Shown here piece by piece: positions 1 through 64,000 of a DNA stretch of 64,000 bases (position 1 is the stretch's first letter; each line of letters opens with the position of its first letter). The translations under genes were made by a program, and so were the position numbers. The stretch is from contig ONXC01000001.1 in assembly GCA_900321715.1 (NCBI GenBank), forward strand, positions 146,027-210,026, in the 5' to 3' direction. Source of the stretch: an uncultured Bacteroidales bacterium. Its GTDB lineage: Bacteria; Bacteroidota; Bacteroidia; Bacteroidales; UBA932. The notes beneath the pieces were generated by a model. It saw only the letters and a list, made by a program, of their open reading frames with translations, was not told the origin of the DNA and made no database searches.

Positions 1-2
1 AG

Positions 3-1151
3 GCTACAGGAAAGGGCTCTCTGGATGTTGCCGCAAATGGCGATTATGATGCCCGTTATGCCTACATCAAGTTCACCGTTCCCGGAATCCAGGTTCCCGT
101 TTATGACGAGGAAGGAAATCCTACCGAAGAGACCGAGGACTATGTGACAAGGTTCTATGTCTATCAGGAAGGTAATGCTTCTGCTGTTTATACTGTTGCT
201 CTTCCTGAAGAAATCGAGCATGGTGCGTTAAATGAGAACAGCAATGTAACACTTGCGTTCTTCAATGGTAATGTCTTGATGAGTGACGGCGTGTCCGTGC
301 GTGCCATTAACCCGGATAATGGGTCATTCTCTTCATTCAGCATTCCTGAAACTCTTCCAGTCCAGTCTATTACCAATGATGACGCAGGCAATGTACTCTT
401 AGCTTCAGCTGCCGGTTATGGTGCCACTATTGACATTTATGCGGTTAAAGCCAATGCAACTGACTTCAGCTCTGCAACAAAGGTTGCAACAGGTGTGGTC
501 AGTGCTTGGACTGGTGCCCCTATAGCAGACAATGTCCGTGCTAAAGGTGATGTTTTTGGAAATGGTGTCATTTCTGTTATCAGCGGCGGCGGCCCTGGTT
601 GTGGAAGCATTAGTTATGGCATGTACTGGGAGGTTGAGAATGGTGTCGCTGGTGAGGCAAAATACCTGGCTTGTCCTGAAGATGTTACAGATACTATCTG
701 GCTCTCCAATCGTGGATGCTTTGCACCTGCTGGTGTAACTGCAGCGGACGGATTCTTATACATTGGCTATGACGGTCTGTATACGTTGTACTTCAGCGAT
801 GGAACTAATTGGATTCCTGTTGTGGAAACCGGTTGTGAGGGTAATGAGGGATTTAATGCTATTGCTTCCATCACATGGAAGAACAAGAAAATTGTTGCAT
901 TTGAGGAGATGTTCTACTTCCCGTTCTGGTGGAGTGCAAATTCTGCAATTTGGCTGGTTGATGTTACGTCTGGATCACCTGTTGTAATCAGCCATACTCC
1001 TGTTCCCATGATAGAAGAAGCAACTCCTGCGACAGAAGATAATTATGAGGGCTCAACTTCAGATATCCTTCTTCATATTGAGGGAGATAATCTAGCTGTT
1101 TACGTGGTAGACAGTTCCATCGGTGTCCTTCACAAGCAGGTTTATAAATAA
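3..1151 (+). CDS. Secreted beta-propeller-like protein, 5' end outside the window
   Basis: The frame is open from the window edge, so this is the C-terminal part (about 382 residues) of a longer protein; a GTG at 144 is only an internal Val. The visible part is rich in Gly, Ser, Thr and aromatics, with recurring short beta-strand patterns (for example GFLYIGYDGLYTLYF and NLAVYVVDSS), as in secreted propeller-type proteins of Bacteroidota. No catalytic motif is visible. Codon use is richer in A/T at third positions than in the genes downstream, which may mean a different expression level or foreign origin. A DUF5018-like surface lipoprotein is possible, but I do not recognise the family with certainty. 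A strong terminator follows. Confidence 0.6.
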   Translation, partial: ATGKGSLDVAANGDYDARYAYIKFTVPGIQVPVYDEEGNPTEETEDYVTRFYVYQEGNASAVYTVALPEEIEHGALNENSNVTLAFFNGNVLMSDGVSVRAINPDNGSFSSFSIPETLPVQSITNDDAGNVLLASAAGYGATIDIYAVKANATDFSSATKVATGVVSAWTGAPIADNVRAKGDVFGNGVISVISGGGPGCGSISYGMYWEVENGVAGEAKYLACPEDVTDTIWLSNRGCFAPAGVTAADGFLYIGYDGLYTLYFSDGTNWIPVVETGCEGNEGFNAIASITWKNKKIVAFEEMFYFPFWWSANSAIWLVDVTSGSPVVISHTPVPMIEEATPATEDNYEGSTSDILLHIEGDNLAVYVVDSSIGVLHKQVYK

Positions 1152-1169
1152 TCTTTCCCCATTTTTCTA

Positions 1170-1206
1170 AGCGCCGGCCCCCGGGCTACGGGAGCCGGCG
1201 CTTTTT
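1170..1206 (+). terminator. Rho-independent terminator
   Basis: A perfect 9-bp stem (AGCGCCGGC at 1170-1178 with GCCGGCGCT at 1194-1202) is followed by a T tract. It lies 19 bp after the stop codon of the first gene and ends that transcript. Confidence 0.9.
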
Positions 1207-1220
1207 AATAAAACAGCAAT

Positions 1221-2264
1221 ATGAAACGCAGATCATTCCTCAAAGGGGCGGCTCTGGCCGTGGCGGGAGCGGCGGCGGTGCCGGCGCTGCTTCGCTGTGA
1301 GCGGAGTTCGGAGACGAAGGACATGTTGTACATAGCCCGAAAGTTCAATTACGGCCCCGGCGGCACTTTCAAGCTGCTTCAGTTTACGGATACCCATTTT
1401 ATTAAAGGAGATCCAAGAAGTGAGCGTGCCCTTCGCTGCGTTGAGGAAATGATTGCCGCAGAGAAGCCGGATCTCATTATCCATACAGGAGACATAGTCT
1501 TCGGGCGTCCGGACATAGAAAGCGCCCTGGAGATACTTAAGCCATTGGCCGATAGCGGCATTCCGTGGGCAGTGACTCTTGGAAACCACGATTCCCAGTT
1601 CGGGAGCACCCGTGAGGATATGTTTGCGGCCATCCGCAGCCTCCCGGGATGCGTGAACCTGCCCCCAAAAGACGGTATCTACGGCTGTTCCAACGATGTA
1701 ATTACCCTGGGACAGGACCGCGCCTTCTATCTCTTTGACACTATGGACGCCGTGGTGCTGAAAGGGGAGGAGGAGATCCACTGCTACGATTACATCCGCC
1801 ACAGCCAGATTTCCTGGTACCGCGCCATGAGTGATAAACTGGGCCATGTTCCGGCGCTGGCCTTTTTCCATATTCCTCTCTGTGAGCTTAAGGAAGCCAT
1901 AGATGCCGGCGTGAAGCCCATTGCCGGCACAAACGGGGAGCCCCCGTGCCCGTCACGCCTCAATTCCGGCCTTTTTGCCCAGTTCCGTGAGATTGGGGAC
2001 GTGAAGGCCATAGTCACCGGCCATGACCACGACTGCGACTACGTCCTGGACTACGGCCAGATCCATTTCATCTATGGCCGATTCTCCGGCTCTGACACAA
2101 TTTACAACCACCTGGGCATTGACGGATACATCCCCTCTGATACGCATACGGCACCCGGAACGGTGTCCGGATGCCGTGTATTTGAGTTCAGGGAAGGAAA
2201 TCCCGGTTTCCGCACCTGGGTGCGCCTGTGCGGCGGTTACGTCCAGCAGCAGTTAGATCTTTAA
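1221..2264 (+). CDS. Tat-exported calcineurin-like metallophosphoesterase
   Basis: This 347-residue protein starts with a twin-arginine signal (MKRRSFLKGAALAVAG), so it should be exported folded. The metallophosphoesterase signatures appear in order: FTDTH near residue 55, HTGD near 88, LGNHD near 120, an FFHIP histidine near 215, and TGHDHD near 265. These build a di-metal site that cleaves phosphomono- or diesters. The substrate is unknown; purple-acid-phosphatase-like periplasmic enzymes of Bacteroidota have this layout. It sits alone after a terminator and converges with the DUF5009 gene, overlapping its 3' end by 12 bp. The family call is firm, the substrate open. Confidence 0.9.
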   Translation: MKRRSFLKGAALAVAGAAAVPALLRCERSSETKDMLYIARKFNYGPGGTFKLLQFTDTHFIKGDPRSERALRCVEEMIAAEKPDLIIHTGDIVFGRPDIESALEILKPLADSGIPWAVTLGNHDSQFGSTREDMFAAIRSLPGCVNLPPKDGIYGCSNDVITLGQDRAFYLFDTMDAVVLKGEEEIHCYDYIRHSQISWYRAMSDKLGHVPALAFFHIPLCELKEAIDAGVKPIAGTNGEPPCPSRLNSGLFAQFREIGDVKAIVTGHDHDCDYVLDYGQIHFIYGRFSGSDTIYNHLGIDGYIPSDTHTAPGTVSGCRVFEFREGNPGFRTWVRLCGGYVQQQLDL

Positions 2265-3419
2265 TTTGATTCCAGCCTTGGTGAATCCCCAGGCGCAGCC
2301 AATGTAGACTGCCGCCATAAGGACGCATTTTCCAACGCCCACCCATCCTGTAAGCCAGGGGGCCGGAGTGGGGCTAACTGCCACCCACAGGGCTATGAAA
2401 AGGTAGGGAATCATATAGACGGTAAGGGTGGCGGTGCCGGCGGGCGTAAGAGGCCTGAACCATCCAGTCCAACCCTTCCTTTCAAGGAAGCGCAGAAGCG
2501 TGTAAAGCGCTACCGAAATAGCCGTCACAAAGAGGCACCAGGGCAGGGTCCCAAGGTTTTTGGATACTATCCAGCCTGTATGAACCGCCATCCCAAGGAC
2601 CAGAAGGACCGCCGCTGCGGCTGCTCCAAGGCCGATTCTCTGGGCCGATGGACGCTCTGCAAGGTTCCAATCGGCCAGCGTAAGCATCAGGCCGCCAAGT
2701 CCCATTATTGCGCCGTGACCGTTTCCAAGCTGAATGGCCTTTACAAGGTCTGTGAGTACGTTATTGCCAATAAGGAGGCCCCCGTCACGCATTGGAACGG
2801 ACATAAGATTCACTACGCAGAGCACTGCCCAGATAATGGGGATCACCCACTGCCTTTCACGACAGAGAAGGTAGGTGAGGGCGCAGAAAAGGTACATCCA
2901 GCCAATCTGGCCAAGGATGCCCCACCACAGGCCCTCGAAGAGTTCCCCGTCCGGGGTGCGGTAGCATATCGCGAGCCCTGCAAGAAGGATCCCTCCGGAG
3001 AGTTTCAGCCATTTTGCGGGCTTGAAGTCCTTCCCGTACTGGTTCCAGGTGAGGAAGAATCCAACCACCATAAGGAGCACCCACAGGGCACGGTTCCCGG
3101 TCATGGGCCTTGATTCCTGGTTGCAGATGAATGCGCCCATCACAAGCAGGGCAAAAGTACGGCTGAGGATGTGGCCCAGGGTACTTTCCGTGCTGAATCC
3201 CTTCTCACGTCTTCTTTCCAGGGCGTAGGGAATGGACATTCCCATGGCAAAGAGGAACATGGGGAAAACTATGTCGGAAAGGCCCATTCCGTCTTCCAGG
3301 GTGGCGTAATGCTCCAGCCAGTGGGGCACGTTGAAAACTTTCCAGAATTCGTTCACAAATACCATCAGGGTCATGGTTAGGCCCCTGAAAATGTCAATTG
3401 CAAGGTTTCTTTTGTTCAT
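2253..3419 (-). CDS. DUF5009 / HGSNAT-like membrane acyltransferase
   Basis: A 388-residue polytopic membrane protein with about ten hydrophobic segments. The N-terminus (NLAIDIFRGLTMTLMVFVN) matches the start of the DUF5009 and heparan-alpha-glucosaminide N-acetyltransferase-like families, including the IDxxRG motif. These proteins are thought to move acetyl groups from cytoplasmic acetyl-CoA across the membrane to sugars, and in Bacteroidota they often sit in glycan-use clusters. It is the last gene of a three-gene minus-strand operon with a sugar porter and an FAD oxidoreductase; its start overlaps the oxidoreductase stop by four bases (ATGA). Acyl transfer is inferred from family membership only. 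Confidence 0.8.
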   Translation of the reverse strand: MNKRNLAIDIFRGLTMTLMVFVNEFWKVFNVPHWLEHYATLEDGMGLSDIVFPMFLFAMGMSIPYALERRREKGFSTESTLGHILSRTFALLVMGAFICNQESRPMTGNRALWVLLMVVGFFLTWNQYGKDFKPAKWLKLSGGILLAGLAICYRTPDGELFEGLWWGILGQIGWMYLFCALTYLLCRERQWVIPIIWAVLCVVNLMSVPMRDGGLLIGNNVLTDLVKAIQLGNGHGAIMGLGGLMLTLADWNLAERPSAQRIGLGAAAAAVLLVLGMAVHTGWIVSKNLGTLPWCLFVTAISVALYTLLRFLERKGWTGWFRPLTPAGTATLTVYMIPYLFIALWVAVSPTPAPWLTGWVGVGKCVLMAAVYIGCAWGFTKAGIKLKI

Positions 3420-4849
3420 TGTTCAGGTGTGTTTACCCAGGTTTCGTTTGACCAGTCAATGCTGCGGCCGGTGCCCTTCACTTCTCCTTTTATGCCTTTC
3501 TTCTGCAGTTCCCGGAAACCCGGGTCCGTGGGTTTAAGGTCCAGGAAAGGGAGAAGATAGCAGCCGCGGTCCAAAAGGACAGCCTGCACCTCTGATGCAG
3601 GAACTTCCGAAGGATGCCTTCCTGTCTTTACGGCAATTGCGGCAAGTGCGCCTGCCGCCTGCCCAAGGCCCGTCACAACAGGCTGGAGGCGGGTTGCGCC
3701 GTTCATTTCCCAGGAGACGGAGATGTTTTTATCTGCCATAAGAAGATCTTCCACTCCTACGGGGATAACTACGCCCAGCGGCACGCTGAAGGAGGGGATT
3801 TTTCCGTACCATAGGTGGGAGAGTTCCTCCCGGCGGGGATTCTGGTTGTGGTGATGGTCCACGGGGTAGTCTCCAACGGCAACTGCGCGGGTGTAGAGGT
3901 CAAAGTCATAGGGCCTTCTGGCGGCTTCAAGGGTCATGGTGTCCCTTCCGGCAAAGCGGCGGGATTCCCTGTAATAGGGGTAGAAGGGGAGGCCGTCGGC
4001 GGTAGGAAAAACGTCATGGGCAATGCCGATATTCTTGTATCCTAGTTCCGTCTGGAGGTAATAGATGTATCCCAAAGTGCGGTTTTTGGCCTGTCTGTAA
4101 ACATCCTCTCGCGGCATGTTGAGGTAATCCAGATAGATGTCGTTGCCGTTCTGGGGCCAGTTGAGCATGATGTGGCCGTCCGGGAGGGCGCCGTAGGAGA
4201 GCATCATCTCCGGCGGCCAGGTGCTGCAGCATTCCCGGTAGAGTTCAGGGTTGTAGTCCTGAGGTTCTACTATGGTTACATCATAGTCATACTGCTTTAC
4301 AACGGCAACGTAGGTCATGTCCTGAAGGGTTACGCGGTCCTGGAGCTCCTCTGCGCCCGCCTCAATGGCGATGTCTCCAAGTTCTGTCCCGTCTAAGAGG
4401 ATACGGGCCTTAACTCGGGAGCCGTCACTGAGAGTGAGGCGCCAGTGGTCTCTGATGTCTGTGACGGTTGTTTCAAAGCGCACTTCCACTCCGGCTTCAC
4501 CTGCCATATTGGCTAGGATATCGGCCCCAACAGCAGGATTGAAAAGGATGTTGGAAACCCAGCCGGATTTAAGGGCGTCATACCCGCCGTAGCGTGCGGC
4601 CAGGGAGTCCGTGAATTCCCCGAAAATGCCGCCACGCAGCCTGTAGTTGCCGTCTATTGCGCTTACCCCGGCGCTTGTGAGCATGCCGCCAAGCCATGGA
4701 CTTTCCTCCACAACAAGCACCCGGGCACCGTCACGCGCAGCCTCTATGGCCGCCGCCGTGCCTCCAGTGCCGCCGCCCACAACCACCACGTCATAGACGG
4801 GCGTGCAGGCTGCAGCGAGGATGAGAAATGCCGTGGAGATTAGTCTCAT
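3416..4849 (-). CDS. FAD-dependent oxidoreductase, probable lipoprotein
   Basis: The Rossmann dinucleotide fold is plain: YDVVVVGGGTGGTAAAIEAA just after the signal, then an EE pair ending beta-2 (VVEESPWLGG). This is the FAD-dependent oxidoreductase type common in Bacteroidota polysaccharide and glycoside clusters. A longer reading frame begins at 4861, but the ATG at 4849 is preferred: it makes the usual 4-bp ATGA overlap with the upstream transporter and gives a lipoprotein signal ending in LILAAAC. Export of an FAD enzyme as a lipoprotein is unusual, so the LAAAC lipobox may be fortuitous. The neighbouring porter and acyltransferase suggest oxidation of an imported sugar or sugar acid. 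Confidence 0.85.
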   Translation of the reverse strand: MRLISTAFLILAAACTPVYDVVVVGGGTGGTAAAIEAARDGARVLVVEESPWLGGMLTSAGVSAIDGNYRLRGGIFGEFTDSLAARYGGYDALKSGWVSNILFNPAVGADILANMAGEAGVEVRFETTVTDIRDHWRLTLSDGSRVKARILLDGTELGDIAIEAGAEELQDRVTLQDMTYVAVVKQYDYDVTIVEPQDYNPELYRECCSTWPPEMMLSYGALPDGHIMLNWPQNGNDIYLDYLNMPREDVYRQAKNRTLGYIYYLQTELGYKNIGIAHDVFPTADGLPFYPYYRESRRFAGRDTMTLEAARRPYDFDLYTRAVAVGDYPVDHHHNQNPRREELSHLWYGKIPSFSVPLGVVIPVGVEDLLMADKNISVSWEMNGATRLQPVVTGLGQAAGALAAIAVKTGRHPSEVPASEVQAVLLDRGCYLLPFLDLKPTDPGFRELQKKGIKGEVKGTGRSIDWSNETWVNTPEQ

Positions 4850-6102
4850 TTGCTGCGCCAATACTCCTCAATCTCTTCCAGGGTCTTTCCTGTGGTGTTA
4901 GGTACGTGCTTGTACATGATCCAGAGGTAAGGCAGGCACATGAAGGCAAAGAGGAAGAAGGTGCCGGCGGGAGTGAGGGCCTCCAGCATCCAGGGAGTGA
5001 GCTGGCCAATAAGGTATGTGCCAACCCACAGGGCAAAACCGGCTATGGACATGGCAAGGCCGCGGACCCTGTTGGGGTACATCTCACTGAGGAGCACAAA
5101 CACCACTGCACTGATGGAAATGGCCGTACAGAACACGTACAGCAGGAAGAATGTGAGCATGAACCAGGTGGGAAGGCTTGTTGCCGGCAGGAAATACAGG
5201 CCTATCATAAGGAGGCAGAAGATCATTCCGCCTACGCCCCACCACACAAGCTGCTTACGGCCAACCTTGTCTATTATGGCAAGAGCGATAACGGTTGTGA
5301 GCATATTCACAACGCCCACAAGGACCGTGGAGAAGAGGGGATCCTCAAAGCCGGCATCGGCAAAGATCTTGGGACCGTAATATAGTACGGCGTTCACGCC
5401 CATGAACTGGCCCAGGATAGCAATTGCAGAGCCTATGAGGACGGCTTTCAGTATGCCGGGCTCACGGAGAGCCTTCCATTCCTCACTCTTATCCTCCCTC
5501 TCACCGCGGACCGCCAGCCAGCGCGGACTTTCCGGGATGAAGAAGATAAGCACCAGGAACAGGATGTCCGGGATGGCTTCAGCGCCAAGCATCGGCCTCC
5601 AATAATCGGGCATGGAAGTGCCCTTGAGGATGAGGTAGTTGGCAAGGTATGCCAGCAGGAAGCCTATTGTGATGAAAAGCTGGTAAAGGCTCACCATGGT
5701 GCCGCGGACCTCGGCGGGGGAGACCTCGGAGATATACACCGGCGACACTATTGACACTATGCCGATTCCGAATCCTCCCACGATGCGGAAGATCACAAGC
5801 TGTGTGAAATCCTGGCTCACGGCGCATCCTATTGCGGATATGGAGAAAAGGAGGGCCGATATGAGCATGGTCTTCTTCCTCCCCAGGAAGTCCGACATCA
5901 TTCCGGCGATGAGAACGCCAAGGATGGAGCCTATAAGGGCACACCCCACATACCAGCCTTCGCCGCCGGTGGTGAGTCCGAACTGCATCTTCACAACCTC
6001 CGTGGTGCCGGAGATTACGGCGGTGTCATAACCAAACAGGATGCCTCCAAGAGCCGCTACGATGGCAATGAAGACAGTGCGTGAACTGACTTTGGTTTTC
6101 AT
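4846..6102 (-). CDS. MFS sugar porter (XylE/GLUT-like)
   Basis: A 418-residue transporter with about 12 membrane segments and the sugar-porter signatures: ALGGILFGYDTAVISG in helix 1, DFLGRKK between helices 2 and 3, and PESPRWL near the middle. These mark the sugar/proton symporter family that takes up xylose, glucose, galactose or similar monosaccharides. It is about 70 residues shorter than E. coli XylE, mainly from tighter loops; no helix seems lost. It is first in the operon with the FAD oxidoreductase and DUF5009 protein, so the trio probably imports and modifies one sugar. The sugar cannot be read from the sequence. Confidence 0.9.
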   Translation of the reverse strand: MKTKVSSRTVFIAIVAALGGILFGYDTAVISGTTEVVKMQFGLTTGGEGWYVGCALIGSILGVLIAGMMSDFLGRKKTMLISALLFSISAIGCAVSQDFTQLVIFRIVGGFGIGIVSIVSPVYISEVSPAEVRGTMVSLYQLFITIGFLLAYLANYLILKGTSMPDYWRPMLGAEAIPDILFLVLIFFIPESPRWLAVRGEREDKSEEWKALREPGILKAVLIGSAIAILGQFMGVNAVLYYGPKIFADAGFEDPLFSTVLVGVVNMLTTVIALAIIDKVGRKQLVWWGVGGMIFCLLMIGLYFLPATSLPTWFMLTFFLLYVFCTAISISAVVFVLLSEMYPNRVRGLAMSIAGFALWVGTYLIGQLTPWMLEALTPAGTFFLFAFMCLPYLWIMYKHVPNTTGKTLEEIEEYWRSK

Positions 6103-6111
6103 AGTAGTAGT

Positions 6112-7791
6112 TTATTCCATTAATTTTTTGTACTTGAAGCGTTTGGGGGCGGCGTCCGGGCCAAGGCGCATCTTGCGGTTTTCCTCGTATTCCTGATAGT
6201 TACCCTCAAAGAACACCACATTGCCGTCTCCTTCATAAGCCAGGATATGGGTGGCGATACGGTCCAGGAACCAGCGGTCATGGCTAACCACAACGGCGCA
6301 GCCCGCAAAGTTCTCAAGGCCGTCCTCCAGGGCGCGGATGGTGTTCACGTCTACGTCGTTGGTGGGTTCGTCCAGAAGGAGCACGTTGCCTTCGTCCTTA
6401 AGGGTAAGGGCAAGGTGCAGGCGGTTTCTTTCACCGCCGGAGAGCACGCCGCACTTTTTCTCCTGGTCTGCGCCGGAGAAATTGAAGCGGGACACCCAGG
6501 CGCGGGCGTTTACGTCACGGCCGCCCATGCGCACCCATTCGGAGTTGCCGGCAATGGTTTCATACACGGTTTTGTCGGGGTCAATTGAGCGGTGCTGCTG
6601 GTCCACGTAGGATATCTTTACGGTGTCTCCAATCTCAATTGTGCCGGCATCTGGCTTCTCAAGGCCCATAATGAGGCGGAAGAGCGTGGTTTTGCCGGCT
6701 CCGTTAGGGCCGATCACACCAACAATTCCAGCCGGAGGCAGCTCAAAGCTCAGGTGCTCAAAGAGGACCTTGTCCCCATAGGCCTTGGAAACGTCCGTGA
6801 ACTTGATAACCTTGTTTCCAAGGTGCGGGCCGTTGGGAATATAGATTTCAAGGTTGTCTTCCTTCTGTTTTGTATCGGCCGATGCCATCTTCTCATAAGC
6901 TCCCAGACGGGCCTTCTGCTTTGCCTGACGGGCCTTGGGGGCCATGCGCACCCATTCCAGCTCACGCTCCAGGGTTTTGCGGCGCTTGCTTTCCGCCTTC
7001 TCTTCCTGGGCCAGGCGCTTTGTCTTCTGGTCCAGCCAGGAGGAATAGTTGCCCTTCCAGGGAATGCCTTCTCCGCGGTCCAGCTCAAGTATCCAGCCGG
7101 CTACGTTGTCAAGGAAGTAGCGGTCATGGGTGACGGCTATCACCGTGCCCTTGTACTGCTGCAGATGGGCTTCCAGCCACTGGATAGATTCCGTGTCAAG
7201 GTGGTTGGTGGGCTCGTCCAGAAGGAGGACGTCCGGCTCCTGGAGGAGTAATCGGCACAAAGCCACACGGCGGCGCTCACCGCCTGAGAGTTCCTTTATC
7301 TTCTGGTCCGGCGGAGGGCACTGGAGGGCGTCCATGGCCCGCTCCAGCTTGGAATCAATCTCCCAGCCGCCAATGTGGTCTATCTTTTCAGTGAGTTCTC
7401 CCTGGCGCTCTATGAGACGGTTCATTTCGTCATCATCCATGGGCTCCATGAACTTTGCAGAGATCTCATTGTATTCAGCCAGGATGTCCATAACCTCCTG
7501 AACACCCTCCTGCACTACTTCCAGGACCGTTTTTTCCGGATCCATCTGAGGCTCCTGCTCCAGGTAGCCAACGGTGTATCCAGGGGCCCATACAACCTCT
7601 CCCTTGTAGGATTTCTCCACCCCTGCAATAATCTTGAGGAGGGTGGACTTACCGGACCCGTTAAGGCCGATTATTCCTATCTTGGCGCCATAGAAAAAAC
7701 CAAGGTAGATGTCCTTCAGGATGACTTTGTTATTGTGGGGAAGCACCTTGCTCACCCGGTTCATTGAGAAGATAATCTTTTCGTCGGCCAT
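6112..7791 (-). CDS. ettA: Energy-dependent translational throttle protein EttA (ABC-F)
   Basis: A 559-residue ABC-F protein with two ATPase domains and no membrane segments. Walker A motifs are GLNGSGKST (near 42) and GPNGAGKTT; signatures are LSGGERRRVAL and LSGGERNRLHL; Walker B stretches are LLLDEPTNHLD and LLLDEPTNDVD. The linker EWVRMAPKARQAKQKARL is the tRNA-interaction motif typical of EttA, which binds the ribosomal E site and gates the first peptide bond according to energy state. The frame extends upstream to 7851, but the start MADEKIIFSM at 7791 gives the normal family length. It is probably transcribed alone; the repeat-rich region lies upstream. Confidence 0.95.
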   Translation of the reverse strand: MADEKIIFSMNRVSKVLPHNNKVILKDIYLGFFYGAKIGIIGLNGSGKSTLLKIIAGVEKSYKGEVVWAPGYTVGYLEQEPQMDPEKTVLEVVQEGVQEVMDILAEYNEISAKFMEPMDDDEMNRLIERQGELTEKIDHIGGWEIDSKLERAMDALQCPPPDQKIKELSGGERRRVALCRLLLQEPDVLLLDEPTNHLDTESIQWLEAHLQQYKGTVIAVTHDRYFLDNVAGWILELDRGEGIPWKGNYSSWLDQKTKRLAQEEKAESKRRKTLERELEWVRMAPKARQAKQKARLGAYEKMASADTKQKEDNLEIYIPNGPHLGNKVIKFTDVSKAYGDKVLFEHLSFELPPAGIVGVIGPNGAGKTTLFRLIMGLEKPDAGTIEIGDTVKISYVDQQHRSIDPDKTVYETIAGNSEWVRMGGRDVNARAWVSRFNFSGADQEKKCGVLSGGERNRLHLALTLKDEGNVLLLDEPTNDVDVNTIRALEDGLENFAGCAVVVSHDRWFLDRIATHILAYEGDGNVVFFEGNYQEYEENRKMRLGPDAAPKRFKYKKLME

Positions 7792-7983
7792 AGGTCTTAG
7801 TGTAATTATGCGTAAATATACAAAGAATTCTCCACTTTTCCATCCTCCCATCCCTATATGGTTCTCCCCGGCTGGTGGAGGTTAACTGCATGATTTTCTG
7901 GTATTTACAGAATCTTCTACCACAATTTATTCTGGTAGAAGATTCTGTAAACAACTGAGAATTAATGACTTGGCCTCCACCCG
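7792..7983. other. Intergenic region upstream of ettA
   Basis: No gene is seen. The part next to ettA should carry its promoter, but no clean TAnnTTTG box was found. The rest is occupied by a nested palindrome (7904-7951, with outer GGTGGAGG/CCTCCACC arms around 7873 and 7975), and the inverted repeat begins at about 7984. Confidence 0.6.
7904..7951. repeat. Palindrome with 19-bp perfect arms
   Basis: The arms 7904-7922 and 7933-7951 are perfect reverse complements (TTTACAGAATCTTCTACCA) around a 10-nt AT-rich loop. A second short complementary pair (GGTGGAGG near 7873 with CCTCCACC near 7975) encloses it, so the whole stretch of about 110 bp can fold as a long hairpin. No T tract follows, which argues against a plain terminator; a MITE-like element or a large operator are alternatives. 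Confidence 0.7.
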
Positions 7984-8027
7984 ATTCTGCGCCACGGGCG
8001 GCTACGCCGTTTGCCACCCTCGCTGCG

Positions 8028-8162
8028 GGAAGCATTGGTGTCCAAACCCTTCGTTCGCTTCGCTCACTTCGTCCCTCCCGTTCGTCCGTGCCAAGCACGG
8101 CCTCCAGGCCCCTCCCGCTCATGAAGCCGCGGGCGGCTACAGGTTTGGACACCAATGCTTCC
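8028..8162. repeat. Palindromic element, copy 1 (intergenic)
   Basis: A 135-bp element bounded by a perfect 21-bp inverted repeat (8028-8048 with 8142-8162, containing GCATTGGTGTCCAAACC). The interior holds ttcgcttcgctcacttcg, a ccgtgccaagcacgg hairpin, and the family right half (ggcccctcccgctcatg, then acaggtttggacacc). The right half matches the copy inside folP, and the whole element matches the copy at 11842-11977. Confidence 0.85.
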
Positions 8163-8176
8163 CATCCGCTTATGGC

Positions 8177-8276
8177 GGGCAACGAACCGCACAAAAAACG
8201 CCAAAAACGTGTGATTCGTTGACCAAATGGGCAATGAAATGCGCATAATCGGCCAAAAACGTGTGAATCATTGCCC
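8177..8276. repeat. Two tandem hairpins with compensatory stem changes
   Basis: Two units of about 50 bp lie side by side. The first pairs GGGCAACGAA (8177-8186) with TTCGTTG (8215-8221); the second pairs GGGCAATGA (8229-8237) with TCATTGCCC (8268-8276). Both loops contain ccaaaaacgtgtga. The C-to-T change in one arm is matched by G-to-A in the other, so pairing is kept while sequence drifts. The right copy of repeat A has only one such unit. Confidence 0.7.
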
Positions 8277-8298
8277 CGGAGCCGCTAGGATGTGCACC

Positions 8299-8569
8299 GT
8301 TGCAGGTTGGGTGGTGGATTGTTTCAGGTCAGACGGTAAAACGTCGCAGGTCCGGTGGCGAAACGTCGCAGGTCTGCGTTTTTGGCTTCACCTGCGACGG
8401 GAATCAACCACTGTGGCAAAAAAGCGTCGCAGGTCCGAACTTTTTTTCAGACCTGCGACACTTTGGTTAGTCACCTGCGACGTTTTGGGGTGCGATGTGC
8501 GGCACTTTGGGTCGTCACTTGCGGCACTTTGGGTGGTCACCTGCGACGGTCAGAGGCGTCACCTGCTAC
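8299..8569. repeat. Array of 12 GTCGCAGGT motifs, 22-bp period, strand-flipping
   Basis: Forward 9-mers (GTCGCAGGT or near variants) start at 8299, 8321, 8343, 8365 and 8426. Reverse 9-mers (ACCTGCGAC or variants) start at 8390, 8451, 8473, 8495, 8517, 8539 and 8561. Same-strand steps are exactly 22 bp, forward-to-reverse steps 25 bp, and the reverse-to-forward step 36 bp. Spacers differ in sequence while lengths are fixed at 13, 16 or 27 bp. The array stops just before the stop codon of the gene at 8573. Confidence 0.85.
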
Positions 8570-8572
8570 GGT

Positions 8573-8821
8573 TTAGTCTCCGTAGGGGTTACCTTCCTTC
8601 CACTCTTTGAGTTCATCTCCGTGCTTGGCTACGCAGTGGGCGTAGATGGACTCCTTGCGCTTCTCCTCCAGGCTCTGCCACCAGCGGGTGCAGCCGGGAT
8701 AGAGGATGAGGCTATCGTCCTCTTTCTGACCTGCCTTGGAGAGGCCCTTGCGGGCTATGCGTTCTTTCTCACTGATGGGGAGTGAAGACCACCAGATTTC
8801 AAGATCTACATTCTTTTCCAT
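8573..8821 (-). CDS. Small conserved-looking hypothetical protein (82 aa)
   Basis: I do not recognise this protein. It has 82 residues, is charged and Trp-rich, with paired WW at both ends of a predicted helical core (LEIWWSSLPISEKERIA and TRWWQSLEEKRKE), and no signal or membrane segment. It should be cytosolic and helical. The start at 8821 is 2 bp after the stop of the FNT-like gene, so it is the last gene of a CoA-transferase/FNT/small-protein operon. The frame extends upstream to 9037 only as an overlap with the FNT gene, which is not credible. The stop codon abuts the periodic repeat array. Confidence 0.7.
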   Translation of the reverse strand: MEKNVDLEIWWSSLPISEKERIARKGLSKAGQKEDDSLILYPGCTRWWQSLEEKRKESIYAHCVAKHGDELKEWKEGNPYGD

Positions 8822-8823
8822 AA

Positions 8824-9399
8824 TTATTGTTCTTTTGGTAATATCAATCTTCTTACATTGCAGCCGGCGTAGTTGCCAAGGACTATGACGGGATAGTACC
8901 ACAGGATGTCCGGGCTCCATTTCCAGGCGGCAACAAGGTATACTACGTCTGCAATTGAGTGGTAGAATCCGCACACGATGAACAGGGGCACGCCAAACAG
9001 CACCGGGAGTATGTTCTTGGTGGTGCGGTACATCCACACTGCTATGTCAATGATAAGTCCGCATCCTACGGCCCTGAGGAAACTTCTCCAGGGGCCCTGG
9101 GCCAGGCGGCCGGCAACGGCGGTCTGCGCCCTTTCAACGGGTTCCCCGCCAAGGGACATCATAAGAAGGCCCAGGAGAATGCAGGCAAGGATGTTGAAAA
9201 GCCAGATCATAACAAGGGATCCGGTTTCACTGAGTTTCATCACGCCGGCGCGGCCGGTATAGAGGAGACTGCCGGAAAGCACCACTCCAATGAGGCCGAA
9301 GGCAAAGATAATGGCTCCGGGAAGCCCTCCCAGGGCAAGGTATCCGCAGGCGCCAAGGCCTATCAGGATGCCGGCAAAAAAGGATTTACGGTTATTCAT
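8824..9399 (-). CDS. Short formate/nitrite transporter (FNT) family channel
   Basis: A 191-residue membrane protein resembling the FNT family (FocA, NirC): an early glycine-rich segment GILIGLGACGYLALGG, the GCGLIIDIAVWMYRTTKN segment matching the family NxLVxxAVW region, CGFYHSIADVVYL (family GFEHSVANM), and a final VLGNYAGC (family GNIVGG). The conserved gating/proton-relay His is present in FYHSIADV. At 191 residues it is 60-90 shorter than usual, mainly through short loops and termini. Its start overlaps the CoA-transferase stop (ATGA). A link with acetyl-CoA hydrolysis would fit export of a small carboxylate such as acetate or formate, but that is inference. Confidence 0.75.
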   Translation of the reverse strand: MNNRKSFFAGILIGLGACGYLALGGLPGAIIFAFGLIGVVLSGSLLYTGRAGVMKLSETGSLVMIWLFNILACILLGLLMMSLGGEPVERAQTAVAGRLAQGPWRSFLRAVGCGLIIDIAVWMYRTTKNILPVLFGVPLFIVCGFYHSIADVVYLVAAWKWSPDILWYYPVIVLGNYAGCNVRRLILPKEQ

Positions 9400-10658
9400 A
9401 ATCTGTGGAATCTTTCAAACATTGCTCTTTCCAGGGCTTCACGGTCTGAGGGGTGCGCAACTGAAATCAGCAGCCGGGCCCTCTCCTGGAGTGATTTCCC
9501 GTAAAGGTTCACGGCGCCCCATTCCGTAACCACCCACTGGATATCGGCCCTTGGGGTAACTACGCCTGCGCCGGGCCTCAGGACCGGCACAATCTTGGGC
9601 GCGCCTTTGGTGGTGCGTGATGCCATTGCGATTATGGCCTTGCCGCCCTTGGAATACTTTGCGCCGCGTACGAAGTCCAGCTGCCCGCCGGTGCCGGAGA
9701 AGATGCGGGTGCCTATTGAATCGGCACAAACCTGACCCGTGAGGTCTATCTCTATGGCCGAATTTATGGACACCATACCGGGATTGCGGGCGATGGTGCG
9801 GGGGTCGTTGGTATAGGCGATGTCCTTCATCAGCACTGCCGGATTATGGTCCGTGAAGCGGTACACATCCTCCGATCCAAGCAGGAATGATGCGACCACC
9901 TTGCCGGTATCTATGGCTTTGGCGGCACCGTCTATGACACCGCTGCGGATGAGCCGGAGAGCTCCGTCGGAGAACATTTCCGTATGGAGACCAAGGTGCT
10001 TATGAGAGCCAAGGCATGCGCAGATGGCGTTTGGCATGGCACCGATTCCCATCTGGAGGCATGCGCCGTCCGGAATCAGTTCTGCACAGTGGCGCCCAAT
10101 CTCAAGGTCCGCGGCCGATGGCTCCGAGTAAGTTTTTGTAATGAGGGGCCGATTATCGCGCACCAGCGCAGTAAAACGCTCTACCGGGATAAGGTTTCCC
10201 CCTGCAAAAGGGACGTTGGGATTCACCACGCCGATACGCTCCCTTGCCACTTCCAGCGCCGCCACGGAGCAGTCTACGGATGTGCCCAGTGACACCATTC
10301 CGTCCTCCGGCTCACTCACCTGGACCATTGCTACGTCACAGGGAAGCGCCCCGTTGCGGTACATGGCCTGGGTCTCAAAGAGGTTTACTGGGATGTAATC
10401 GGCCAGCCCCTCCCCAACATTCTCACGGACATTGGGCCCCACAAAGAAGCCCTGGTCAAAGAAAGCACCGCCTGCCGCATATGGCGCAGGCCCTTCAGTG
10501 TGGAAATGGTGGAAATGAAGGTCCTCCACATCTGTGCGCCGGCAAAGAGCCTCTACAAGGATTTGAGGCACACTGGCAATGCTGGAGAGGTGAATGTGAT
10601 CACCGCTCCTGACTGCCTTGACGGCCTCACTGGCCTCTATGAAGTGGAGATTAGGCAT
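9396..10658 (-). CDS. Acetyl-CoA hydrolase / 4-hydroxybutyrate CoA-transferase family
   Basis: A 420-residue family I CoA-transferase or hydrolase. Characteristic stretches are LQMGIGAMPNAICACL, LGLHTEMFSDG carrying the likely catalytic Glu, and SGTGGQLDFVRGA near the C-terminus. Such enzymes move CoA between acetyl-CoA and short-chain acids, or release acetate, in fermentation. The frame extends upstream to 10895, but the start at 10658 gives the family N-terminus (MPNLHFIEASEAVKAVRSGD) and lies just after a -7 box at 10666-10673. It leads an operon with an FNT-like channel and a small protein, and is divergent from mazG. Confidence 0.88.
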   Translation of the reverse strand: MPNLHFIEASEAVKAVRSGDHIHLSSIASVPQILVEALCRRTDVEDLHFHHFHTEGPAPYAAGGAFFDQGFFVGPNVRENVGEGLADYIPVNLFETQAMYRNGALPCDVAMVQVSEPEDGMVSLGTSVDCSVAALEVARERIGVVNPNVPFAGGNLIPVERFTALVRDNRPLITKTYSEPSAADLEIGRHCAELIPDGACLQMGIGAMPNAICACLGSHKHLGLHTEMFSDGALRLIRSGVIDGAAKAIDTGKVVASFLLGSEDVYRFTDHNPAVLMKDIAYTNDPRTIARNPGMVSINSAIEIDLTGQVCADSIGTRIFSGTGGQLDFVRGAKYSKGGKAIIAMASRTTKGAPKIVPVLRPGAGVVTPRADIQWVVTEWGAVNLYGKSLQERARLLISVAHPSDREALERAMFERFHRL

Positions 10659-10665
10659 GAGAAAA

Positions 10666-10694
10666 CAAAGATAGCATAAAATGTCGTATATTTG
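10666..10694. promoter_or_regulatory. Divergent promoters, CoA-transferase and mazG
   Basis: Two Bacteroidota -7 boxes (TAnnTTTG) sit back to back: TATCTTTG on the minus strand (10673-10666) for the CoA-transferase and TATATTTG on the plus strand (10687-10694) for mazG. The plus box rules out an earlier mazG start at 10681. Confidence 0.75.
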
Positions 10695-10713
10695 CATAGC
10701 AAAAAGATTGAAA

Positions 10714-11505
10714 ATGCATTCAAGAGAAGAAAAACTCCAGGCTTTCGGCCGATTACTTGACATAATGGACACCCTCCGTGAAAAGTGCCCGTGGAACGCA
10801 GAACAGACCTTCGACTCAATCCGCCGCCTCACCGAGGAAGAAGTGTATGAACTGAGCGAGACCATCCTTGAGGGAGACCGCCCCGGCACCGCCAAGGAAA
10901 TTGGGGATCTCCTCTACCATATGGTATTCTATGCACGTATCGGCCAGGAAGAAGGCGCATTTGACATTGCCGACAGCATCAATAAGGTATGCGACAAAAT
11001 GGTGTTCCGTCACCCCCACGTCTTTGGCCCGGATGCCGGAAAAGAGACATCGGCCAAGGAGATTGCCGATACCTGGGAACTTGTGAAAGCCAAGGAAAAA
11101 GGTGGCAACAAGCGCGTCATGGCAGGCATCCCCAAGGCCATGCCAGCCATGCTGAAGGCGCTCTCCATGCAGGAAAAGGCCCGCGGCTGCGGCTTCGACT
11201 GGGAAAAGAAGGAGGATGTCTGGGACAAGGTGAAGGAAGAGTGCGCTGAAGTCTCGGAGGCCGCCGCCGGAGCATCCCCAGAGCAGCTTGAAATGGAGTT
11301 CGGGGACCTTCTTTTTGCCGTCATCAACGCCGCAAGGCTCTACGGAGTGGACCCTGAAACCGCCCTCAGCCGCAGCTCCGAGAAATTCCGCCGCCGTTTC
11401 ACATATCTTGAAGAGCAGACTCTCCGCAAAGGGCTCTCCTTCCGTGACCTCACCCTGGCACAGATGGACGCCATCTGGGACGAAGCCAAGGCCCAGGGGC
11501 TGTAG
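10714..11505 (+). CDS. mazG: Nucleoside triphosphate pyrophosphohydrolase MazG
   Basis: A 263-residue two-domain MazG. The first domain has the hallmark LREKCPWNAEQTF and the metal-binding EExYE and EIGDLLYHMVF patterns; the second repeats the fold with EECAEVSEA and EFGDLLFAVINAA. It hydrolyses NTPs to NMP and pyrophosphate, clearing aberrant or excess nucleotides, in the cytosol. The start MHSREEKLQ at 10714 is preferred over the ATG at 10681, which lies upstream of the -7 box. Repeat copy A-right begins immediately after the TAG stop, so no ordinary terminator is visible. Confidence 0.93.
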   Translation: MHSREEKLQAFGRLLDIMDTLREKCPWNAEQTFDSIRRLTEEEVYELSETILEGDRPGTAKEIGDLLYHMVFYARIGQEEGAFDIADSINKVCDKMVFRHPHVFGPDAGKETSAKEIADTWELVKAKEKGGNKRVMAGIPKAMPAMLKALSMQEKARGCGFDWEKKEDVWDKVKEECAEVSEAAAGASPEQLEMEFGDLLFAVINAARLYGVDPETALSRSSEKFRRRFTYLEEQTLRKGLSFRDLTLAQMDAIWDEAKAQGL

Positions 11506-11507
11506 GT

Positions 11508-11756
11508 GTCGCAGGTGATGGCCCCGACTGTCGCAGGTAATAGCCCAAAACGTTGCAGGTGATGGCCCCGACTGTCGCAGGTCACAACCCAAAACGTCGC
11601 AGGTGACCACCCAAAGTGTCGCAGGTCTGAGAAAATGGTCGGACCTGCGACGCTTTTTTGCTCCTGTGGCCGATTAACGTTGCAGGTGACGCCAAAAATG
11701 CAGACCTGCGACGTTTCGCCACCGGACCTGCGACATTCCACCACACCACCTGCAAC
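11508..11756. repeat. Array of 11 GTCGCAGGT motifs, 22-bp period, strand-flipping
   Basis: Forward 9-mers start at 11508, 11530, 11552, 11574, 11596, 11618 and 11679; reverse 9-mers at 11643, 11704, 11726 and 11748. Steps are 22 bp on one strand, 25 bp at forward-to-reverse changes and 36 bp at the reverse-to-forward change, exactly as in the left copy. Two spacers (11517-11529 and 11561-11573) are identical, pointing to growth by duplication of a 44-bp pair of units. Confidence 0.85.
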
Positions 11757-11841
11757 GCGGTGCACACCCTAGCGACTGCGGGGCAATGATTCACACGTTT
11801 TGGGCCGATTATGCCCATTTCATTGCCCGCCACAAGCGGAG

Positions 11842-11977
11842 GGGGAGCATTGGTGTCCAAACCTGTAGCCGCCCGCGGCTTCATGAGCGGGAGGGGCCCG
11901 GAGCGCGCGCGAAGCGCGGCGAACGGGAGGGACGAAGTGAGCGAAGCGAACGAAGGGTTTGGGCACCAATGCTCCCC
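11842..11977. repeat. Palindromic element, copy 2 (intergenic)
   Basis: A 136-bp element with 22-bp terminal inverted repeats (11842-11863 with 11956-11977, one mismatch). The outermost bases (GGGGAGC) differ from copy 1 (GGAAGC) yet still pair with each other. Interior blocks match copy 1 in reverse complement, including the ggggcccctcccgctc-type right half and the ttcgcttcgctcacttcg stretch. Confidence 0.85.
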
Positions 11978-12029
11978 GCAGCGAGGGTGGCAAACGGCGT
12001 AGCCGCCCGCGGCTCAGAATTGGGGGAGA

Positions 12030-12560
12030 CTAAGCGAAGAAGGAGAAGTGGACGCGGCCGTAGTGGCGCTCCTTGACAAAGTGGGGATGAGCGGTGAATG
12101 AATGCTCATCTCCGTGTTCCAGGATGAAATAGCATTCCGGGTGCAGCAGATCCAGGGAGAAAATGAGATCAGGGATGGTCTCAAGGCCGTCAAGGGCGTA
12201 CGGAGGGTCTGCAAAGATTATGTCGAATTTCTCCCGGCAGATGGGGAGGAAATCAAAGACGTTGTCACGGACCATGGTGACATTTGAAAGGCCAAGCCTG
12301 GCGGCCTCGGTCTTGATGAACGATGCGTTCTCACGCGTCATTTCAACGGAATATACGCGCGCGGCTCCGCGTGAAGCGAATTCAAAAGCTATTGAACCGG
12401 TGCCTCCAAAGAGGTCCAGAACCTTCAGGTCCTGGAATTCGTATTCATTGTCAAGGATATTGAAAAGCCCCTCCTTTGCAAAATCTGTAGTAGGACGGGC
12501 TTTGTAACCTGCGGGAGGAAGGATTACCTTCCCCTTTAATTGTCCGCCGATAATCCTCAT
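12030..12560 (-). CDS. rsmD: 16S rRNA (guanine-966-N2) methyltransferase RsmD
   Basis: A 176-residue class I methyltransferase. The N-terminus MRIIGGQLKGKVI and the PTTDFAKEGLFNIL segment are typical of RsmD; motif I is DLFGGTGSIAFE and the catalytic motif IV is FADPPYAL. It methylates G966 of 16S rRNA during 30S assembly using S-adenosylmethionine. The start at 12560 overlaps the DUF3822 stop (ATGA); a longer frame to 12632 lies inside that gene. Neighbourhood with DUF3822 is a common Bacteroidota arrangement. Repeat A ends about 10 bp after the stop. Confidence 0.93.
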   Translation of the reverse strand: MRIIGGQLKGKVILPPAGYKARPTTDFAKEGLFNILDNEYEFQDLKVLDLFGGTGSIAFEFASRGAARVYSVEMTRENASFIKTEAARLGLSNVTMVRDNVFDFLPICREKFDIIFADPPYALDGLETIPDLIFSLDLLHPECYFILEHGDEHSFTAHPHFVKERHYGRVHFSFFA

Positions 12561-13234
12561 AGGCGGGAAACTGACTTGAAATAGCGGTACAGAGACATCT
12601 CTGCCTCCGGGGTGAGGGGAGTGCGGAAACATACAGTGGATACCTCCGGATTGAGCTGGAGCCTTTTCATGGCAAGGAAAAGGAAGTATTCTGCCGTGGT
12701 GAAATCCGGGGCCTCATAGGTATTGGCAAGGGAGAGACTCTTGCCCTGGGCTATCACAAGGTGAAGGAAGCCGTCGGCCCATGAAGCCACAATCTTGTTG
12801 TACTCTGAAAGACCATCCAGCTCCTTGAGGAGATAATACATCTCAGGGAGCACCTTCACGGGCTGTCCGGAAGTGGGTAGGACGGTATTTGCAAGTACCT
12901 TTGAAAGGGATTCCCCTATGGAATTGGAGTATACCAGGTAAGATGCCAGGGAAGGTACCTGGACGTATTCCACAAGGTCTCCGGGAGAGAGAGAGACAAC
13001 CTCCTCCAGTGCGGCACGTGCCTCCTGGGGATTGAAGAATGGCTCCGGAATCAGCGCTACCTTGGGGGTAAGGAGTGAAATATCCACGGTAGAGTACCTT
13101 TGCTGGAACTCTCGCGTTGTGAATACTTTCTCACTTCCTATCCAGGGAGAGCCATTAAAAGAATATCCACTCAAGCAGACTTGAATGGATATTCCTGTAC
13201 TGCCGCCAGGGCTGTTATTCCCAGTTACCGGCAT
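12557..13234 (-). CDS. DUF3822 family protein
   Basis: A 225-residue cytosolic protein with alternating strand and helix character and no signal peptide. It resembles DUF3822, a Bacteroidota family of ASKHA-type fold and unknown role usually encoded just upstream of rsmD. The start at 13234 (MPVTGNNSPGG) overlaps the last 20 bp of the preceding gene. Tight overlaps on both sides show one operon of membrane protein, DUF3822 and rsmD. A housekeeping role is inferred from the conserved neighbourhood; no catalytic motif is evident. Confidence 0.75.
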   Translation of the reverse strand: MPVTGNNSPGGSTGISIQVCLSGYSFNGSPWIGSEKVFTTREFQQRYSTVDISLLTPKVALIPEPFFNPQEARAALEEVVSLSPGDLVEYVQVPSLASYLVYSNSIGESLSKVLANTVLPTSGQPVKVLPEMYYLLKELDGLSEYNKIVASWADGFLHLVIAQGKSLSLANTYEAPDFTTAEYFLFLAMKRLQLNPEVSTVCFRTPLTPEAEMSLYRYFKSVSRL

Positions 13235-13916
13235 TGTTGTTAGGAGCGGTTACGCTGCCAACCTGAAGGCCCTCATACTTGTTCTGGTCCTTGCGGTCTG
13301 CGTCAAGGTTGATGCGGAGCTGGTTGTCAAGGCCTTTGCAAAGAGCCCTGTAAGGCATACGGGCCTCAAAGAGGGGAACCTGGACACCGGATACGGTTTT
13401 GATGGCAGATTCCATCTCAACTTCCTGACCACCGGAGAACGGGATATATTTGAGGGAGTCTATGCAGAAATCAGGACGGTTGTGGAAGAGGGTGTCCTTC
13501 ACGGGGATTGCGGTAACGGTGGAGAACACAACTTTCTGGCCGTTGTTGTAGGCTTCCTGGAGCTTTGCTGTGAGCTCTGCGGGTTTGAGCCTGCGGTTTG
13601 CCTTCTTGATGGCCTCAGTGTTTGCAACTGCAATGGAGTCATCGTTGGAGCCGATCTGCATGATGATGTTCATCTTGCCTTCTTCATAGAAGAGCTTGAG
13701 GGAGTCTACAGTGGGACTGAAGCGGCCGTTCTCACTCTTGAAAGCTACCTGAAGGGTACGGATATCCTTGAGGCGCTGGATAGCTACCTGGGAACGTGCT
13801 GCAACCTCATTGTTGAATTTCACGGGCTTCTGGATGCTCTTTACGGTGAGCCAGACAAGAAGTACGATGATGGCTGCAAGAACAACCTCGAGGGCGATTT
13901 TAAGGGATTTGCTCAT
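13215..13916 (-). CDS. Membrane-anchored conserved hypothetical protein
   Basis: A 233-residue protein with one N-terminal membrane segment (ALEVVLAAIIVLLVWLTVKSI) and a soluble, probably periplasmic domain. A coiled-coil-like region follows the anchor (ARSQVAIQRLKDIRTLQVAF), then FKSENGRFSPTVDSL, similar to pseudopilin-like segments in which a chain is trimmed against a growing structure. I do not recognise a named family, though proteins like this commonly precede DUF3822 in Bacteroidota. It is first in the rsmD operon, driven by a -7 box at 13952-13959. Confidence 0.7.
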   Translation of the reverse strand: MSKSLKIALEVVLAAIIVLLVWLTVKSIQKPVKFNNEVAARSQVAIQRLKDIRTLQVAFKSENGRFSPTVDSLKLFYEEGKMNIIMQIGSNDDSIAVANTEAIKKANRRLKPAELTAKLQEAYNNGQKVVFSTVTAIPVKDTLFHNRPDFCIDSLKYIPFSGGQEVEMESAIKTVSGVQVPLFEARMPYRALCKGLDNQLRINLDADRKDQNKYEGLQVGSVTAPNNNAGNWE

Positions 13917-13951
13917 TATTTTAGTGTTTTACAAATTATCAAAACTTCTCG

Positions 13952-14000
13952 CAAAGTTAAAAAAAAGGTTTCTCAAAAGCAATAATCTTTTGTAAATTTG
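13952..14000. promoter_or_regulatory. Divergent promoters, DUF3822 operon and nrnA operon
   Basis: Minus-strand TAACTTTG (13959-13952) and plus-strand TAAATTTG (13993-14000) both fit the -7 consensus TAnnTTTG and lie 36 and 21 bp from their start codons. Confidence 0.75.
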
Positions 14001-14020
14001 CCGATGCAAACTAAAAGCAT

Positions 14021-15016
14021 ATGACTGGCTGTATCACTTCCGGGAAAATTGCAGGCCTGAAAAAATTGCTTGAGGACGCCCACAAGGTGGCCCTGGCCGG
14101 GCATGTACACCCGGACGGAGACGCAGTAGGATGCGTCACCGCACTTGCCCTGTACCTCAGGAGGGAACTGGGCAAGGAGGTGGTATGCATGTTCCCTGAC
14201 GCCCTTCCTGAAAGCCTTCATTTTGCAATGAATCCTTCCCTGAAGTACATCCTGGGAACAACTGAGGATGCAGACCTTGTGATCCTGATGGACTGCAACG
14301 CCTTTTCCCGCACGGACGTCCTTGGAGATAACCTCTCGGCTTCCGCGGCCCCCAAGGTGCTCATAGACCATCACCTCAATCCGGATGAGGGCAGCTTTGA
14401 CCTTGTCTTCTCTACACCGGACATCTCATCGGCCTCTGAACTCACGTTCTGGATCCTGAAGGCCCTGGGATGGGATCTCAGGGACCGTGAGATAGGTGAG
14501 GCCCTCCTTACAGGAATGACAACGGACACCAATAACTTTGCCAATTCCGTATTTCCCACTACGTTTGCCATGGCATCGGAACTTATTGCCTCAGGCGTGG
14601 ACAGGGATGCCATCCTCCAGAAGATCTACTTCAGCTACAGGGAGAACAGGGTACGTCTTATGGGTTATATGCAGAATGAGGGGCTCACAATCCTTCCAGA
14701 GGGCGCAAGCTACATGATTCTTACCAAAGAGATCCAGGAGCGTTTTGACCTGAGGGAAGGGGAGAGCGAAGGCCTTGTGAATGTTCCGCTGTCAATTAAG
14801 GAAGTGAGGCTGTCACTCCTTCTGAAGGAGTATGAAGACCACTACCGGGTATCCCTCCGCTCCAAGAAAGGCACAAGCGCCCAGCAGTGCGCCGTGAAAT
14901 ATTTTAACGGAGGAGGCCATGAGAATGCCGCAGGAGGCAGGCTGTATCCCGCAAAGGACCTTGGCGGGAAAAGCCTTGAGGAGTATGTGAAACAAGCACT
15001 TCTGGAGTCATTGTAA
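14021..15016 (+). CDS. nrnA: DHH-family oligoribonuclease / pAp phosphatase NrnA
   Basis: A 331-residue DHH/DHHA1 phosphoesterase. Metal-binding motifs are GHVHPDGDAVG near residue 26, MDCNAFSRTD, the DHH itself in VLIDHHLNPD, and TGMTTDTNNF; the DHHA1 substrate-binding motif is NGGGHENAAGG near the C-terminus. NrnA degrades 2-5-nt RNA and dephosphorylates pAp. It is first in a plus-strand operon of six tightly overlapping genes; its stop shares a base with the next start (TAATG). Confidence 0.92.
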   Translation: MTGCITSGKIAGLKKLLEDAHKVALAGHVHPDGDAVGCVTALALYLRRELGKEVVCMFPDALPESLHFAMNPSLKYILGTTEDADLVILMDCNAFSRTDVLGDNLSASAAPKVLIDHHLNPDEGSFDLVFSTPDISSASELTFWILKALGWDLRDREIGEALLTGMTTDTNNFANSVFPTTFAMASELIASGVDRDAILQKIYFSYRENRVRLMGYMQNEGLTILPEGASYMILTKEIQERFDLREGESEGLVNVPLSIKEVRLSLLLKEYEDHYRVSLRSKKGTSAQQCAVKYFNGGGHENAAGGRLYPAKDLGGKSLEEYVKQALLESL

Positions 15017-15564
15017 TGAAGATTAAGCTACTCATACTGACAGCGCTGTTTGTCATTGGCTGGGGCTGCACCAAGCAGTCTCTCAAGGCCACTTATGACA
15101 AGCAGGCCGGCTACATAGACTCATTTGTCCAGGCCCAGATGAAGGCCGATCCCGAGGCTACCCTTGTCCGCAACGAAGGCGCATGGCGCCTCACCCTACA
15201 GGATCACAAAGACCCCGGAGATTCCCTCCTTGCGGGCGGCCAGGTCACCCTTGAGTATGCAAGCTACATCCTTACGGGAGCTACTATATCGGCCTCAAAC
15301 CTCATTGAGACAAACATTAAGGAGGTAGCCACAGCCGCAAACTGGAAACTGTCCGATTCCACCATCTTCCAGCCGGTCACCCTCACCCTTGACAAAACCC
15401 TTGTGGAGGGCCTCAGGATGGGCCTTCATGGCGTCCAGCCCGGAGATGAGGCATATATCCTGTTCACCGGGGAATTTGCCTTCGGGAACAAGGAGAACGG
15501 CACGATTCCTGCAAAATCGGCCCTGGTCTATCATGTGTTGATTGAAAGTATTAAGAATGAATAG
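15016..15564 (+). CDS. FKBP-type peptidyl-prolyl isomerase lipoprotein, first of a pair
   Basis: A 182-residue protein with a lipoprotein signal ending in VIGWGC at residue 18. The C-terminal part resembles an FKBP domain: LEYASYILTG, then EGLRMGLHGVQPGDEAYILF, FGNKENGTIPAKSALVYHVLI, the typical strand order of an FKBP barrel. It should act as a proline isomerase or holding chaperone at the cell envelope. It overlaps nrnA by one base and the next FKBP gene by 8 bp, suggesting a tandem duplication. Several substrate-pocket aromatics of classical FKBPs are not obvious, so activity is uncertain. Confidence 0.8.
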   Translation: MKIKLLILTALFVIGWGCTKQSLKATYDKQAGYIDSFVQAQMKADPEATLVRNEGAWRLTLQDHKDPGDSLLAGGQVTLEYASYILTGATISASNLIETNIKEVATAANWKLSDSTIFQPVTLTLDKTLVEGLRMGLHGVQPGDEAYILFTGEFAFGNKENGTIPAKSALVYHVLIESIKNE

Positions 15565-16591
15565 ATTTTTGAAAATAATGGCTTCCCTGGCCCTTCCGGC
15601 CCTTATCGTAGGCTGTGCCCAGGAGAAGACTGCATCTACCGGAGAACAGGCTCAGGAGTATCTGGATCTGGTCATGTCAACTAAGTATCCGGAATTCCAT
15701 CCCGATCAATGGGGAATATACATCATTGAAGATACCCCCGGTACGGGCGCGGCCTGGACTAAGGATCTCAAGTACAGCAGCCTCAGAAGCACCCTCCGCT
15801 CACTTGACGGCACCATCCTCTCTTCCACTGAGGCCGATATAGCCCAGCAGCTTGACGAGAACGACTACAAGCCCTACAACTATTACGGCCCCAGGTATCA
15901 GAGCACTGCGGAAGGAAGCGGGTATGCCGGTCTGGAGTATCTCCTTGAGGGAATGAAGATGGGCGGAAGCCGCACTGCCGTGGTTCCCGCATGGCTTCTG
16001 ACCACAAGCAGGTTCAAGACCAAGGAAGAGTATATCGCCGCCTGCACAAGTTCCGTCCACATGATATATGAGATCACGCTGGTGGACCAGTGCCAGGACA
16101 TCCTCGCTCAGGAAATCGAGGACCTTCGGGCATATGTGACAGCCAAATACGGGGAAGGCCAGAAAAGCTGCAAATATAAGTCGGACCAGAAGGAGGGCAC
16201 ATTCTATTTCATCAGTGATACCCTCTCTTTCAAGCCCGAAGACAAGAGGGCCGATGACGCTACCCTTAAGCTGAAGTATATCGGCCGCCGCCTTGACGGC
16301 CAGGCCTTTGATACAAATGACCAGGCAGCTGCCATGGAAGAAGGTCTGTTTGTCTCTGAGAGGTCCTACGAGTCTTCATCCATACACTTCTCCTCCAACT
16401 ACAGCTCCATATCCATGGATGGCAGTTCCTCCCTTGTGGAAGGATTCAAGGCAGGGCTTTACAAGATGCACTGGGCCGGCCAGAAGGCAACGGTCATCTT
16501 TGTCTCGGACCTTGGATACGGGTCTTCCGGAAGCGGAGACCGCATCCCTCCGTACGCACCTCTCATCTTTGAACTGGAGCTTCTGAAGTAA
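15557..16591 (+). CDS. FKBP-type lipoprotein with two FKBP-like domains
   Basis: A 344-residue lipoprotein; the signal ends in LPALIVGC near residue 20. Two FKBP-like halves are visible: residues about 45-180 with GLEYLLEGMKMGGSRTAVVPAW, and about 200-344 with LVEGFKAGLYKMHWAGQKATVIF and IPPYAPLIFELELL at the end. The architecture suits a periplasmic or surface folding factor. The ATG at 15557 overlaps the previous stop (ATGAATAG); a longer frame from 15542 would lose the lipoprotein signal. Translation is probably coupled to the preceding FKBP gene. Confidence 0.78.
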   Translation: MNRFLKIMASLALPALIVGCAQEKTASTGEQAQEYLDLVMSTKYPEFHPDQWGIYIIEDTPGTGAAWTKDLKYSSLRSTLRSLDGTILSSTEADIAQQLDENDYKPYNYYGPRYQSTAEGSGYAGLEYLLEGMKMGGSRTAVVPAWLLTTSRFKTKEEYIAACTSSVHMIYEITLVDQCQDILAQEIEDLRAYVTAKYGEGQKSCKYKSDQKEGTFYFISDTLSFKPEDKRADDATLKLKYIGRRLDGQAFDTNDQAAAMEEGLFVSERSYESSSIHFSSNYSSISMDGSSSLVEGFKAGLYKMHWAGQKATVIFVSDLGYGSSGSGDRIPPYAPLIFELELLK

Positions 16592-17988
16592 TGGGATCAA
16601 GCGCTCCCACAGAACTTGGCACCAGGCCCATAGGCGCCCTCATCAGGCAGTATGCCGTTCCCGGCATCATTGCGATGACGGCGTCTTCGCTTTACAACAT
16701 GGTGGACAGCATCTTCATCGGCCATATTCCCGATGTAGGGTCCCTGTCCATGTCCGGACTTGCGGTTACATTCCCCCTGATGAACATCTCCACGGCGTTC
16801 GGAACCCTGGTGGGAGTGGGCGCCGCCACCATGATCTCCGTCCTCCTGGGCCAGAAAAACTACAAGAGTGCAGAGAAAGTCCTCTGCAACGACATAACCC
16901 TCAATGTCATAACGGGCATCCTCTTCACCATTGTATCACTGGTGTGGATGGACCCCATCCTGAGGTTCTTTGGCGCATCGGACGTAACCCTGCCCTATGC
17001 CAGGGATTACATGACCATCATAGCCTTGGGAAATGCAGTCACGCACCTGTATTTCGGCCTCAATTCCATAGTGCGCTCCTCCGGCAATCCAAAACTGGCC
17101 ATGGGGCTCACTCTGTTCACAGTCACCTCCAACGCTATCCTGGATCCCATATTCATCTATACCCTGGGGCTTGGTATCCAGGGCGCGGCCATAGCCACGG
17201 TCCTTTGCCAGACTATGGCCCTTGGATATACCCTGTGGTATTTCCTGGACCAGAAGCGTTTCCTGCACCTGCCCCGTTCCCTGAAGATTTTCAGGGTGGA
17301 CTGGAGGATAGCCTCGGACTCCCTGTCCATAGGAATGGGTCCTTTCCTCATGAACCTTGCCAGCTGCATAGTGGTCCTTTTCATCAACCAGCAGCTTGTG
17401 AAGTGGGGAGGAGACCTTGCCCTTGGCGCATACGGAATAGTGAACCGTATAACATTCCTGTTCATCATGGTGGTGATGGGATTCAATCAGGGGATGCAGC
17501 CCATCGCAGGCTACAATTTTGGGGCAAGGCAGTACGGGCGTGTGCGTGAGGTGTATGTCAAGACGGCATTCTGGGCAACAATTGTCACCACCGCCGGATT
17601 TATAGTCTCGGAGTTTCTCCCGGATGCCGCGGTGAGTATCTTCACAAATGACCCCATCCTTGAAGAAAAGGCTGCCAGAGGCCTCAGGATGATGAATCCG
17701 GTGTTCCCCATAGTAGGGTTCCAGATGGTCACTACAAACCTTTTCCAGTGCCTGGGGATGGTGAAAAAATCCATCTTCCTGTCCCTTTCCAGGCAGCTCC
17801 TCTTCCTTCTTCCATGCATCTACATCCTCCCTCCAATCCTGGAATCGGAGGCCGGAGTATGGTACAGTTTCCCCATCTCGGATACTGTATCGGCCATAAT
17901 TACGGCCATCCTGGCGTGGAATCTCATAGTTAAATTAGGTAAACTTAAGGACGGCGACGATCCTTCAATCCTTGGAAGTCAGTTATGA
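16591..17988 (+). CDS. MATE family efflux transporter
   Basis: A 465-residue protein with about 12 membrane segments in two pseudo-repeats, each starting with the MATE pattern of a short amphipathic lead and a proline-rich first helix (GALIRQYAVPGIIAMTASSL; the second half begins near LSIGMGPFLMNLASC). GFNQGMQPIAGYNFGA is the typical motif of the second half. MATE proteins export drugs or metabolites using Na+ or H+ gradients. It overlaps the upstream lipoprotein by one base (TAATG) and the next gene by four, so it belongs to the same operon. Substrate unknown. Confidence 0.92.
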   Translation: MGSSAPTELGTRPIGALIRQYAVPGIIAMTASSLYNMVDSIFIGHIPDVGSLSMSGLAVTFPLMNISTAFGTLVGVGAATMISVLLGQKNYKSAEKVLCNDITLNVITGILFTIVSLVWMDPILRFFGASDVTLPYARDYMTIIALGNAVTHLYFGLNSIVRSSGNPKLAMGLTLFTVTSNAILDPIFIYTLGLGIQGAAIATVLCQTMALGYTLWYFLDQKRFLHLPRSLKIFRVDWRIASDSLSIGMGPFLMNLASCIVVLFINQQLVKWGGDLALGAYGIVNRITFLFIMVVMGFNQGMQPIAGYNFGARQYGRVREVYVKTAFWATIVTTAGFIVSEFLPDAAVSIFTNDPILEEKAARGLRMMNPVFPIVGFQMVTTNLFQCLGMVKKSIFLSLSRQLLFLLPCIYILPPILESEAGVWYSFPISDTVSAIITAILAWNLIVKLGKLKDGDDPSILGSQL

Positions 17989-18593
17989 ATACCATCATTA
18001 ATGTGGGCCGGTCATTCGGCAGCGGTGGCGGCTATGTGGGCCAGGCAATTGCTTCAAAGCTTGGAATCCCTTTCTATGACAATGAGCTCATCTCAAAGGC
18101 TGCCCAGGAGAGCGGTTATTCCCCGTCAATATTTGAGGGCGGGGAGAAGAAAAGGAGTATCTTCTCGGTATCCAGCTTCTTCGCTTCCGGAAGGATGAGC
18201 TACCTTGACAATACCTACATGAACGACGATATCCTGTTCAAGGTCCAGAGCAACGTAATCCGGAAGATCGGGGAGGGCGGAGACGCCGTTATCATCGGCC
18301 GGTGTGCCGATTATATCCTGAGGGACCTTCCTTGCCTGAATGTATTTGTGACAGGCCCTGAGGAGTACAGGATTGAGCGCATAGTAAAGAATGAAGGCAT
18401 CTCCGAGGAAGAGGCCGAAAAACTGATCCGCAAGAAGGACCGCATCAGGGAAACCTATTACAATTACTACACTATGGGTTCCTGGGGCAGCGCTTCCAAC
18501 TATCATCTCTGCGTGGACAGTTCCGTGCTTGGAATTGAAGGTACGGCCGATTACATCATTGAATTTGGCAGGAAGGCCGGCCTGGTGAAGTGA
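17985..18593 (+). CDS. Cytidylate kinase-like family protein
   Basis: A 202-residue P-loop protein resembling the cytidylate-kinase-like family found in many anaerobes. The N-terminal INVGRSFGSGGGYVGQAIA is a relaxed P-loop, followed by IPFYDNELI, AVIIGRCADYIL and a lid-like RKKDRIRETYYNYYT. Unlike Cmk, these proteins are not shown to make CDP and their substrate is unknown. It overlaps the MATE gene by four bases (ATGA) and the next gene by four (GTGA). Confidence 0.85.
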   Translation: MNTIINVGRSFGSGGGYVGQAIASKLGIPFYDNELISKAAQESGYSPSIFEGGEKKRSIFSVSSFFASGRMSYLDNTYMNDDILFKVQSNVIRKIGEGGDAVIIGRCADYILRDLPCLNVFVTGPEEYRIERIVKNEGISEEEAEKLIRKKDRIRETYYNYYTMGSWGSASNYHLCVDSSVLGIEGTADYIIEFGRKAGLVK

Positions 18594-19798
18594 GCGCCAG
18601 GTGGCCCATATTACTGCTTTTCCTGCCGCTGATGCTGTTCTGCGGCGGTAAGAAGCCTGCACCCGCCCCGGCGGAATTCCCGGACTGGAACCGCAGCATA
18701 GTGAACTCGCAGTCGGAACTCCCTAAGATGGACGCCGTGGTTGACAGCTTCATGCGTTTCTGGGCGCTCAAGGGCGTATCCATCGCCGTCACCCGCCACG
18801 ATTCCCTCCTCTACGCCAGAGGCTATGGAAAGGCCGATCCCACCACCCCCATGACCCCCGGCACCATCATGAGGCTGGCTTCCGTGTCAAAGCTTCTTAC
18901 GGCAATAGGCGTGATGCGGCTTCAGGAAGAGGGAAAACTGTATCTTGACACACCTGTTTTCGGCCCTTACGGTATCCTGAATGAGTATGACGGCTCAATA
19001 AGGGACGACAATTATTACCTCATGACCGTTGAGCATCTTCTGAGGCATCAGGGCGGTTTCCATTACCGTGGGGCCGATGTAATGTTCACCGGATATCACC
19101 CTGATCCCGAGGAATTCGTGCGGCAGGAACTCCGCCGCCCTCTTGCCTTTACTCCCGGCACCTGGCAGCAATACTCCAACTTTGGGTATTTCCTGCTGTC
19201 GCTTGTGATAGAAAAGGCCTCCGGAATGCCGTACGATGAGTTCATGCAGAAAGAAGTCTTTGAGCCCTGCGGCTGCCGCGGCTTCAGGATAGCGGGGAAT
19301 TACCTCAAAGACAGGCTTCCCGGGGAATCCATGTATTTCATGCAGCCGGATTCCGAGCCAGTTACCTCCTTTGACGGCAAGTATGCGGGCGTTGAGAAAT
19401 GCTACGGCGGCAACGACGTCACGTCCCTCATGGGTGCCGGCGCCTGGGTGGGTTCTGCCGTGGAACTTGCACGTGTGGTGTCTTCAATAAACGGTCTTGA
19501 AGGCATTGAGGATATCCTCAGCGCGGATTCCATCCAGAAGATGACCACCTGGTACGACGAAAACACCTTCTCCCTGGGCTGGGTGGACACCAAGGACGGG
19601 GAGTGGACCCGCACCGGATCCTTTTCCGGGACATCGGCCATAGTGAAAGTGTTCCCGGACGGGGAAAGCTGGGTGCTTATCTCCAATACATCGGCCTGGA
19701 GGGGCTCCAAATTCAGCCGCAACACTTCCTATCTCATAAAGAATCTCCGGCGGCGTTTTTCCGCCTCTCTCCCGCAAAGGGATTTATTCTCTGAATAA
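18590..19798 (+). CDS. Class C beta-lactamase-like serine hydrolase, lipoprotein
   Basis: A 402-residue protein with a lipoprotein-type leader (LLLFLPLMLFC) and the serine beta-lactamase/DD-peptidase fold. The nucleophile motif SxxK is SVSK in RLASVSKLLTAIGVM near residue 100, and the YxN motif is YSN in QQYSNFGYFLLS near 195; HLLRHQGGF is also typical. It could be a peptidoglycan hydrolase, an esterase or a beta-lactamase; sequence alone does not decide. The GTG start at 18590 is chosen because it makes a 4-bp GTGA overlap with the upstream stop. Last gene of the nrnA operon. Confidence 0.87.
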   Translation: MSARWPILLLFLPLMLFCGGKKPAPAPAEFPDWNRSIVNSQSELPKMDAVVDSFMRFWALKGVSIAVTRHDSLLYARGYGKADPTTPMTPGTIMRLASVSKLLTAIGVMRLQEEGKLYLDTPVFGPYGILNEYDGSIRDDNYYLMTVEHLLRHQGGFHYRGADVMFTGYHPDPEEFVRQELRRPLAFTPGTWQQYSNFGYFLLSLVIEKASGMPYDEFMQKEVFEPCGCRGFRIAGNYLKDRLPGESMYFMQPDSEPVTSFDGKYAGVEKCYGGNDVTSLMGAGAWVGSAVELARVVSSINGLEGIEDILSADSIQKMTTWYDENTFSLGWVDTKDGEWTRTGSFSGTSAIVKVFPDGESWVLISNTSAWRGSKFSRNTSYLIKNLRRRFSASLPQRDLFSE

Positions 19799-19834
19799 TT
19801 TTTGCTATATTAGCGGAAATAATTCAGAACCTCT

Positions 19835-21472
19835 ATGCTAGACACCCAGCGCGGGCTTTACGTAGCCCATTCCTCCAATGGCCCTATCTCTCTCCAGGGC
19901 AAGATGGCATGCCGTCACGGACTTATCGCCGGAGCCACCGGCACCGGTAAAACCGTCACTCTCCAGGTAATCGCAGAAACCTTCTGCCAGGCGGGCGTAC
20001 CTTGCTTTATGGCCGATATGAAAGGAGACCTCAGCGGCATCTCCCAGGCCGGAAAACTATCCGGTTTCATTGAGAAGAGGCTGCCGGAGTTCGGCATAGA
20101 GAACCCCCAGTTCCAGAGCTGCCCGGTGCGCTTCTTTGACGTTTACGGAGAGCAGGGCCACCCCATGCGTTCCACTATCTCCCGTATGGGACCGGACATG
20201 CTGGGCCGCCTCATGGACCTCAACGAAACCCAGACCGGCGTCCTCAATATAGTTTTCAAGATTGCCGATGACAACGGGCTTCTCCTCATAGACCTCAAGG
20301 ACCTCCGCGCCATGCTCAACTTCGTGGGCCAGAATGCCGCAGAGTACACCACAAAGTACGGTAACGTTACATCGGCCTCAGTTGGCGCCATCCAGAGGGC
20401 CCTCCTTGCCCTTGAGAACCAGGGTGCAGATAAATTCTTCGGAGAGCCGGACTTTGACATCTATGACCTCCTTCAGTGTGAGGGCGGAAAGGGCATCATG
20501 AACGTTCTTGCCGCAGATAAGCTCATGCTTCAGCCAAAGCTCTACTCCACCTTCCTGCTGTGGCTTCTCTCAGAGCTTTACGCCACCCTTCCTGAGGTTG
20601 GAGAGATGGACCTTCCCAAGCTTGTGTTCTTCTTTGATGAGGCTCATATGCTGTTTGAAGGCACTTCCAAGGCCCTCACGGACAAGATCGAGCAGGTTAT
20701 CCGCCTCATCCGTTCCAAGGGTGTAGGCATCTACTTCATCACCCAGAGCCCCACTGACATCCCGTCAAATATCCTGGGCCAGCTTGGTAACCGCGTGCAG
20801 CATGCTCTCCGCGCATACAGCCCTCAGGACCAGAAGGCCGTCAAGGTTGCGGCCGATACCTTCCGCCCCAACCCCGCCTTCAAGACTTATGACACTCTCC
20901 TTGAACTTGGCACCGGTGAGGCCCTTGTGTCCTTCCTGGATGAAAAAGGCACGCCAGCCATAGTGGAGCGCGCAAAGATCCTCTTCCCCCTGAGCCAGAT
21001 TGGTGCCATTACCCCTGAACAGCGTACGGAACTCATCAACCGCAGCCGTCTGTATGGCCGCTATGACCATCCCATAGACCGTGAGAGCGCCTATGAGATT
21101 ATCACTGCCGCAACTGAGGAAGCAGAGCGCCAGAAGGCAGAGATAGAGGCCGCCGCAGAAGCTGAGAAACAGGCCGCAATCCAGGCCAAGGAAGATGCCC
21201 GCGCCGCCAAGGAAGCAGAAAAAGAGGCAAAGGAAAAGGCCAAGAAGGCAAAGAACAGTATTGCCTCAAAGGTGCTTAAGTCGGTGCTTACCGCGGTTAC
21301 CGGCGTTGCTGCCGCGGCTGCCGCAGATGCCGTCACCTCCAAGGTTACCGGCACCAAGAAAAAGAGCACCACTTCCACGGGTTCCAAGATGGTGAACAAG
21401 GCCACCAAGAGCGCCACCACCACCATTACCAGGGAACTCACACGCTCAATCCTGGGGAATCTTATAAAGTAG
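19835..21472 (+). CDS. HerA-like ATPase (DUF853 family)
   Basis: A 545-residue hexameric-type AAA+ ATPase of the HerA/FtsK superfamily. Walker A is GATGTGKT near residue 33; Walker B is VFFFDEAHMLF near 270; the arginine-finger region and NRVQHALRAYSPQDQ follow. The last 130 residues are Ala/Lys/Glu-rich, coiled-coil-like and end in a basic tail. The family is annotated as DNA helicase or translocase with unknown biological role. It follows the serine hydrolase by 36 bp and ends at a strong hairpin terminator. Confidence 0.87.
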   Translation: MLDTQRGLYVAHSSNGPISLQGKMACRHGLIAGATGTGKTVTLQVIAETFCQAGVPCFMADMKGDLSGISQAGKLSGFIEKRLPEFGIENPQFQSCPVRFFDVYGEQGHPMRSTISRMGPDMLGRLMDLNETQTGVLNIVFKIADDNGLLLIDLKDLRAMLNFVGQNAAEYTTKYGNVTSASVGAIQRALLALENQGADKFFGEPDFDIYDLLQCEGGKGIMNVLAADKLMLQPKLYSTFLLWLLSELYATLPEVGEMDLPKLVFFFDEAHMLFEGTSKALTDKIEQVIRLIRSKGVGIYFITQSPTDIPSNILGQLGNRVQHALRAYSPQDQKAVKVAADTFRPNPAFKTYDTLLELGTGEALVSFLDEKGTPAIVERAKILFPLSQIGAITPEQRTELINRSRLYGRYDHPIDRESAYEIITAATEEAERQKAEIEAAAEAEKQAAIQAKEDARAAKEAEKEAKEKAKKAKNSIASKVLKSVLTAVTGVAAAAAADAVTSKVTGTKKKSTTSTGSKMVNKATKSATTTITRELTRSILGNLIK

Positions 21473-21513
21473 TTTGCGTTGAACGGATGTTATTGATTAT
21501 CAATTGATTACAT

Positions 21514-21547
21514 AAAATCCCCTATGTAAAAACACATAGGGGATTTT
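21514..21547. terminator. Bidirectional terminator, HerA-like gene and queF
   Basis: A perfect 14-bp stem (21514-21527 with 21534-21547, AAAATCCCCTATGT) around a 6-nt loop, with A and T runs on its outer sides, lies between two convergent genes. Confidence 0.9.
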
Positions 21548-21586
21548 GCGTAAATGATTGGTAATAAGCCTGTTATGTTCGACGGA

Positions 21587-22042
21587 CTATTCGTGGCGGC
21601 TGAGCCTTTCCCAGGCCAGCTGTTCCCACTTTGTGCCGGGGCGGCCGTAGTTGGCGTAAGGGTAGATGGAAATGCCTCCGCGGGGGGTGAAGAATCCGGT
21701 AACTTCAATGTACTTGGGATCCATCAGTTTGATGAGGTCCTTCATGATGGTGTTCACGCAGTCCTCATGGAAATCACCGTTTGAGCGGAAACTGAAAAGA
21801 TAGAGTTTGAGGGACTTAGATTCCACCATCTTCACGTCTGGGACATAGCTGATGCGGATCTCTGCAAAATCAGGCTGGCCGGTGATGGGGCAAAGGGTGG
21901 TGAATTCAGGGCAGTTGAAACGCACCCAGTAGTCATTGTCCTTGTGCACGTTCTCGAAGGTCTCAAGGACCTCCGGAGCATAGGTCTGGCTGTAAGTGGT
22001 ATGGCGGCCAAGGGCCTGGAGTTCTTCTCTTTTACGTGCCAT
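21587..22042 (-). CDS. queF: NADPH-dependent preQ0 reductase QueF
   Basis: A 151-residue unimodular QueF. The active-site Cys lies in [13 protein letters not shown] and the family signature is [20 protein letters not shown], including the Glu-Ser-Lys-Ser motif and catalytic Asp/His. It reduces the nitrile of 7-cyano-7-deazaguanine to preQ1 in queuosine synthesis. It starts 3 bp after the prfA stop, so it should be cotranscribed with the release factor. No preQ1 riboswitch is apparent, and no other queuosine genes are in the window. Confidence 0.95.
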
Positions 22043-22045
22043 GGC

Positions 22046-23140
22046 TTATTCCTCCCCGGCTTCTTTAAGACGTTCTGCGTTCTCTGCAATCTGGAGCTGG
22101 TCTATGCACTCCTGGATGTCTCCGTCCATGAAGACGGGAAGGTTGTACATGCTCCAGCCTATGCGGTGATCTGTCACGCGGCCCTGGGGATAGTTGTAGG
22201 TGCGGATCTTGGCGCTGCGGTCACCGGTGCTCACCATGGTCTTTCTCTTTGCGGCAATGCCGTCAAGGTACTTCTGGTGCTCCATATTGTAAAGACGGGT
22301 ACGGAGTTCCTCCATTGCCCTGTCAAGGTTCTTGAGCTGTGAACGCTCCTCCTGGCACTGGACCACAATACCTGAAGGGATGTGGGTAAGGCGCACGGCG
22401 CTGTAGGTGGTGTTAACACCCTGGCCGCCGGGACCGGATGCGCAGAAGAGGTCCTTGCGGATATCGGCAGGATTGAGCTCCACGTCAAATTCTCCGGCTT
22501 CCGGGAACACGGCTACGGATGCGGCCGATGTCTGGATACGGCCCTGGGTTTCAGTCTGGGGAACGCGCTGGACGCGGTGCACGCCGGACTCATATTTCAT
22601 GATGCCGTAAACGCCGTCCTGGCTGCTGGAGAGCTTGAACACAATCTGCTTGTAGCCGCCGGAGGTACCGGGAGCCTGGTCTGTGACCTCAAGCTTCCAG
22701 CCGCGGCTCTCTGCGTAATGCTGGTACATACGGAAGAGGTCTCCGGCAAAGATTGCGGCTTCGTCACCGCCGGTGCCTCCGCGGATTTCCACCATGGCGT
22801 TCTTGCTGTCGTCAGGATCTGCGGGAATGAGGAGGAGCTTGATCTGCTGCTCCATCTCCGGGAGTTTGGGCTCAATATCGGCCACTTCCTCACGGGCCAT
22901 CTCCTTGAGGTCCTCGTCCTTTTCATTCATGAGGATGTCCTTGGCCTGCGCAAGTTCATCCACCAGCCTCTTGTATTCCAGGCCGGCAGCAATGATGGGC
23001 TGCAGTTCCTTGTAGTCCTTGTTCAGCTGGACGAACTTCTTCATATCGGCAATAACCTCAGGGCTTGCCAACTGTTCTTCCAGTTTCTTGTATTTATCCT
23101 GAAGGCTCAGGACCTTCTCCAACAGCGTGTTCTCTGCCAT
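22046..23140 (-). CDS. prfA: Peptide chain release factor 1
   Basis: A 364-residue class I release factor. The GGQ motif ([16 protein letters not shown], near residue 235) catalyses peptidyl-tRNA hydrolysis; the stop-codon recognition tripeptide is PQT in [10 protein letters not shown], the PxT form that marks RF1 rather than the SPF of RF2. It reads UAA and UAG. A -7 box lies 20 bp upstream and queF follows 3 bp downstream. GPGGQ in place of GAGGQ is usual in Bacteroidota. Confidence 0.96.
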
Positions 23141-23160
23141 AGCAATTGTGTTTTAGCCTG

Positions 23161-23168
23161 CAAAGATA
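23161..23168 (-). promoter_or_regulatory. Promoter -7 box of prfA-queF
   Basis: TATCTTTG on the minus strand, 20 bp upstream of the prfA start, fits TAnnTTTG. Confidence 0.75.
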
Positions 23169-23188
23169 ATAAAAAACTGCGATATGGC

Positions 23189-23611
23189 CTAAATGTCTTT
23201 CGGAACGGCGGCAAGAGTGATCCGCGCCTGAGCGCAGCGGCGGCCGCCCACGGAAAGAGCAGCGTCACATACGTACAGCCCGCCCTTGGATTCCAGGAGG
23301 CGGGCCGATATTTCACAGAGGTCTCCTGGACGCACGGTGCCGCGGAATTTCACTGAGTCCAGCCCGCGGTACATCACAAGGTTATCCTTGAACACTTCCA
23401 CAAACAGCTGGCTGCAGGCCTGGGCCATAATTTCACAGAGGATTACACCCGGAACAATTGGATTTCCGGGGAAATGGCCGTCACAGTAGAACGGAGAATC
23501 AGGGATGCGGTAGGTAGCGTGGCATACGCCGTCTGCATCCAGAGACATTGTGTCCAGAAGAAGCATTGGCCCCCTGTGGGGGAGCACCTCCATTATGCCG
23601 TTCCTATCCAT
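23189..23611 (-). CDS. FabZ-like 3-hydroxyacyl-ACP dehydratase
   Basis: A 140-residue single hot-dog protein. The catalytic His and surrounding FabZ motif are in CDGHFPGNPIVPGVILCEIM, with the active-site acidic residue position in the following helix (CEIMAQACSQL). It dehydrates 3-hydroxyacyl-ACP in fatty acid elongation. It overlaps the FabF-like gene by 8 bp in a fabK-fabF-fabZ operon. As a free-standing protein it matters because the LpxC of this genome lacks the FabZ domain usually fused to it in Bacteroidota. Confidence 0.9.
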   Translation of the reverse strand: MDRNGIMEVLPHRGPMLLLDTMSLDADGVCHATYRIPDSPFYCDGHFPGNPIVPGVILCEIMAQACSQLFVEVFKDNLVMYRGLDSVKFRGTVRPGDLCEISARLLESKGGLYVCDAALSVGGRRCAQARITLAAVPKDI

Positions 23612-24848
23612 TGTAGGGCCTGAAGGCTACGCAGGCGTTGTGACCGCCAAAGCCGAAGGAATTGGAAAGACCCAGGGTGAGGGGAGTCCTGACGGCCACG
23701 TTGGGAGTGTAGTCAAGGTCACACTCTGGATCCGGGGTGTCCAGGTTGATGGTGGGAGGGCATATGCCATCACGAAGGGCAAGGAGGGTTGCAATGGCCT
23801 CTGCGGCACCTGCGGCACCGAACATATGGCCGGTCATGGACTTGGTGGATGAGATGTGGGCCTTGTAGGCAAAGTCTCCTAGAGCCACCTTGCAGGCCAT
23901 GGTCTCAGCTATGTCGTTGAGGTGAGTACCTGTGCCGTGGGCGTTGATATAGAGGTTGTCCTTTGCAGGGTCAAAGCCGGCTTCCTGGAGGGCGTCGCAG
24001 ATGGAGCGGGCCTGGGTGCTGGCATCCGGACGGGGAGCCGTGGCGTGATAGGCGTCACAGGTGTTGCCGTACCCCACAATCTCACCATAGATGGTGGCAC
24101 CCCTCTCAAGGGCGTGGTCAAGGGACTCAAGGATGAGTACGGCGGCGCCGTCTCCCATCACGAAACCCTGCCTGTTGGCATTGAAGGGGAGGGATGAGTA
24201 CTTGGGGTCAGTTGCACGGGTAAGGGCTTTGGCGTTGTAGAAGCCTGCTACGCCAAGGGGTATTGAGGCGTGCTCAGAGCCGCCGGCGATTATTGCATCG
24301 GCATAACCGTGGCGCACGGCCCTGAAGGCCTCTCCAATGCAGTGGGAAGAGGTGGCGCAGGCGGTGACGATGTCCAGGCAGGGGCCCTTTGCCTGATGCT
24401 TGATGGCAATGTGGCCGGCTGCTATGTTGGAGATCATGGTGGCTATGAAAAGGGGAGAGATCCATTTTCCAGTGGGGTCCTCGATCATCTTTGCGGTTTC
24501 ACGGTACTGGACGTCGAAGCCGCCGATTCCTGAACCCACGTATACGCCAAGACGGTAGGGATCTATGTTTATATCGGCCTCAAGACCGGACTGCTTCATT
24601 GCCTGCCAGGCGGCTGCCATTGCATAAAGGGTGAAGTTGTCCTGCTTGCGGATGAAGGGCTTGTCCATGCCGTACTGCTCCGCGTCAAAGTCTTTCACCT
24701 TGCCGGCGAAGGTAACGGGCATATCCTTGAATTCCTCCACGTAATCAATGCCGCAAACTCCGTCAATGAGGTTTTTCCAGAATGTGTCCACATCCTTTCC
24801 CACGGAGGAGATAACCCCCATTCCTGTCACTACTACTCTTCTATCCAT
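23604..24848 (-). CDS. fabF: Beta-ketoacyl-ACP synthase II (FabF-like)
   Basis: A 414-residue condensing enzyme. The catalytic triad is Cys in DIVTACATSSHCIGEAF (near residue 167), His in NAHGTGTHLND (near 307) and His in FGFGGHNACVAF (near 405). It joins malonyl-ACP to acyl-ACP with loss of CO2. It overlaps fabZ by 8 bp and fabK by 8 bp, so three of the steps in the elongation cycle are translated as a coupled unit. Use in housekeeping lipid synthesis is most likely; a specialised polyene cluster would also contain acyl carrier proteins and ketoreductases, which are absent here. Confidence 0.92.
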   Translation of the reverse strand: MDRRVVVTGMGVISSVGKDVDTFWKNLIDGVCGIDYVEEFKDMPVTFAGKVKDFDAEQYGMDKPFIRKQDNFTLYAMAAAWQAMKQSGLEADINIDPYRLGVYVGSGIGGFDVQYRETAKMIEDPTGKWISPLFIATMISNIAAGHIAIKHQAKGPCLDIVTACATSSHCIGEAFRAVRHGYADAIIAGGSEHASIPLGVAGFYNAKALTRATDPKYSSLPFNANRQGFVMGDGAAVLILESLDHALERGATIYGEIVGYGNTCDAYHATAPRPDASTQARSICDALQEAGFDPAKDNLYINAHGTGTHLNDIAETMACKVALGDFAYKAHISSTKSMTGHMFGAAGAAEAIATLLALRDGICPPTINLDTPDPECDLDYTPNVAVRTPLTLGLSNSFGFGGHNACVAFRPYNG

Positions 24849-25788
24849 ATATTGAAGTTTTTTCTTTCATGATTCTCTCTGCGCCCTCTACGATGTCAAG
24901 GACTATTTCGCGGGCCGATTCTTCCTTCCGGCACATCCCCGCCACTTCTCCGGCAAGGAAGCTGCCGCCGGCAAGGTCCCCGTCAAAGACGGCCTTCCGG
25001 AGGGATCCGGTGCCGAAGGCGCGGATTTCATCGGCCCCAACGGATGGGTCTCCTTCCATCTTTGCAAACTGTTTGGAAAAAGGCGTCTTAAGGCTGCGGA
25101 CGGCATCCTGGAGGCTGCGGCCCGTTACAATTGTACCTATGTCCGATGCCTTCACCAGCCTTTCCTTGTACACGGGGTGGACGCGGCATTCCCTGGCCAT
25201 CAGGAAGCGGGTTCCAAGCTGCACGCCGCATGCTCCAAGCATGAAGGCAGCAGCGGCGCCACGGCCGTCGAAGATGCCTCCAGCGGCAATGACGGGAATA
25301 TCCACGGCGTCCACAATCTGGGGCACAAGGGCCATGGTGTGGGTCTCGCCTACGTGGCCGCCGGACTCTGCGCCCTCTGCCACAACTGCGGTTGCGCCAA
25401 GTTCCTGCATCTTGAGAGCATATGCCACAGATGCCACTACGGGTATCACCTTGATGCCGGCCTCTTTCCACATGTCCATATATTTTGCGGGCGAGCCGGC
25501 GCCGGTTGTGACTATCTTCACGCCTTCTTCCACAACAAGGGAAGCTATATCATGGGCATCCGGGGCCGCAAGCATGATGTTCACGCCGAAGGGATTGCCG
25601 GTAAGGCTCCTGGCTTTGATGATTTCCTCACGCACGGCTTCCTTCCCGTAATTCACGGCCGATATAAGCCCCAGCCCGCCGGCCTCTGACACGGCAGCGG
25701 CGAGTGTTGCATCGGCAATCCAGGCCATCCCTCCCTGAAAAACGGGGTAGCGGATGCCTAATATGTTGCAAATTACGGATTTTAACAT
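24841..25788 (-). CDS. fabK: FabK-type enoyl-ACP reductase (FMN)
   Basis: A 315-residue TIM-barrel flavoprotein of the nitronate monooxygenase/FabK family. Diagnostic stretches are RYPVFQGGMAWIADATLA, GGLGLIS, FGVNIML, VVAEGAESGGHVG and IAAGGIFDGRGAAAAFMLGA, covering the FMN phosphate-binding loop. Adjacency to fabF and fabZ favours enoyl-ACP reduction, the last step of elongation, over nitronate oxidation. It starts 13 bp after the DUF4293 gene. A TATATTTG sequence lies directly upstream (25800-25793), but using it as a -7 box would leave almost no leader. Confidence 0.85.
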   Translation of the reverse strand: MLKSVICNILGIRYPVFQGGMAWIADATLAAAVSEAGGLGLISAVNYGKEAVREEIIKARSLTGNPFGVNIMLAAPDAHDIASLVVEEGVKIVTTGAGSPAKYMDMWKEAGIKVIPVVASVAYALKMQELGATAVVAEGAESGGHVGETHTMALVPQIVDAVDIPVIAAGGIFDGRGAAAAFMLGACGVQLGTRFLMARECRVHPVYKERLVKASDIGTIVTGRSLQDAVRSLKTPFSKQFAKMEGDPSVGADEIRAFGTGSLRKAVFDGDLAGGSFLAGEVAGMCRKEESAREIVLDIVEGAERIMKEKTSIYG

Positions 25789-25800
25789 CCTACAAATATA

Positions 25801-26238
25801 CTACTTTTTCTTGGAACGGCGGCGCCTTTCACGTATGCGCATCGCACTTTCCACCATTAGCTGGTCCTGGAAGCAGCTGCGCGCCGCCAGGATATTGCAA
25901 ATTGAAATGACGAGGGGGAAAATTACGGTCCAGCTGAAAACGGGCCCTTCCCAAGAGAAATACATCCACGCTAGCCATCCCTGCATGCCCAGCGCCACAA
26001 TTGCGCCAAGGGTTGAGAGCCTCATCTGGAGGATGAGGGACTTGAAGCTTACAAGGGCAAGGCCCACAAGACCTGTGAGTATGCCTAGAAGTATCCCGAA
26101 GTAAGGTTTCTGAAGCTGCCAGTAGGAGACGGAAAGCATCCCGTCAGGATCTGCCACGTGATATGCCGTCCCAAAACACAGGGCAAGCACCAGGCCGAAA
26201 GAGATGGCCAGATAAAGCGTTTGAAGTCTTTGCCACAT
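25801..26238 (-). CDS. DUF4293 family membrane protein
   Basis: A 145-residue protein with four membrane helices and a basic C-terminus (RIRERRRRSKKK). The start MWQRLQTLYL is the conserved beginning of DUF4293, a Bacteroidota family of unknown function; a longer frame to 26274 is not needed. It starts 10 bp after the DUF2807 gene and is followed 12 bp later by fabK, so all appear cotranscribed. The usual neighbour in this phylum is the rho or radC region, so the placement here carries no functional hint. Confidence 0.8.
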   Translation of the reverse strand: MWQRLQTLYLAISFGLVLALCFGTAYHVADPDGMLSVSYWQLQKPYFGILLGILTGLVGLALVSFKSLILQMRLSTLGAIVALGMQGWLAWMYFSWEGPVFSWTVIFPLVISICNILAARSCFQDQLMVESAMRIRERRRRSKKK

Positions 26239-26248
26239 ACCGGATGAG

Positions 26249-26917
26249 CTATTTAATGATGGCAAGGCCCTCAACGTGCTTCTCTATGTGGGGGCAATTG
26301 AGGCCACTGGCATCTATATTGGCAGTGCCGGCGACTGAGAGTTTGGCATTATCTGCAGTCCCTGTTACGGTACCGCGTCCGGCACCCTTCAGGTCTATCT
26401 CAAGTTTTTCTACCTGTATGTTGTTTAAGTCAAATTCACCTGCACCGTTGATGTTGAGGTCAAGGGTGGGGACTTCAATTCCGTTAAAGTCCAGTTTCCC
26501 GGCGCCGTCAATCTCTATTTCAAGTTCTTCCTCCGACCTGTAGCCGCCGGGAAGATGAATCTCTGCGGCACCCTCAATATTGATGGTTCTGATGAAAGGG
26601 GTCTGGACAAGGACCTTGTACAGGGTGGCACTTATGTTCACGTGATCTTTGGTGGAGATGACAAGATCACGGCCTTTGAGCTGGTAGTCCAGATAATCGA
26701 ATACTTCCTGATTGGCAGAGACGGTCACATTGAATTCATCTGACCTTATGAAATCTATATGGGCGGCACCTTCTACGGTTATGCCGGTGAAGTCGGAGAA
26801 ATCCATAGCCTTCTCTACCACATCTCCGCCGCATTTTACCGTCTTTCCGCCTCTTACGATGCTGACACATGAACTCAGGATCATGGTCAGTGAAAGGATG
26901 ATAGCTATTTTTTTCAT
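26249..26917 (-). CDS. DUF2807 (GIN domain) lipoprotein
   Basis: A 222-residue lipoprotein with signal MKKIAIILSLTMILSSC. The mature part is a repetitive beta-helix: strands with the pattern xLxIxGAGxxDxNxIxxxxLxLxINGAGE recur about every 20-25 residues (INIEGAAEIHL, IEIDGAGKLDF, LNINGAGEFDL, IDLKGAGRGTV, LSVAGTANIDA). This is the putative auto-transporter adhesin head GIN domain (DUF2807) widespread in Bacteroidota envelopes. Function is unknown. The ATG at 26917 is preferred over earlier frames because the -7 box lies at 26941-26948. Confidence 0.87.
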   Translation of the reverse strand: MKKIAIILSLTMILSSCVSIVRGGKTVKCGGDVVEKAMDFSDFTGITVEGAAHIDFIRSDEFNVTVSANQEVFDYLDYQLKGRDLVISTKDHVNISATLYKVLVQTPFIRTINIEGAAEIHLPGGYRSEEELEIEIDGAGKLDFNGIEVPTLDLNINGAGEFDLNNIQVEKLEIDLKGAGRGTVTGTADNAKLSVAGTANIDASGLNCPHIEKHVEGLAIIK

Positions 26918-26940
26918 AGGGAAAGTCATATTTAACCGCA

Positions 26941-26969
26941 CAAAGATATGAAAAAATATCGTACCTTCG
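26941..26969. promoter_or_regulatory. Divergent promoters, DUF2807 gene and acyltransferase
   Basis: Minus-strand TATCTTTG (26948-26941) serves the DUF2807-DUF4293-fabKFZ direction. Plus-strand TACCTTCG (26962-26969), one base off consensus, precedes the acyltransferase start at 26993. Confidence 0.65.
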
Positions 26970-26992
26970 TAGACAGGCATTTACATATTTTT

Positions 26993-28129
26993 ATGGATAG
27001 TTCAAAAAGAGAAATATGGATTGACTGGATGCGGGTGGCGGCCTGTTTTATGGTTATGCTCACACACAGCTGTGAGCCGTTTTACCTTGGAGGGGAAGGC
27101 TCCCTTGTCATGAGTGAGTCAGACGCCTTCTGGGTTGCGGTCCTTAACACGCTCCCGCGTGCGGCAGTGGCCCTGTTTGTTGTGGCGTCCAGTTACCTCC
27201 AGTTCCCCCTTCATTATTCTACGGGTGAATTCTTCAGGAAAAGGGCCGTGAGGATACTGGTCCCGTTCCTTATCTGGACCGTTGTGTACGCCCTTGTATG
27301 GGGAGAACCGGTGCAGAATTTCAAGGACCTTCTTCTCAACTTCAATTATGCGGCCGGGCACCTGTGGTTTGTGTATATGATTGTGGGGCTGTACCTTGTA
27401 ATGCCCATGCTCTCTCCCTGGGCGGAGAAAGTGGGAAGGAAGGAACTCCAGGTGTATCTTTGCATTTGGCTCTTCACCACGCTTATCCCGTTCATCCGCC
27501 AGTGGGCGGGCGGCCCGGCACCGGTTATTTACGGCCCTTCAGGCATCCCCAATCCGGCCAAATTCCCGCTGTGGGGAGAGGCCAGCTGGAACACATACGG
27601 CGTTTTCTACTATGTGAGCGGTTTTATCGGCTATCTTCTCCTTGGCCTGTACTTCCGTAAATTTGTCCCGGAACTGTCCTGGAAAAAGACCCTTGCCATT
27701 GCCCTGCCGCTGTTTGCGTGCGGTTTTGCCATAGGCTCCGTGGGCTTTTTCAGGGGCGTCATGGGAGATTCCGGCGGCGTATTTCCCTTCGAAGGCCCCG
27801 TAGGCCTTGCCGCCCTCTGGGAAATCCCCTGGATGAACGACGGCCTTGCCGTTGCCCTCATGACCATTGCCTGGATCCTTCTTTTCCGTAAGATTAAGGC
27901 CGATAATCCCTTCTACCGCAGGGTCCTTGTCCCGGTATCCAACGCCGGTTATGGGATGTACCTGTGCCATCTTCTCCTCCTTGGGGCAGTATCGGCCTGG
28001 ATAAGGGGAATGGCGCTGCCAACGCCCGTGCAGATCCTTTCTACAACTGTCATCTCCTTTGTTGGCGTTGCGCTCTTCGCTGTCCTTGTACGCCGCATTC
28101 CCAAGGCGGGAAGGCTGATTATTGGCTGA
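26993..28129 (+). CDS. Acyltransferase 3 family membrane protein (OafA/WecH-like)
   Basis: A 378-residue protein with about ten membrane helices. IDWMRVAACFMVMLTHSCEP carries the family RxxAxxxVxxxH arrangement in helix 1, FRKRAVRILVPFLIWTVVY is the conserved second signature, and HLWFVYMIVGLYLVMPML the third. Such enzymes O-acetylate or succinylate surface sugars. The start at 26993 (MDSSKREIWIDW) lies downstream of the -7 box; an earlier frame at 26948 would begin inside the promoter. It stands alone and is followed by inverted repeat B. Confidence 0.88.
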   Translation: MDSSKREIWIDWMRVAACFMVMLTHSCEPFYLGGEGSLVMSESDAFWVAVLNTLPRAAVALFVVASSYLQFPLHYSTGEFFRKRAVRILVPFLIWTVVYALVWGEPVQNFKDLLLNFNYAAGHLWFVYMIVGLYLVMPMLSPWAEKVGRKELQVYLCIWLFTTLIPFIRQWAGGPAPVIYGPSGIPNPAKFPLWGEASWNTYGVFYYVSGFIGYLLLGLYFRKFVPELSWKKTLAIALPLFACGFAIGSVGFFRGVMGDSGGVFPFEGPVGLAALWEIPWMNDGLAVALMTIAWILLFRKIKADNPFYRRVLVPVSNAGYGMYLCHLLLLGAVSAWIRGMALPTPVQILSTTVISFVGVALFAVLVRRIPKAGRLIIG

Positions 28130-28199
28130 CGTACACGCCCCAGAGCAAATAAGGCGTTCTATCTCCAAGTTTTTTACAATCATAGTCTGCTGTGCCCCC

Positions 28200-28360
28200 T
28201 GCTGCACGCTGCTGCACCCGTACCGTGCCGCGAGTCCACTTAGATGACGTATAAGGCCGATTTTGTGGATTCGCGGCGCATAAAACGCCCTTTTCGGCCA
28301 AAATCCCTGCCGCCAATCCATCCAGACGCCTCACAATGCCGTTTTTATGGATTCGCGGCC
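28200..28360. repeat. Left copy of inverted repeat B
   Basis: Noncoding DNA repeated in reverse complement at 31519-31715. Both contain two hairpins built from an 11-mer and its complement and the shared spacer aacgcccttttcggccaaaatccc. On the side of the acyltransferase stop lies a decayed stretch of ctgctgcac-type repeats. The pair encloses folP, the ftsB/divIC-like gene, the CPBP protease and the nucleotidyltransferase. No gene is seen between 28130 and 28404. Confidence 0.8.
28228..28358. repeat. Alternating 11-mer array, steps 38/44/38 bp
   Basis: Reverse CCGCGAGTCCA (28228), forward TGGATTCGCGG (28266), reverse CCGCCAATCCA (28310) and forward TGGATTCGCGG (28348) start at steps of 38, 44 and 38 bp. 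Each reverse-forward pair can form a hairpin with a 27-nt loop. The other copy of repeat B has identical geometry. Confidence 0.8.
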
Positions 28361-28391
28361 AGACATTGTCTGCGATATCAAAAAAAGTAGT

Positions 28392-28399
28392 TATCTTCG
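28392..28399 (+). promoter_or_regulatory. Likely -7 box of folP
   Basis: TATCTTCG, one base from TAnnTTTG, 5 bp upstream of the folP ATG. Such a short leader would make the mRNA nearly leaderless. Confidence 0.45.
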
Positions 28400-28404
28400 C
28401 TGCA

Positions 28405-29325
28405 ATGATTCACGTAATGGGCATCATCAACCTGACGCCGGACTCGTTCTATGCGGGGAGCCGGACTGCAGCGTGTGACTTTATGTCCAAAGTGCGTCAG
28501 ATGCTCTCTGACGGGGCCGATGTAATAGACATCGGCGCCTGCAGCACCCGCCCCGGCGCCCCCCGGCCCTCTATTGAAGAGGAATGGGCCCGCCTGGAAC
28601 CGGCGCTTTTGGAGATGGCACGGAACACCCCTCCGGGGGACTCCGGTCGCTTCGCTCCCTCCGGCCCCTCCCACTGCCATAAATGCCGGATTGGAAGCAA
28701 GCTTCCATCCGTCCCTTCTGTCAGCGGGCCCCTCCCTCTAATGCGGCCGAGGGTGGCCACAGGTTTGGACACCTGTGTCTCCACCGCAATATCCATAGAC
28801 ACGTACCGGCCTGAGATAGTCCGGAGGGCTTTTGAGATTATTGGGCCGTTCATTGTGAACGACGTTGGCGGAGGCTCTTCACAGATGCTTGAAACCGTTG
28901 GAGAACTGGGGCTTCCATACATTGCCATGCACGGCCGGAAGCCGCAGGGAGATGTCATTGAGGACATCCTGGACTTTTTCAGGGACTTTGCCGTGAGGGC
29001 AGAAGCCAACGGTGTAAAGGAGTGGATCCTTGACCCGGGATTCGGTTTTGGGAAAGACATTGACCAGAATTACGAAGTCCTGAACCGGCTGGATGAACTA
29101 AAAAAGGCCGGAAGGGATATCCTGGTGGGCATCTCCAGGAAGAGTATGATATACAAAAAATTAGGCATCACCCCGGAAGAGGCGATGCCTGAAACACTGG
29201 CCCTGGAAAGGATTGCCCTTGAGAAGGGCGCCACCTGGCTGAGGGTTCACGACGTTCCGGAAACCGTACAGATGGTGAGAGACTACTCCACTATGTATAC
29301 GTCGTCTCCCGGGGCGGCAAAGTGA
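28405..29325 (+). CDS. folP: Dihydropteroate synthase with an in-frame 55-residue repeat insertion
   Basis: A 306-residue FolP that condenses dihydropterin pyrophosphate with p-aminobenzoate in folate synthesis. Family motifs are all there: MGIINLTPDSFY at the N-terminus, GADVIDIGACSTRPG, ISIDTYRPEIVRRAF, NDVGGG, LDPGFGFGKDIDQNY and ILVGISRKSMI. Between LLEMA and AISIDTYR about 55 extra residues (71-127) rich in Pro, Ser, Gly, Cys and Arg are encoded by a palindromic repeat. Without them the core is about 250 residues. The site is the helix-2 to strand-3 loop, on the barrel face away from the active site, which may explain tolerance. The ATG at 28405 is chosen because the family N-terminus begins there. 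The 3' end overlaps the convergent ftsB-like gene by 43 bp. Confidence 0.9.
   Translation: MIHVMGIINLTPDSFYAGSRTAACDFMSKVRQMLSDGADVIDIGACSTRPGAPRPSIEEEWARLEPALLEMARNTPPGDSGRFAPSGPSHCHKCRIGSKLPSVPSVSGPLPLMRPRVATGLDTCVSTAISIDTYRPEIVRRAFEIIGPFIVNDVGGGSSQMLETVGELGLPYIAMHGRKPQGDVIEDILDFFRDFAVRAEANGVKEWILDPGFGFGKDIDQNYEVLNRLDELKKAGRDILVGISRKSMIYKKLGITPEEAMPETLALERIALEKGATWLRVHDVPETVQMVRDYSTMYTSSPGAAK
28621..28787. repeat. Palindromic element, copy 3 (in frame inside folP)
   Basis: About 165 bp interrupting folP without breaking the frame. It shares ctccggcccctcccactgcca (28659-28679) and ctgtcagcgggcccctccc (28718-28736) with the tilS copy, and the right part ending in acaggtttggacacc with copies 1 and 2. 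The right end folds as CACAGGT/ACCTGTG with a 6-nt loop. The left terminal arm is not recognisable, so the left boundary is set from the protein. Confidence 0.8.
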
Positions 29326-29600
29326 TAGGTTTCCCTGGCAAATGATTCCAGCGAGTCCTTATTCTCTGTAAGGGCCTTGTACTCTGCGTCCATTGCCTTG
29401 ATTTCCTCCTTGAGACGGGCCATTTCCTTTTCCTGGCTCTTGACCTCCATAGTGGCCTTGACCCAGTTGAGGACGCTGTTATGGGACAGGAAAAGAAGGA
29501 CTACGGCAACCACCGTGGTCACAATTATCACAAACGGAATGAAATAATTGTGGTCACTGCGCTTAAGCCAGGCCAGCCAGTCCTTTTTCCCTTCTTCCAT
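29283..29600 (-). CDS. FtsB/DivIC-like septum formation protein
   Basis: A 105-residue bitopic protein: short cytoplasmic tail, one membrane helix (FIPFVIIVTTVVAVVLLFL) and an extracytoplasmic coiled coil (residues about 55-90, KSQEKEMARLKEEIKAMDAEY) ending in a small domain with the ETYHFAAPGDDVYIVE motif, close to the YxxPGExxY/F end of FtsB and DivIC. Such proteins join FtsL and FtsQ in the divisome. The start at 29600 leaves one base after the CPBP gene stop. The 3' end overlaps folP by 43 bp. Confidence 0.82.
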   Translation of the reverse strand: MEEGKKDWLAWLKRSDHNYFIPFVIIVTTVVAVVLLFLSHNSVLNWVKATMEVKSQEKEMARLKEEIKAMDAEYKALTENKDSLESFARETYHFAAPGDDVYIVE

Positions 29601-29601
29601 A

Positions 29602-30510
29602 CTATACTCTGTCAATATTGCCGTAAGGAGCCTTGAGCGGAATGCGCTTGAAGGCCATGATGCAGAGCACCAGGGCCGCAAGGCCTGCGATGTAGACAAC
29701 TACATAGGTTGTCCTTCCCATCATTTCAATCCAGAAGTCATATTCTGACAATGAGGGGATGTGGGTACAGATGACGGCAAATCCGTTGTTCACAAAATGG
29801 ATTAGCATTGTGAGCCACAGGCTGCCTGTCTTGTAGTAGACGTAACCCATCACAACGCCAATGATGAAAGCGTTGAGGGCCTGCCATGGGTTCATGTGGA
29901 TAACGGCGAAGAACAAGGCACTGATCACTATTGCCCAGCCCGGTTTCATCTTGGTGAGGAGGCCCCTCAGGACCATACCGCGGCACAGCCACTCCTCAAA
30001 GATGGGCGCAAAGATGGCGGTGAGGAGGAACGAACTCCAGAAGGGACCGCCGGTCATCTGCTCCAGCACTGCCGATATCATGTCATAGAACTTCTTGAGT
30101 GCGGGTACGGTGTCCGTCACCTTCATGTTGAGGTAGTTGGGTAGGTCGGCCGATATCATTGTGGCAAAAGAAAGCACAATGGTGATGAGGGCTATACTCC
30201 ACCACTTGAACGGGCCGAAGTTGGCGCTGGAGAGTTTGTACCCGGGGTCAAAGAGCATGTTCTTGCGACTTTGGCCGGCAGCATACATCATGGGCGGGAT
30301 GAAGGCAATGGGGTATGCTACCAGGGAGCCGTATTCCATGACGACACTGGACGGAAGAAAGAGTCCCAGGATATAGGTGACAAGGCTCCCAAGGAGGTTA
30401 CCAAGCAGGAACCATCCAAGAAGGCCGAACATGCCAGCCACGCCCGGTACATACCAGGCGTGGTTAGCATAGAGGTCATAGTTGTTTACGCGTCTTGCAA
30501 AAAGGGCCAT
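29602..30510 (-). CDS. CPBP family intramembrane glutamic protease
   Basis: A 302-residue protein with about eight membrane segments. The three CPBP/Rce1 motifs are present: EEWLCRG (Glu-Glu and Arg), FFAVIHMNPWQ (His) and MLIHFVNNGFAV (His and Asn). These residues form the active site of the glutamic intramembrane peptidase family (Rce1/Abi). Roles range from CAAX-like processing to bacteriocin immunity; no bacteriocin gene is nearby. It lies 1 bp after the nucleotidyltransferase stop and just before the ftsB-like gene, as a middle operon member. Confidence 0.9.
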   Translation of the reverse strand: MALFARRVNNYDLYANHAWYVPGVAGMFGLLGWFLLGNLLGSLVTYILGLFLPSSVVMEYGSLVAYPIAFIPPMMYAAGQSRKNMLFDPGYKLSSANFGPFKWWSIALITIVLSFATMISADLPNYLNMKVTDTVPALKKFYDMISAVLEQMTGGPFWSSFLLTAIFAPIFEEWLCRGMVLRGLLTKMKPGWAIVISALFFAVIHMNPWQALNAFIIGVVMGYVYYKTGSLWLTMLIHFVNNGFAVICTHIPSLSEYDFWIEMMGRTTYVVVYIAGLAALVLCIMAFKRIPLKAPYGNIDRV

Positions 30511-30511
30511 A

Positions 30512-31444
30512 TCAATAAAGAGGGCTGGGATAAACGCCGTCTGCTACAAGCTGGGCGAACTTTGCAACAACTGCGGGACGGTCTTCCTTATAGGTTACGC
30601 CAAACCAGTGAGAAGGAGTGGAAAGGACTTCGCAGGAGCCTTCTCCGCCCTTGACGATCACATCCACAGCGTAAGGGATGTAGAATTCCTTCTTAGGTTC
30701 CGTGCGGTGCTCCTCAAGGAAGGTTACGAAACTTTTTTCGCTCTTGGTGAAGTAATCCGGGGTGAAGCCCCACATGTTCATTGAGCACAGTGCCTTGGCG
30801 GCAAGCTTTACGTGCTGCTCTCCGCTGACGGAGTTGTTGCCATACACGTTTCCATCGGCCTCCTTTGCAATGTCAAGGTGCTCTGCGATGCCGGTGAGGA
30901 TGTTCTTGGAGTCATAGTAGCAGATACCGCGGGACACGCTTCCGTTCTCTGAGAGGGTGTTCTCAAGCTCGAAGCCGATGATGCAGTACTGGCCCTGAGT
31001 CTTTTCATGGGCGCGGCACCAGTCTCCCAGTACCTTGAAGGACTCCTTGCCATAGAAATCGTCACCGTTGATAACGGCGAAGGGCTCGTGGATCACGTCC
31101 TTTGCCATAAGTACAGCGTGGGCAGTACCCCAGGGCTTAACGCGGTCTTCGGGAACTGTGTAGGGGGCGGGGATCTTGTCAAGTTCCTGGGTTACGAACA
31201 CAAACTCCAGGGGCTTTCCGTCAATGCACTTCACGCCGGCGTATTTCTGCTTGACGTGGGCTTCCATATCGGCCTTGAAGGACTCACGGACAATGTACAC
31301 CACTTTGCCGAAACCGGCTTCCACGGCGTCATGGATTGAATAGTCAATGATGGTTTCTCCGTTGGGGCCAAGGCCGTCCATCTGCTTGAGACCGCCGTAA
31401 CGGCTTCCCATTCCTGCAGCAAGTACCAAAAGTGTAGGTTTCAT
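30512..31444 (-). CDS. Sugar nucleotidyltransferase (NTP_transferase family)
   Basis: A 310-residue GT-A-fold nucleotidyltransferase. The nucleotide-binding signature is LAAGMGSRYGGLKQMDGLGPNGE at the N-terminus, with AVINGDDFYG as the metal-binding Asp motif. The sequence resembles a Bacteroidota group annotated as UTP-glucose-1-phosphate uridylyltransferase-like, but differs from GalU in its signature, so the sugar and base are open. It is first in the operon with the CPBP protease and ftsB/divIC-like genes, and is preceded by a -7 box at 31482-31489. Confidence 0.83.
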   Translation of the reverse strand: MKPTLLVLAAGMGSRYGGLKQMDGLGPNGETIIDYSIHDAVEAGFGKVVYIVRESFKADMEAHVKQKYAGVKCIDGKPLEFVFVTQELDKIPAPYTVPEDRVKPWGTAHAVLMAKDVIHEPFAVINGDDFYGKESFKVLGDWCRAHEKTQGQYCIIGFELENTLSENGSVSRGICYYDSKNILTGIAEHLDIAKEADGNVYGNNSVSGEQHVKLAAKALCSMNMWGFTPDYFTKSEKSFVTFLEEHRTEPKKEFYIPYAVDVIVKGGEGSCEVLSTPSHWFGVTYKEDRPAVVAKFAQLVADGVYPSPLY

Positions 31445-31481
31445 ATTATTATTAGGTTTTTAGAGTTTCCGTGTTGTCTTA

Positions 31482-31489
31482 CAAAGATA
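31482..31489 (-). promoter_or_regulatory. Promoter -7 box of the nucleotidyltransferase operon
   Basis: TATCTTTG on the minus strand, 37 bp upstream of the start codon. Confidence 0.75.
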
Positions 31490-31518
31490 ACGAATATTTT
31501 TGATAGTGGAACCTACTT

Positions 31519-31715
31519 TTCCGCGAATCCACAAATACGGCATTGTGAAGCGTCTGGATGGATTGGCGGCTAGGATTTTGGCCGAAAAGGGCGTTTTCCG
31601 CGCCGCGAATCCACAAAACCGGCCTTATACGGCGTCTAAGTGGATTGGCGGCAGGGCACGGGTGCTGTACGCGTGCGGCAGCGTGCGACAGCGTGCGGCA
31701 GAGTGTGGCAGGGCA
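31519..31715. repeat. Right copy of inverted repeat B
   Basis: Reverse complement of 28200-28360. 11-mers start at 31521 (CCGCGAATCCA), 31559 (TGGATTGGCGG), 31603 (CCGCGAATCCA) and 31641 (TGGATTGGCGG), again with steps of 38, 44 and 38 bp. The forward motif ends TTGGCGG here but TTCGCGG in the left copy. The copy ends in a 10-bp tandem repeat against the stop codon of the BT_3928-like gene. Confidence 0.8.
31661..31710. repeat. 10-bp tandem repeat (GCGTGCGGCA type)
   Basis: Five consecutive decamers: ggtgctgtac, gcgtgcggca, gcgtgcgaca, gcgtgcggca, gagtgtggca. The 10-bp period is exact and copies decay at both edges. It ends 18 bp before the stop codon of the convergent gene. Confidence 0.75.
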
Positions 31716-31727
31716 GGGTGAAACGCA

Positions 31728-32906
31728 CTACACCAGCACAAGCAGTGCGGCAAGGTACAGGCAGAAGCCCTGGGCCTTCAGGCGGGCATGGCTGAGCATC
31801 CAGGTAGAAAGATTGACCGCGTCGTCCCTGAAAGCCGGGCCGAAGTCACTGGGAGTGTCCTTGGAAGACCATTTGAGGATAATCTCACCCTCCGACAGAT
31901 ATGTGGCACCGCCGTTACTGCGGTTGAGTGAAATGAGAGACTTATAGTCTGCAAAATAGACCGGAAGCCCTGCGGGGACGGCGTAATCGGCCACCTGTGA
32001 CGGGGCGCAGGCAAGCATCACAAGGGGAGTACCGCCTGCTTCCTGGACGGCCTCATAGCCGGCCGATATCCTCTCCCACGGGGCCTTTGAAGGATCGTAG
32101 ACGGAAAACACCACCACCTTTCCTTCTGCTGCCATCCTGTCACAGTATTCATCGGCCTGGTCACGGAAACTCAGGATGGGGAAATTGTCCGTGGAGAGCG
32201 TGCTTTCCACAAAGACGGTGTCTGTCTTCACCAGGGTCCAGTCCTCGCCGGGGTAGTGTCCCGGAAGGAACTTGCCTTCCTGGCCATCCTTGACGTATGT
32301 GCGTTCCTCACGGTAGTGGTTATCGGCCATGATTTCATCGTCAAGAGAAGCCATAAGCTCTGCGCCCACGCGGAAATCCGTATAGTCTATCAGCGGCAGA
32401 TGGGTGTTGCAGTACACCACCGCAAAAATCACTGACGCGGCGGCAATTGAGGCCGATACTATTTTCCTGACGGGCGTTTTCCCGAAGTCCCCGAACGGCA
32501 GGAAGGCCCAAAGGGCAATAAGCAGCATCACCACGTTCTTCACAAGGCTCTGCACGTGCGTGAGATGGATTGCCTGCCCGAAGCAGCCGCAGTCCATCTG
32601 GGGATTCTTTATCCAGAGGATAAGCGTAACGACGGTAAAAAACGCCAGCAGCACCGTTGTGACCCAGGCGGTCAGTTTCCTGAGAACTCCCGTAATGAGG
32701 GCAATGCCGGTAAGTGCTTCCAGAAGGGAAAGGGCAATGCCGATACCCTTTGCGGCCGGAATAAGGAACGCGATATGGAAGAACTTCAGGTATTCCGTCA
32801 CAATGAGCATGGTGCCCACTGGGTCTGCCATCTTGAGGAGGCCCGAGGCAAGGAATACTATGCCGATGAGTCCGGCGCCGAAGCGCCTTAAGGGGATACG
32901 CTTCAT
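31728..32906 (-). CDS. BT_3928-like protein with DoxX/MauE-type membrane domain
   Basis: A 392-residue protein with four N-terminal membrane helices resembling MauE/DoxX, including the Cys pair in the loop QMDCGCFGQAIHL; then a soluble extracytoplasmic domain (residues about 180-370) with a thioredoxin-like pattern of strands but no CxxC; and a last hydrophobic segment. The paired Cys in MauE-type proteins suggests transfer of disulfide electrons. The family is common in Bacteroidota and its function is unproven. It overlaps tmk by four bases and is the last gene of the rimP-nusA-infB operon. Confidence 0.78.
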   Translation of the reverse strand: MKRIPLRRFGAGLIGIVFLASGLLKMADPVGTMLIVTEYLKFFHIAFLIPAAKGIGIALSLLEALTGIALITGVLRKLTAWVTTVLLAFFTVVTLILWIKNPQMDCGCFGQAIHLTHVQSLVKNVVMLLIALWAFLPFGDFGKTPVRKIVSASIAAASVIFAVVYCNTHLPLIDYTDFRVGAELMASLDDEIMADNHYREERTYVKDGQEGKFLPGHYPGEDWTLVKTDTVFVESTLSTDNFPILSFRDQADEYCDRMAAEGKVVVFSVYDPSKAPWERISAGYEAVQEAGGTPLVMLACAPSQVADYAVPAGLPVYFADYKSLISLNRSNGGATYLSEGEIILKWSSKDTPSDFGPAFRDDAVNLSTWMLSHARLKAQGFCLYLAALLVLV

Positions 32907-33583
32907 TTGAGGAAAGGGTCTATGGTATTACGCACTTTTTCAAAGATGGCATCCGGGGGAAGCATCTCGCCGGAAGGGTCTGAGCAGTCTATCCTGAGGA
33001 ACCTGGGATCCCTCAGGGTCTCTCCTACGTACATATCCCTGACATCCTTCTGGAAACTGATGGATGACTCGTGGATATCCTTGGAACCCTCCAGATAGTT
33101 TCTGTCACTGCCTTCCCTGTTCCCGGAAAGGCTCTTTTCAACAAAGCCGATGGGAACGTCAAGGAACAGGTTGAGGTCCGGAACCGGAAGCTGGAAGTCT
33201 CCGTACTCCGTGTTGAAGATCCAGTCCCTAAGGCGTGCTTTATCCCCGGGGTCCTTCAGTTTTGCGCACTGGTAGGCTATGTTTGAGTACACATAGCGGT
33301 CCAGAAGGACGGTTTTCCCGGCAGCAAGCGCCTCCTTCATGGAGGGGGCGGCGCCGTGCCTGTCCTCTGCGAAAAGGAGAGCCACAAGCTGGGGATGGAC
33401 CTCTGCGTTGCTGCCGAACTCCCCGCGGAGGAAGCGGCTTATGAGGTCTCCGTAAACCGGAGCCTCATAACGGGGGAAGTGGATATATTCAAGCTCAGGG
33501 CACCTTGTTTCAAGATACGCCCTGAGCATTTTTACCTGAGTGGATTTTCCGGCTCCGTCAAGCCCTTCCAGTACTATCAGCAT
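32903..33583 (-). CDS. tmk: Thymidylate kinase
   Basis: A 226-residue P-loop kinase. The P-loop is EGLDGAGKST at residues 5-14; the family DR(Y/H) motif is VLLDRYVYSNIAYQ, and the dTMP-binding and lid segments follow (LFLDVPIGFVEKSL with GNREGSDRNYLE). It converts dTMP to dTDP. The start lies 1 bp after the infB stop and the stop overlaps the next start (ATGA), so it belongs to the infB operon. Length is slightly above the usual 205-215. Confidence 0.92.
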   Translation of the reverse strand: MLIVLEGLDGAGKSTQVKMLRAYLETRCPELEYIHFPRYEAPVYGDLISRFLRGEFGSNAEVHPQLVALLFAEDRHGAAPSMKEALAAGKTVLLDRYVYSNIAYQCAKLKDPGDKARLRDWIFNTEYGDFQLPVPDLNLFLDVPIGFVEKSLSGNREGSDRNYLEGSKDIHESSISFQKDVRDMYVGETLRDPRFLRIDCSDPSGEMLPPDAIFEKVRNTIDPFLK

Positions 33584-33584
33584 C

Positions 33585-36290
33585 CTACAGGCTACGTTTG
33601 ATTTCTACAATCTGGAATGCCTCGATGATGTCTCCGGGGTGGATGTCGTTGTAGCGCTCAAGGCCACAGCCGCACTCCATTCCGGCAGGAACCTCCTTGG
33701 CCTGGTCCTTGCCCCTCTGGAGGGAAGACAGGGAACCGGTGTACACCACAATTCCGTCCCTGATAAGGCGGACATCGGCCTTATTGGTGAGTTTACCTTC
33801 CTTGACAAGGCAGCCGGCGATGGTGCCAACCTTGGAGATCTTGAAGGTCTGCTTGACCTCTGCGGTAGCGGTGACCTCTTCCTTCTTCTCAGGCTCCAGC
33901 ATACCTTCGATACCTTCCTTGACCTCGTTGATGCAGTCGTAGATGACGGAGTAGAGACGGATTTCAATGCCTTCCTTCTCCGCGGCGCGGCGGGCTTCGG
34001 CGCTTGGACGCACCTGGAAGCCGATGATGACGGCATCAGATGCCTCGGCCAGAAGGACGTCGGACTCACTGATGGCACCCACTGCCTTGTGAATCACGTT
34101 CACGCGGACTTCCTCCGTGGAAAGCTTGATGAGGGAATCGGACAGGGCCTCCACGGATCCGTCCACGTCACCTTTGACGATGACGTTGAGTTCCTTGAAG
34201 TTGCCAATTGCAATACGGCGGCCGATTTCCTCAAGGGTGAGGTGCTTCTGGGTCTTGATGCCCTGGATGCGGATGAGCTGCTCGCGGCGCTGGGCGATTG
34301 ACTTGGCCTCTTTTTCATCGGCCATGATATTGAATTTCTCACCTGCGGCGGGAGCTCCGTTCAGGCCAAGGAGGCTCACGGGGGTTGAAGGGCCTGCGCT
34401 CTCAACCTTCTGTCCGCGCTCGTTGAACATGGCCTTTACGCGGCCGTAGTAGCTTCCGGAGATGATCACGTCTCCTACGTGGACCGTTCCGTCCTGAACC
34501 AGAACCGTTGCAAGATAGCCGCGGCCCTTGTCCAGGGAGCTCTCGATGACGGCGCCGCTTCCCATCTTGTTTGGATTGGCCTTGAGTTCCAGGAGATCTG
34601 TCTCAAAGAGCACCTTCTCAAGGAGTTTATCCACTCCGATGCCTTTCTTGGCCGATATTTCCTGGCACTGGTACTTACCGCCCCAGTCTTCCACAAGGAT
34701 GTTCATCTCTGAGAGCTGACGGCGGATGGTGTCCGGATTTGCGCCGGGTTTATCGATCTTGTTGATTGCGAAGACCATGGGAACGCCTGCTGCCTGTGCG
34801 TGGGCAATTGCTTCCTTGGTCTGGGGCATCACGGCGTCATCGGCCGCAACGATTATGATGGCAAGGTCCGTCATCTGGGCACCGCGGGCACGCATGGCGG
34901 TGAAGGCCTCGTGACCAGGGGTATCCAGGAAGGTGATGCGGCGGCCGCTTTCCAGCTTCACGCTGTATGCGCCGATGTGCTGGGTGATACCGCCGGCCTC
35001 ACCGGCAATGACGTTGGTGTTGCGGATGTTATCCAGCAGGGAGGTCTTACCGTGGTCTACGTGACCCATGACGGTGATTACCGGAGGACGCTCCACAAGG
35101 TCTTCCTCACGGTCGGGCTCCTGCTGCTCAATTTCCTCGGAGAGCTCTGCAGTCACGAATTCCACCTTGTAACCGAATTCTTCGGCAACCAGGACCAGGG
35201 TTTCGGCGTCCAGACGCTGATTGATGGACACCATCATACCCAGGGACATGCAGGCACCGATGACCTTCACCACAGGGGTGTTGCCCATGAGGGTTGCGAG
35301 GTCGTTGACGGTCACGAACTCCGTGACTTTCAGAACCTTGTTCTCCGCTGCTGCGGCTTCCATCTCCTCCTGGGAGCGGATGGCTGCAATCTCCCTCTTC
35401 TCCTTGCGGTGCTTTGCGCCGAAGTTGTTGCGGGTGCTCTCGTTCATCTTGGCGTAGGTCTCCTTCACCTGCTTCTGGATCTCCTTCTGCATCTCTTCCT
35501 GCTCGGCCTCAGTCATAGCGGGCTTGAAGCGGTCTTTCTTGCGGGAAGGCTTGCCCTCCTCCTTCTTTTTCTTGGGGGCTTTTTCCGCCTGCACCTTGGT
35601 GACGTCCACCTTCTGGGTGCCGCCGCTCTTGATGCGCTCACGCTTCTTGGCCTTCTTGGGATCGAACTGGGAAAGGTCTATCTTTCCTACCACCTTGAAC
35701 GGAGCACCGTCCTGGGAGGGAGTTTCCGCTGGGGTCGGGGCGGGGGATTCCTCCACGGGTTCGGGCTCTTCAACGGGTTCCGGTTCAGGTTCCGGTTCAG
35801 GTTCTGCGACGGGCTCCGGCTCTGCAATGGGTTCCGGTTCCGGCTCTGCAACGGGCTCCGGTTCAGGCTCTGCCACGGGCTCCAGCTCCGGTTCCGCTAC
35901 GGGTTCAGGTTCCGGGATGGGCTCGGGTTCCGGCTCCGCTACAGGTTCTGGTTCGGGCTCTGCCACGGGCTCCGGTTCCGGTTTGCGGGACAGGTTGTTG
36001 CTCTTGATGACGGTGACTCTCTCCGGCTCATAGTCGTCCTCTTCCTGAGGGCCTTTCTTTGAAGCCTTGTCAAGGATCTCCGTGAGCTTTACGTCCACTT
36101 TTTCTGCCGCCTCCTTGAGTTCCAGGTCCTTGCCGAACTTCTTGTGAAGCTCCGGGAGGAACTCGTCTGATACCTTCATGTTGGGGTTTGCATCCTCAAT
36201 GCCGGCTCCCTTTGAATTAAGGAAGTCAACCAGGGTGTCAAGCCCGATATTAAATTGCTTGATAAGTTTCGATAGTCTTATTTCTGCCAT
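33585..36290 (-). CDS. infB: Translation initiation factor IF-2
   Basis: A 901-residue IF-2. The N-terminal IF2_N segment ([21 protein letters not shown]) is followed by a low-complexity linker of EPEP and EPEPVAEP repeats (residues about 98-185) and a Lys-rich stretch. The GTPase domain has G1 [12 protein letters not shown]3 DTPGHEAF and G4 NKID, then the C-terminal domains that bind fMet-tRNA. It delivers initiator tRNA to the 30S subunit. The Pro-Glu linker has clearly grown by repeat expansion and is likely variable between strains. It lies 24 bp after nusA. Confidence 0.97.
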
Positions 36291-36314
36291 ATATAACCCC
36301 TTTTTGTTTCTAAA

Positions 36315-37583
36315 TTAGTCTTCGAATTCTGCGCGGAGAATCTTCAGGACGTCTTCCACTGTCTCGTCCTCAAGGTCTGCCCTGGTAGCGATATCTTCCG
36401 GAGCAAGGGCCATGACGCTGCGGGCTGTGTCGCAGCCGATGGACTGCAGGCGCTCGATGATCCAGGGCTCGATGACATCCGCGAACTCGCTGAGAAGGAC
36501 GTCGTCCTCCTCTTCCTCGTTCTTCTGGAGCTCTCTCCAGACCTCAATTTCACGGCCAACCAGCATGCCGGCGAGCTTGATGTTCACGCCGCCCTTGCCG
36601 ATACCCTTCTTCACTTCATCGGCCTGCATGAAGACCTTGATCTTATCCTCGGGGGACTGGCCCAGGTCTATGCGGGAGATGCGTGCGGGATTGAGGGCCC
36701 TCTGGATCATGAGCTGAGGGTTGGAGCTCCACTGGATTACGTCTATGTTCTCGTTGCGGAGCTCACGGACGATACCCATGATGCGGGATCCCTTTACGCC
36801 GATGCAGGCGCCGATGGGATCGATCCTGTCGTCGTAGGACTCTACGGCAACCTTGGCGCGCTCTCCGGGGATGCGGACAACCTTCTTCACTGTGATGAGG
36901 CCGTCGTATATTTCAGGAACCTCCATCTCGAAGAGTTTCTCAAGGAAACTGTCCGTGGTGCGGGAAAGGACGATGTAGGGAGTGGTGTTGTTCTTCATCT
37001 CCACGCTCTTGATGATGGCGCGGACGGAATCGGACTTCTTGAAGTGCTCTCCGGGGATCTGCTCACTCTTGGGCATACGGAGCTCGTTGCCGTCCTCGTC
37101 CAGGATGAGGACCTCGTTCTTCCATGTCTGGTAAACCTCACCGGTGAAGATCTCACCCACGCGCTCTGAGTACTTCTTGAACACGTTGGCTTTCTCTATG
37201 TCCATGATACGGCCCTGGAGGTTCTGGCGGATGTTGAGGATACCGCGGCGGCCGAAGGAGGCGAGGGAGAGCTTACGGGCGAAGGTGTCGCCGATCTCGT
37301 AGTCGTCGTCGCCGGTTTCTGCGGCGATTTCCTCCACGGTGATCTGAGTCACGGGGTCTTCAACCTCTTCCACTACCTCAAAGTTCTGGTAGATTTCGCA
37401 GTCTCCCTTGTCCACGTTGATGATAACGTCAAAGTTGTCTGCGCTGCCATAGGTCTTTGCAAGCTGTGTGAGGAATACGTCCTTGAGGACACCCAGCATG
37501 ACCGGACGGTCTATGCTCTTCTCTTCCTTGAAATCCTTGAAAGCGTCAATCAAGGTGATTTCTTTCTCTTTTTCTTTTGCCAT
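36315..37583 (-). CDS. nusA: Transcription termination/antitermination factor NusA
   Basis: A 422-residue NusA: N-terminal RNA-polymerase-binding domain (ITLIDAFKDFKEEK...), S1 domain near 135-200, and two KH domains including GVKGSRIMGIVRELRNENIDV and GKGGVNIKLAGMLVGREIEV, plus one short C-terminal acidic helix-hairpin region. It modulates pausing, termination and antitermination. The start at 37583 (MAKEKEKEITL) is chosen over a longer TTG-initiated frame. Its leader holds a -7 box and then a terminator-like hairpin, which suggests autogenous attenuation. Confidence 0.96.
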   Translation of the reverse strand: MAKEKEKEITLIDAFKDFKEEKSIDRPVMLGVLKDVFLTQLAKTYGSADNFDVIINVDKGDCEIYQNFEVVEEVEDPVTQITVEEIAAETGDDDYEIGDTFARKLSLASFGRRGILNIRQNLQGRIMDIEKANVFKKYSERVGEIFTGEVYQTWKNEVLILDEDGNELRMPKSEQIPGEHFKKSDSVRAIIKSVEMKNNTTPYIVLSRTTDSFLEKLFEMEVPEIYDGLITVKKVVRIPGERAKVAVESYDDRIDPIGACIGVKGSRIMGIVRELRNENIDVIQWSSNPQLMIQRALNPARISRIDLGQSPEDKIKVFMQADEVKKGIGKGGVNIKLAGMLVGREIEVWRELQKNEEEEDDVLLSEFADVIEPWIIERLQSIGCDTARSVMALAPEDIATRADLEDETVEDVLKILRAEFED

Positions 37584-37618
37584 TGTTATATATTTATTGT
37601 TTCTATTGCCATAAAAAA

Positions 37619-37644
37619 AGATAGGGGACCGGCGTCCTCTATCT
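37619..37644 (-). terminator. Terminator-like hairpin in the nusA leader (possible attenuator)
   Basis: On the minus strand a 10-bp stem with one G-U pair (37644-37635 with 37628-37619, AGATAGAGGA/TCCCCTATCT) and a 6-nt loop is followed by a run of seven T. It lies between the -7 box at 37657-37664 and the nusA start, so it is in the leader RNA rather than after rimP alone. Confidence 0.7.
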
Positions 37645-37656
37645 CGTTCACGGGTG

Positions 37657-37664
37657 CAAAGATA
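37657..37664 (-). promoter_or_regulatory. Promoter -7 box of nusA-infB
   Basis: TATCTTTG on the minus strand in the 112-bp gap between rimP and nusA; transcription would begin at about 37650. Confidence 0.7.
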
Positions 37665-37695
37665 AGAATAAATTCTTAAAATGCAAAGGGAATTG

Positions 37696-38106
37696 CTAAA
37701 ACTCAATGTACGGCATTACCCTGTTCACGCCTTCAAGGCCGATGATGGCACCGTCTACGGTAATATCGGCCTCAGTTGCGGCCTCAAGTGTGCCCTTGAC
37801 CTTTTTCCCGCCTTTGAGCCATACCTCCACCTTGGATCCTATGGCTTTCTGGAACTGTTTCAGGACCTTGAACGGGCGGTCTAGACCGGCCGATGAAACC
37901 GTGAGGGCGTAATCCTCCACGTCCTGGTCGAAGGCCTCATGAACCACCTTGTCAATGGCGCTGCAGTCTTCCCAGTCTACGTCTCCCTGCTCTTTCTCGA
38001 TGATTACCTCAATGTCATTGTCCTTGGAAACGGTGACGTCTACAAGGAAGCAGCCTCTTTGGGCTACGGCGGCCTCTACGGCCTTTGCAATAAGTTCCTT
38101 ATTCAT
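37696..38106 (-). CDS. rimP: Ribosome maturation factor RimP
   Basis: A 136-residue RimP needed for 30S maturation. The N-terminal KH-like domain contains VDVTVSKDNDIEVIIEKEQGDVDWEDCSAI (family motif for the conserved VEV/VDV and DDC-type segment), followed by YALTVSSAGLDRPFK, the hallmark RimP sequence, and a C-terminal Sm-like domain. It is somewhat shorter than the usual 150. It overlaps the upstream E2-like gene by 8 bp and precedes nusA and infB, the classic rimP-nusA-infB order. Confidence 0.92.
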   Translation of the reverse strand: MNKELIAKAVEAAVAQRGCFLVDVTVSKDNDIEVIIEKEQGDVDWEDCSAIDKVVHEAFDQDVEDYALTVSSAGLDRPFKVLKQFQKAIGSKVEVWLKGGKKVKGTLEAATEADITVDGAIIGLEGVNRVMPYIEF

Positions 38107-39001
38107 CTTTATTCCTGTTTTTCTTACGGAAACTGTGTCTGTCTATTACCTTTACGTCCTGAGAAACTTTTTCAAGCCTTTCAAGGAGCCTTTCAGGGTG
38201 GGCGTAATTCTCACGGAGATTCCTCAGTGCATTCACATAGTAGAATCCGTCGCAGAAACGTTCGTCGGTAACTATATAGAGCGGCATACGCTTGCCAACG
38301 ACCACCTGGTCTCCCTGGGCCACGGGCACCTTGGCCTCCTTACCCATCGCAAAGAACATCCCGGTGTTTCCGAAGTCATACAGGTGATGGAAGATGGAGG
38401 GGCCCTTGATGGACTTGAGGTTGGTGATGAAGGCCGATGTATGGAAAGGGCTCACCTTGAGGATGGCTCCCGGAAGCAGCCCGTGCTTGTCCAGATACTT
38501 GATTGTGGCAACCAGGAAATGGATGAGGAAATTGGGCGTGAAGGTGATGAGGCGTGCCAGTTTGTCAGTGCCGTTGTTGGCGTCCATATGGCTGTTGGCC
38601 CTTATGGCATCGTTTATCTTGTCGCGAACTTCCGGCAGGCTCTCAAGCCCCGTGAAATCTATCTTCACGGTGGTGTCTGCGGCTTCGGCGTTCAGTCCCT
38701 TCTTGACCACAAAGGAGATCTGGATGGTGTTTCTTTGGAAAATCCGGCCGTTCATGATGAAACGGTTGATCCTTGGGAAAAGGGCGATGGTGCGCACAAG
38801 GCCGGCAATGACTATGTGCATATAGTTGTAATTATCTCCAAGGGCCGATTGCTCCTTGATGAAGGCGTCAAGGGGTTCGCAGGGGCAGTCATAATCCGTC
38901 AGGTTCTGGGAATCGTGGCGGTGCCTCATTATATGGGGCATTATCCGCTGGATGGGATCTATGTCCCGCACCTGCTTTCCGTCAGGTCTTAATCCGAACA
39001 T
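38099..39001 (-). CDS. 2-oxoacid dehydrogenase E2/CAT-fold acyltransferase-like protein
   Basis: A 300-residue protein similar to the catalytic domain of dihydrolipoyl acyltransferases and chloramphenicol acetyltransferase, without lipoyl or subunit-binding domains. Near the C-terminus, PLYIVTDERFCDGFYYVNAL aligns with the active-site region HHAVCDGFH of that fold, but the catalytic His is replaced (Glu or Asp at that place) while Asp-Gly remain. Either the enzyme has another mechanism or the protein is no longer an acyltransferase. It is first in the rimP-nusA-infB operon, with a -7 box at 39029-39036. No E1 or E3 genes are nearby. Confidence 0.7.
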   Translation of the reverse strand: MFGLRPDGKQVRDIDPIQRIMPHIMRHRHDSQNLTDYDCPCEPLDAFIKEQSALGDNYNYMHIVIAGLVRTIALFPRINRFIMNGRIFQRNTIQISFVVKKGLNAEAADTTVKIDFTGLESLPEVRDKINDAIRANSHMDANNGTDKLARLITFTPNFLIHFLVATIKYLDKHGLLPGAILKVSPFHTSAFITNLKSIKGPSIFHHLYDFGNTGMFFAMGKEAKVPVAQGDQVVVGKRMPLYIVTDERFCDGFYYVNALRNLRENYAHPERLLERLEKVSQDVKVIDRHSFRKKNRNKDE

Positions 39002-39028
39002 AATTAATAGGTTGAGGTTTTGTCTGTA

Positions 39029-39056
39029 CAAATATATGGAAAAATGATTAAATTTG
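39029..39056. promoter_or_regulatory. Divergent promoters, E2-like/rimP operon and coiled-coil gene
   Basis: Minus-strand TATATTTG (39036-39029) and plus-strand TAAATTTG (39049-39056); both fit TAnnTTTG and lie about 30 bp from their start codons. Confidence 0.75.
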
Positions 39057-39086
39057 CAGAATAGAAACAAATAAAAAACAACTCAT

Positions 39087-39890
39087 ATGAAACACATTCT
39101 CAGCATCATCGCAGTTATCGCCGCTGTAACCGTTTCTTTCAGCGCCAACGCCCAGACCAACAAGGAAGCCGTCCAGGCCGCAGAGCAGAATCTCCAGCAG
39201 AAGCAGAAGGAACTCTCCGAAACCCAGCGTGCCGCCGACAAACAGATTTCCCAGAGCCAGACTCACATCGGCAAACTGGAGCAGCAGTACGACAAAGCCA
39301 AGGACCAGTACAACCAGGGCAGGAAATCCCTTTCCGTGATGAAGCAGTCCCTCAAAGCAAAGGGTGATGTGATCAAGGCCAAGAAGGCCGCCCTCAAGCT
39401 TGAGAAGAAGGCCCGCAAGGTAGATGACGGCAAGTTCGATTCCACCGACAAACAGATAGTCAAGGAACTGGAGGACGAACTAAAGGAGCTCAGCTCAGAC
39501 CTTAATGCTGCCAAGAAGGAATACAAGGAGTCTGAGTCCAAGGTGAACCAGAACAAGAAGACCATGGATTCCCTGAAGAAGGAGATCAGCGTTGCAAAGA
39601 AGGATATCGCCGCTGCAAAGAAGGATGTGCAGGCTGCGAAGAAAGAGGTCAATCAGGGAAAGAAAGACCTCAAGGAGCAGCAGAATATAGCAAATAAGCA
39701 GGAAGACCTCCTGAAGGCCCAGAAGGCCGCAGAAGAGGCCGCAGTGAAGGCCCAGGCCGCAGAGCAGAAGGCAGGAGAGGCCCAGGAAGTGATCGAGTCC
39801 CATGAGGAAATCGTTGTTCCGGATGCTCCCAAGCCCGTTATCCCCGCAGAACCTACTCCCGTACCCGAACCTGCACCTGTAGTTGAATAA
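39087..39890 (+). CDS. Secreted long coiled-coil protein
   Basis: A 267-residue protein: a Sec signal ([22 protein letters not shown], cut before QTNKE), then about 210 residues of almost pure coiled coil made of Lys, Glu, Gln and Ala, and a Pro-rich tail ([21 protein letters not shown]). The middle has a heptad-like repeat of [14 protein letters not shown] units. It could be a periplasmic spacer or wall-linked scaffold; the tail resembles TonB-like spanning segments. No enzyme motif is present. It is followed 11 bp later by gpmI, an unexpected partner. Confidence 0.75.
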
Positions 39891-39901
39891 TTAACCTGAA
39901 C

Positions 39902-41422
39902 ATGAATAGAAAAGTACTTCTGATGATCCTGGACGGCTGGGGTGAAGGCCGTCATGACTACTCAAACGCAATCTGGACCCAGGGCACGCCCAACATTGAC
40001 GCCCTCCGTGAGAAATATCCTTACGGCCATCTTCAGGCCTGCGGTGAATACGTAGGTCTCCCTGACGGCCAGATGGGTAACAGTGAGGTTGGTCATATGA
40101 ACCTTGGCGCCGGCCGCGTAGTTTACCAGGATCTTGTTAAGATCAACATTGCCTGCCGTGAGCACAAACTCCTTGAGAACAAGGAAATCAAGGCGGCATA
40201 CGATTATGTGAAAAAGAGCGGAAAGAAGCTCCACCTGATGGGCCTCACCTCCCACGGCGGCGTCCACAGCTCCCTTGACCACGTGTACGAATTCCTCCGC
40301 GTAGCTGCGGAAGAAGGCCTCGACAAGGTTTACGTTCACGCCTTCATGGACGGCCGTGACACTGATCCCCGCAGCGGCCTTGGCTTTGTTGCGGAGCTTG
40401 AGGAGAAGATGAAGGAGACCACCGGTAAGGTTGCTTCCGTCTGTGGCCGTTTCTATGCCATGGACCGTGACAAGCGCTGGGGCCGCGTGAAGGAAGCCTA
40501 TGACCTCCTTGTAGAGGGCAAGGGCGCAGCATTTGAAAGCGCCCAGGCCGGTATCCAGGCCAGCTATGACGCCGATGTGACCGATGAATTCATCAAGCCC
40601 ATCGTGGTCACTGAAAACGGTAAGCCCGTGGCTACCATTGAGGAAGGAGATGCCATTATCTTCTATAACTTCCGTAACGACCGTGCCCGTGAGCTCACTT
40701 CCGTCCTCACCCAGAAGGATATGCCTGAAGAGGGAATGCACACAATTCCCCTCTACTACTGCTGCCTCACTCCCTATGACGCTTCATTCACCGGAGTCCA
40801 CATCCTCTTTGACAAGGAGCTTGTGCAGGATACCCTTGGTGAAACCGTCTCAAAGGCCGGAAAGCACCAGCTCAGGATTGCAGAGACAGAGAAATACGCC
40901 CATGTGACGTTCTTCTTCAACGGCGGCCGTGAAACCGTGTTTGAGAACGAGGACCGCATCCTCGTGAACAGCCCCAAGGTTCCCACATATGACCTCCTTC
41001 CTCAGATGAGCGCCCCGGAGGTTGCAGAGAAACTCATTGCCCAGATCCGTTCCGGAAAGCAGGATATGATCATCCTCAACTTCGCAAACGGAGACATGGT
41101 GGGCCATACCGGCATATACAATTCCATCACCCGGGCTGTCACCTGTATTGACAAACTTGTGGGAGAGGTAGTGAAGGAAGCCATTGCAAAGGACTATGTG
41201 GTGCTGCTCACCGCAGACCACGGTAACGCGGATTTCGCAGTGAACGCAGACGGTACTCCCAACACCGCCCATTCACTCAACACCGTGCAGTTTGTGGTCA
41301 TCAATGCAGGTCCTGAGGTTAAGAAAGTGAAAGACGGCGCGCTTTGCAACGTAGCCCCCACTATCCTTAAGCTCATGGGCATTCCTCAGCCCGCTGCAAT
41401 GACCGCAGAACCCCTCATCTAG
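39902..41422 (+). CDS. gpmI: 2,3-bisphosphoglycerate-independent phosphoglycerate mutase
   Basis: A 506-residue alkaline-phosphatase-superfamily mutase. The first metal site is ILDGWGEG near residue 9; the catalytic Ser lies in [17 protein letters not shown] near 60; [23 protein letters not shown] and [11 protein letters not shown] complete the two Mn sites. It interconverts 3- and 2-phosphoglycerate in glycolysis and gluconeogenesis. Length matches the family. It lies between a coiled-coil gene (11 bp upstream) and lpxD (1 bp downstream), so it may be read together with the lipid A genes. Confidence 0.96.
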
Positions 41423-41423
41423 T

Positions 41424-42413
41424 ATGGAATTATCAGCAAAATTCCTTGCCCAGCTCCTGAAAGGAACTGTTGAGGGAGATGAAAACGCCAAGGCTTCCGG
41501 GTTTGCCAAGATTGAACATGGCAAGCCCGGTACCCTGAGCTTTTTCGCAAACCCCAAGTACGAGCCCTTCGTGTACACCAGCAAGGCCTCCATCCTCATT
41601 GTGGGGAAGGATTTTCAGCCCAAGGAGCCCGTTACCCCCACGCTTGTGAGGGTGGATGACGCCTACACCTCCATCGCGGAACTCCTCAAGTATGTGGCCG
41701 ATAAAAAGAAGAAGGCAAAGAGTCATCGAAGCCTCCGTGCCCGCTGGTTCCTCTCCACAAAGTTCGGCAAAAAGGTATACCTTGGAGATTACTCCTATGT
41801 GGGCCGCCATACGGTTGTGGGAGACAACACCGTCATCCATGAGCACGTGTACATCGGGGAAAACTGCAAAATCGGCACCGGCTGCATCTTCTATCCCGGC
41901 GTCCGCATCTATCCGGGCATGGTTATCGGCAACAACGTCATCCTCCATAGCGGGGTTGTGATAGGGGCCGATGGCTTTGGCAACGCCCCGCAGCCCGACG
42001 GCAGCTGGGAAAAGATAGAGCACCTTGGTAACGTGGTTATCGGCAACGACGTAGAGATTGGCGCCAATACCACCGTAGACCGTGCCCAGATGGAATCTAC
42101 CATCATAGGGAACGGCGTCAAGATTGACAACCTCTGCCAGATTGCCCACAATGTGATAATAGGGGACCACACAGCCATGGCAGCACAGTGCGGCATCGCT
42201 GGTTCTACCCAAATCGGCAAATACTGCATCCTTGCCGGTCAGGTTGGAGTTGCCGGCCATCTCAAGATCGCGGACCACACCACCATATGCGCCCAGGGAG
42301 GCGTTATCGGCAATATCCGTAAGGAGGGAGAAGTCCTTGTGGGCTCACCTGTTATCCCCGTTAAGCAGTACATGAAAGCCTACGCCATTTTCAAGCGACA
42401 GGCAGAGGAATAG
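41424..42413 (+). CDS. lpxD: UDP-3-O-acylglucosamine N-acyltransferase LpxD
   Basis: A 329-residue LpxD. After the N-terminal uridine-binding domain (residues 1-100) comes a left-handed beta-helix of hexapeptide repeats ([20 protein letters not shown] and similar), with the catalytic His in [11 protein letters not shown] near 240, and a C-terminal helix. It adds the second 3-hydroxyacyl chain to UDP-GlcN in lipid A synthesis. It starts 1 bp after the gpmI stop and is followed by a promoter and lpxC. Confidence 0.95.
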
Positions 42414-42443
42414 TCCCTTTTTGGATTTTACGCATCAATTTCT

Positions 42444-42451
42444 TATCTTTG
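42444..42451 (+). promoter_or_regulatory. Promoter -7 box of lpxC-lpxA
   Basis: TATCTTTG with a TTTG-type upstream element about 21 bp before it; the lpxC ATG follows 27 bp later. It excludes an earlier lpxC start at 42449. Confidence 0.75.
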
Positions 42452-42478
42452 CACACTTTTGTCAAGGATAAGGAATTG

Positions 42479-43390
42479 ATGCAAAATAGTCAGCATACAC
42501 TAAAGAAATCTTACTATTTTGAAGGTAAGGGCCTTCATACGGGAACATATGCCCATATGAAGCTCATGCCTGCTCCCGCTGACACCGGCATCAAGTTCAG
42601 GAGGACGGATCTGAAATACAGGCCCATCATCATCGCCGTCGCAGAAAATGTCTCAAATACTGCACGCAGCACCACAATCTCCTACAAGGAAACGGTAGCC
42701 GTTACAATTGAGCACATAATGTCCTGCCTCACCGGCCTTGGCGTGGATAACGCCATAGTTGAACTGGACAACATAGAGGTTCCCATCATGGACGGCAGCG
42801 CGCGCTATTTCGTAGAGGCAATACTGGCCGATGGCCTCCAGAACCAGGGCGTTCCGCGCAAGTATCTTGAACTCACTGACGTGGTAGAGATTCAGGATGA
42901 GAATTCCGGTTCATGGATAAGGGTAGAGCCTGCATCGGCCCCGTCCATTGACGTGACGGTAGACTTCGGCTCCCGCATCATCGGCGTCCAGAATGTCCAC
43001 TGGGATATGGGCGTTGATTACGCCACGGAGATCGGCCCCAGCCGCACCTTCTGCTTCTTCCATGAGATTGAGTATCTGTACAGGAACAACCTCATCAAAG
43101 GCGGAGACCTTGACAATGCAATTGTGATTGTGGAGCAAGAGGCAACGGAAGAGCAGCTCAAGTGGGTTTCCCAGCTTTTCAGCCTGCCGGATCTCCACGT
43201 AACTGACGACGGCTACCTGAACAACCTCAAGCTCAATTTCCCGGACGAATGCGGCCGTCACAAACTCCTTGACCTTATTGGAGACCTGAGGCTTGTGGGC
43301 GGGTTCCTAAATGCCCGCGTCACTGCGTTCAAGCCCGGTCACGCGCTAAATACCAGAATGGCAAAACTGCTTCGTTCCAAGATTAAGTAG
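42479..43390 (+). CDS. lpxC: UDP-3-O-acyl-N-acetylglucosamine deacetylase LpxC, not fused to FabZ
   Basis: A 303-residue LpxC, the committed step of lipid A synthesis. Zn ligands are His in VTIEHIMSCL, and His and Asp in GRHKLLDLIGDL; the catalytic His lies in KPGHALNTRM near the end. In most Bacteroidota, LpxC is fused to a C-terminal FabZ dehydratase and reaches about 460 residues. Here it ends right after the LpxC domain, and lpxA starts 6 bp later, so the fusion is truly absent. A free FabZ is encoded at 23189-23611. Confidence 0.94.
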   Translation: MQNSQHTLKKSYYFEGKGLHTGTYAHMKLMPAPADTGIKFRRTDLKYRPIIIAVAENVSNTARSTTISYKETVAVTIEHIMSCLTGLGVDNAIVELDNIEVPIMDGSARYFVEAILADGLQNQGVPRKYLELTDVVEIQDENSGSWIRVEPASAPSIDVTVDFGSRIIGVQNVHWDMGVDYATEIGPSRTFCFFHEIEYLYRNNLIKGGDLDNAIVIVEQEATEEQLKWVSQLFSLPDLHVTDDGYLNNLKLNFPDECGRHKLLDLIGDLRLVGGFLNARVTAFKPGHALNTRMAKLLRSKIK

Positions 43391-43396
43391 ACTACT

Positions 43397-44188
43397 ATGA
43401 TAAAGATTCATCCCATGGCCTGCGTTCACCCCGACGCCGTTCTCGGAGACGGTGTGGAGGTAGGACCTTTCGCTTTCATTGACGCCAACGTAACCATCGG
43501 TGCCGGAACCAAGGTGCTCAACAATGCCACCATTTACAACCACGTTCGCATTGGAGAGAACTGCACTGTTTTCCCGGGAGCAGTTGTGGGCGCCATTCCC
43601 CAGGACCTCAAATTCGAGGGCGAAGAATCCTGGGTGGAGATAGGTGACCGCGTGAACATCCGTGAGTGCGCCACCATCAACCGCGGCACCAAAGCCAGCG
43701 GCAAGGGCACCACAAAAATCGGCAGCGATACCTTGATTATGTCATACGCGCACATTGCGCATGACTGCACCGTGGGCAATCACTGCATCATAGTAAGCTA
43801 CGTGGGCCTTGCCGGTGAAACCGACATCCACGACTGGGGTATCATGGGCGGCAAGTCCGGTTCCCACCAGTTCTGCCGCGTAGGTACTCACGCCTTTGTG
43901 GGCGCTTTCTCAAAGCTCTCCAAGGACGTTCCTCCGTATGTTCTGGCAGGCCGTGACCCCATCAGCTTCGAGGGCGTAAACCGCGTTGGGCTTCTCCGCC
44001 GCGGCTTCACTGAGGAAAAGGTGAACGAGATAAAGGATATCTATGACACCATCTATTTCAAGGGAATGAACGTGAGCCAGGCCCTGGAGTACATTGAGGC
44101 CAATTTCCCCCAGACTCCCGAGCGTGACACCATCCTGAAGTTTGTCAGGGAGTCTTCCCGCGGCATCATCCCCAAGCCCCGCCGCTAG
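43397..44188 (+). CDS. lpxA: Acyl-ACP-UDP-N-acetylglucosamine O-acyltransferase LpxA
   Basis: A 263-residue LpxA of normal length. The hexapeptide beta-helix (LGDGVEVGPFAFIDANVTIG ...) holds the catalytic His in MSYAHIAHDCTVG near 125, and GGKSGSHQFCRVG, typical of LpxA; a helical C-terminal part ends it. It adds the first 3-hydroxyacyl chain to UDP-GlcNAc. It is cotranscribed with lpxC (6 bp gap), and the WbqC-like gene follows after 5 bp. Confidence 0.95.
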   Translation: MIKIHPMACVHPDAVLGDGVEVGPFAFIDANVTIGAGTKVLNNATIYNHVRIGENCTVFPGAVVGAIPQDLKFEGEESWVEIGDRVNIRECATINRGTKASGKGTTKIGSDTLIMSYAHIAHDCTVGNHCIIVSYVGLAGETDIHDWGIMGGKSGSHQFCRVGTHAFVGAFSKLSKDVPPYVLAGRDPISFEGVNRVGLLRRGFTEEKVNEIKDIYDTIYFKGMNVSQALEYIEANFPQTPERDTILKFVRESSRGIIPKPRR

Positions 44189-44193
44189 CACCA

Positions 44194-44805
44194 GTGCTCC
44201 TTTCCACGGCATACTTTCCGCCGGTCCAGTGGTTCGCCCTGGCGGCACGCGACATGCAGGCCTCACTGGAGGCCTGCGAGCGTTATCAGAAGCAGAGTTA
44301 TCGCAACCGCTGCTACATCCTTGCCGGAGACGGCGTCCAGATGCTGCAGGTCCCAGTGGTCCATAAGGCCGATATGTCCATCCGTGAGGTCCTGGTGGAT
44401 TATTCCACGCCATGGGTAGTGCGCACCGAGCGTGCCCTTGATACGGCATACGAGAACGCCGCTTTCTATGAGTATTACCGGGACGGCCTGTTTGAAATCC
44501 TTGACTCTGAGCCGGAGCGCCTGTGGGATCTTAACCTTGGGCTCATCCAGTGGTGCCTTCAAAGGCTTCATCTGCCTTGCTCCATAGAGCCCACCACCGC
44601 TTTTTCGACGCCGGATTCAGTGGCTGATGATTACCGCTTCCTGGTTCACCCAAAGCACCCGGATACAGTTATGAAGGACCTTGGCCTTGACAGGCCCTAT
44701 TACCAGGTTTTCCGTGACCGTATGGGCGGTTTCACCCCCGGCCTTTCAATCCTTGATTTACTCTTCAACGAGGGTCCGGACGCGGTAGATTTTCTTTGTC
44801 CGTGA
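44194..44805 (+). CDS. WbqC family protein
   Basis: A 203-residue protein matching the WbqC family: STAYFPPVQWFALAARD at the N-terminus, YQKQSYRNRCYILAGDGVQML (typical QKQSYRNR motif), and DLNLGLIQWCLQRLH. The family is found near O-antigen and polysaccharide genes and is thought to act in surface glycan synthesis, without a proven reaction. The position after lpxA fits an envelope role. Its last 48 bp overlap the convergent tilS gene. Confidence 0.83.
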   Translation: MLLSTAYFPPVQWFALAARDMQASLEACERYQKQSYRNRCYILAGDGVQMLQVPVVHKADMSIREVLVDYSTPWVVRTERALDTAYENAAFYEYYRDGLFEILDSEPERLWDLNLGLIQWCLQRLHLPCSIEPTTAFSTPDSVADDYRFLVHPKHPDTVMKDLGLDRPYYQVFRDRMGGFTPGLSILDLLFNEGPDAVDFLCP

Positions 44806-45933
44806 CGTGACTTTCACGCCGTTATCAATGCAGTAGGGGATTACTGCCAGTACGTGATGAGGGTCTGAGGCCGATTTAAGAAGCGGCACAAACGGCTTTT
44901 CATCGGCAGGAATGTGGTGGTCCGTGAACCAGTCCTGCATCTTTTTCCGCCCTGGCGCCCCAAGCGGCTTTATCCAGTCCCCCTGCTCCCACTTACCTAT
45001 AATATATTCTCCCGCTTTATCGGCATCCAGAATCAGCACCCCTTCCGGCTGCTTCACCACCTGCGTCCCGTCCCAGGGCTCTTCGGAAATTGTATAATCA
45101 AGGGTAGGGGCAGGAGATATACTCCTGGGGAACTCCGTTCCGCTTCGCTCCACTCCGGCCCCTCCCACTGCCAAATGTGCCGGACCGGGAGCAAGCTCCC
45201 TGTCCGCCCCATCTGTCAGCGGGCCCCTCCCCCTACCCATGTGCGGGGGTGCACATGTCCCCAGGAGCATATCTCCTGCCCCTGCAGATTCAATTTCCGA
45301 AGAAATCCTTTCCATATCACGGTTCAGGACCTCCACGAAGCGGGGGTTGATTTCACGAAAGACGGGGAAGACGAGGTTACGGATCTTGTTGCGTTTATAA
45401 TCATTTAGGGCATTTGTGGCATCCTCACGCCAGGAAAGGCCGTTTTCTGCTGCAAAAGCCTCAATGTCTTCACGGGTCATGCCAAGAAGCGGCCTCAGAA
45501 GGGGGACATCGGCAAAATCCGGATCCGGGATAAAGCCGCTGGCTTTCATGCCGATGATTCCACGGACTCCGGTGCCGCGGAGTAGATTCAGGATGAGGGT
45601 CTCGGCGTTGTCATTGGCGTTATGCGCCACAGCAACGCCGGAGTAGCCGTGCTCCCGGCACAGCTCCCCAAACCAATGGTAGCGGAGCCTCCGGGCTGCC
45701 ATCTCTATGGAAATGCCTTCAGAGGCGGCATAGGCCGATGTTTCAAAGCGCTTTACGTGGCAGGTGATGCTATGTCCGGCAGCCCAGGAGCGCACAAAGG
45801 TTTCATCGCCGTCGGAATCGGCCCCTCTCAGGCCGAAGTTGCAGTGCGCAATGGCAAAAGGTTCGCCGCTTTGGCGAACCTTTTCTGCAAGGCACATTGA
45901 ATCAATGCCTCCGCTTACTGCAACAAGTAGCAT
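44758..45933 (-). CDS. tilS: tRNA(Ile)-lysidine synthase with an in-frame repeat insertion
   Basis: A 391-residue TilS, which turns C34 of tRNA-Ile(CAU) into lysidine so that it reads AUA. The PP-loop is AVSGGIDSM at residues 5-13, and HNANDNAETLILNLLRGTG is the second signature; the C-terminal domain includes GAPGRKKMQDWFTDHHIP. Between residues near ERISSEIESA and TLDYTISEE about 59 residues rich in Gly, Pro, Arg and Ala are encoded by a 176-bp palindromic repeat with 25-bp arms. The insertion sits between the catalytic and C-terminal domains. Without it the protein would be about 332 residues. The frame extends upstream, but MLLVAVSGG at 45933 is the natural start. Confidence 0.9.
   Translation of the reverse strand: MLLVAVSGGIDSMCLAEKVRQSGEPFAIAHCNFGLRGADSDGDETFVRSWAAGHSITCHVKRFETSAYAASEGISIEMAARRLRYHWFGELCREHGYSGVAVAHNANDNAETLILNLLRGTGVRGIIGMKASGFIPDPDFADVPLLRPLLGMTREDIEAFAAENGLSWREDATNALNDYKRNKIRNLVFPVFREINPRFVEVLNRDMERISSEIESAGAGDMLLGTCAPPHMGRGRGPLTDGADRELAPGPAHLAVGGAGVERSGTEFPRSISPAPTLDYTISEEPWDGTQVVKQPEGVLILDADKAGEYIIGKWEQGDWIKPLGAPGRKKMQDWFTDHHIPADEKPFVPLLKSASDPHHVLAVIPYCIDNGVKVTSRTKKIYRVRTLVEE
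45107..45282. repeat. Palindromic element, copy 4 (in frame inside tilS)
   Basis: 176 bp with 25-bp terminal inverted repeats (45107-45131 with 45258-45282, one mismatch). The interior shares ctccggcccctcccactgcca (45153-45173) and ctgtcagcgggcccctccc (45213-45231) with the folP copy. The right end has a CATGTGC/GCACATG hairpin with a 6-nt loop, equivalent in place and size to the CACAGGT/ACCTGTG hairpin of the folP copy but different in sequence. It is translated on the opposite strand from the folP copy. Confidence 0.88.
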
Positions 45934-45937
45934 ATGA

Positions 45938-47032
45938 CTAATGCTTGTGTGCGATTGTGTAGGTGAATCCGAACTCCAGGAATTCCTTGAACTGGACGCC
46001 CTTGCCCTCGTTCTTCTGGCCGGCATTAAGGAGATTGCCGTCCGGATTGGTAAGCTTCACCAGAGGATCGTAGATAAGGTTGGTGGAAATGGTGAGTGCA
46101 AAGAATTTTGCAAGCTTCCAGAATACCTTGTTGTCCCAGGTGATACGAGGCTCCACTGTGGGTTTGAGGTAGTTGTAGAAGGCTGCAACCTGAGTTGTGT
46201 AAGAGAAGTTGTCGTTGATGACCCAGGATGCATCGGCCTTGATCTGGGCACCAAGCTCAGGACGGAAAGCCATGAATGCGGCCCAGTCCTGCGCTGCAAC
46301 GGCTGCATCTTTGTCTGAATAGGCGCTGTCCTTCACGAGGTCCATACCGTAGGTGTTTCGGAGGCTGGGATTGCTCACAATCACAACGCCGCCGGCAAGA
46401 GGCGCAATGTTGAGGGAGAACCAGGGAGCGGGTGTCCACAGCACACCAAGACCCACATTGATGTAGGCGGGGGAGAACAGGCCGGACTTGAGATTGTTCT
46501 TGGCAGCCTCACGCCATGCGGCTGGTTCGTCTCCAGGATGGTTCGCAAACTGCTGGTCTGTGGGGGCCTTGTAGTCGTAGTTGTCTCCGAACTGGGTCTT
46601 GAAGTCCAGGAATGCGGAATAGCTCAAATGACGGATGGGTGTCTCATAGCCCCACTTGGACTCAAAGTAGATGCGGTCCTTGGTCTTCTGGAAGATGGGT
46701 TTGTCGGCGCTGTACATTCCGCCGTAATCCAGCTGGAGACGGTTGTTCCAGATCATCTTGTCCTTGGCGTAGTTGGTCTGGGCATCCACGTTGCCGGTAA
46801 GGGAAACGGTGTTGTAACCGCCCGCTGCCCAATGGGAAAGCCAGCTTTGGCCGAAGTTGATGTTGGTAAGGAGGGTGGTGTTCCAGTATTTGGGCTTTTC
46901 CACAACCTCCGGGACATCATCAGCGGCGCTGAGCGCTGCGGCTGCCTCTGCCACTGCGTCCTGGGTGTCCTGTGCAGACACTGTCCATGCGGCCACAAGG
47001 GCCATGCTTATGAGTGAAAAAACTTTCTTCAT
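45938..47032 (-). CDS. DUF3078 outer-membrane beta-barrel protein
   Basis: A 364-residue protein with a Sec signal (MKKVFSLISMALVAAWTVSA, then QDTQD). The mature part has regular amphipathic strands ending in aromatic residues, with the DUF3078 start KYWNTTLLTNINFGQSWLSHW, and a C-terminal strand ending FLEFGFTYTIAHKH. It should form an outer-membrane barrel of unknown role, typical of Bacteroidota. It starts 1 bp after the proS stop, and tilS follows 4 bp later, so these three are cotranscribed. Confidence 0.87.
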   Translation of the reverse strand: MKKVFSLISMALVAAWTVSAQDTQDAVAEAAAALSAADDVPEVVEKPKYWNTTLLTNINFGQSWLSHWAAGGYNTVSLTGNVDAQTNYAKDKMIWNNRLQLDYGGMYSADKPIFQKTKDRIYFESKWGYETPIRHLSYSAFLDFKTQFGDNYDYKAPTDQQFANHPGDEPAAWREAAKNNLKSGLFSPAYINVGLGVLWTPAPWFSLNIAPLAGGVVIVSNPSLRNTYGMDLVKDSAYSDKDAAVAAQDWAAFMAFRPELGAQIKADASWVINDNFSYTTQVAAFYNYLKPTVEPRITWDNKVFWKLAKFFALTISTNLIYDPLVKLTNPDGNLLNAGQKNEGKGVQFKEFLEFGFTYTIAHKH

Positions 47033-47033
47033 A

Positions 47034-48512
47034 TTAGTAGGATCTTGCAAATAATACTCTCTGATGTGAAGGCTTGCCGGTGTAGATGCACTTGCCTTCT
47101 TCCATGCAAACGGCGCTGTCCACGGGGATGCAGCGGATTGTTGCCTTGGTCTCTTCCTGGATGCGGGCCTCTGTTTCTGCGGTGCCGTCCCAGTGGCAGA
47201 GGAGGAAGCCTCCCTTTTCAATCTCTTCCTTGAACTCTTCCCAGGTGTCTACCTTGCGGATTGAGGCGTCGCGGAACTTGAGAGCCTTGTTGTAGATGTT
47301 CTGCTGGATGTCGTCCAGAAGGCCGATAATCCTGTCCTCAAGGCCCTCCAGGGGCTCTGAGATCTTTTCAAGGGTATCACGGCGGGCAACCTCTACGGTA
47401 CCGTTTGCTATGTCACGGGGACCCATGGCAAGGCGTACGGGAACGCCCTTGAGCTCCCATTCGGCAAACTTGAAGCCCGGACGGAGGGTGTCTCTGTCGT
47501 CTATTTCCACGCTGTGACCCTTGGCCTCAAGGGCTTTCTTGAGCTCATACATCTTATCAAGCACGGCATTGTGCTCTTCATCTGTCTTGTAGATGGGAAC
47601 CATCACAACCTGGATAGGGGCAAGTGCGGGAGGGAGGACAAGACCGTTGTCGTCTCCGTGAGCCATGATGAGGGCGCCCATAAGGCGGGTGCTCACGCCC
47701 CAGGAAGTGGCCCAGACATAGTCCTGCTTGCCTTCCTTGTTTGTGAACTGGACGTCGAAGCTCTTGGCGAAGTTCTGGCCCAGGAAGTGGGACGTGCCGG
47801 CCTGAAGGGCCTTGCCGTCCTGCATGAGGGCTTCAATGGTCATGGTGTCAAGTGCACCTGCAAAACGCTCTCCGGGGCTCTTGTGGCCAACCACCACGGG
47901 AAGGGCCATGACCTCACGGGCAAACTTTGCATATACGTTCACCATGCGTGTCTTCTCTTCCTCTGCCTCCTGGGCTGTGGCGTGTGCCGTGTGGCCTTCC
48001 TGCCACAGGAATTCCGCCGTGCGGAGGAAAAGGCGAGTGCGCATTTCCCAGCGCACTACGTTGCACCACTGGTTGCACAGGATGGGGAGGTCTCTCCAGC
48101 TGTGTACCCAGTTCTTGTAGGTGTTCCAGATAATGGTTTCAGAGGTGGGACGGACTATGAGTTCCTCTTCCAGCTTTGCATCGGGGTCCACAATGATTCC
48201 GTTGCCGTTGGGGTCATTCATCAGGCGGTGGTGGGTGACCACGGCGCACTCCTTGGCAAACCCGGCCACGTGCTCTGCCTCACGGCTGAAGAAACTCTTG
48301 GGGATGAACAGGGGGAAATAGGCGTTCTTTACGCCTGTTTCCTTGAACATGCCGTCAAGGATGCCCTGCATCTTTTCCCAGATAGCGTAGCCGTAAGGCT
48401 TGATGACCATACATCCGCGCACTGCGCTCTGCTCTGCGAGATCTGCCTTCACCACCAGGTCATTATACCACTGGGAGTAGTTCTCTTCCCGTTTTGTTAC
48501 CTCTTTTGCCAT
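47034..48512 (-). CDS. proS: Prolyl-tRNA synthetase (archaeal/eukaryal type)
   Basis: A 492-residue class II synthetase of the short type without the editing insertion. Motif 2 is [25 protein letters not shown], motif 3 lies in the [24 protein letters not shown] region, and the anticodon-binding domain and Zn-type C-terminus follow ([20 protein letters not shown], ending RVLFARSY). It charges tRNA-Pro. It leads an operon with the DUF3078 barrel and tilS. The leader of about 100 nt from the -7 box has no evident riboswitch. Confidence 0.95.
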
Positions 48513-48618
48513 AATTTTTATTGCTTTTTTGCTGTTTTGTTGCTATTATTGTCTCCTGGAAAGCATCATGCAGGTATAATAATTGCATTATCTTTCCCAA
48601 AGTGCCCATTTATCGGCA

Positions 48619-48626
48619 CAAAGATA
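48619..48626 (-). promoter_or_regulatory. Promoter -7 box of the proS operon
   Basis: TATCTTTG on the minus strand, 107 bp upstream of proS. It shares the 144-bp divergent region with the next gene. Confidence 0.7.
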
Positions 48627-48641
48627 CTAATTTTATTGGAT

Positions 48642-48649
48642 AAAGGAGG
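48642..48649 (+). promoter_or_regulatory. Canonical Shine-Dalgarno sequence
   Basis: AAAGGAGG, 7 bp before the ATG at 48657. Bacteroidota genes rarely use such sites, and hardly any other start in the window has one; it supports this start over upstream frames. Confidence 0.7.
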
Positions 48650-48656
48650 CCCTAAT

Positions 48657-49862
48657 ATGAAAAAGAGATTCCTCTCATACATTGCAGCCGGCTTTGCCGC
48701 TCTCTCATGCGGCTCGGTGGGACAGGTCAGCACCCAGAGCTTCGACGACGGTCTTTATTACACAAAGCCCGCCGTCACTGAGGTGGCCGTTTCAGATGAT
48801 GCCGTAGACAACCTTCTGGCCGATACAAAGGATTCCCCTGCCTATATCATCAGCAATGGGGACACCCTTGTGGTACCGTCCGGACAGTCGGTGCGTCTTT
48901 CTACGTCCAATTCGGTTATCACCGTTACTGATACGCCGTCATGGGCGTGGAACTATACCTACCCCTACACCCCCTGGTACTACTATCCTTCCTGGGGCTA
49001 CAATTACTATGGATGGCGCCCCTGGGCATACTGGGACACCTGGTACTATCCCTACCGCTGGCATTATTTCTACAGCTACTGGGATCCCTGGTACCACTAT
49101 GATCCCTGGTACTATCATTCCTGGTACAGCCCCTGGTACTACACTTCGTGGTATTATGATCCCTGGTATTACAGGCCCTACCACCACTATGGCTATTATG
49201 GCTGGCATGGTTACGGCGGCGGATACCACCACTGGGTGTCAAACCGTCCTGCAAGGATGAGTAATGCAACCGGCGGATTCTCCGGCTCATCAAGGAGCAT
49301 CGGCGGGTCTTCCCGCAGCATCGGGGCATCGGCACGTTCAACCGGCGTGGCAAGTTCTTCTTCCCGCGCATCCGGAACACGTTCCGTTTCCACGCGTTCC
49401 GGTTCATCCGTATCAAGGAATTACAGCCCTTCCACAAGGAGCGTGACTTCGGTAAGCAGAAGCTCCTCTTCCGCTACAAGGAGTTCTTCCTCAGTCACCA
49501 GGAGCAGCAGCACCACTTCACGCAGCAGCTCGTCTTCCGTCAGAAGCGGTAGCACCACTTCCAGAAGCAGCAGTTCCGCTCCTTCCTACAGAAGCGGCAG
49601 CTCTTCTTCCAGAAGCAGTTCTCCTTCTTACAGGAGCAGCTCTTCCTCCACCAGAAGTTCTTCTTCATCAGGAGGCTATTCCGGCGGATACCGTTCGTCT
49701 TCATCTTCCGGCAGCAGCCGTTCCTCCGGCAGCTATTCCGGCAGCCGCTCATCCGGCGGATATTCCGGAGGCGGCCGTTCATCATCCGGCGGTTACTCCG
49801 GTGGTGGCCGTTCCTCATCTGGTGGCTCTTCCGGCGGCGGCCGTTCATCTTCACACAGGTAG
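48657..49862 (+). CDS. Low-complexity lipoprotein: Trp/Tyr-rich block and Ser/Arg/Gly-rich tail
   Basis: A 401-residue protein I cannot assign. It has a lipoprotein signal (FLSYIAAGFAALSC), a normal stretch to residue about 95, then an extremely aromatic block (about 95-195) of PWYY, SWYY and DPWYYH units, and a tail of about 200 residues made almost only of Ser, Arg, Gly and Tyr (RSSSS and SGGYSGGGRSS units). The composition suggests a disordered, sticky or phase-separating surface protein; glycosylation of the Ser/Thr tail is possible. An AAAGGAGG Shine-Dalgarno sequence (48642-48649) lies 7 bp before the ATG, rare in this genome. A FadL-like porin gene follows after 3 bp. A longer upstream frame is antisense to proS and not real. 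Confidence 0.8.
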   Translation: MKKRFLSYIAAGFAALSCGSVGQVSTQSFDDGLYYTKPAVTEVAVSDDAVDNLLADTKDSPAYIISNGDTLVVPSGQSVRLSTSNSVITVTDTPSWAWNYTYPYTPWYYYPSWGYNYYGWRPWAYWDTWYYPYRWHYFYSYWDPWYHYDPWYYHSWYSPWYYTSWYYDPWYYRPYHHYGYYGWHGYGGGYHHWVSNRPARMSNATGGFSGSSRSIGGSSRSIGASARSTGVASSSSRASGTRSVSTRSGSSVSRNYSPSTRSVTSVSRSSSSATRSSSSVTRSSSTTSRSSSSSVRSGSTTSRSSSSAPSYRSGSSSSRSSSPSYRSSSSSTRSSSSSGGYSGGYRSSSSSGSSRSSGSYSGSRSSGGYSGGGRSSSGGYSGGGRSSSGGSSGGGRSSSHR

Positions 49863-49865
49863 CTT

Positions 49866-51563
49866 ATGAAAAAGACATTTATAGCAGCAGTACTTTTTGC
49901 TGCGGTATCATTCTCTGCCGCAGCGCAGTCCTGGGATCAGGCCCAGAAGTTCTCTGAGAATATCTATGGCGGCACCGCAAGGAGCATAGCCATGGGTAAC
50001 GCCCTCACCGCGGTAGGCGGTGACCTCGGGTCCATCGGCCTTAATCCTGCAGGCAGCGCAGTTGCTGGTTACACCCAGTTCGTGATCACACCCTCCCTGT
50101 CCATTACGGCCACAAAGGCTCAGGGTTATGACTTCGAGGGCCTGGATCCTATCGGCCTTGGAGACCGCGTGTCCACCGGCTACACCCGCGCCAAGATGCC
50201 CAACATCGGATTTACCGTAAATATGGATACCGGCCGCAAGCATGGTCTCAAGCGTGTTTCATTCGGCTTCGTGTCCAACGCTACCAATGATTACACTTAC
50301 AGGGCAAACGCATCCGGTTCATTGTATGGCAAGTATACATATTCCGGCTCTCTGGCCTCCCTTGCCCAGGGCTATACCCCGGAGGCAATAGGAGGTGACT
50401 GGTACAATACCGGATACGGCCTTGAGCCGGACTGGAGCGCCATGATGGGTGCACGCGCCCATCTCTTTGACCATATCGGCGGCACGGATTACCTTGGTGT
50501 CACTGACCTGATGGTTGGTGGCAAGCCTGAAGCTGCCGGACCGCTTTTCCAGAAGTACGGCTATCAGACCAAGGGCTACAAGCATGATGTAGTCATTAAC
50601 ATGAGCGCCAATTTTGACGATAAATTCTACATCGGCGCAAACATGGGTTTCACAACCCTGTCATATATGGAGTCGGAATACTGGGAGGAGATGCCCGAAG
50701 ATCCTTCAACGTTCCCCCAGATAGAGTATGACGGCGGGGCCACCCTCGCAACCCTCAACTCTATCCTGGCAAAGCGCAGTTACGGCGTGTCCGGAACCGG
50801 CGTATACTTCAAGGCCGGCCTCCTCTGGCGTCCCTTCGCGGGCCTGAGGCTGGGTGCCGCCATCCAGACTCCTACCCTTGTCAATATGACCGGAAGGTGC
50901 ACATGGTATGGTGAAACCTCTCTCAAGGGCATCTACTTCAGCCCTTCCAAGAGCCCGGAGGATGAATGGATATATGCCCTCCGCATGCCCTTCCGCTGGA
51001 ATGTCGGTTTGGCTTACACCTTTGGCAGCTTTGCAGTGCTCAGCGTAGATTATGAGATGGCCGATTATTCCCAGTCCAAATACCGTGGCCGCAATGACTT
51101 CGGTTATTCCTCCGGGGCCTGGAGTGACCAGAATGCCGATATTAAGGATGCCCTTGGCCTGGGCCACAACATCCGCGTTGGTATGGAGTTCAAGCCCACC
51201 GAGTCCCTTGCAATCCGCGTAGGTTACAACTTCCTTTCCGGCTCGCAGAAGAACTGGCTGGTCTGGGACTACACTGATCCCGCAGATCCCGTTCTCTATC
51301 TGCAGAGTCTTACCGGTGAGGAGCGTGCCAAACAGTCCACTCAGCTGGTGAGCTTCGGTGCGGGTTATTCCGCCGGCCATTTCTTTGCCGATTTCGCCGT
51401 CCGCCTGCGCTTCATGCCCCAGAGCTACTTCACTCCTTACCGCTATTATACCTCCGGTGCCAATGCCTATGACAAGATTGTAGATATGGCAGCACAGGTC
51501 CCTGAGGTGGTTGTATCGGCCACTGGCATAGAGCCTGTCCTCACGTTAGGCTGGCGTTTCTGA
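49866..51563 (+). CDS. OmpP1/FadL/TodX-family outer membrane transport protein
   Basis: A 565-residue outer-membrane barrel. After the signal (FIAAVLFAAVSFSAAA) the N-terminal plug-like region reads YGGTARSIAMGNALTAVGGDLGSIGLNPAGSA, the hallmark of the FadL/OmpP1 family, in which the NPA motif lines the hydrophobic substrate path. The barrel ends in a terminal aromatic (VLTLGWRF). These channels admit long-chain fatty acids or other hydrophobic compounds. It lies 3 bp after the low-complexity lipoprotein, so both are probably cotranslated. The ligand is unknown. Confidence 0.9.
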   Translation: MKKTFIAAVLFAAVSFSAAAQSWDQAQKFSENIYGGTARSIAMGNALTAVGGDLGSIGLNPAGSAVAGYTQFVITPSLSITATKAQGYDFEGLDPIGLGDRVSTGYTRAKMPNIGFTVNMDTGRKHGLKRVSFGFVSNATNDYTYRANASGSLYGKYTYSGSLASLAQGYTPEAIGGDWYNTGYGLEPDWSAMMGARAHLFDHIGGTDYLGVTDLMVGGKPEAAGPLFQKYGYQTKGYKHDVVINMSANFDDKFYIGANMGFTTLSYMESEYWEEMPEDPSTFPQIEYDGGATLATLNSILAKRSYGVSGTGVYFKAGLLWRPFAGLRLGAAIQTPTLVNMTGRCTWYGETSLKGIYFSPSKSPEDEWIYALRMPFRWNVGLAYTFGSFAVLSVDYEMADYSQSKYRGRNDFGYSSGAWSDQNADIKDALGLGHNIRVGMEFKPTESLAIRVGYNFLSGSQKNWLVWDYTDPADPVLYLQSLTGEERAKQSTQLVSFGAGYSAGHFFADFAVRLRFMPQSYFTPYRYYTSGANAYDKIVDMAAQVPEVVVSATGIEPVLTLGWRF

Positions 51564-51610
51564 CAATTTGGCAGATAATTTCTGCTGGCACAGAATTGGA
51601 TATTTTGTGA

Positions 51611-51641
51611 GGCGTCGCTCAGGAAAGAGCGGCGCCTTTTT
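51611..51641 (+). terminator. Rho-independent terminator
   Basis: Stem GGCGTCGCTC/GAGCGGCGCC (51611-51620 with 51627-51636, one G-U pair) followed by TTTTT; 47 bp after the FadL-like gene and before dnaK. Confidence 0.9.
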
Positions 51642-51665
51642 GTAAACAAATAAAAACAAGATATT

Positions 51666-53549
51666 ATGGGTAAAATTATCGGTATTGACCTTGGAACTAC
51701 CAATTCCTGTGTCGCGGTGATGGAAGGCAATCAGCCCACCGTCATCATCAATAATGAAGGACAGCGTACCACTCCTTCAGTGGTGGCTTTCACTGACGGC
51801 GGAGAACGCAAGATCGGCTCCCCGGCAAAGCGTCAGGCCATCACCAATCCTAACAACACCGTATTCTCCATCAAGCGTTTCATGGGTGAAACCTATGACC
51901 AGGTGGCAACGGAGGTTGCACGCGTACCTTATAAGGTTATCCGCGGAGAAAACAATACGCCCCGCGTAGACATCAACGGCAAGCTCTACACCCCTCAGGA
52001 GATATCGGCCATGATTCTCCAGAAGATGAAAAAGACCGCAGAGGAATATCTCCGTCAGGAGGTTACTGAGGCCGTTATCACCGTTCCCGCATACTTCTCA
52101 GACTCCCAGCGTCAGGCAACAAAGGAAGCCGGCCGCATCGCAGGTCTGGACGTGAAGCGTATCATCAACGAACCCACCGCAGCAGCCCTCGCATACGGCC
52201 TTGACAAGAAGGACAAGGACATGAAGGTTGCAGTGTATGACCTTGGCGGCGGTACCTTCGATATCTCCATCCTCCAGCTCGGAGACGGCGTATTCGAGGT
52301 CCTTTCCACCAACGGTGACACCCACCTCGGCGGTGACGACTTCGACCAGGTTATCATCGACTGGCTGGCCCAGGAGTTTGCCGCAGAGAACGGCGGCCTT
52401 GACCTCAAGAAGGATCCTATGGCCCTCCAGCGTCTTAAGGAAGCAGCAGAGAAAGCAAAGATTGAGCTTTCCAGCCAGACTTCAACGGAGATCAACCTTC
52501 CTTATATCATGCCTGTGGACGGCGTTCCCAAGCACCTTGCCAAGACCCTCACAAGGGCTAAGTTCGAGCAGCTCTCAGACGCCCTCTTCCAGCGCTCCAT
52601 CGCCCCTTGCCGTCAGGCCCTGAGCGATGCCCATCTGAATCCTTCAGACATTGACGAGGTCCTCCTCGTGGGCGGCAGCACCCGTATCCCTTACGTGCAG
52701 GAGCTCGTGAAGAACTTCTTCGGCAAGGAACCCAACAAGAGCGTTAATCCTGATGAGGTTGTCGCTATCGGCGCATCCATCCAGGGCGGTGTCCTGGCCG
52801 GTGACGTGAAGGACGTGCTCCTTCTGGATGTCACCCCGCTGAGCCTGGGTATCGAGACCCTCGGCGGTGTCATGACAAAGCTCATTGATAGTAACACCAC
52901 CATCCCTGCCAAGAAGAGCCAGATCTTCTCCACCGCAGCAGATAACCAGCCCGGCGTAGAGATCCGCGTCCTTCAGGGAGAGCGTCCCATGGCAAAGGAC
53001 AACAAGCAGATCGGAATCTTCCACCTGGACGGCATTGCTCCCGCACCCCGCGGCGTGCCTCAGATTGAAGTTACCTTCGATATAGACGCCAACGGTATCC
53101 TGAACGTGTCCGCAGTGGACAAGGCTACCGGCAAGGAGCAGCACATCCGCATCGAGGCCTCCAGCGGCCTTTCAGACGCAGAAATCCAGCGCATGAGGGA
53201 CGAGGCCAAGGCCAACGAGGCTGCAGATAAGGCAGAGAAGGAGCGCATAGATAAGATCAACTCCGCCGACGCCCTCACCTTCCAGGCCGAAAAATTCCTG
53301 AAGGAGAACGGTGACAAGGTTCCTGCCGATATTAAGAATGAGGTAGAGACCAACTGCAACGCCCTCAAGGAAGCCGTAAAGGCTCAGAACCTTGCCGATA
53401 TCGACAAGTACTCCGAGGCCCTCAATAAAGCCTTTGAGAAGATGTACCAGGCCGGTCAGCAGGCCGGCGGTCCCCAGGGCGGCCCTCAGGGCCCGTTCCA
53501 GGGCGGTCCTCAGCCCGGTCCTCAGGATCAGGGTCCCGATGAGCAATAA
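51666..53549 (+). CDS. dnaK: Chaperone protein DnaK (Hsp70)
   Basis: A 627-residue Hsp70. The ATPase domain starts [20 protein letters not shown], with [12 protein letters not shown] and [14 protein letters not shown]; the substrate domain has [20 protein letters not shown] and [16 protein letters not shown]. It folds and protects proteins together with DnaJ and GrpE, which are not in the window. The last 30 residues are a Gly/Pro/Gln-rich tail ([14 protein letters not shown]...) instead of the acidic EEV-type end, a common variation in anaerobes. No heat-shock inverted repeat (CIRCE) was seen upstream. It is flanked by terminators on both sides and therefore monocistronic. Confidence 0.97.
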
Positions 53550-53571
53550 GCCAGCGGATTCATACTCTGAG

Positions 53572-53600
53572 AAGGCGAAGCAGACGCTTCGCCTTTTTTT
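53572..53600 (+). terminator. Rho-independent terminator after dnaK
   Basis: Stem AAGGCGAAGC/GCTTCGCCTT (53572-53581 with 53586-53595) with a 4-nt loop and seven T. Confidence 0.92.
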
Positions 53601-53677
53601 GTCTTTACCCACTCCCTAAATCCCCCACCTTTGCGGGGGACTTCCGTCTCTTCGCTCCGATTATCGGAAAAAAGTGC

Positions 53678-53685
53678 TAAATTTG
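53678..53685 (+). promoter_or_regulatory. Promoter -7 box of trpS
   Basis: TAAATTTG, 18 bp upstream of the trpS ATG. Confidence 0.7.
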
Positions 53686-53694
53686 TAAGCTTAA

Positions 53695-54822
<1,128 letters not shown>

Positions 54823-54843
54823 TTGAGTTACAAGGCATTACGT

Positions 54844-54877
54844 AAAAACGTCTACCTGATTTCGGGTAGACGTTTTT
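54844..54877. terminator. Bidirectional terminator, trpS and ddpX-like gene
   Basis: A perfect 13-bp stem AAAAACGTCTACC (54844-54856 with 54865-54877) and an 8-nt loop between convergent genes, with A and T tracts on both sides. Confidence 0.92.
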
Positions 54878-54917
54878 GCTTATATGATTGATAATGAGAT
54901 AGTTGCTTCCACGGGCG

Positions 54918-55649
54918 CTATAGTTGCTTCACCGGAACGTCAAAGTAGGTTTCCGGGAAAGGCTCCTGCCTCAGGGTAAAGTGCCACCACTCGCTGTCAA
55001 GCGGCTTGAAGCCGTGGCGGAGCATTGCCTGGCGGAGTATGAGGCGGTTACGGAACTGCTCCTCCGTGATGAGCCGTCCGGCGGGAGAAGGCACGGGATT
55101 ATACAGGCCTGTGTCCGGGTCTCCGCAGAAATCCGGATGGCTTTCGGGGCCGAACCAGTCGAAGGTGCCGCCCATGTCCAGTTCCTTTTCCGTGGCCATG
55201 TCAAAGAGGGTGAGATCCACGGTGGAACCGCGTGTGTGGCCGCTTTTTGCCATTATGTACTCCTGCTCAAAGAGGACGCTCTTGTCAAGGTCGGGGTAGA
55301 AATATGCCTTCATAAGGGTGTCCGGGACATCTGCAGCCCAGCGCACAAAGTGGTCCACGGCACGTTGGGGCCTGTATGCATCGTATATCTTGAGCCTGTA
55401 TCCAAGGGCCTTGACGTCATCAGAAACAGCCTTCAGGGAATTGGCCGCCTCCCTGGTGAGAAGGGCGCTGGGCTGGAGATAGCCGTCTATGCGCTCTCCT
55501 ACAAAGTTATACGTACCAAAGTAACGTATTTCAAGGATGGCATCCGGGACGGCGTCCGTGATGGTTACGAATGAGGACTTGAATTCACTCCTTCCGCAGC
55601 AGGCCGATGCCAGTGAGAGGATAAGTCCAAGAATAACAACTCTTTTCAT
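54918..55649 (-). CDS. ddpX: D-alanyl-D-alanine dipeptidase (VanX/DdpX family), lipoprotein
   Basis: A 243-residue lipoprotein (signal VVILGLILSLASAC). The M15D peptidase motifs are complete: SGHTRGSTVDLTLFD gives the Zn-binding His and Asp (SxHxxGxxxD), and DSEWWHFTL carries the catalytic Glu and third Zn-binding His; KIYDAYRPQRAVDHF is also typical. It cleaves D-Ala-D-Ala, probably in the periplasm for recycling wall-derived dipeptide. No vanRS, vanH or vanA genes are near, so glycopeptide resistance is not implied. A -7 box lies at 55672-55679. Confidence 0.92.
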   Translation of the reverse strand: MKRVVILGLILSLASACCGRSEFKSSFVTITDAVPDAILEIRYFGTYNFVGERIDGYLQPSALLTREAANSLKAVSDDVKALGYRLKIYDAYRPQRAVDHFVRWAADVPDTLMKAYFYPDLDKSVLFEQEYIMAKSGHTRGSTVDLTLFDMATEKELDMGGTFDWFGPESHPDFCGDPDTGLYNPVPSPAGRLITEEQFRNRLILRQAMLRHGFKPLDSEWWHFTLRQEPFPETYFDVPVKQL

Positions 55650-55671
55650 ACGGGCAATTATTATTATCCAT

Positions 55672-55709
55672 CAAAAGTAAGCATTTTTTCAATAAAAGCA
55701 GTAACTTTG
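55672..55709. promoter_or_regulatory. Divergent promoters, ddpX-like gene and cstA
   Basis: Minus-strand TACTTTTG (55679-55672) and plus-strand TAACTTTG (55702-55709) both match TAnnTTTG, 23 and 21 bp from their start codons. Confidence 0.75.
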
Positions 55710-55729
55710 GGTAACCTAAAACCAGCAAT

Positions 55730-57199
55730 ATGCTATCCTTTCTTCTCAGCATCCTGGCCCTTGTGCTTGGATATATTTTTTACGGAGCATTGGTAGACCG
55801 GATCTTCGGCCCTGACCCTTCCCGCAAGACTCCGGCTATAACCAAAGCAGACGGCGTGGACTACATTGCCCTCCCCACCTGGAAGGTTTACATGATCCAG
55901 TTCCTCAACATAGCCGGAACCGGCCCCATCTTCGGAGCCATAATGGGGGCGAAGTTCGGCCCCGCAAGTTATCTCTGGATAGTCCTTGGCTGCATTTTTG
56001 CCGGCGCCGTTCATGACTACATGTGCGGAATGCTCTCCGTCCGTCACGGTGGCGCCAGTTTCCCGGAACTGGTGGGAGATTACCTTGGAAAGCGCACCAA
56101 AACCGTCATGCTGGTTTTCAGCATGGTTCTTCTGCTTCTTGTGGGAACCGTGTTTGTATACAGCCCCGCCCTCATCCTTGGAGACATTGCCGGAGACGGC
56201 AGCCGTGGCTCCATCATGCTTTGGGTGGGTGCCATCTTCCTTTATTATGTAGTGGCAACGCTTCTTCCCATAGATAAGCTCATCGGCAAAATATATCCTT
56301 TCTTTGCCTTTGCGCTTCTTTTCATGGCGGCGGCCCTCATGGTCTGCCTCTTTGCAAAATGGCCTTCGCTCCCTGAAATATGGGACGGCCTGGGAGGCTG
56401 GAATGAAAAAGCCGGAATCGGTGACCAGCCCATATTCCCTTGCCTTTTCATCACCATTGCCTGCGGAGCAATTTCAGGCTTCCACGCTACCCAGAGCCCG
56501 CTTATGGCTCGCTGCATCCAGAACGAGAAACTGGGCCGGCCCGTATTCTACGGCTCCATGATCACCGAAGGCCTGGTGGCTCTTATCTGGGCAGCAGTGT
56601 CCTCCTGGTTCTTCTTTGACGGAGGTGCCGCCGAAGTTGGCTCCACCACTGCCGCAGCGGCTCCTACTGTAGTAACTAAGGTGTCCGAGTCCTGGCTTGG
56701 TCTTCTTGGCGGCATACTCGCCATCCTTGGCGTTGTGGCGGCCCCCATCACCTCCGGAGACACAGCCTTCCGCAGCGCCCGTCTCATCATGGCCGATTTC
56801 CTCCATCTTGAGCAGAAAAACATCTGGAAGCGCCTTTGGATTGGCATTCCCATGTTCGGGGCATCGGCCCTTCTCCTCTGGTATAATATTGCCGATGCCA
56901 ACGGTTTCAATGTAATCTGGCGTTACTTTGGATGGAGCAACCAGACCCTTGCAGCTTTCATGCTCTGGACGGCAACAGTCTACCTTGCCACCCGCAAGAA
57001 GGGAAGTCTCGATTACTTTATCACGCTCCTTCCCTCAATGTTCATGACAGCCGTCTGCGTCACCTTCATTCTTGTAGACAAGATAGGCTTCCGCCTTCCT
57101 ACCGGCCTAGCGCCTTGGATTGGCATCGGAACGTTTGTGATTTCCGGCGTCCTGTTCTGGGTGTGGTATTCCCGCCACGCCGGGCGTGGAGTTAAGTGA
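55730..57199 (+). CDS. cstA: Carbon starvation protein CstA (peptide/pyruvate transporter)
   Basis: A 489-residue membrane protein with about 13 helices. The CstA signature runs through QFLNIAGTGPIFGAIMGAKFGPASYLWIVLGCIFAGAVHDYMCGMLSVRHGG (residues about 62-110) and TSGDTAFRSARLIMADF. CstA-family proteins import peptides or pyruvate when carbon is scarce. At 489 residues it is the short form, lacking the extra C-terminal part of the 700-residue E. coli protein. It stands alone between a divergent promoter and a strong terminator; no LytS/LytT-type regulator is near. Confidence 0.93.
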   Translation: MLSFLLSILALVLGYIFYGALVDRIFGPDPSRKTPAITKADGVDYIALPTWKVYMIQFLNIAGTGPIFGAIMGAKFGPASYLWIVLGCIFAGAVHDYMCGMLSVRHGGASFPELVGDYLGKRTKTVMLVFSMVLLLLVGTVFVYSPALILGDIAGDGSRGSIMLWVGAIFLYYVVATLLPIDKLIGKIYPFFAFALLFMAAALMVCLFAKWPSLPEIWDGLGGWNEKAGIGDQPIFPCLFITIACGAISGFHATQSPLMARCIQNEKLGRPVFYGSMITEGLVALIWAAVSSWFFFDGGAAEVGSTTAAAAPTVVTKVSESWLGLLGGILAILGVVAAPITSGDTAFRSARLIMADFLHLEQKNIWKRLWIGIPMFGASALLLWYNIADANGFNVIWRYFGWSNQTLAAFMLWTATVYLATRKKGSLDYFITLLPSMFMTAVCVTFILVDKIGFRLPTGLAPWIGIGTFVISGVLFWVWYSRHAGRGVK

Positions 57200-57220
57200 T
57201 TGACACTGAGCACAATACGC

Positions 57221-57254
57221 AAAAGAGGGTGCTGGAATTCCAGCACCCTCTTTT
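57221..57254. terminator. Bidirectional terminator, perfect 34-bp palindrome
   Basis: Positions 57221-57254 are a perfect palindrome (AAAAGAGGGTGCTGG and its complement around AATT). It lies between the convergent cstA and fba genes with T tracts on both strands. Confidence 0.93.
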
Positions 57255-57291
57255 AGTTAAATGACTGAATTTTAATCAGTTACTTCCACGC

Positions 57292-58290
57292 TTAAGCTTT
57301 ACCGTTGGAACCGAGAACGTTCACAATCTTGTGGATATAGAGCTTCTTCATTTCGTCGCGGGCGGGACCCAGGTATTTGCGGGGGTCAAACTCACCGGGT
57401 TTGTCGTGGAAGACCTTGCGGATTGCGGCGGTCATGGCAAGACGGCTGTCGGAGTCGATGTTGATCTTGCAAACTGCGCTCTTGGAGGCCTCGCGGAGCT
57501 GCTCCTCAGGAATACCGACTGCATCCGGGAGTTTTCCGCCAAGTTCGTTGATCATGTCTACATACTCCTGGGGAACGGAGCTGGAGCCGTGGAGAACGAT
57601 GGGGAAGCCGGGGAGCTTTTTCTCGATCTGGTGAAGAACGTCAAATGCAAGGGGCGGAGGTACAAGCTTTCCGGTCTTGGGGTCACGGGTGCACTGCTCG
57701 GGGGTGAACTTATATGCGCCGTGGCTGGTGCCGATGGAGATGGCGAGGGAGTCGCAGCCGGTACGGGTTGCGAAGTCGATTACTTCCTCGGGCTTGGTGT
57801 AGTGGGACTCTGCGGCGGAAACCTCATCCTCTACGCCGGCAAGGACACCGAGTTCGGCCTCTACGGTTACATCGTACTGATGTGCGTAGTCCACAACCTT
57901 CTTGGTGAGGGCGATGTTTTCCTCGTAGGGAAGTGAGGAGGCGTCAATCATGACGGAGCTGAAACCGAGGTCTACGCAGCTCTTGCAGAGCTCGAAGCTG
58001 TCACCGTGGTCCAGGTGGAGGCAGATCTGGGGATTCTCCCAACCGAGTTCCTTGGCATACTGTACAGCGCCTTCTGCCATGTAACGGAGAAGGGTCTGGT
58101 TGGCGTAGTTACGTGCACCCTTTGAAACCTGGAGGATAACCGGGCTCTTGGTCTCTGCTGCGGCCTGGATGATAGCCTGGAGCTGCTCCATGTTGTTGAA
58201 ATTGAATGCGGGGATGGCGTAACCGCCGGCAACTGCCTTCTTGAACATCTCGCGGGTGTTAACAAGGCCTAATTCTTTATAAGATACCAT
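57292..58290 (-). CDS. fba: Class II fructose-1,6-bisphosphate aldolase
   Basis: A 332-residue zinc aldolase. AFNFNNMEQLQAIIQAA is the typical start of the barrel; the Zn-binding His pair and catalytic region lie in LHLDHGDSFELCKSC, and VTVEAELGVLAGVEDEV and PIVLHGSSSVPQEYV carry further metal and substrate residues. It splits fructose-1,6-bisphosphate into dihydroxyacetone phosphate and glyceraldehyde 3-phosphate. It is monocistronic: -7 box at 58330-58337 and a bidirectional terminator downstream. Confidence 0.95.
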   Translation of the reverse strand: MVSYKELGLVNTREMFKKAVAGGYAIPAFNFNNMEQLQAIIQAAAETKSPVILQVSKGARNYANQTLLRYMAEGAVQYAKELGWENPQICLHLDHGDSFELCKSCVDLGFSSVMIDASSLPYEENIALTKKVVDYAHQYDVTVEAELGVLAGVEDEVSAAESHYTKPEEVIDFATRTGCDSLAISIGTSHGAYKFTPEQCTRDPKTGKLVPPPLAFDVLHQIEKKLPGFPIVLHGSSSVPQEYVDMINELGGKLPDAVGIPEEQLREASKSAVCKINIDSDSRLAMTAAIRKVFHDKPGEFDPRKYLGPARDEMKKLYIHKIVNVLGSNGKA

Positions 58291-58329
58291 AATTGCTATG
58301 AATTAGAATAATAAATTTCTTTTAGCCCA

Positions 58330-58337
58330 CAAATTTA
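58330..58337 (-). promoter_or_regulatory. Promoter -7 box of fba
   Basis: TAAATTTG on the minus strand, 39 bp upstream of the start, in an AT-rich gap that follows the CYTH gene stop. Confidence 0.7.
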
Positions 58338-58376
58338 ACAAAAATATGGGAAAAATAAAACTATTTAAAAATGGAA

Positions 58377-58871
58377 TCACCAGGTTTTGAAAGGGTGCAT
58401 TGACAGATAGGAATTGTAGTAGTGCCTGTCTCCGGTCACCTCCTGCCCAAGCCAGGAAGGCTTCTCAAATGCATCAGAGGCATTCTCCAGTTCAATTTCG
58501 GCCATAACAAGCCCCTCATTGTCCCCGTAAAACTCATCCACCTCAAAAAATCTTCCGGATAGTGTCCCACCCTCCGGAACTATGTAGCGGGTTTTGTCAA
58601 TGATTCCGCCGTGGCAGAGCTTGAGAAGAGCCTCGGCATCGGCAAGGGGAATCTCTATCTCCCATTCGGTGCGGGAGATATCATCGGCCGAAGGGCCCTT
58701 GATAGTAAGGATGCCGGTATTGTCCTTTATGCGTACGCGGACGGAGTTGCCGTTGTCCCGGGCAATGTATCCCTGCTTTATGCGGTGGGATGCTACGGCC
58801 TGGGCCTTGAAAGCGTCACTGAGCACAAGGAATTTACGCTCAGTTTCAGTATGGATTCCTACATCAGCCAT
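58377..58871 (-). CDS. CYTH domain protein (inorganic triphosphatase-like)
   Basis: A 164-residue CYTH protein. The ExExK signature is ETERKFLV near residue 8, and alternating charged strands (SVRVRIKDNTGILTIKG, RTEWEIEIPL, MAEIELEN) form the triphosphate tunnel with Arg, Lys and Glu. Small bacterial CYTH proteins hydrolyse tripolyphosphate; some are thiamine triphosphatases. It is last in the gmk-nadD-CYTH operon and overlaps nadD by 13 bp. Confidence 0.9.
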   Translation of the reverse strand: MADVGIHTETERKFLVLSDAFKAQAVASHRIKQGYIARDNGNSVRVRIKDNTGILTIKGPSADDISRTEWEIEIPLADAEALLKLCHGGIIDKTRYIVPEGGTLSGRFFEVDEFYGDNEGLVMAEIELENASDAFEKPSWLGQEVTGDRHYYNSYLSMHPFKTW

Positions 58872-59416
58872 TTGGACATGTCCTTGCCTTCCTTGAGGCC
58901 GTTACGTATTTCTGTTGAAGAGATGGTCACAAGAGGGGCCCTCAGGAGAATGATCTTATACAGAGGATTTTCCTTCATAAGGCGGGCCTTGGTGTGGCCG
59001 CGGTGATAGCCCTTGCGGGGAAAGACCACTACGCCGTAGTCAAGGAGGATGCGTTCATGGAAGCGCCAGCCGCTGAAACAGGCAAGGTTATCGGCCCCTA
59101 TGACAAGGGTGAAACTGTTCTGAGGCTCCTCCGCCTTGAGGGCATCAAGCGTGCGGATTGTGTACTGCGGCGGCGTCATATGGAGTTCCGTGTCCTTTAC
59201 CACCACCTTAAGCTCCGGATGGCGGGCCACGGCTTCCACAGCTGCGTCAAACCTGGTTTTGCCAAGCGGAAGGCTGTGGGCGTCCTTGAAGGGGTTCTGC
59301 GGCGTCACCACAAGGTAAACAAGGTCAAAACCCGCCTTTTCCGTGAGGAAACGGATTATGGCCTCATGGCCGATGTGAAGCGGGTTGAATGACCCGCTGT
59401 AGACGGCTATTCGCAT
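58859..59416 (-). CDS. nadD: Nicotinate-nucleotide adenylyltransferase NadD
   Basis: A 185-residue adenylyltransferase. The nucleotide-binding signature is YSGSFNPLHIGHEAIIRFL at residues 5-23 with the HxGH motif (HIGH), and the C-terminal SSTEIRNGLKEG is the second family motif (ISSTxIR). It converts nicotinate mononucleotide and ATP to deamido-NAD. It overlaps gmk by 10 bp upstream and the CYTH gene by 13 bp downstream. Confidence 0.94.
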   Translation of the reverse strand: MRIAVYSGSFNPLHIGHEAIIRFLTEKAGFDLVYLVVTPQNPFKDAHSLPLGKTRFDAAVEAVARHPELKVVVKDTELHMTPPQYTIRTLDALKAEEPQNSFTLVIGADNLACFSGWRFHERILLDYGVVVFPRKGYHRGHTKARLMKENPLYKIILLRAPLVTISSTEIRNGLKEGKDMSKWLM

Positions 59417-59973
59417 AGGAAATCATCCACCATTTTCTCCGCTTCGCGGTAGGCGGTCTCAAGGTCATCGTTTATGAGGATTCGGTCAAACTTGGGAGCG
59501 TAGGTCATTTCCTCAGCGGCCTTTGCCACACGCTGCTCTATGGCGTCCATGGGGTCCGTTGCACGGGCTATGAGCCTTTTACGGAGTTCCTCCACGGAAG
59601 GGGCCTGGATAAAGACGGAGAGGGCGCTGTCCCCGAAGTACTTCTTGAGGGATACGCCTCCCTTCACGTCCACGTCAAAGATAATGACATGGCCCTTTGC
59701 CCAGATACGGTTTACCTCGCTCTTGAGGGTGCCGTAGAAGCGGTCAGGGTACACTTCCTCATGCTCCACGAACTTCCCGTCCCTCACCATGAGGCGGAAA
59801 ACATCCGCGCTGTAGAATAGGTACTCAACGCCATCCTGCTCCGCTCCCCTGGGGGGACGGGATGTGGCCGATACTGAGAACTCTATCTCCGGATGCAGCC
59901 CCAGGATATGATTGACGATCGTGCTTTTGCCGCTACCTGACGGAGCCGAAAAAATTAGTACTTTACCGCTCAT
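59407..59973 (-). CDS. gmk: Guanylate kinase
   Basis: A 188-residue guanylate kinase. The P-loop is SAPSGSGKST at residues 9-18; SATSRPPRGAEQDGVEYLF is the GMP-binding segment, and FDVDVKGGVSLKKYFG the Walker-B-like region. It turns GMP into GDP. It is first in the gmk-nadD-CYTH operon; the -7 box at 60004-60011 lies upstream, and the 26-bp-period motif array is between it and the divergent lipoprotein gene. Confidence 0.95.
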   Translation of the reverse strand: MSGKVLIFSAPSGSGKSTIVNHILGLHPEIEFSVSATSRPPRGAEQDGVEYLFYSADVFRLMVRDGKFVEHEEVYPDRFYGTLKSEVNRIWAKGHVIIFDVDVKGGVSLKKYFGDSALSVFIQAPSVEELRKRLIARATDPMDAIEQRVAKAAEEMTYAPKFDRILINDDLETAYREAEKMVDDFLCE

Positions 59974-60003
59974 ATCTTTTGTTTGTTATTCCATGCAAAT
60001 GTA

Positions 60004-60011
60004 CAAAAATA
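60004..60011 (-). promoter_or_regulatory. Promoter -7 box of gmk operon
   Basis: TATTTTTG on the minus strand, 31 bp upstream of gmk. Its upstream promoter region would run into the first CTTAGTCA motif (60050). Confidence 0.65.
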
Positions 60012-60049
60012 TTCGTATAGATTAAGCTGTTCCTGCCTCCTTGCACAAT

Positions 60050-60135
60050 CTTAGTCAAGAAAATGACCAAAAACGTGACTAAGATTGTCAGTTGTGACGA
60101 TCTTAGTCATAAATAAGGGGTAAAATGTGACTAAG
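60050..60135. repeat. Four CTTAGTCA motifs, exact 26-bp period, alternating strands
   Basis: CTTAGTCA at 60050 and 60102 alternates with TGACTAAG at 60076 and 60128; all steps are exactly 26 bp with 18-bp spacers of unrelated sequence. The extended consensus is CAATCTTAGTCA. Motifs 1-2 and 3-4 can each form a hairpin with an 18-nt loop. The last copy ends 6 bp before the -7 box of the BtuG-like gene, and the first is about 40 bp upstream of the gmk box, so the array sits between two divergent promoters. Confidence 0.85.
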
Positions 60136-60141
60136 ATTGCT

Positions 60142-60149
60142 TATCTTTG
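60142..60149 (+). promoter_or_regulatory. Promoter -7 box of the BtuG-like gene
   Basis: TATCTTTG, 20 bp before the ATG at 60170; an earlier frame starting at 60137 would overlap it and is rejected. Confidence 0.75.
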
Positions 60150-60169
60150 CACATCAACACAAAAGTTCT

Positions 60170-61270
60170 ATGAAATACAAATCACTGCTGGTTTTCAGCG
60201 TGCTCCTTGCGGCGATAGCCGTGAGTTGTAGCAAGGAAAACGCCTCGGGCAACCTGCCCACGGGCATCGACATTGAAGTAGGTGAAAATTCCGCTCTGTT
60301 TATTCTGAATCAGGGTGCATGGCCGGGGGGATCAACCCTGGACCTTAAGAATCTTTCCAGCGGCGCATTCAGCGCCAACTGGTTTGCCGCGGCCAATCCG
60401 GACGTTACGCAGGGCCTTGGAAACACCGGTAACGATATGGCCGTCATCGGCGGCAGACTTTGGGCCCTTATGAACGGCTCAAACCAGATAGCCATCATTA
60501 ATCCCTCAACCGGGAAACTGGAGAAAGTCCTTGATGTGGACAGCCCCAGATATATCATCAAAAAAGGTAATTACGCCTATGTGACCTCATACGGGGCCGC
60601 AGTAAACGGCTCTGTATATGGAGTCAAGGGCAAGGTATACCGTATAGATCCCGCTACCTATGAAACCAAAACCGTTGAGGTTGGATACCAGCCCGACGGC
60701 ATCACCGCCCTTGGGGAAAAACTCTATGTGGCAAACAGCGGCGGTTACCAGACAGAGCACGAAAAAACCCTTTCAGTCATAGATGCGGCCTCTTTCTCAG
60801 TTATCGGAAATATTGAACTCCCCGTAGAGAATCTCAACCGCCTTTTCAGCGCAAACGGAAAACTCTGGGTCACCACCTACGACTGCTACAATGCCGACTG
60901 GAGTGCGGTCATAACCCCCGCAAGCCTTGGCAGCGTGACACCGGAAGGTGAATATGAGGCCATAAAGGGCTTTACTGTAGGAATGCCAGCCCTTTCAAAC
61001 GGGAAACTGTATAATATTGCGTTTGATGGGATGACCATTGTGAACACCGCCGACAGCAGTGTCTCAAGCCTTACTCTGAAGGGAGAGGACGGAAAGGCAT
61101 TTGCATTCTCATATCCCTACGGAATTGCCGTCCATCCCGTAAACGGCGATATATACATCTCTGACGCAAACTTTACCGGTGACAGCCAGGTGGTTTGTTT
61201 TGGGGCCGATGGCTCCTTTAAATGGTCTCAGACAACGGGACTTGGCTCAGGGCCGCTTCTTGTCTACTAG
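60170..61270 (+). CDS. Surface beta-propeller lipoprotein (YncE/BtuG-like)
   Basis: A 366-residue lipoprotein (signal SLLVFSVLLAAIAVSC) with propeller-type repeats: each blade carries a strand pattern such as KLEKVLDVDSPRYIIKKGNYAYVTSY or VEVGYQPDGITALGEKLYVANSGG, where a Pro/Asp-Gly-Ile turn precedes a LYVAN-type strand. This matches YncE/DUF5074 propellers. In Bacteroides such lipoproteins (BtuG) bind cobalamin with very high affinity and sit beside BtuB. The next gene, convergent and directly abutting, is a BtuB-sized TonB receptor, so cobalamin capture is the best guess. Heme or siderophore binding is possible. Confidence 0.75.
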   Translation: MKYKSLLVFSVLLAAIAVSCSKENASGNLPTGIDIEVGENSALFILNQGAWPGGSTLDLKNLSSGAFSANWFAAANPDVTQGLGNTGNDMAVIGGRLWALMNGSNQIAIINPSTGKLEKVLDVDSPRYIIKKGNYAYVTSYGAAVNGSVYGVKGKVYRIDPATYETKTVEVGYQPDGITALGEKLYVANSGGYQTEHEKTLSVIDAASFSVIGNIELPVENLNRLFSANGKLWVTTYDCYNADWSAVITPASLGSVTPEGEYEAIKGFTVGMPALSNGKLYNIAFDGMTIVNTADSSVSSLTLKGEDGKAFAFSYPYGIAVHPVNGDIYISDANFTGDSQVVCFGADGSFKWSQTTGLGSGPLLVY

Positions 61271-63112
61271 CTAAATTTCAACACTCACAGACCCCATGAC
61301 GTGGAAACCCGGCATGGGGTATTGCTGAACTATCTCGTAGCTGTGGTTGAAGAGGTTTCTAAGTTCCACGGCAAGCCTCAGGCCCCAGGGACCTTTCCAG
61401 GAAAGGGTCATGTCCCAGGTAGTGAAGGCGGGAAGATATGCCTCCGGGCGGGAGGAGGCGGCAGTGTAACGGACGCCGGTGACCTGCCCGCGGATATCGG
61501 CCCTGAAGGATTTCCAAACGCCGAAAATGTTGAAGGAGCCGCTGTGCAGCGGGATATACGGAATCTGCCAGGGATTTGACGGGTCAAAAGCCCGGTTGAA
61601 ACTGTACCGGGCGGTGATTCCGGCCTGCCAGGAGGTGGCTGTGTAGGCCGATGAAGCGCTCCACTCGTCCCAGTACACCTGGACATTCCCTATATTGTAC
61701 ATGCTCCAGCGGAAGAGGCTTCCGTTGGGGACGGCTATGAGCTTATCCGTGACGTGATTGAAGTAAAGCTCCTCCCTTATGCGGAAGCTCCACGGGCCGA
61801 AACTCCTGTCCCAGAGCCACCAGGCGCTTACCTGCCATACTTTTTCCGGCCTCAGGTCACGGCTTCCTACATTGGTGTAATAAAGGTCGTTGAAAGACGG
61901 AAGGCGGCAGGAACGCTTTCCAAGGAAGCCGAACTCCCAGTCAAAGCGAGGATGCCAGTCCACAAGAAGGGCGGGGGAGAGGAAGCGGTATCCGTCCGAT
62001 GTCCCCTGGTACTGCGCGCTCACCTGTATCCTCCATGGATCCAGAAGGAAGGCCGATGAAAACGCCCCCAGGACCTGCTGCCTCCGCGCATTTACCTTTG
62101 CGGAGAGCCAGTCGGCCTGGACGTCCACGGCGGCGTTGAGGTGGAGCCAGGGGAGCGCCTGATAGCCAAGCGATGCGGCGGCATATGCGCTCTGAAGATT
62201 GTAGTTCCAGGTGGCGCTTATGGAAGGGTCAAGTTCTGAAACGTCAATGAAATTAAGGATGTCAAGGCTGTACCTGGCCTTCACAAGAAGGCTAAGGCCG
62301 TGCCCCAGGGACTGTTCTCCGGAAATCTGGGCAGTAAGGCTGCGGTCATACTGACGGTCCTCTGACATTGGGTATTTGCCGCTCTGCTTGAATACGGGTC
62401 CGGGGATGCCGCGGCCTGCATCGTACCAGTTCACGGAGGCTTCGTATCGGCCTCCCCGGGGCAGGAACCACAGGTGACCGGCGGCCCTGAATGCCTTAAT
62501 GTCGCAGTTCTGGCGGGTTAGAAGGGTGTCTTTCCCAAGGTCCATAGTATGGAATGGGTACTGCCCATGAGCCCTGTCTCCTCCAAGGCGAAGGCGCGCG
62601 GCAAAGCGCCCGCGGCGGGTTTCAGCGCTGCCGCTGGGGGAGATGGTTCCAAAAGCGCCGCCACGTAGTTTCAGCCGCAGTTTTCGGCCGTCCGGGAGGG
62701 AAGACCTCAGGTGCAGGGAGGATGCGCTTCCGTATTCCCTGGCTGTCTGCACCAGGGCCGATTTCTGCCCTGCGTATAGTTCAATGGTCTCAAGGTCTTC
62801 GGTGAATAACCGGCCAAGGTCCACCTGCGCGTTCTGGGCGTTGTCTATGGGCACTCCGTCAAGGAAAATGGCCGTGTGGGCACTTCCGAGGCTTCTTACG
62901 TTCACTGTTTTGAGACCGCCCACGCCGCCGTAGTCACGGAGCTGGATGCCGCTGAAATCCCGGATTGCATCGGCGGCCGATGACGCGTCCCTGAGGACCA
63001 CGCCGCTTACGCTCTCGGAGGGAGGGGATACGTTACGGCTTGCGGTTACGCTGGATGCTTCAAGCGTATCCGGTGGAGAAACTAAAAGGGCTGCTATGAA
63101 GGCAAGGATCAT
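61271..63112 (-). CDS. TonB-dependent receptor, BtuB-like
   Basis: A 613-residue outer-membrane receptor, almost the size of E. coli BtuB. The plug domain reads AADAIRDFSGIQLRDYGG, LKTVNVRSLGSAHTAIFLDG and VDLGRLFTEDLETIELYAGQ; a barrel of about 22 strands follows, ending ELRNLFNHSYEIVQQYPMPG with a short terminal strand. Such a small receptor with a vitamin-type plug and a neighbouring propeller lipoprotein suggests cobalamin uptake. Its start overlaps the upstream small gene (ATGA). No cobalamin riboswitch is visible: the leader from the -7 box to the first gene is only about 70 nt. Confidence 0.83.
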   Translation of the reverse strand: MILAFIAALLVSPPDTLEASSVTASRNVSPPSESVSGVVLRDASSAADAIRDFSGIQLRDYGGVGGLKTVNVRSLGSAHTAIFLDGVPIDNAQNAQVDLGRLFTEDLETIELYAGQKSALVQTAREYGSASSLHLRSSLPDGRKLRLKLRGGAFGTISPSGSAETRRGRFAARLRLGGDRAHGQYPFHTMDLGKDTLLTRQNCDIKAFRAAGHLWFLPRGGRYEASVNWYDAGRGIPGPVFKQSGKYPMSEDRQYDRSLTAQISGEQSLGHGLSLLVKARYSLDILNFIDVSELDPSISATWNYNLQSAYAAASLGYQALPWLHLNAAVDVQADWLSAKVNARRQQVLGAFSSAFLLDPWRIQVSAQYQGTSDGYRFLSPALLVDWHPRFDWEFGFLGKRSCRLPSFNDLYYTNVGSRDLRPEKVWQVSAWWLWDRSFGPWSFRIREELYFNHVTDKLIAVPNGSLFRWSMYNIGNVQVYWDEWSASSAYTATSWQAGITARYSFNRAFDPSNPWQIPYIPLHSGSFNIFGVWKSFRADIRGQVTGVRYTAASSRPEAYLPAFTTWDMTLSWKGPWGLRLAVELRNLFNHSYEIVQQYPMPGFHVMGSVSVEI

Positions 63113-63429
63113 TCAGAAAGTGCCTTCAGGATGGCTTTGGTGGTGTTTACGGCCTTCCCGGAAGGGAAGTCGAAGGGAAGCTTTGGGGCGTCTCCCGTGC
63201 GGAGAACCGCAGCAAAGGTGCCGGGAGTGGAGGTCTCCTCCAGGATGGCTTCTATGAACTGATGGTACCGCCAGGTGGAAAAGTCAAGGACAAGGTGCCC
63301 GCCGGCCTCAGATACGCTTCCATACGCATTCAGGACATCGGTAAGCTTAGCCTTTGCGGCTTCCATATTATCGGCCTTGAACAGCGCGGTTCCGCTGTCC
63401 ATGAGTTTCACCATCAGGATGTTGGACAT
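63109..63429 (-). CDS. Small hypothetical protein upstream of the TonB receptor
   Basis: A 106-residue cytosolic protein with no signal or membrane segment. It has a mixed alpha/beta pattern (SNILMVKLMDSGTALFKADN, then HLVLDFSTWRYHQFIEAIL). I do not recognise a family. It is cotranslated with the BtuB-like receptor (4-bp ATGA overlap), so it may act in the same process. The start at 63429 is preferred over an earlier in-frame codon at 63453 because it gives a compact protein; a -7 box lies at 63498-63505. Confidence 0.65.
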   Translation of the reverse strand: MSNILMVKLMDSGTALFKADNMEAAKAKLTDVLNAYGSVSEAGGHLVLDFSTWRYHQFIEAILEETSTPGTFAAVLRTGDAPKLPFDFPSGKAVNTTKAILKALSE

Positions 63430-63497
63430 AATAATGAAGTTTTTGCACTGCAAACCTTAGATTTGCAGCGTAGTTCTCTGCATCCAGGTTTGTACGA

Positions 63498-63505
63498 CAA
63501 AAATA
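63498..63505 (-). promoter_or_regulatory. Promoter -7 box of the receptor operon
   Basis: TATTTTTG on the minus strand; 69 bp to the first start codon. The leader contains a short CTGCAAA/TTTGCAG hairpin (63448-63468). Confidence 0.6.
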
Positions 63506-63544
63506 GTATATTTATGCCGATATTGAAAGTTTAACTAAAGGACA

Positions 63545-63710
63545 ATGGAGCCGGGCGGTTCTCGATCACCGCAAATGGGTAAGACCCGTCTAAATTTTTT
63601 GCCCCGCCCGGCCCGTTGATCCAGGACCTGAATAAGAATATCCTTAGATGCAATAAGGTTTGTAGGTGAAGGATCGACGGCCCACTGTCCGCTTAAAAGC
63701 AGTGCAAGTT
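63545..63710 (+). ncRNA. Candidate bridge RNA of the IS110 element
   Basis: The stretch folds into three successive structures. Stem 1 pairs GCCGGGCGG (63550-63558) with CCGCCCGGC (63604-63612) around a 45-nt loop that holds a smaller GGGT/ACCC hairpin. Stem 2 pairs ccgttgatcc (from 63613) with ggatcgacgg (near 63671) around an internal loop with a CCTTA/TAAGG hairpin. Stem 3 pairs CACTG with CAGTG just before the recombinase ATG. Two large loops on long stems are what the target- and donor-binding loops of a bridge RNA require. RNA boundaries are approximate. Confidence 0.55.
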
Positions 63711-64000
63711 ATGAAAAAAATCTATGTCGGCATCGACATCAGCAAAGAAAAATGCAATCTCTGCTATCGCAGCGGTCTCAAGATTGTCCGCGAAGAAGAG
63801 ATCTCGAATGAAGTAAAGGCCCTCAAGAAGGCGTTTAAAGCGGCATTAAAAGCGCTTGGTGCATCTGTGGAAGAGGTCCTCGTCTGCGCCGAGTACACCG
63901 GACGATACATCTATCCTCTGACCGTAGCCTGCCAGGAACTGGACATCTTCCTCTGGATGGATGATCCCACCCGCATCAAGAACTCCATGGGCCTCACCCG
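63711..64000 (+). CDS. IS110-family recombinase (transposase), 3' end beyond the window
   Basis: The first 97 residues of an IS110/IS1111 recombinase. The RuvC-like DEDD domain is recognisable: the first catalytic Asp lies in VGIDISKEK at residue 8, and the Glu in VCAEYTGRY near 64. QELDIFLWMDDPTRIKNSMG matches the family region before the third acidic residue. The enzyme inserts a circular form at RNA-guided targets and needs a Ser-containing Tnp20 domain in the missing part. The start ATG at 63711 directly follows stem 3 of the candidate bridge RNA. Confidence 0.9.
   Translation, partial: MKKIYVGIDISKEKCNLCYRSGLKIVREEEISNEVKALKKAFKAALKALGASVEEVLVCAEYTGRYIYPLTVACQELDIFLWMDDPTRIKNSMGLT

Follow-up and report, generated by a model that had tools for sequence, protein, structure and literature searches.

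The tilS locus and its element

The window, by which we mean the whole stretch of 64,000 nucleotides analysed here, carries tilS on its minus strand, and within this gene lies an element with terminal inverted repeats whose parts are listed in Table 1, together with three further copies of the same family. The arms are 26 nt long and complementary at 25 of 26 positions; when one extra mismatch is allowed, the span becomes 45104-45285. In a seed-and-extend search (arms of at least 20 nt, spacer 20-300) it was the longest of four inverted repeats in the window. The tilS frame (44758-45933) crosses the element without a stop, and the plus strand is also open there. A sequence-only reading made earlier had described a near-perfect inverted-repeat element inside tilS, in frame and open in both directions, and all of this was confirmed.

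Table 1. Positions in the window of tilS, of the parts of its element and of the other family copies
Feature	Position	Strand	Remarks
tilS (tRNA(Ile)-lysidine synthetase)	44758..45933	-	Carries the element in frame; Pfam ATP_bind_3 and TilS_C
Element, class A copy, 178 bp	45106..45283	.	TilS residues about 218-276
Left arm	45106..45131	+	Self-pairing stem, locus-specific sequence
5' conserved core segment	45132..45167	+	ACTCCG..GCTTCGCTCC..CGGCCCCTCCCA
Internal variable hairpin	45168..45220	+	At other loci exchanged between copies with the same arms
3' conserved core segment	45221..45238	+	GGGCCCCTCCC + CCTACCC
Proposed pseudoknot side CCCCC	45229-45233		Within the 3' conserved core segment
3' hairpin	45239..45257	+	ATGTGC-GGGGGT-GCACAT
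Loop GGGGG of the 3' hairpin	45245-45249		Would pair with 45229-45233
Right arm	45258..45283	+	Reverse complement of left arm, 25/26
folP copy, matching part	28631..28740	+	A/B hybrid, paired arms lost
Third copy	8026..8164	+	Arms include AGCATTGGTGTCCAAACC; pseudoknot pair G-C
Fourth copy	11841..11978	-	Arms nearly as in the third copy, internal hairpin different

Single strands of the element fold better than all 200 dinucleotide shuffles (z of -7.6 for the plus strand as RNA and -7.8 for the minus strand as DNA). Searched with the tilS copy only, Rfam gave a best score of 23.9 bits against a gathering threshold of 87, so that a known RNA family was not matched, and no paper describing the family was found among openly licensed PMC papers.

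In an AlphaFold model of TilS (41 sequences), residues 225-274 have a pLDDT below 50 and are flanked by two better predicted parts; the insert overlaps this region, in keeping with the earlier suggestion that the site is a tolerant one. Conservation of the insert in unrelated TilS proteins would have counted against the earlier reading; an alignment of 30 genes showed it to be absent from TilS in general. That reading also proposed a comparison of tilS with and without the element in related strains. Of 12 short-linker TilS genes read, six carry the family in the linker (five with both arms, one with half), in both orientations, and two others hold different palindromes. A short linker is seen in TilS of this clade (L056-L067), and most of the others aligned (L068-L085) have a longer middle region.

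Distribution and classes of the family

The tilS and folP copies share blocks of 21 nt (45153 and 28659) and 20 nt (45212 and 28717) in the same orientation, which supports the earlier assignment of both to one repeat family. R1, a covariance model of the core built from 23 sequences, gave 29 matches in this genome (G000), 1-30 in each of 13 relatives (E 0.01) and 22-37 in each of four nearer relatives (E 0.001), an average of about 20 matches per genome over the 18 genomes counted, the 17 relatives having been selected for closeness. With stricter filters and 198 genomes of the order, R1 matched this genome and two of the 197 others; of these two, one comes from its own family and the second from a different one. 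A DNA search covered 61 genomes, among them 36 further members of the genus and 24 genomes of other families; it found the element in 21, all of the same genus, and in none of those 24. The element is thus nearly confined to one genus of Bacteroidales. All genomes compared are probably metagenome assemblies.

Copies are about 100-195 bp long. The junctions and the 3' hairpin distinguish two classes, A and B, and the window holds two copies of a third form. In the folP copy, which no longer has paired arms, the 5' half belongs to class A and the 3' half to class B; a complete class-A copy stands at the same place in the relative G288, where the flanks are 94 and 88% identical. No frame over 154 aa in the frame list spans the third copy. 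We also observed that the third and fourth window copies, with their near-identical arms and differing internal hairpins, are part of a larger shared repeat.

Arms that pair without a shared sequence

Between loci the core is conserved and the arms are mostly unrelated in sequence, yet the arms pair over about 27 nt. This was quantified on 53 non-redundant class-B loci, obtained by dropping 4 of 72 copies for weak pairing and then 15 of 68 for similar arms; selection used the first 18 arm positions, and positions -19 to -28 were not used. Pairing runs at 0.57-1.00 from -1 to -28 and falls to 0.17-0.42 from -29 to -40, and no position from -6 to -28 carries more than 0.63 bit of sequence information. 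Strong sequence sharing across loci is found only at the junction (AAACC). Terminal inverted repeats, taken as an arm score of at least 14, are present in 94 of 107 copies. The search form used gave no copy at 43 of 110 loci (L146-L255), either because the copy had already been counted or because the motif differed; these two causes were not separated.

Arms can also travel with the core: seven copies in genome G061 have common arms. Six of these also agree in one or both flanks of a larger repeat, and the seventh (L200) agrees in neither. Fast concerted drift of both arms was set aside, since orthologous arms can be identical where the flanks are only 87-95% identical (L208/L262 with flanks at 87%, L177/L450, truA, L431/L454); the 25 conserved-arm clusters described below were picked by an arm identity of at least 0.8 and therefore give no evidence against drift. 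Insertion into ready-made bare palindromes was likewise rejected: 13 such palindromes in 553 kb and, with other settings, 49 in 766 kb were found, none judged arm-like. How arms that are stable at many sites and mostly unrelated between sites nevertheless remain paired is an open puzzle. A bare arm-like palindrome, CGCTCCGGAGG..CCTCCGGAGCG, was seen without a core in truA of another genome (G019, locus L096) and is perhaps a remnant.

The 3' hairpin and the proposed pseudoknot

Pairing in the 3' hairpin is kept in nearly all copies through alternative forms (GGCC/GGCC, GTCC/GGAC, GTGC/GCAC, GCCC/GGGC); one listed form, AGGCC/GGGGT, breaks it. The variable base X of the upstream side (CCC-X-C) and Y of the loop (G-Y-GGG) are T-A at 113 sites, C-G at 30, G-C at 5 and T-T at 1, so that three pair types give Watson-Crick pairing at 148 of 149 sites, where 62% would be expected if the two varied independently. 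In an earlier set, where X was limited to C or T and Y to A or G, the pair was broken in one copy of 154. Class identity inflates the count; further changes are provided by the G-C sites and by class-B copies with C-G (L124, L174). Covariation of this kind, with T-A, C-G and G-C pairs, supports a putative pseudoknot in the core.

Stop codons and host reading frames

By the terms of the sequence-only reading, stops at the random rate in copies elsewhere would count against it. For 158 copies, core and arms together have 2.87 of six frames open, against 1.97 in Markov controls, and the core alone has 4.41 against 3.94. Stops are therefore below the random rate overall; the effect is moderate and does not extend to every frame, as in one antisense core frame openness falls short of the control (0.28 against 0.57).

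Copies neither seek nor avoid genes. We defined a long frame as one of at least 200 aa with 30 codons on either side of the copy; 109 of 154 copies lie within such frames. For positions drawn at random from the same loci the figure is 108 of 154, and a preference for genes as targets is not supported. By orientation, 55 copies are sense, 54 antisense and 45 without a long frame (random positions 58, 50 and 46), and with this random-like placement there is no sign that the element acts through the mRNA of its host.

Among 19 copies read in this genome, 17 have a spanning frame of at least 220 aa, and 15 of the 17 spanning proteins have Pfam hits. The hosts named in this way are dapF, an M20 peptidase, ksgA, truA, metG, folP, tilS, a radical SAM protein (which we take to be YgiQ), a GT2 glycosyltransferase, a SpoU methylase, a THUMP-like protein, TPK, an alanine-racemase-N protein and a TrmB-like methyltransferase. 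No Pfam hit was obtained for two spanning frames, and one hit (DHDPS) belongs to the neighbour; for DHDPS, SpoU and TPK the domain sits beside the element.

Empty sites and turnover between relatives

In the stretches of G288 that were compared, an orthologous place was found for 14 of the 19 copies. Five of these places show little difference, apart from an altered right arm in one of them, one has the same arms and a reversed core, five have different arms, and the remaining three are the complete folP copy, an empty ksgA site and a remnant. The remnant, at the aminotransferase locus (L446, opposite L417-1535), is 46 nt long without a core and has an apparent class-B left arm ending in AACCG; at this place our genome has a class A copy and G246 a class B copy.

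At ksgA, the family is present in G000, G246, G204 and G379 and absent from two genomes, and the remaining six of the 12 genomes hold other inserts. The G288 site (flanks 93 and 96% identical) reads GAGACCAAAGGCCCGGTCCTGG, and that of G244 (flanks 95 and 98%) is the same but for two bases. Neither contains arm sequence beyond GACC/GGTC, and because of this the arms do not look copied from the target, with the reservation that the two sites may be losses. Indeed G288 and G244 may have lost the element, since G246 and G204, which are less similar to our genome, have it with related arms; that the absence represents either the original state or a clean loss is our inference. The target duplication, to be sought at empty sites according to the sequence-only reading, was looked for at ksgA, the only clean empty site though perhaps one left by loss, and none was visible; other unoccupied sites were too diverged to be read.

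Palindromes unrelated to the family were also observed. In relatives, the linkers of ksgA, truA and tilS (L107-L119, L091-L098, L060, L062) contain unrelated in-frame palindromes at the same positions, including GTCATTCTGAGCGAAGCGAAGAATC and GTCATGCCCGGCCCCGACCGGGCATC types. Another apparent palindrome family starts with TTAC or TTAT, ends with GTAA or ATAA and has variable stems, such as TTACAGAATCTTCTACCA..; it was seen at 7902-7953 of the window and at L416 9372, L418 17754 and L427 9065.

Reversal and exchange of the core

The 154 copies gave 212 pairs with alignable flanks on both sides, and these contain 25 clusters with conserved arms, one of them a repeat within G061. Two of the 12 pairs classed as replaced (L429/L453, L421/L440) had arms too short to compare. 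In five of the 25 clusters the core is reversed, in each case between species: at the TPK locus, YgiQ, ksgA, an unnamed gene (L152/L215) and a gene that is presumably truB-like, where the flanks are only 76% identical. The TPK locus, with a reversed core that is 99% identical, is the one plain inversion among the five; there the element sits on the 5' margin of the frame, and in G288 no frame spans it. The inner part is also altered in the other four clusters, and exchange rather than plain inversion may therefore explain them. At ksgA, YgiQ and the unnamed gene the host frame is kept both ways; in YgiQ the peptide coded by the arms is retained (LPEGVS..., SGTDT..SGK) and the middle is read in either direction. 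At L120/L125 the internal hairpin alone has been exchanged.

Interpretation

We interpret the family as a mobile, self-pairing, protein-coding palindrome like the Rickettsia palindromic elements (RPE), recognised as a folded strand and prone to inversion of its core, and give this reading a probability of roughly 0.58. It starts from what sequence comparison can establish, namely the family itself, its pairing signals, presence and absence at one site, and reversed and exchanged cores within conserved arms. An element of about 100-195 bp would insert in either orientation regardless of genes, and copies would survive where the extra peptide is tolerated, by which the element would become protein-coding. 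The recognised form would be the folded strand, with its long arm stem, conserved core and pseudoknotted 3' hairpin, and in the stem pairing would count for more than sequence. Because the arms are inverted repeats, the segment between them could be flipped where it stands or traded for its counterpart in another copy, recoding a stretch of the host protein without a frame shift. That the element moves on a single strand is inferred, and its enzyme is unidentified; DNA is a more likely mobile strand than RNA because there is no orientation preference. Recombination between the arms as the cause of core reversal is likewise inferred.

As to the enzyme, Y1 (HUH) genes were found in 16 of 17 genomes and not in G113, which has 30 R1 matches, and no copy flanked a Y1 gene at the 12 loci read among the 41 matches listed. 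A RAYT partner is accordingly not supported. At one Y1 locus (L456) a lone 11-nt core motif lies 0.3 kb away, and by coordinates some Y1 genes are 0.7-4 kb from a copy.

Size, terminal inverted repeats and dispersed copies would all suit an ordinary transposable element of the MITE type, and the G061 copies with common arms fit transposition with fixed ends. The arms specific to each locus do not fit it: most non-orthologous arms are unrelated around a nearly identical core, although orthologous arms can stay identical even with the 87% flanks of L208/L262. As the one clean empty site, which may be a loss, also shows no target duplication and no autonomous relative was seen (only Y1 genes were looked for), we regard this explanation as unlikely. 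Another possibility is that insertion itself produces the arms, by fold-back copying of the target flank in inverted form. By eye, one arm is readable as native in the glycosyltransferase, YgiQ and aminotransferase comparisons, and in 14 of 17 elements the real arms fit the empty site better than unrelated arms; the gains are small and, since several elements share a gene, not independent, though they leave target copying alive. The closest empty ksgA sites hold GAGACCAAAGGCCCGGTC and, unless they are losses, speak against it, as do the common arms of the seven G061 copies, one of which has both flanks different, and we consider fold-back copying quite improbable.

Reversed cores with frames open both ways at three loci, between inverted repeats of inverton size, raise the further question of a dedicated phase-variation system, an intragenic inverton that has an invertase of its own and has been selected for the recoding of housekeeping proteins. 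Such a system has little to commend it when only the junction is strongly common across loci, the element is hosted by core genes (ksgA and tilS among them), and reversals were observed only between species. Beyond the self-pairing protein-coding palindrome that we prefer, a more far-reaching proposal is held only tentatively, as possible rather than probable: that this is a new kind of mobile element, whose pseudoknotted core is inserted, turned and exchanged inside a stem made anew at each insertion, so that self-complementarity rather than terminal sequence defines the ends, and which rewrites essential proteins.

Comparison with known systems

Protein-coding palindromes are best known from Rickettsia. 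The RPE are described as palindromic, about 150 bp long, inserted in frame in unrelated metabolic genes and divided into several families (PMC10969869). Our element resembles them as a dispersed palindromic repeat in frame inside unrelated genes and differs in belonging to a different phylum. It may differ further in arms that are mostly unrelated between loci, a core with a pseudoknot signal, both orientations at orthologous sites and a core reversed inside the same arms; on these points the RPE side is unchecked.

REP sequences share the hairpins; a RAYT reportedly binds REP DNA in single-stranded form and cuts it, and certain REPs are located within genes (PMC3733652). The element is, however, several times longer than REPs with their 20-40 bp, has no common GTAG or CGTC end tag (ends of 107 copies, by reading), and among 12 loci no RAYT-like gene was flanked by a copy. 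With MITEs it has in common its size, its terminal inverted repeats and the lack of a gene of its own, but its terminal repeats are not conserved between loci, no target duplication shows at the one clean site (possibly a loss) and no parent transposon was found, only Y1 having been looked for. Invertons consist of an invertible segment between inverted repeats of 10-40 nt, and in one gut community about half of them intersect genes (PMC11892184). The likeness is a segment in both orientations between the same inverted repeats (five of 25 clusters, between species), whereas the element is a dispersed repeat family with a common core and its hosts include housekeeping genes.

The family offers a dense and changeable case of palindromes in a large genus from gut and rumen, with many copies in core genes, in both orientations. 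Relatives that are 88-96% identical differ by reversal, exchange and loss. The family also provides a natural series of enzymes that have been recoded and presumably still work (KsgA, TilS, TruA, YgiQ, DapF), and poses the question of how the ends of a mobile element stay paired without keeping their sequence. By analogy, no RPE sequence having been compared, the element would resemble an RPE in what it does to proteins and an inverton in having a core that reverses, and we file it as a new variant among the protein-coding palindromes.
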